Assembly (NCBI GenBank): GCA_946482635.1
Contig: CAMLSG010000265.1
Span: forward strand, 1-6,251
Reading direction: 5' to 3'
DNA from: an uncultured Duganella sp.
Lineage (GTDB): Bacteria > Pseudomonadota > Gammaproteobacteria > Burkholderiales > Burkholderiaceae
Length of the DNA stretch: 6,251 nucleotides
Notes under the pieces: model-generated
Told to the model about the DNA's origin: nothing
The model's database searches: none
The model's input: the letters and a program-made list of their open reading frames with translations, nothing else
Part shown: positions 1 through 6,251 of the stretch, in pieces
How positions within the stretch are numbered: the stretch's first letter is position 1
How the letters are laid out: every line of letters begins with the position of its first letter
Made by a program: the position numbers and the translations under genes

Positions 1-194
1 CCGCGCACGTCAACGGCGATCACGCGGCGGCCCTGGGCCGCAATCCATGGCGCGACGTCTTCGAAATCGGCCGAATTGCGCGTCAGGCCGTGGATGCAGA
101 ACACGGGCAGGCGCGCAGGACCGCTGGCGGCAGGGTAGTCGCGCGCATACAGGCGCAGGCCATCGTCGCTGGTGTAGCTGATCTCGGAATACAT
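1..194 (-). CDS. alpha/beta hydrolase, N-terminal part (gene runs off the left edge)
   Basis: Only the first 64 codons are present; the gene continues beyond position 1. The protein starts MYSEISYTSDDGLRLYARDY, a strand-turn-strand opening usual in alpha/beta hydrolases. It is followed by LPVFCIHGLTRNSADFED (about residues 29-46), where the His-Gly at residues 35-36 is the oxyanion-hole motif, and then by VIAVDVRG, the strand that usually precedes the 'D-x-R-G' loop. The nucleophile elbow, acid and His of the catalytic triad would lie outside the window, so the substrate cannot be told. Enzymes of this type are cytosolic esterases, lactonases or haloalkane/epoxide-type hydrolases. An AGGA sits very close to the ATG (about 2 bases away), a tight Shine-Dalgarno spacing, but no other start fits the family as well. 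The gene diverges from the LysR-family gene at 332 and is its most likely regulatory target (inference). Confidence 0.85.
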   Translation of the reverse strand, partial: MYSEISYTSDDGLRLYARDYPAASGPARLPVFCIHGLTRNSADFEDVAPWIAAQGRRVIAVDVR

Positions 195-331
195 AGTCCT
201 CGTGGGCAGCGTTGCAGGAGCGTGCAGTGTGCAAGAAATGCATCAAGGCGGGAACCGGAGGCCGCGCCCACTGTGTGTGCAATTTTGCACAGCAATACTA
301 CGGCGCGGGAAAATGATGCACAATAAGCCGC
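195..331. promoter_or_regulatory. divergent promoter region between the hydrolase and the LysR-type regulator
   Basis: This 137-base gap must hold the promoters of both divergent genes. TGTGCA or its complement TGCACA occurs at 228-233, 276-281, 286-291 and 317-322, and a related TGCATCA lies at 239-245. The middle pair forms a perfect inverted repeat, listed separately. No convincing -35/-10 pair stands out on either strand, and the regulator's ATG lacks a clear Shine-Dalgarno sequence. LysR-family proteins typically bind several such sites in divergent promoters to repress themselves and activate the neighbour. Applying that here is inference. Confidence 0.6.
276..291. promoter_or_regulatory. 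candidate LysR-type operator (inverted repeat TGTGCAA-TT-TTGCACA)
   Basis: The two 7-base arms (276-282 and 285-291) are perfect reverse complements around a TT spacer. The site lies 40 bases upstream of the regulator's ATG and 81 bases from the hydrolase's. Position, symmetry and AT-rich centre suit the recognition site of a LysR-family dimer, although the spacing is not the textbook T-N11-A. Binding is inferred from symmetry and location. Confidence 0.55.
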
Positions 332-1234
332 ATGAAAACACTGCCCGAATGGACTGACCTGCGCTTCTTCCTGGAGCTGGCGCGCTCCGGCACCCTGTCC
401 GGTGCTTCGCGCAGGCTTGAAGTCGAACACACCACCGTCTCGCGCCGCATCGACCGCCTGGAGCAGCAGTTGGGCGCCACGCTGTTCGACCGATCGCGTG
501 AAGGCTACGAGCTGACGGAAATGGGCCATGCCGTGCTGCCCCATGCCGAAGCCATGGAAAGCGCGGTGCTAGCCGCGCAAGGCCAGTTGTCCGGCACCGA
601 AGTGGCGATTCGCGGCGTGGTGCGCCTGGGCGTGCCGGAAGCCCTGGGCGTACGCTTCATCACGCCGCTGCTGGCGCAATTCCTGCAGGACTATCCGGAA
701 CTGTCGGTGGACTTGCTGGTGCAGCCGCGCTTCGCCAACCTGGCCAGCCGCGAGGCCGACCTTGGCGTCACGCTCGATGCGCCCAACACCGGCCGCTACA
801 TGGTGACGCGCCTGGCGTCCTTCCGCCTGTACGTGTACGGATCGCCCGATTACCTGTCGCGCCACCCGCCGATCCAGAAGCGCAGCGACCTGGCGGGCCA
901 CGACTTTGTCGACTACGTGCAGGACCGCCTGGCCAGCAATGAGCTGAATTTCCTCGATGAACTGGGCGTCAACCCGCGCCGCCGCCTGTGCTGCACCGGC
1001 ATGCTGGCGCAGGCCGAAGCGGCCGCCGCCGGCCTGGGCCTGATGATGGCGCCGCCGTACATGGCGACCGATGGCCGCCTGGTGCCGGTGCTGCAGGACG
1101 AAGTTTTCGTGGAGCGCGCCTACTGGCTGGTGGCGCCGGTCGACCTTTACAGGCTGCCGCGCGTCAGGGCCGTCTGGAATTTGCTCCGCTCGTTCGCCGA
1201 ATCGCGCGCCAACCTCTTTATCTCGAACAAGTGA
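332..1234 (+). CDS. LysR-family transcriptional regulator
   Basis: The 300-residue product is the normal length for the family. The winged helix-turn-helix occupies roughly residues 7-65. LRFFLELARSGTLSGASRRL is followed by the recognition helix region HTTVSRRIDRLEQQLGA and the wing segment LFDRSREGYELTEMG, all canonical. The linker helix runs to about residue 88, and residues 90-290 form the periplasmic-binding-protein-like effector domain. It acts in the cytoplasm as a DNA-binding tetramer responding to a small ligand that cannot be predicted here. It diverges from an alpha/beta hydrolase gene, its probable target. The start is set by the standard 'LPEWTDLRFFLELA' opening; the Shine-Dalgarno sequence is weak. 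The last 88 bases lie opposite the end of the convergent gene on the other strand, which is unusual. Family assignment is secure; ligand and targets are not. Confidence 0.95.
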   Translation: MKTLPEWTDLRFFLELARSGTLSGASRRLEVEHTTVSRRIDRLEQQLGATLFDRSREGYELTEMGHAVLPHAEAMESAVLAAQGQLSGTEVAIRGVVRLGVPEALGVRFITPLLAQFLQDYPELSVDLLVQPRFANLASREADLGVTLDAPNTGRYMVTRLASFRLYVYGSPDYLSRHPPIQKRSDLAGHDFVDYVQDRLASNELNFLDELGVNPRRRLCCTGMLAQAEAAAAGLGLMMAPPYMATDGRLVPVLQDEVFVERAYWLVAPVDLYRLPRVRAVWNLLRSFAESRANLFISNK

Positions 1235-1728
1235 GGTAGCTCGCCCGAGATCTCGGTCCGGTGCAGGTCGGGGTCGGCCCGGTCCGGCAGTGGCTCCCGC
1301 TGTGCCAGCGCCTGCAGGATGGGCGCAGGATCGTAGCTCCAGTCGACGATATGGCGGCAGGTGTCGCCCTCGCGCACCTTCATCAGCGCCAGTTCGAACT
1401 GGGACACTGAAACCACCAGCGGGTCATCATGCCCGGCCAGGAATTCGAGGAAGGCCAGCGGCTGGTACTCGCGGAACGGCGAAATATTCTCTTGCCGGAT
1501 GAAGGCCTGCAGCGCGTCTTCCAGCAAGTCGGCCTGGCGCAGCAATTCAACCGTCAGCACGCAGGTGCGCTCCAGCACATAGATCCGCCACAGCAGGACG
1601 TTGCCGCGCGCTTCCTGCAGGTCCGGCGAGCCGGCGACGCGGTGGTAATAGGCCGCATCGCCGGGCCCCGGCTGGTAAGTGGTGCGCATCAGGCCAAGCA
1701 GGATGCGCTGGTGGCTGGCCAGGTCCAT
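1147..1728 (-). CDS. MNIO-associated partner protein (candidate substrate-binding/RRE-like or HvfC-like protein)
   Basis: The product is a 193-residue soluble protein without signal peptide or membrane segment. It is mostly helical: a first helical block (about residues 45-97, with LWRIYVLERTCVLTVELLRQ and FREYQPLAFLEFL) is followed by SQFELALMKVREGD (109-122) and a C-terminal strand-like stretch HRTEISGELPHLFEI (156-170). This order (helical N-terminal region, 'FE.AL..' helix, then a short beta segment) recalls the DUF2063/HvfC and MbnC/TglI-type partners that work with DUF692 oxidases by holding the peptide substrate. I see a resemblance in layout, not a firm family match. ATG 1728 is chosen because GGAGGT lies 4 bases upstream; an in-frame ATG at 1740 has no such site. 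It begins 2 bases after the MNIO stop, so the two are probably translationally coupled. About 28 C-terminal residues, Arg-rich beyond residue 170, are antisense to the LysR gene and may be a late extension. Confidence 0.75.
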   Translation of the reverse strand: MDLASHQRILLGLMRTTYQPGPGDAAYYHRVAGSPDLQEARGNVLLWRIYVLERTCVLTVELLRQADLLEDALQAFIRQENISPFREYQPLAFLEFLAGHDDPLVVSVSQFELALMKVREGDTCRHIVDWSYDPAPILQALAQREPLPDRADPDLHRTEISGELPHLFEIKRLARDSANERSKFQTALTRGSL

Positions 1729-1730
1729 GT

Positions 1731-2609
1731 CTACCTCCATTGTCGTTGCCGCATTTGTTGCAGGGTGCTGGCGATAGCCGCATTGCCCAGGCCGGGCACG
1801 GCTTCCGGCATGAATTCGTACACGATGACTTCGGCTTCGGTCGCTACGTCGCGCAGCACCTGCTGCGCCAGGTCCATGGTGCAGGGGCGCGGCAGGCGCG
1901 AATGCACATCCAGCATCAGGCCGTTGTGCTTGACGCCGCAGGCGACGTGCAGCTCCTTCACGTGCCTGCCATCCAGTTCCGCAAGGAAGGCCTGTATATC
2001 GAGCGCATGGTTATGTTCATCGCATTCCAGGTTGTACACGTCCAGGATCAGGCCGCAGCCGCTGTCGCGCGCAACTGCGTTCAGGAAGCCGGCGTCGGTA
2101 TAGTCGGCCGGGCAGTCCGGCACCACGTGCACGATATTCTCCAGCAGGAAAGGCAGGCCATAGCGCTGCTGCAGGCACCAGGCCCGTTGCGCGACCAGTT
2201 CCGCCGCCTGCGCGGTGCGCGGCATGGCCAGCATGATGCCGAGGTGTTCGCCGTCGACGCGGGTATAGCCAAGGTGCTCGCTGTGCCAGCGCACCCGCAC
2301 CTGGTCCATCAGTTCGTCAAGCAGATGCAGGTAAGTCGGCGACCAGCCATCGTGTGAACCGATGGACAGGCTGACCCCATGCACCACGATGGTCTTTTCG
2401 CGGTCGATATTTTTCAGTTCGGCCAGGATGCCCTTGTCCAGCGAAATCCGGTCGCCATCGGCCACCGACATGGTTTCCGGCGTTACCTCGATGATGTCGA
2501 CGTGCGGCAGCATCATTTCGAGCAGCGCCGGGTCGCGCCCCTCGTAGCTGACGCCCACGCCCAGGGCAGGGCGCGGGCCGGGGGCAAGCAGTTCAGCCGC
2601 GGAATTCAT
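1731..2609 (-). CDS. DUF692-family multinuclear non-heme iron oxidase (MNIO), candidate RiPP-modifying enzyme
   Basis: The 292-residue protein has the TIM-barrel motifs of the DUF692/MNIO family in order: GVGVSYEG (17-24), HGVSLSIGS (77-85), SEHLGY (110-115), LLENI (155-159), LILDVYNL (187-194), HNHALD (199-204), KELHVA (218-223), LDVHSR (233-238) and VYEFMPE (263-269). Candidate iron ligands are His77, His112, Glu157, Asn193, His221, Asp234, His236 and Glu265, by correspondence with the family pattern. Characterised members (MbnB, TglH, ChrH, ApyH, bufferin maturases) use two or three irons and O2 to rebuild Cys or Asp residues in ribosomal peptides, usually with a partner protein. Compared with common members, 'SDHLCW' is SEHLGY and 'HLAGH' is HVACG, so this is a divergent branch. 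It overlaps the upstream small-protein gene by 17 bases and is followed after 2 bases by the partner gene. ATG 2609 is chosen because the family motif begins about 17 residues later; an ATG at 2675 would extend deep into the small-protein gene. Confidence 0.9.
   Translation of the reverse strand: MNSAAELLAPGPRPALGVGVSYEGRDPALLEMMLPHVDIIEVTPETMSVADGDRISLDKGILAELKNIDREKTIVVHGVSLSIGSHDGWSPTYLHLLDELMDQVRVRWHSEHLGYTRVDGEHLGIMLAMPRTAQAAELVAQRAWCLQQRYGLPFLLENIVHVVPDCPADYTDAGFLNAVARDSGCGLILDVYNLECDEHNHALDIQAFLAELDGRHVKELHVACGVKHNGLMLDVHSRLPRPCTMDLAQQVLRDVATEAEVIVYEFMPEAVPGLGNAAIASTLQQMRQRQWR
1733..1738 (-). promoter_or_regulatory. Shine-Dalgarno sequence GGAGGT that decides the partner-gene start
   Basis: On the minus strand GGAGGT ends 4 bases before the ATG at 1728 and spans the last two codons of the MNIO gene, with its T being the first base of the MNIO stop codon TAG. 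This favours ATG 1728 over the in-frame ATG at 1740, which overlaps the Shine-Dalgarno sequence itself. It also implies translational coupling of oxidase and partner. Confidence 0.75.
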
Positions 2610-2847
2610 GTTCCAGCACCGCACCTTCGATGTGTGGCACCTCGCGCAGCACGCGGCCGATCGATGGGTCGCCACGCAGGAAGCTCAGGTCAAAGCCCGT
2701 CAGGCCGCAATTGCAGCCGCCCTTGGGCACCATCTGGGCGACGGCGATATCGAGTGCCTTATGCAATTCTTCCAGGGTGACCTTGCCCTCGCTGACGACG
2801 ATCTTGATATGGTTTTTCTTGAAATTGGTTTGGCGCAGTTCTTCCAT
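2593..2847 (-). CDS. small GGCNCG-motif protein, candidate RiPP precursor of the MNIO cassette
   Basis: The 84-residue product has two parts. Residues 1-40 are charged and probably helical (MEELRQTNFKKNHIK, then TLEELHKALDIAVAQMVP), as expected of a leader peptide bound by a partner protein. Residues 41-61 form the striking PKGGCNCGLTGFDLSFLRGD segment, with the only two cysteines (45 and 47) in a CxC pair flanked by glycines. A further 23 residues follow, ending PHIEGAVLEHEFRG. There is no signal peptide. MNIO enzymes modify Cys or Asp of ribosomal peptides, so Cys45/Cys47 and perhaps Asp53 are candidate targets (inference). Unlike most precursors the Cys motif is central, so part of the C-terminus may be a follower or the product may be a small modified protein. 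ATG 2847 has GGAG 6 bases upstream; an in-frame ATG at 2928 lacks one. I have an unverified memory of an uncharacterised small family named from Azospirillum/Myxococcus loci (AZL_007920/MXAN_0976) seen beside DUF692 genes; this could be a member. Confidence 0.75.
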   Translation of the reverse strand: MEELRQTNFKKNHIKIVVSEGKVTLEELHKALDIAVAQMVPKGGCNCGLTGFDLSFLRGDPSIGRVLREVPHIEGAVLEHEFRG

Positions 2848-2966
2848 GACGATCTCCAGGCGGTCCGGTATTGACGAGGGGCGGGCCCTTCGGACCAGGC
2901 TGTGGACCGCGCCCCGTTTGATTTCCATGGAAGTCACTTTAGGCGGTAAGGAAGCGCGGCGAATTG
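2848..2966 (-). promoter_or_regulatory. leader region of the small peptide/MNIO operon, with possible alternative hairpins
   Basis: The 119 bases before the small-protein gene should hold its promoter and 5' leader. Near the start codon a Shine-Dalgarno GGAG lies at 2854-2857. Just upstream of it CGGACCGC (2867-2860) can pair either with GCGGTCC (2910-2904; 7 bases) or with GGTCCG (2896-2891; 6 bases), and GGGGCG (2915-2910) can pair with CGCCCC (2883-2878). These pairings exclude one another in part. The region is very GC-rich, so some complementarity is expected by chance. No good -35/-10 pair was found. Confidence 0.35.
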
Positions 2967-2998
2967 GTACTGGCACCCAAATTCCGGGTAGCCAGCAC
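2967..2998. repeat. imperfect inverted repeat (about 12-base arms) between the LuxR-type gene and the peptide operon
   Basis: The arms are GTACTGGCACCC (2967-2978) and GGGTAGCCAGCAC (2986-2998), separated by AAATTCC. They pair over 12 positions with one bulged base and one G-T wobble. The repeat begins directly after the TAG stop of the LuxR-type gene. On the minus strand no run of T follows, so it is not a standard Rho-independent terminator. It could be an operator for the dimeric LuxR-type regulator, a transcript-processing or 3'-protecting hairpin, or a weak terminator. The structure is seen directly; the role is open. Confidence 0.6.
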
Positions 2999-5644
2999 CT
3001 AGTTTTTATGCAGTGAATCGGGCGGACGGCGCAGCAAATCGAGGCGCGTGGTGGCGCCCAGCTTGCCGAGCAGGGTTGAAACGTGGTGTTCGACCGTGCG
3101 CTCGGAACGGCACAGGCGTTGCGCGATCTCGAGGTTGCTGAGGCCATCGAGCAGCAATTCCAGCACCTGGGCTTCGCGGCGGGTCAGGCCGCTCGGGTGT
3201 TCGCGTGCAGCCGCGTAAGGCCCGCGCCGCGGTTTGGGCAGCTTGGCCTGGGCGCCGCAGGCACGGGCGCGCTGCCGCGCCAGCGCAGCGGCCGGTGCGG
3301 CGCCGATCTGCTCCAGCAGTGCGACGGCCTTGGGCATGGCTTGCGCCGCCACGTCGCCGGACAGGTCGAGCAGGGCCAGGGCGGCTTCAAACGGCAGGCC
3401 GAGGGCCAGCCAGGCGTCGCACGCGGCCTGGCCATTGCCGGCGGCTTCCGCAGCGCGCGGCGGCGGGACGGATGCGCGTTCCTCAGCCGCCAGGGTAGCC
3501 ATCGCCGCCCGCCGGCGCCAGGTACCGACTTCCGCCAGGTCCCACGCATTCACGCCGGACAGGTCGAACTGCCCGATCTCGTCGAGCCAGCGGCGGCAGC
3601 TTTCCAAGTCCTGGATTTGCCACGCCGCTTCCGCGAGGGCCAGCAGCACTGGCAGCAAGCGCTGCGACTCGCCCGTGGCGCGTGCCCATTGCAGCGCTTC
3701 CTGCAGGCAGCGCGCGGCGTCTTCCTCGCCCTGGCGCGACAGGGTTCGTCCCAGCACGGTCAATGCCGGCAGCCGCATGACCAGGCTCAGGTCGGGCAGG
3801 GCGAGCACCTGGCGCGCCAGCGCCGCAGCCTGTGCGAACTCGCCCTTGTCGAGGTGGAGCTGCGCCTGCCAGCCCGTGAGGTAATGCACCCAGGCGTCCA
3901 GCTCGTGCTCGCGGTGGTAGGCGAGGCCTTCCGCCAGCAGGCGTTCGGCCAGCGCAAACCGCTTGAATACAACCGCGTATTCAACCCAGTTGCTGTAGAT
4001 GCGTGCCGCGTGTTCGTGCAGATGCTGGTCCAGGGCGCATTGCAATCCGTCCGCCAGGTCTTGCTGGCCGCTGTCGTCACCGAGGAACAGTTTGGCGCTG
4101 CCGATATTGGTCAGCGCATGGACGCGGGTGTCGTGGTCGTCCAGTGCTGTTGCGAGTTCCAGGGCCAGCCGGCCCCATTCGATGGCGGATGCAGGGTGGT
4201 CCTGCAATAGCTGGTGCTGGGAACGCATGCTGTACGCCATGGCCAGCTCTTTGCTGTTCGGCAGCTGTTCAAGCGTGCGGATCGCTTCCAGTCCATAGCG
4301 TTCGGCTTCTTTCGCCTCGCCGCGATACCAGTGGGTGCGCGCCAGCCAGCGCAGGTTGAGGCCCACCTTGTCGGGGCGATCCACGCTCTGCCACAGTGCG
4401 ATGGCTTTCAACCGCGCTTCGATCAAGCGTTCATCGATGCGCAGCAGGCCAGCTTCATAGGCCCAGTCCTCATAAAGCTGGGCAGCTTCACCGGTCCAGC
4501 CCACCGCATCCACGAATTGCAGGGCGCTTGCCAGGTGCGACGCCGCCTGGCGGTGGGCTCCCAGCCGGGCTGCCTGGCGCGCCGCTCTTGGCGCCAGTTG
4601 CAGCACCATGTGGGCATCCTGCGCACCGGTTGCGTGATGGACCAGCCGCGCCAGTTCGATGCGCGCATGGCTGGGCGCCTGCTCGGTCAACACCCTGGAC
4701 AGGCGCTTGTGCAGGGCACGTGTGGCGCCGGGGCGCAGCCCGCTCAGCACGGCCTGGCGCGCCAGCTCATGGCGGAACGACAGCAGGCCGGGGCTGGCCC
4801 GTTGCAGCAGTCCGCTGTCGACACTGGCGTCGATGGCGTCATGCCCGTCGTCGCCGAGCAAGGCTTCCAGCAGCCACTCCTCCAGCGCCACCGGGCTGAC
4901 GCTGACCAGTTCCAGCACGGTGCGCACTGGCGGATCCAGCCGCGAGGTACGCGCCCAGACGGCATCGCGCACCGAGGCCGGCAAATGGCCGGGATCATGG
5001 CTGCAGTCGGTCAGCAGTTCGGAAAGGAAGAATGGATTGCCGCCGGTGACGCGGTATAACTCCGAGGGATCGCAGTCCGCGTCGCGCGCCAGCGTGGCCA
5101 CAGCACTGGGCGACAAAGGCGGCAGGTCGAGGCGCTGGGTACTGGCAGCCGGCAAATCGCCGGCCCAGCGCCAGAAGGCATGGTCGGGCGGCAGCTCGTC
5201 ATTGCGGGCGCTGGCCAGCAGCATGATGTGCTGGTCGGCGATGCGGCGGGCCAGGTACTTGAGCAGGTCAAGCGTGGCCTGGTCGGCCCAGTGCAAGTCC
5301 TCGCACATCACCAGCACCGGCCGCGGTTGCGCGGCCAGGTGGCCCAGCAGCATGGGCATCAGGATATCTGGACTGGCCGCGTTGTCGATGGTGGATACAA
5401 CGTCCTGGCCCAACGCAGGCGCGAAGTCGCGCAGGGGGCCAAGTACGCGCGGCGTGGACAGGTCTTCGCAGGCGCCTTGGAGGACAAAGAACTCGCCTTT
5501 CAGCGGCGCGGCAAAGGCTTGCAGCAAGGATGACTTGCCGATGCCGGCTTCGCCCAGCACCAGCGCCATCCCGCCCGCACCTGAGCTAACGCGGCTGGCA
5601 AGCCGCTGCAAATCCTGCAATTGCCTTTCGCGCTCGAGCAGCAT
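2999..5644 (-). CDS. large ATP-binding LuxR-family regulator (LAL, MalT-like)
   Basis: This 881-residue cytoplasmic regulator has the full LAL layout. An N-terminal AAA/NTPase module carries Walker A GEAGIGKSS (31-39) and Walker B VLVMCEDLHWAD (110-121). A winged-helix-like stretch follows, with TGGNPFFLSELL near residues 200-211. A long helical, TPR-like middle of about 450 residues comes next. The C-terminal LuxR helix-turn-helix (about 819-867) includes LTRREAQVLELLLDGLSN and SERTVEHHVSTLLGKLGA. Length matches the family's usual 800-950 residues and no key motif is missing. Such proteins use ATP binding and an inducer bound by the helical region to oligomerise and activate transcription. 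The start is backed by GAGGAG (5651-5656) 6 bases before the ATG and by the typical opening LLERERQLQDLQRL. The TonB-dependent receptor gene ends 67 bases upstream on the same strand, and no clear promoter is visible in that gap. Downstream lie the peptide and MNIO genes, its best candidate targets (inference). Confidence 0.93.
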   Translation of the reverse strand: MLLERERQLQDLQRLASRVSSGAGGMALVLGEAGIGKSSLLQAFAAPLKGEFFVLQGACEDLSTPRVLGPLRDFAPALGQDVVSTIDNAASPDILMPMLLGHLAAQPRPVLVMCEDLHWADQATLDLLKYLARRIADQHIMLLASARNDELPPDHAFWRWAGDLPAASTQRLDLPPLSPSAVATLARDADCDPSELYRVTGGNPFFLSELLTDCSHDPGHLPASVRDAVWARTSRLDPPVRTVLELVSVSPVALEEWLLEALLGDDGHDAIDASVDSGLLQRASPGLLSFRHELARQAVLSGLRPGATRALHKRLSRVLTEQAPSHARIELARLVHHATGAQDAHMVLQLAPRAARQAARLGAHRQAASHLASALQFVDAVGWTGEAAQLYEDWAYEAGLLRIDERLIEARLKAIALWQSVDRPDKVGLNLRWLARTHWYRGEAKEAERYGLEAIRTLEQLPNSKELAMAYSMRSQHQLLQDHPASAIEWGRLALELATALDDHDTRVHALTNIGSAKLFLGDDSGQQDLADGLQCALDQHLHEHAARIYSNWVEYAVVFKRFALAERLLAEGLAYHREHELDAWVHYLTGWQAQLHLDKGEFAQAAALARQVLALPDLSLVMRLPALTVLGRTLSRQGEEDAARCLQEALQWARATGESQRLLPVLLALAEAAWQIQDLESCRRWLDEIGQFDLSGVNAWDLAEVGTWRRRAAMATLAAEERASVPPPRAAEAAGNGQAACDAWLALGLPFEAALALLDLSGDVAAQAMPKAVALLEQIGAAPAAALARQRARACGAQAKLPKPRRGPYAAAREHPSGLTRREAQVLELLLDGLSNLEIAQRLCRSERTVEHHVSTLLGKLGATTRLDLLRRPPDSLHKN

Positions 5645-5711
5645 CTGGCTCTCCTCACTGCCATGATATTCCTGTCAGCGCAAAAGGATTCTCACCAATC
5701 GTAACGTGCGG

Positions 5712-6251
5712 TCAGAACTTGTACGAAGCGGTCAGCTTGTAGGTCCGTGGATCGCCGTAGTAGGTGGTAACGGTGTTGAAGAAACCACCGAAGGCGTAGC
5801 CGGCCACCTTGTAGCGTTTATCGGTGAGGTTGCGGCCATGCAGGCCGACTTGCAGGCGGCGGTCGGCACTCGTCCATACCAGGCCGGCATCCCACAGCGT
5901 GAAGCCGCCCTGGGCCAGCATCAGGTTTTGCGGCACCAGCGCATCCATCGAGGCGATGCCGGTCAGGCGCACGATTTCAGCCTGGTAGACCTTGTCCTTG
6001 TAGGACAGGCTGTTGTTGAAGCTCATGCTGCCGCCGCGGCCGAACAGGCTGACCGGCCATTCATACGTCGCGCCCAGGTTGGCCGACTTCTTCGGCGTGT
6101 TCTGGAATTCCGCACTTTTCGCCACATTGACCAGCGTCGCGCCGCTGGCCACCATCCATTCCTTGTACTCGGCATCGATGTAGCTCAGCATGCCGTTCAG
6201 CGACAGGCCATCGGTCACGCGGGCAATCGCTTCCAGCTCCAGGCCCTTGAT
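5712..6251 (-). CDS. TonB-dependent outer-membrane receptor, C-terminal part (gene runs off the right edge)
   Basis: The last 179 codons are present, and the frame is open to the window edge. The sequence alternates amphipathic beta-strands of an outer-membrane barrel: LEAIARVTDGLSLNGMLSYI, then AEYKEW, LGATYEWPVSL, MSFNNSLSYKD, LWDAGLVWTSADRRLQVGLH. It contains the family's GRNLTDKRYKVAGY motif near the end and finishes TYKLTASYKF, with the terminal aromatic residue used as the outer-membrane assembly signal. The plug domain and TonB box are outside the window, so the ligand (siderophore, metal complex, vitamin or glycan) cannot be named. The GTG at 6216-6218 is internal, not a start. The gene is co-directional with the LuxR-type gene, 67 bases away. 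Methanobactin operons also carry a TonB-dependent receptor near their MNIO gene, so a link to the peptide cassette is possible but unproven. Confidence 0.92.
   Translation of the reverse strand: MKGLELEAIARVTDGLSLNGMLSYIDAEYKEWMVASGATLVNVAKSAEFQNTPKKSANLGATYEWPVSLFGRGGSMSFNNSLSYKDKVYQAEIVRLTGIASMDALVPQNLMLAQGGFTLWDAGLVWTSADRRLQVGLHGRNLTDKRYKVAGYAFGGFFNTVTTYYGDPRTYKLTASYKF

Follow-up and report, generated by a model that had tools for sequence, protein, structure and literature searches.

Multinuclear iron enzymes of the DUF692 superfamily (MNIOs) catalyse peptide oxidations that are among the most unusual on record. The largest characterised groups have a catalytic Asp in common, and their substrates are Cys-containing peptides that are exported. 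The window analysed here, a stretch of 6,251 nucleotides from an uncultured Duganella sp., carries an MNIO gene packed between the genes for a small protein and a helical partner, and raises the question of what this enzyme may do to that small protein, and with what product.

Layout and conservation of the cassette

The features of the window are collected in Table 1. The preliminary description had read the cassette as three genes on one strand, with a 17-base overlap between the small protein and the MNIO and a 2-base gap between the MNIO and the partner, and recomputing the coordinates confirmed this arrangement, the strand being the minus strand. The partner is assumed to start at the ATG that follows GGAGG; there is an alternative upstream ATG at position 1740.

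Table 1. Annotated features of the 6,251-nucleotide window
Feature	Position	Strand	Basis
Putative MNIO substrate, a leaderless protein of 84 aa (very probably adjamnio-1 family)	2593-2847	-	Homologue conservation, dN/dS, RBS-like GGAG upstream
Multinuclear iron enzyme of 292 aa, MNIO type (DUF692, PF05114)	1731-2609	-	PF05114 match and iron ligands
Helical MNIO partner, 193 aa, PME-type 2 (TglI/NGO1945-like)	1147-1728	-	Structural comparison
LuxR-type regulator, 881 aa, AAA ATPase domain (AAA_16) and C-terminal GerE HTH	2999-5644	-	Pfam
Block absent as a whole in two relatives (empty sites)	1235-5710		Alignment of L079 and L080

Homologues at E ≤ 1e-3 number 207 for the small protein, 1034 for the MNIO and 218 for the partner, which places all three far beyond chance; the search gathers proteins that have short exact words in common, and is biased toward conserved motifs. 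Alignments were made of each window protein with a selection from its 120 listed homologues, these being 96 for the small protein, 52 for the MNIO and 57 for the partner. The dN/dS values against six relatives (L001-L006) are 0.095-0.286 for the small protein, 0.048-0.143 for the MNIO and 0.092-0.305 for the partner, indicating that purifying selection acts on all three genes.

The small protein carries the motif GGCNCGLTGFDLSFLRGDP, which contains Cys45 and Cys47. Among the best 120 of the 207 homologues, CNCGLTGFD is found in all 120 and two cysteines in 119. Residues 13-61 are highly conserved, with 22 invariant columns in the 97-row alignment, and Asp53 is kept in every row. Database matches are weak at most, the best E-values being 0.071 in Pfam, 0.24 in NCBIfam and 0.48 in the PDB, and a PHROG search gave no match. 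Hydropathy windows show no signal-peptide-like stretch anywhere in the family: the best 12-residue value is 1.02 for the window protein and 1.33 for the family, as against 2.28-2.43 for three precursors from Massilia sp. CF038 that are discussed below. AlphaFold2 models the small protein poorly (pLDDT 56), so that the label of a folded protein is not secured.

Active site of the enzyme and structure of the partner

The MNIO matches PF05114 with an E-value of 7.6e-45 and 153.7 bits (curated cut-off 25), and so belongs to the MNIO/DUF692 superfamily. In the alignment, H77, H112, E157, D190, N193, H221, D234 and H236 are identical to eight of the nine TglH iron ligands, and these eight together with E265 are invariant in all 53 aligned MNIOs. 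The ninth TglH ligand, Glu258, was equated with E265 by eye, the alignment being shifted there by one or two residues. In NCBIfam, the bufferin/HvfB maturase models score highest, with 133.2 and 115.7 bits, far under their cut-offs of 310 and 360; the MbnB model TIGR04159 gives 35.1 bits, also under its cut-off (325).

The residues known to assist catalysis are missing. The E-x-D base of the methanobactin and thiooxazole MNIOs is absent, the window enzyme reading E265-F-M267 in an alignment that needs a two-residue gap here relative to the bufferin-type enzymes. The place of TglH Asn73 is taken by Val79, and this Asn is therefore also absent. Two residues past Met267 is an invariant Glu269, which could be a candidate catalytic base in place of the missing Asp.

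This pattern was followed through 34 MNIO loci, a non-random set made up of the four in Massilia sp. CF038 and the 30 best-placed matches from a sample of one Acidobacteriota class. They divide into ten of leaderless type (the sister families being judged leaderless by eye), 21 with E-x-D, and three others. The catalytic Asp is absent in all ten leaderless-type enzymes, and E-[RW]-D is present in all 20 that stand beside a recognised Cys-rich precursor. Of these precursors, 18 were recognised by script and two by eye (L013 and L014); in the remaining E-x-D locus, L043, none was recognised, nor was one in L025-L027, where the D is at +3. The FonB variant D249A yielded unmodified peptide (PMC13097082), and the missing Asp argues against plain thiooxazole chemistry. 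However, TglH lacks this Asp and yet acts on Cys, so that its absence does not fix any one product. A new product chemistry, as put forward in the preliminary description, is strengthened by the missing Asp and Asn, while still being something that we infer.

The partner has no Pfam match at E ≤ 1, and hence no DUF2063 (PME-type 1) signature. NCBIfam and PHROG gave no match, the best PDB sequence hit was at chance level (E 9.8), and Foldseek alone found nothing significant (best E 1.1). When the partner model was compared using VIA-align, the top six of the 24 rows were all MNIO partner chains (two of TglI, one of NGO1945 and three of MbnC), with large rmsd values of 5.5-7.2 Å. NGO1945 has been described as an MNIO partner (PMC12452194, PMC13097082). 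As judged from its model, the partner resembles TglI, and combines an NGO1945-related structure with the lack of a DUF2063 signature, which is the definition of PME-type 2.

Occurrence of the cassette and probable relation to adjamnio-1

Of 490 genomes, 11 encode the small protein and the same 11 encode this subtype of MNIO (11/11 in both directions), with the two genes adjacent every time. The subtype was delimited at 528 bits or more or, in one genome (G409), as a match split in two, of 317 and 222 bits, a cut chosen after the scores had been seen; in the Acidobacteriota sample, the next MNIOs below it reach 395 and 351. In the large genome samples, the best 14 or the best 6 first-look candidates per genome were scored, and single misses are possible. 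Among 399 Burkholderiales genomes, searched for the small protein alone, it occurs in one, the query's own. In the preliminary description, co-occurrence made up one half of the refutation test for its reading of the locus as an MNIO-type modification cassette. This half was passed, and the retained iron ligands and TglI-like partner give that reading further support.

Within the Duganella clade, the cassette and the LuxR-type regulator are either both present or both missing, as a single block. An orthologue of the regulator is found in all six clade loci (L001-L006), whereas the empty-site regions, L079 (13.5 kb) and L080 (14.0 kb), contain nothing that matches it. L079 aligns with positions 1-1234 and 5711-6251 of the window, the two parts being separated by 44 bases; for L080, they are 1-1205 and 5709-6251, separated by 29 bases. 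Both retain the flanking LysR and TonB-receptor genes.

The small protein had been called unfamiliar, but its family has very probably been named already. In 2025, "adjamnio-1" was introduced as a putative MNIO precursor family associated with cluster 1 of an MNIO sequence similarity network (Antoine et al. 2025, PMC12452194). Its members have no signal peptide, adjoin an MNIO, have a PME-type 2 partner and contain a Cys motif, and the representative is from Massilia sp. CF038 (WP_073215760). That genome has four MNIO loci. One of them (L007) is homologous to the cassette, with identities of 71% for the small protein, 70% for the MNIO and 63% for the partner. The precursors of the other three have signal-peptide-like starts (by eye and hydropathy), and their partners are DUF2063 proteins or a DUF2063 fusion. 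L007 is therefore the only one of the four that fits adjamnio-1. The window protein is likewise encoded directly before its MNIO and lacks a Sec signal peptide by hydropathy. By this elimination, it very probably belongs to adjamnio-1, and the cassette is very probably a new member of a family that has a name but no characterised chemistry, for which the accessible text of PMC12452194 gives no chemistry or function.

It is worth adding that sister MNIOs come after small proteins related to the one in the window. In an alignment of 12 rows that spans adjamnio-1 and these sister proteins, both cysteines are kept in all 12 and Gly51 is likewise a conserved column, while Asp53 is kept in 11, its place being Asn in the L033 protein; the relationship to adjamnio-1, as drawn from these sequences, is tentative. 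New here are an enzyme without catalytic Asp or Asn, the small proteins of the sister families and the block that includes the regulator; neither the latter two nor the missing Asp are described in the accessible text of PMC12452194.

Proposed mechanism and comparison with known systems

The reading that we consider rather probable is that the three genes form one packed unit, in which the TglI-like partner presents the CNC loop and the MNIO oxidises Cys of a retained 84-residue protein to a product other than a thiooxazole. As a tightly packed unit, the cassette would then serve to modify a small cytosolic protein after translation, and its partner would bind both the MNIO and the small protein and present the CNC loop to the iron cluster of the enzyme, where Cys45, Cys47 or both would coordinate iron and be oxidised with O2. 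In MbnABC the substrate Cys binds iron, and TglHI requires the thiol of its substrate (PMC8888699, PMC10880893). The product would probably be another Cys-derived group and not a 5-thiooxazole or an oxazolone-thioamide, which is proposed because the MNIO lacks the catalytic Asp used by the methanobactin and thiooxazole enzymes. What results would probably be a modified small protein, metal- or redox-active, that is retained and not a peptide that is cleaved and exported, as the product of a RiPP pathway in the strict sense would be; gene lists, read by eye and not systematically, showed no recognisable protease or exporter accompanying the cassette.

Ordinary captophorin chemistry on an unusual scaffold would instead convert the CNC cysteines to 5-thiooxazole or oxazolone-thioamide, and the protein would serve to buffer copper in the cytosol. 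The closest NCBIfam models are indeed bufferin/HvfB maturases, and C47-G48 recalls the Cys-Gly preference of FonB (PMC13097082), but the scores lie far below the cut-offs, the E-x-D base that FonB requires is absent, the small protein has only two Cys and no signal-peptide-like stretch, and the partner has no DUF2063 match, all of which make this unlikely. It is similarly improbable that the MNIO modifies a residue other than Cys, most likely Asp53 of G-[FIL]-D, with the Cys pair only binding metal or forming a disulphide. Asp53 is almost as constant as the cysteines and MNIO reactions on Asp and Asn have been reported (PMC12257519), but across the sister families it is the two cysteines that are kept without exception.

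A further alternative gives the small protein an accessory role, such as that of a metal chaperone or a third enzyme subunit, and places the true substrate elsewhere. We know of no such accessory for the characterised MNIOs. The many invariant columns are closer to what is expected of a working protein than of a precursor peptide, but the small protein occupies the precursor's place in the order precursor-MNIO-partner, which is that of bufferin clusters and also the most frequent one (PMC12452194), and we regard an accessory role as distinctly improbable.

Returning to Cys oxidation in a retained protein, a wider proposal, which we offer as a tentative possibility and not as an expectation, is that MNIOs with leaderless substrates are a separate catalytic branch, which works without the Asp of MbnB/FonB and without the Asn of TglH. 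Its substrates would be small proteins retained in the cytosol, whose C-x(1,2)-C...G-[FIL]-D loop would be converted into a so far undescribed group that stays attached to the protein. If so, the modification would be cofactor-like and not a secreted metallophore, and adjamnio-1 would be a highly conserved member of the branch.

Compared with MbnB-MbnC, the cassette lacks the general base Asp of MbnB, and the small protein showed no relationship to MbnA. TglH-TglI differs in that TglH uses Asn73, where the cassette enzyme has Val79, and a C-terminal Cys that is added by TglB; a Pfam scan of six window proteins found none resembling TglB. In the captophorins (bufferins, oxazolins and fontiphorin), precursors carry a Sec signal peptide or are rich in Cys, the partner is a DUF2063 (PME-type 1) protein and the enzyme has the E-x-D base. 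None of these features was found in the cassette, although the captophorins have the same enzyme superfamily and gene order and provide the nearest NCBIfam models. Set beside these systems, the cassette is a minimal three-gene system that combines a near-invariant candidate substrate containing two Cys with an active site from which the known helper residues are missing, and it matters for whether such MNIOs act by a different chemistry, on proteins that are kept inside the cell.

The cassette and its distribution

The three cassette genes are packed on one strand as the preliminary description claimed, the small-protein and MNIO genes overlapping by 17 bases and the MNIO gene lying 2 bases from that of the helical partner. 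All three are conserved, with dN/dS values against six relatives of 0.095-0.286 (small protein), 0.048-0.143 (MNIO) and 0.092-0.305 (partner). The 3' ends of the partner and LysR genes overlap by 88 bases (window 1147-1234), where the low-confidence C-terminal tail of the partner is read antisense to LysR.

Genes of the window, in forward-strand coordinates
Feature	Position	Strand	Basis or remark
Alpha/beta hydrolase-like gene, start	1-194	minus	by eye from L079 counterpart
LysR gene	332-1234	plus	domain scan; convergent with partner gene
Helical partner protein, 193 aa	1147-1728	minus	window gene geometry
MNIO/DUF692 enzyme, 292 aa	1731-2609	minus	window gene geometry, PF05114
Small protein, 84 aa	2593-2847	minus	window gene geometry
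881-aa regulator, AAA ATPase domain and LuxR-type helix-turn-helix	2999-5644	minus	domain scan
TonB-dependent receptor, C-terminal part	5712-6251	minus	right window end

The co-occurrence of MNIO and small protein, proposed earlier as a check, is complete. In a genus of 74 genomes the small protein is found in 6, and the cassette MNIO subtype (528 bits or more, the next best score being 130) in the same 6; the two likewise share 3 genomes in a genus of 17, and 2 (MNIO at 531 bits) among 399 of an Acidobacteriota class. Across these 490 genomes the agreement is 11 of 11 in both directions, with the genes adjacent every time. In two more Acidobacteriota genomes the MNIOs score in between, at 395 and 351 bits, and the place of the small protein is taken by relatives with the motifs GCTTCGLGGID and GCRTCGLMGID. 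The cassette family is rare: the small protein is present in 1 of 399 Burkholderiales genomes. For the large genome samples, scoring was limited to the top first-look candidates of each genome, and misses are possible. At the locus of Massilia sp. H-1 (L011, genome G409), one of the 3 in the genus of 17, the small-protein and MNIO genes both contain in-frame stops, the MNIO being split; because a further MNIO of this genome is also interrupted, the stops may reflect either sequencing error or decay.

The regulator gene lies 151 bases upstream of the small-protein gene, on the same strand. In the first genus an orthologue of LysR (E <= 1e-120) is found in 8 of 74 genomes; 6 of these carry the cassette and 2 lack it. 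At the empty sites of those 2, L079 and L080, the TonB-receptor gene directly follows LysR. Regulator and cassette are missing there as one block, which corresponds to window 1235-5710 (or 1206-5708 when L080 is aligned) and is compatible with gain or loss. This joint presence and absence suggests that, within this clade, the regulator works for the cassette. No regulator match was found within the flanks examined of cassette loci L007-L010 and L058. A terminator-like inverted repeat is visible by eye at the L079 junction.

The small protein and adjamnio-1

The search found 207 homologues of the small protein, the best relatives being in Duganella, Pseudoduganella and Massilia. Among the 120 listed, all have CNCGLTGFD and 119 have exactly two cysteines. 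Hydropathy reveals no signal-peptide-like stretch in the family. The AF2 model is poor (pLDDT 56), with a strand-helix-strand, a one-turn helix and a strand.

The preliminary description called this protein unfamiliar; it very probably belongs to adjamnio-1, which PMC12452194 describes as a putative precursor family without signal peptide, adjoining MNIO cluster 1 and PME-type 2 partners, with WP_073215760 of Massilia sp. CF038 as representative. That genome has four MNIO loci. Three have signal-peptide-like precursor starts and DUF2063 partners or a fusion, and do not fit, while the fourth is a homologue of the window cassette; the identity follows by elimination. In the literature searched, the name 'adjamnio' appears only in PMC12452194, 'CNCGLTGF' nowhere, and GGCNCG only in four papers with unrelated titles. 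Among the MNIO papers since 2025 that were listed, titles and abstract openings show no experimental study of the family, and 'Massilia' and 'Acidobacteri' are absent from the main text of PMC13097082 and PMC12257519.

Profile comparison links adjamnio-1 to a CxxCGL pair (probability 95.1), and this pair to five CxxC-SG[LF][DN] proteins (88.6). The wider grouping is tentative, because adjamnio-1 and the CxxC-SG[LF][DN] proteins have no direct link (probability 5) and the invariant positions among 12 representatives are limited to the two Cys and a single Gly. One sister cassette (CGGCYSGLD protein, MNIO and partner; L053, genome G758) adjoins, by eye, cobalt/nickel CbiMQO-type transporter-like genes.

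The enzyme and its likely chemistry

The MNIO matches PF05114 at 153.7 bits; the NCBIfam models for bufferin, HvfB, ApyH, ChrH and MbnB all match, each far under cut-off. The iron ligands reported for TglH are His71, His107, Glu151, Asp184, Asn187, His216, Asp229, His231 and Glu258 (PMC10880893). The first eight align by profile with His77, His112, Glu157, Asp190, Asn193, His221, Asp234 and His236, and the counterpart of Glu258, assigned by eye, is Glu265. All nine are invariant in the 53 aligned sequences (the window MNIO and 52 of 120 listed homologues), as are Met267 and Glu269.

We think that the partner would deliver the small protein to the MNIO, that the MNIO would oxidise either or both of the cysteines in the CNC motif, yielding a group different from 5-thiooxazole, and that the modified product would stay within the cell. 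The analysis shows the conservation, the co-occurrence, the set of iron ligands and the fold of the partner; the small protein as substrate, the residue modified, the product and its role are all inferred here. Modification of a non-Cys residue is unlikely; the best candidate would be Asp53, the Asp being present in 11 of the 12 representatives. That the small protein is an accessory and not the substrate has a smaller probability still.

Ordinary thiooxazole chemistry at the CNC cysteines is also improbable; the residue two positions past the last ligand Glu (+2) argues against it. By eye, among 34 MNIO loci (4 from CF038 and 30 best-placed, non-random matches from the Acidobacteriota sample), an Asp at +2 is present in 20 of 20 MNIOs adjoining a recognised Cys-rich precursor and in none of the 10 whose small proteins are leaderless and of the C-x(1,2)-C type. 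The L043 MNIO has Asp at +2 and no recognised precursor. Three others (L025, L026, L027) have Asp at +3 (ELLD, EMLD, EILD), again with no recognised precursor, and each is followed by an ORF of no recognised identity. In MbnB, Asp240, two residues past the ligand Glu238, is proposed to be used (PMC8888699), and in the thiooxazole enzyme FonB the change D249A, at the corresponding proposed base, is reported to leave the peptide unmodified (PMC13097082). TglH is reported to lack this Asp and to need Asn73 in its stead (PMC10880893). The window MNIO has Met267 where the proposed catalytic Asp of MbnB and FonB sits, and Val79 in place of Asn73 of TglH.
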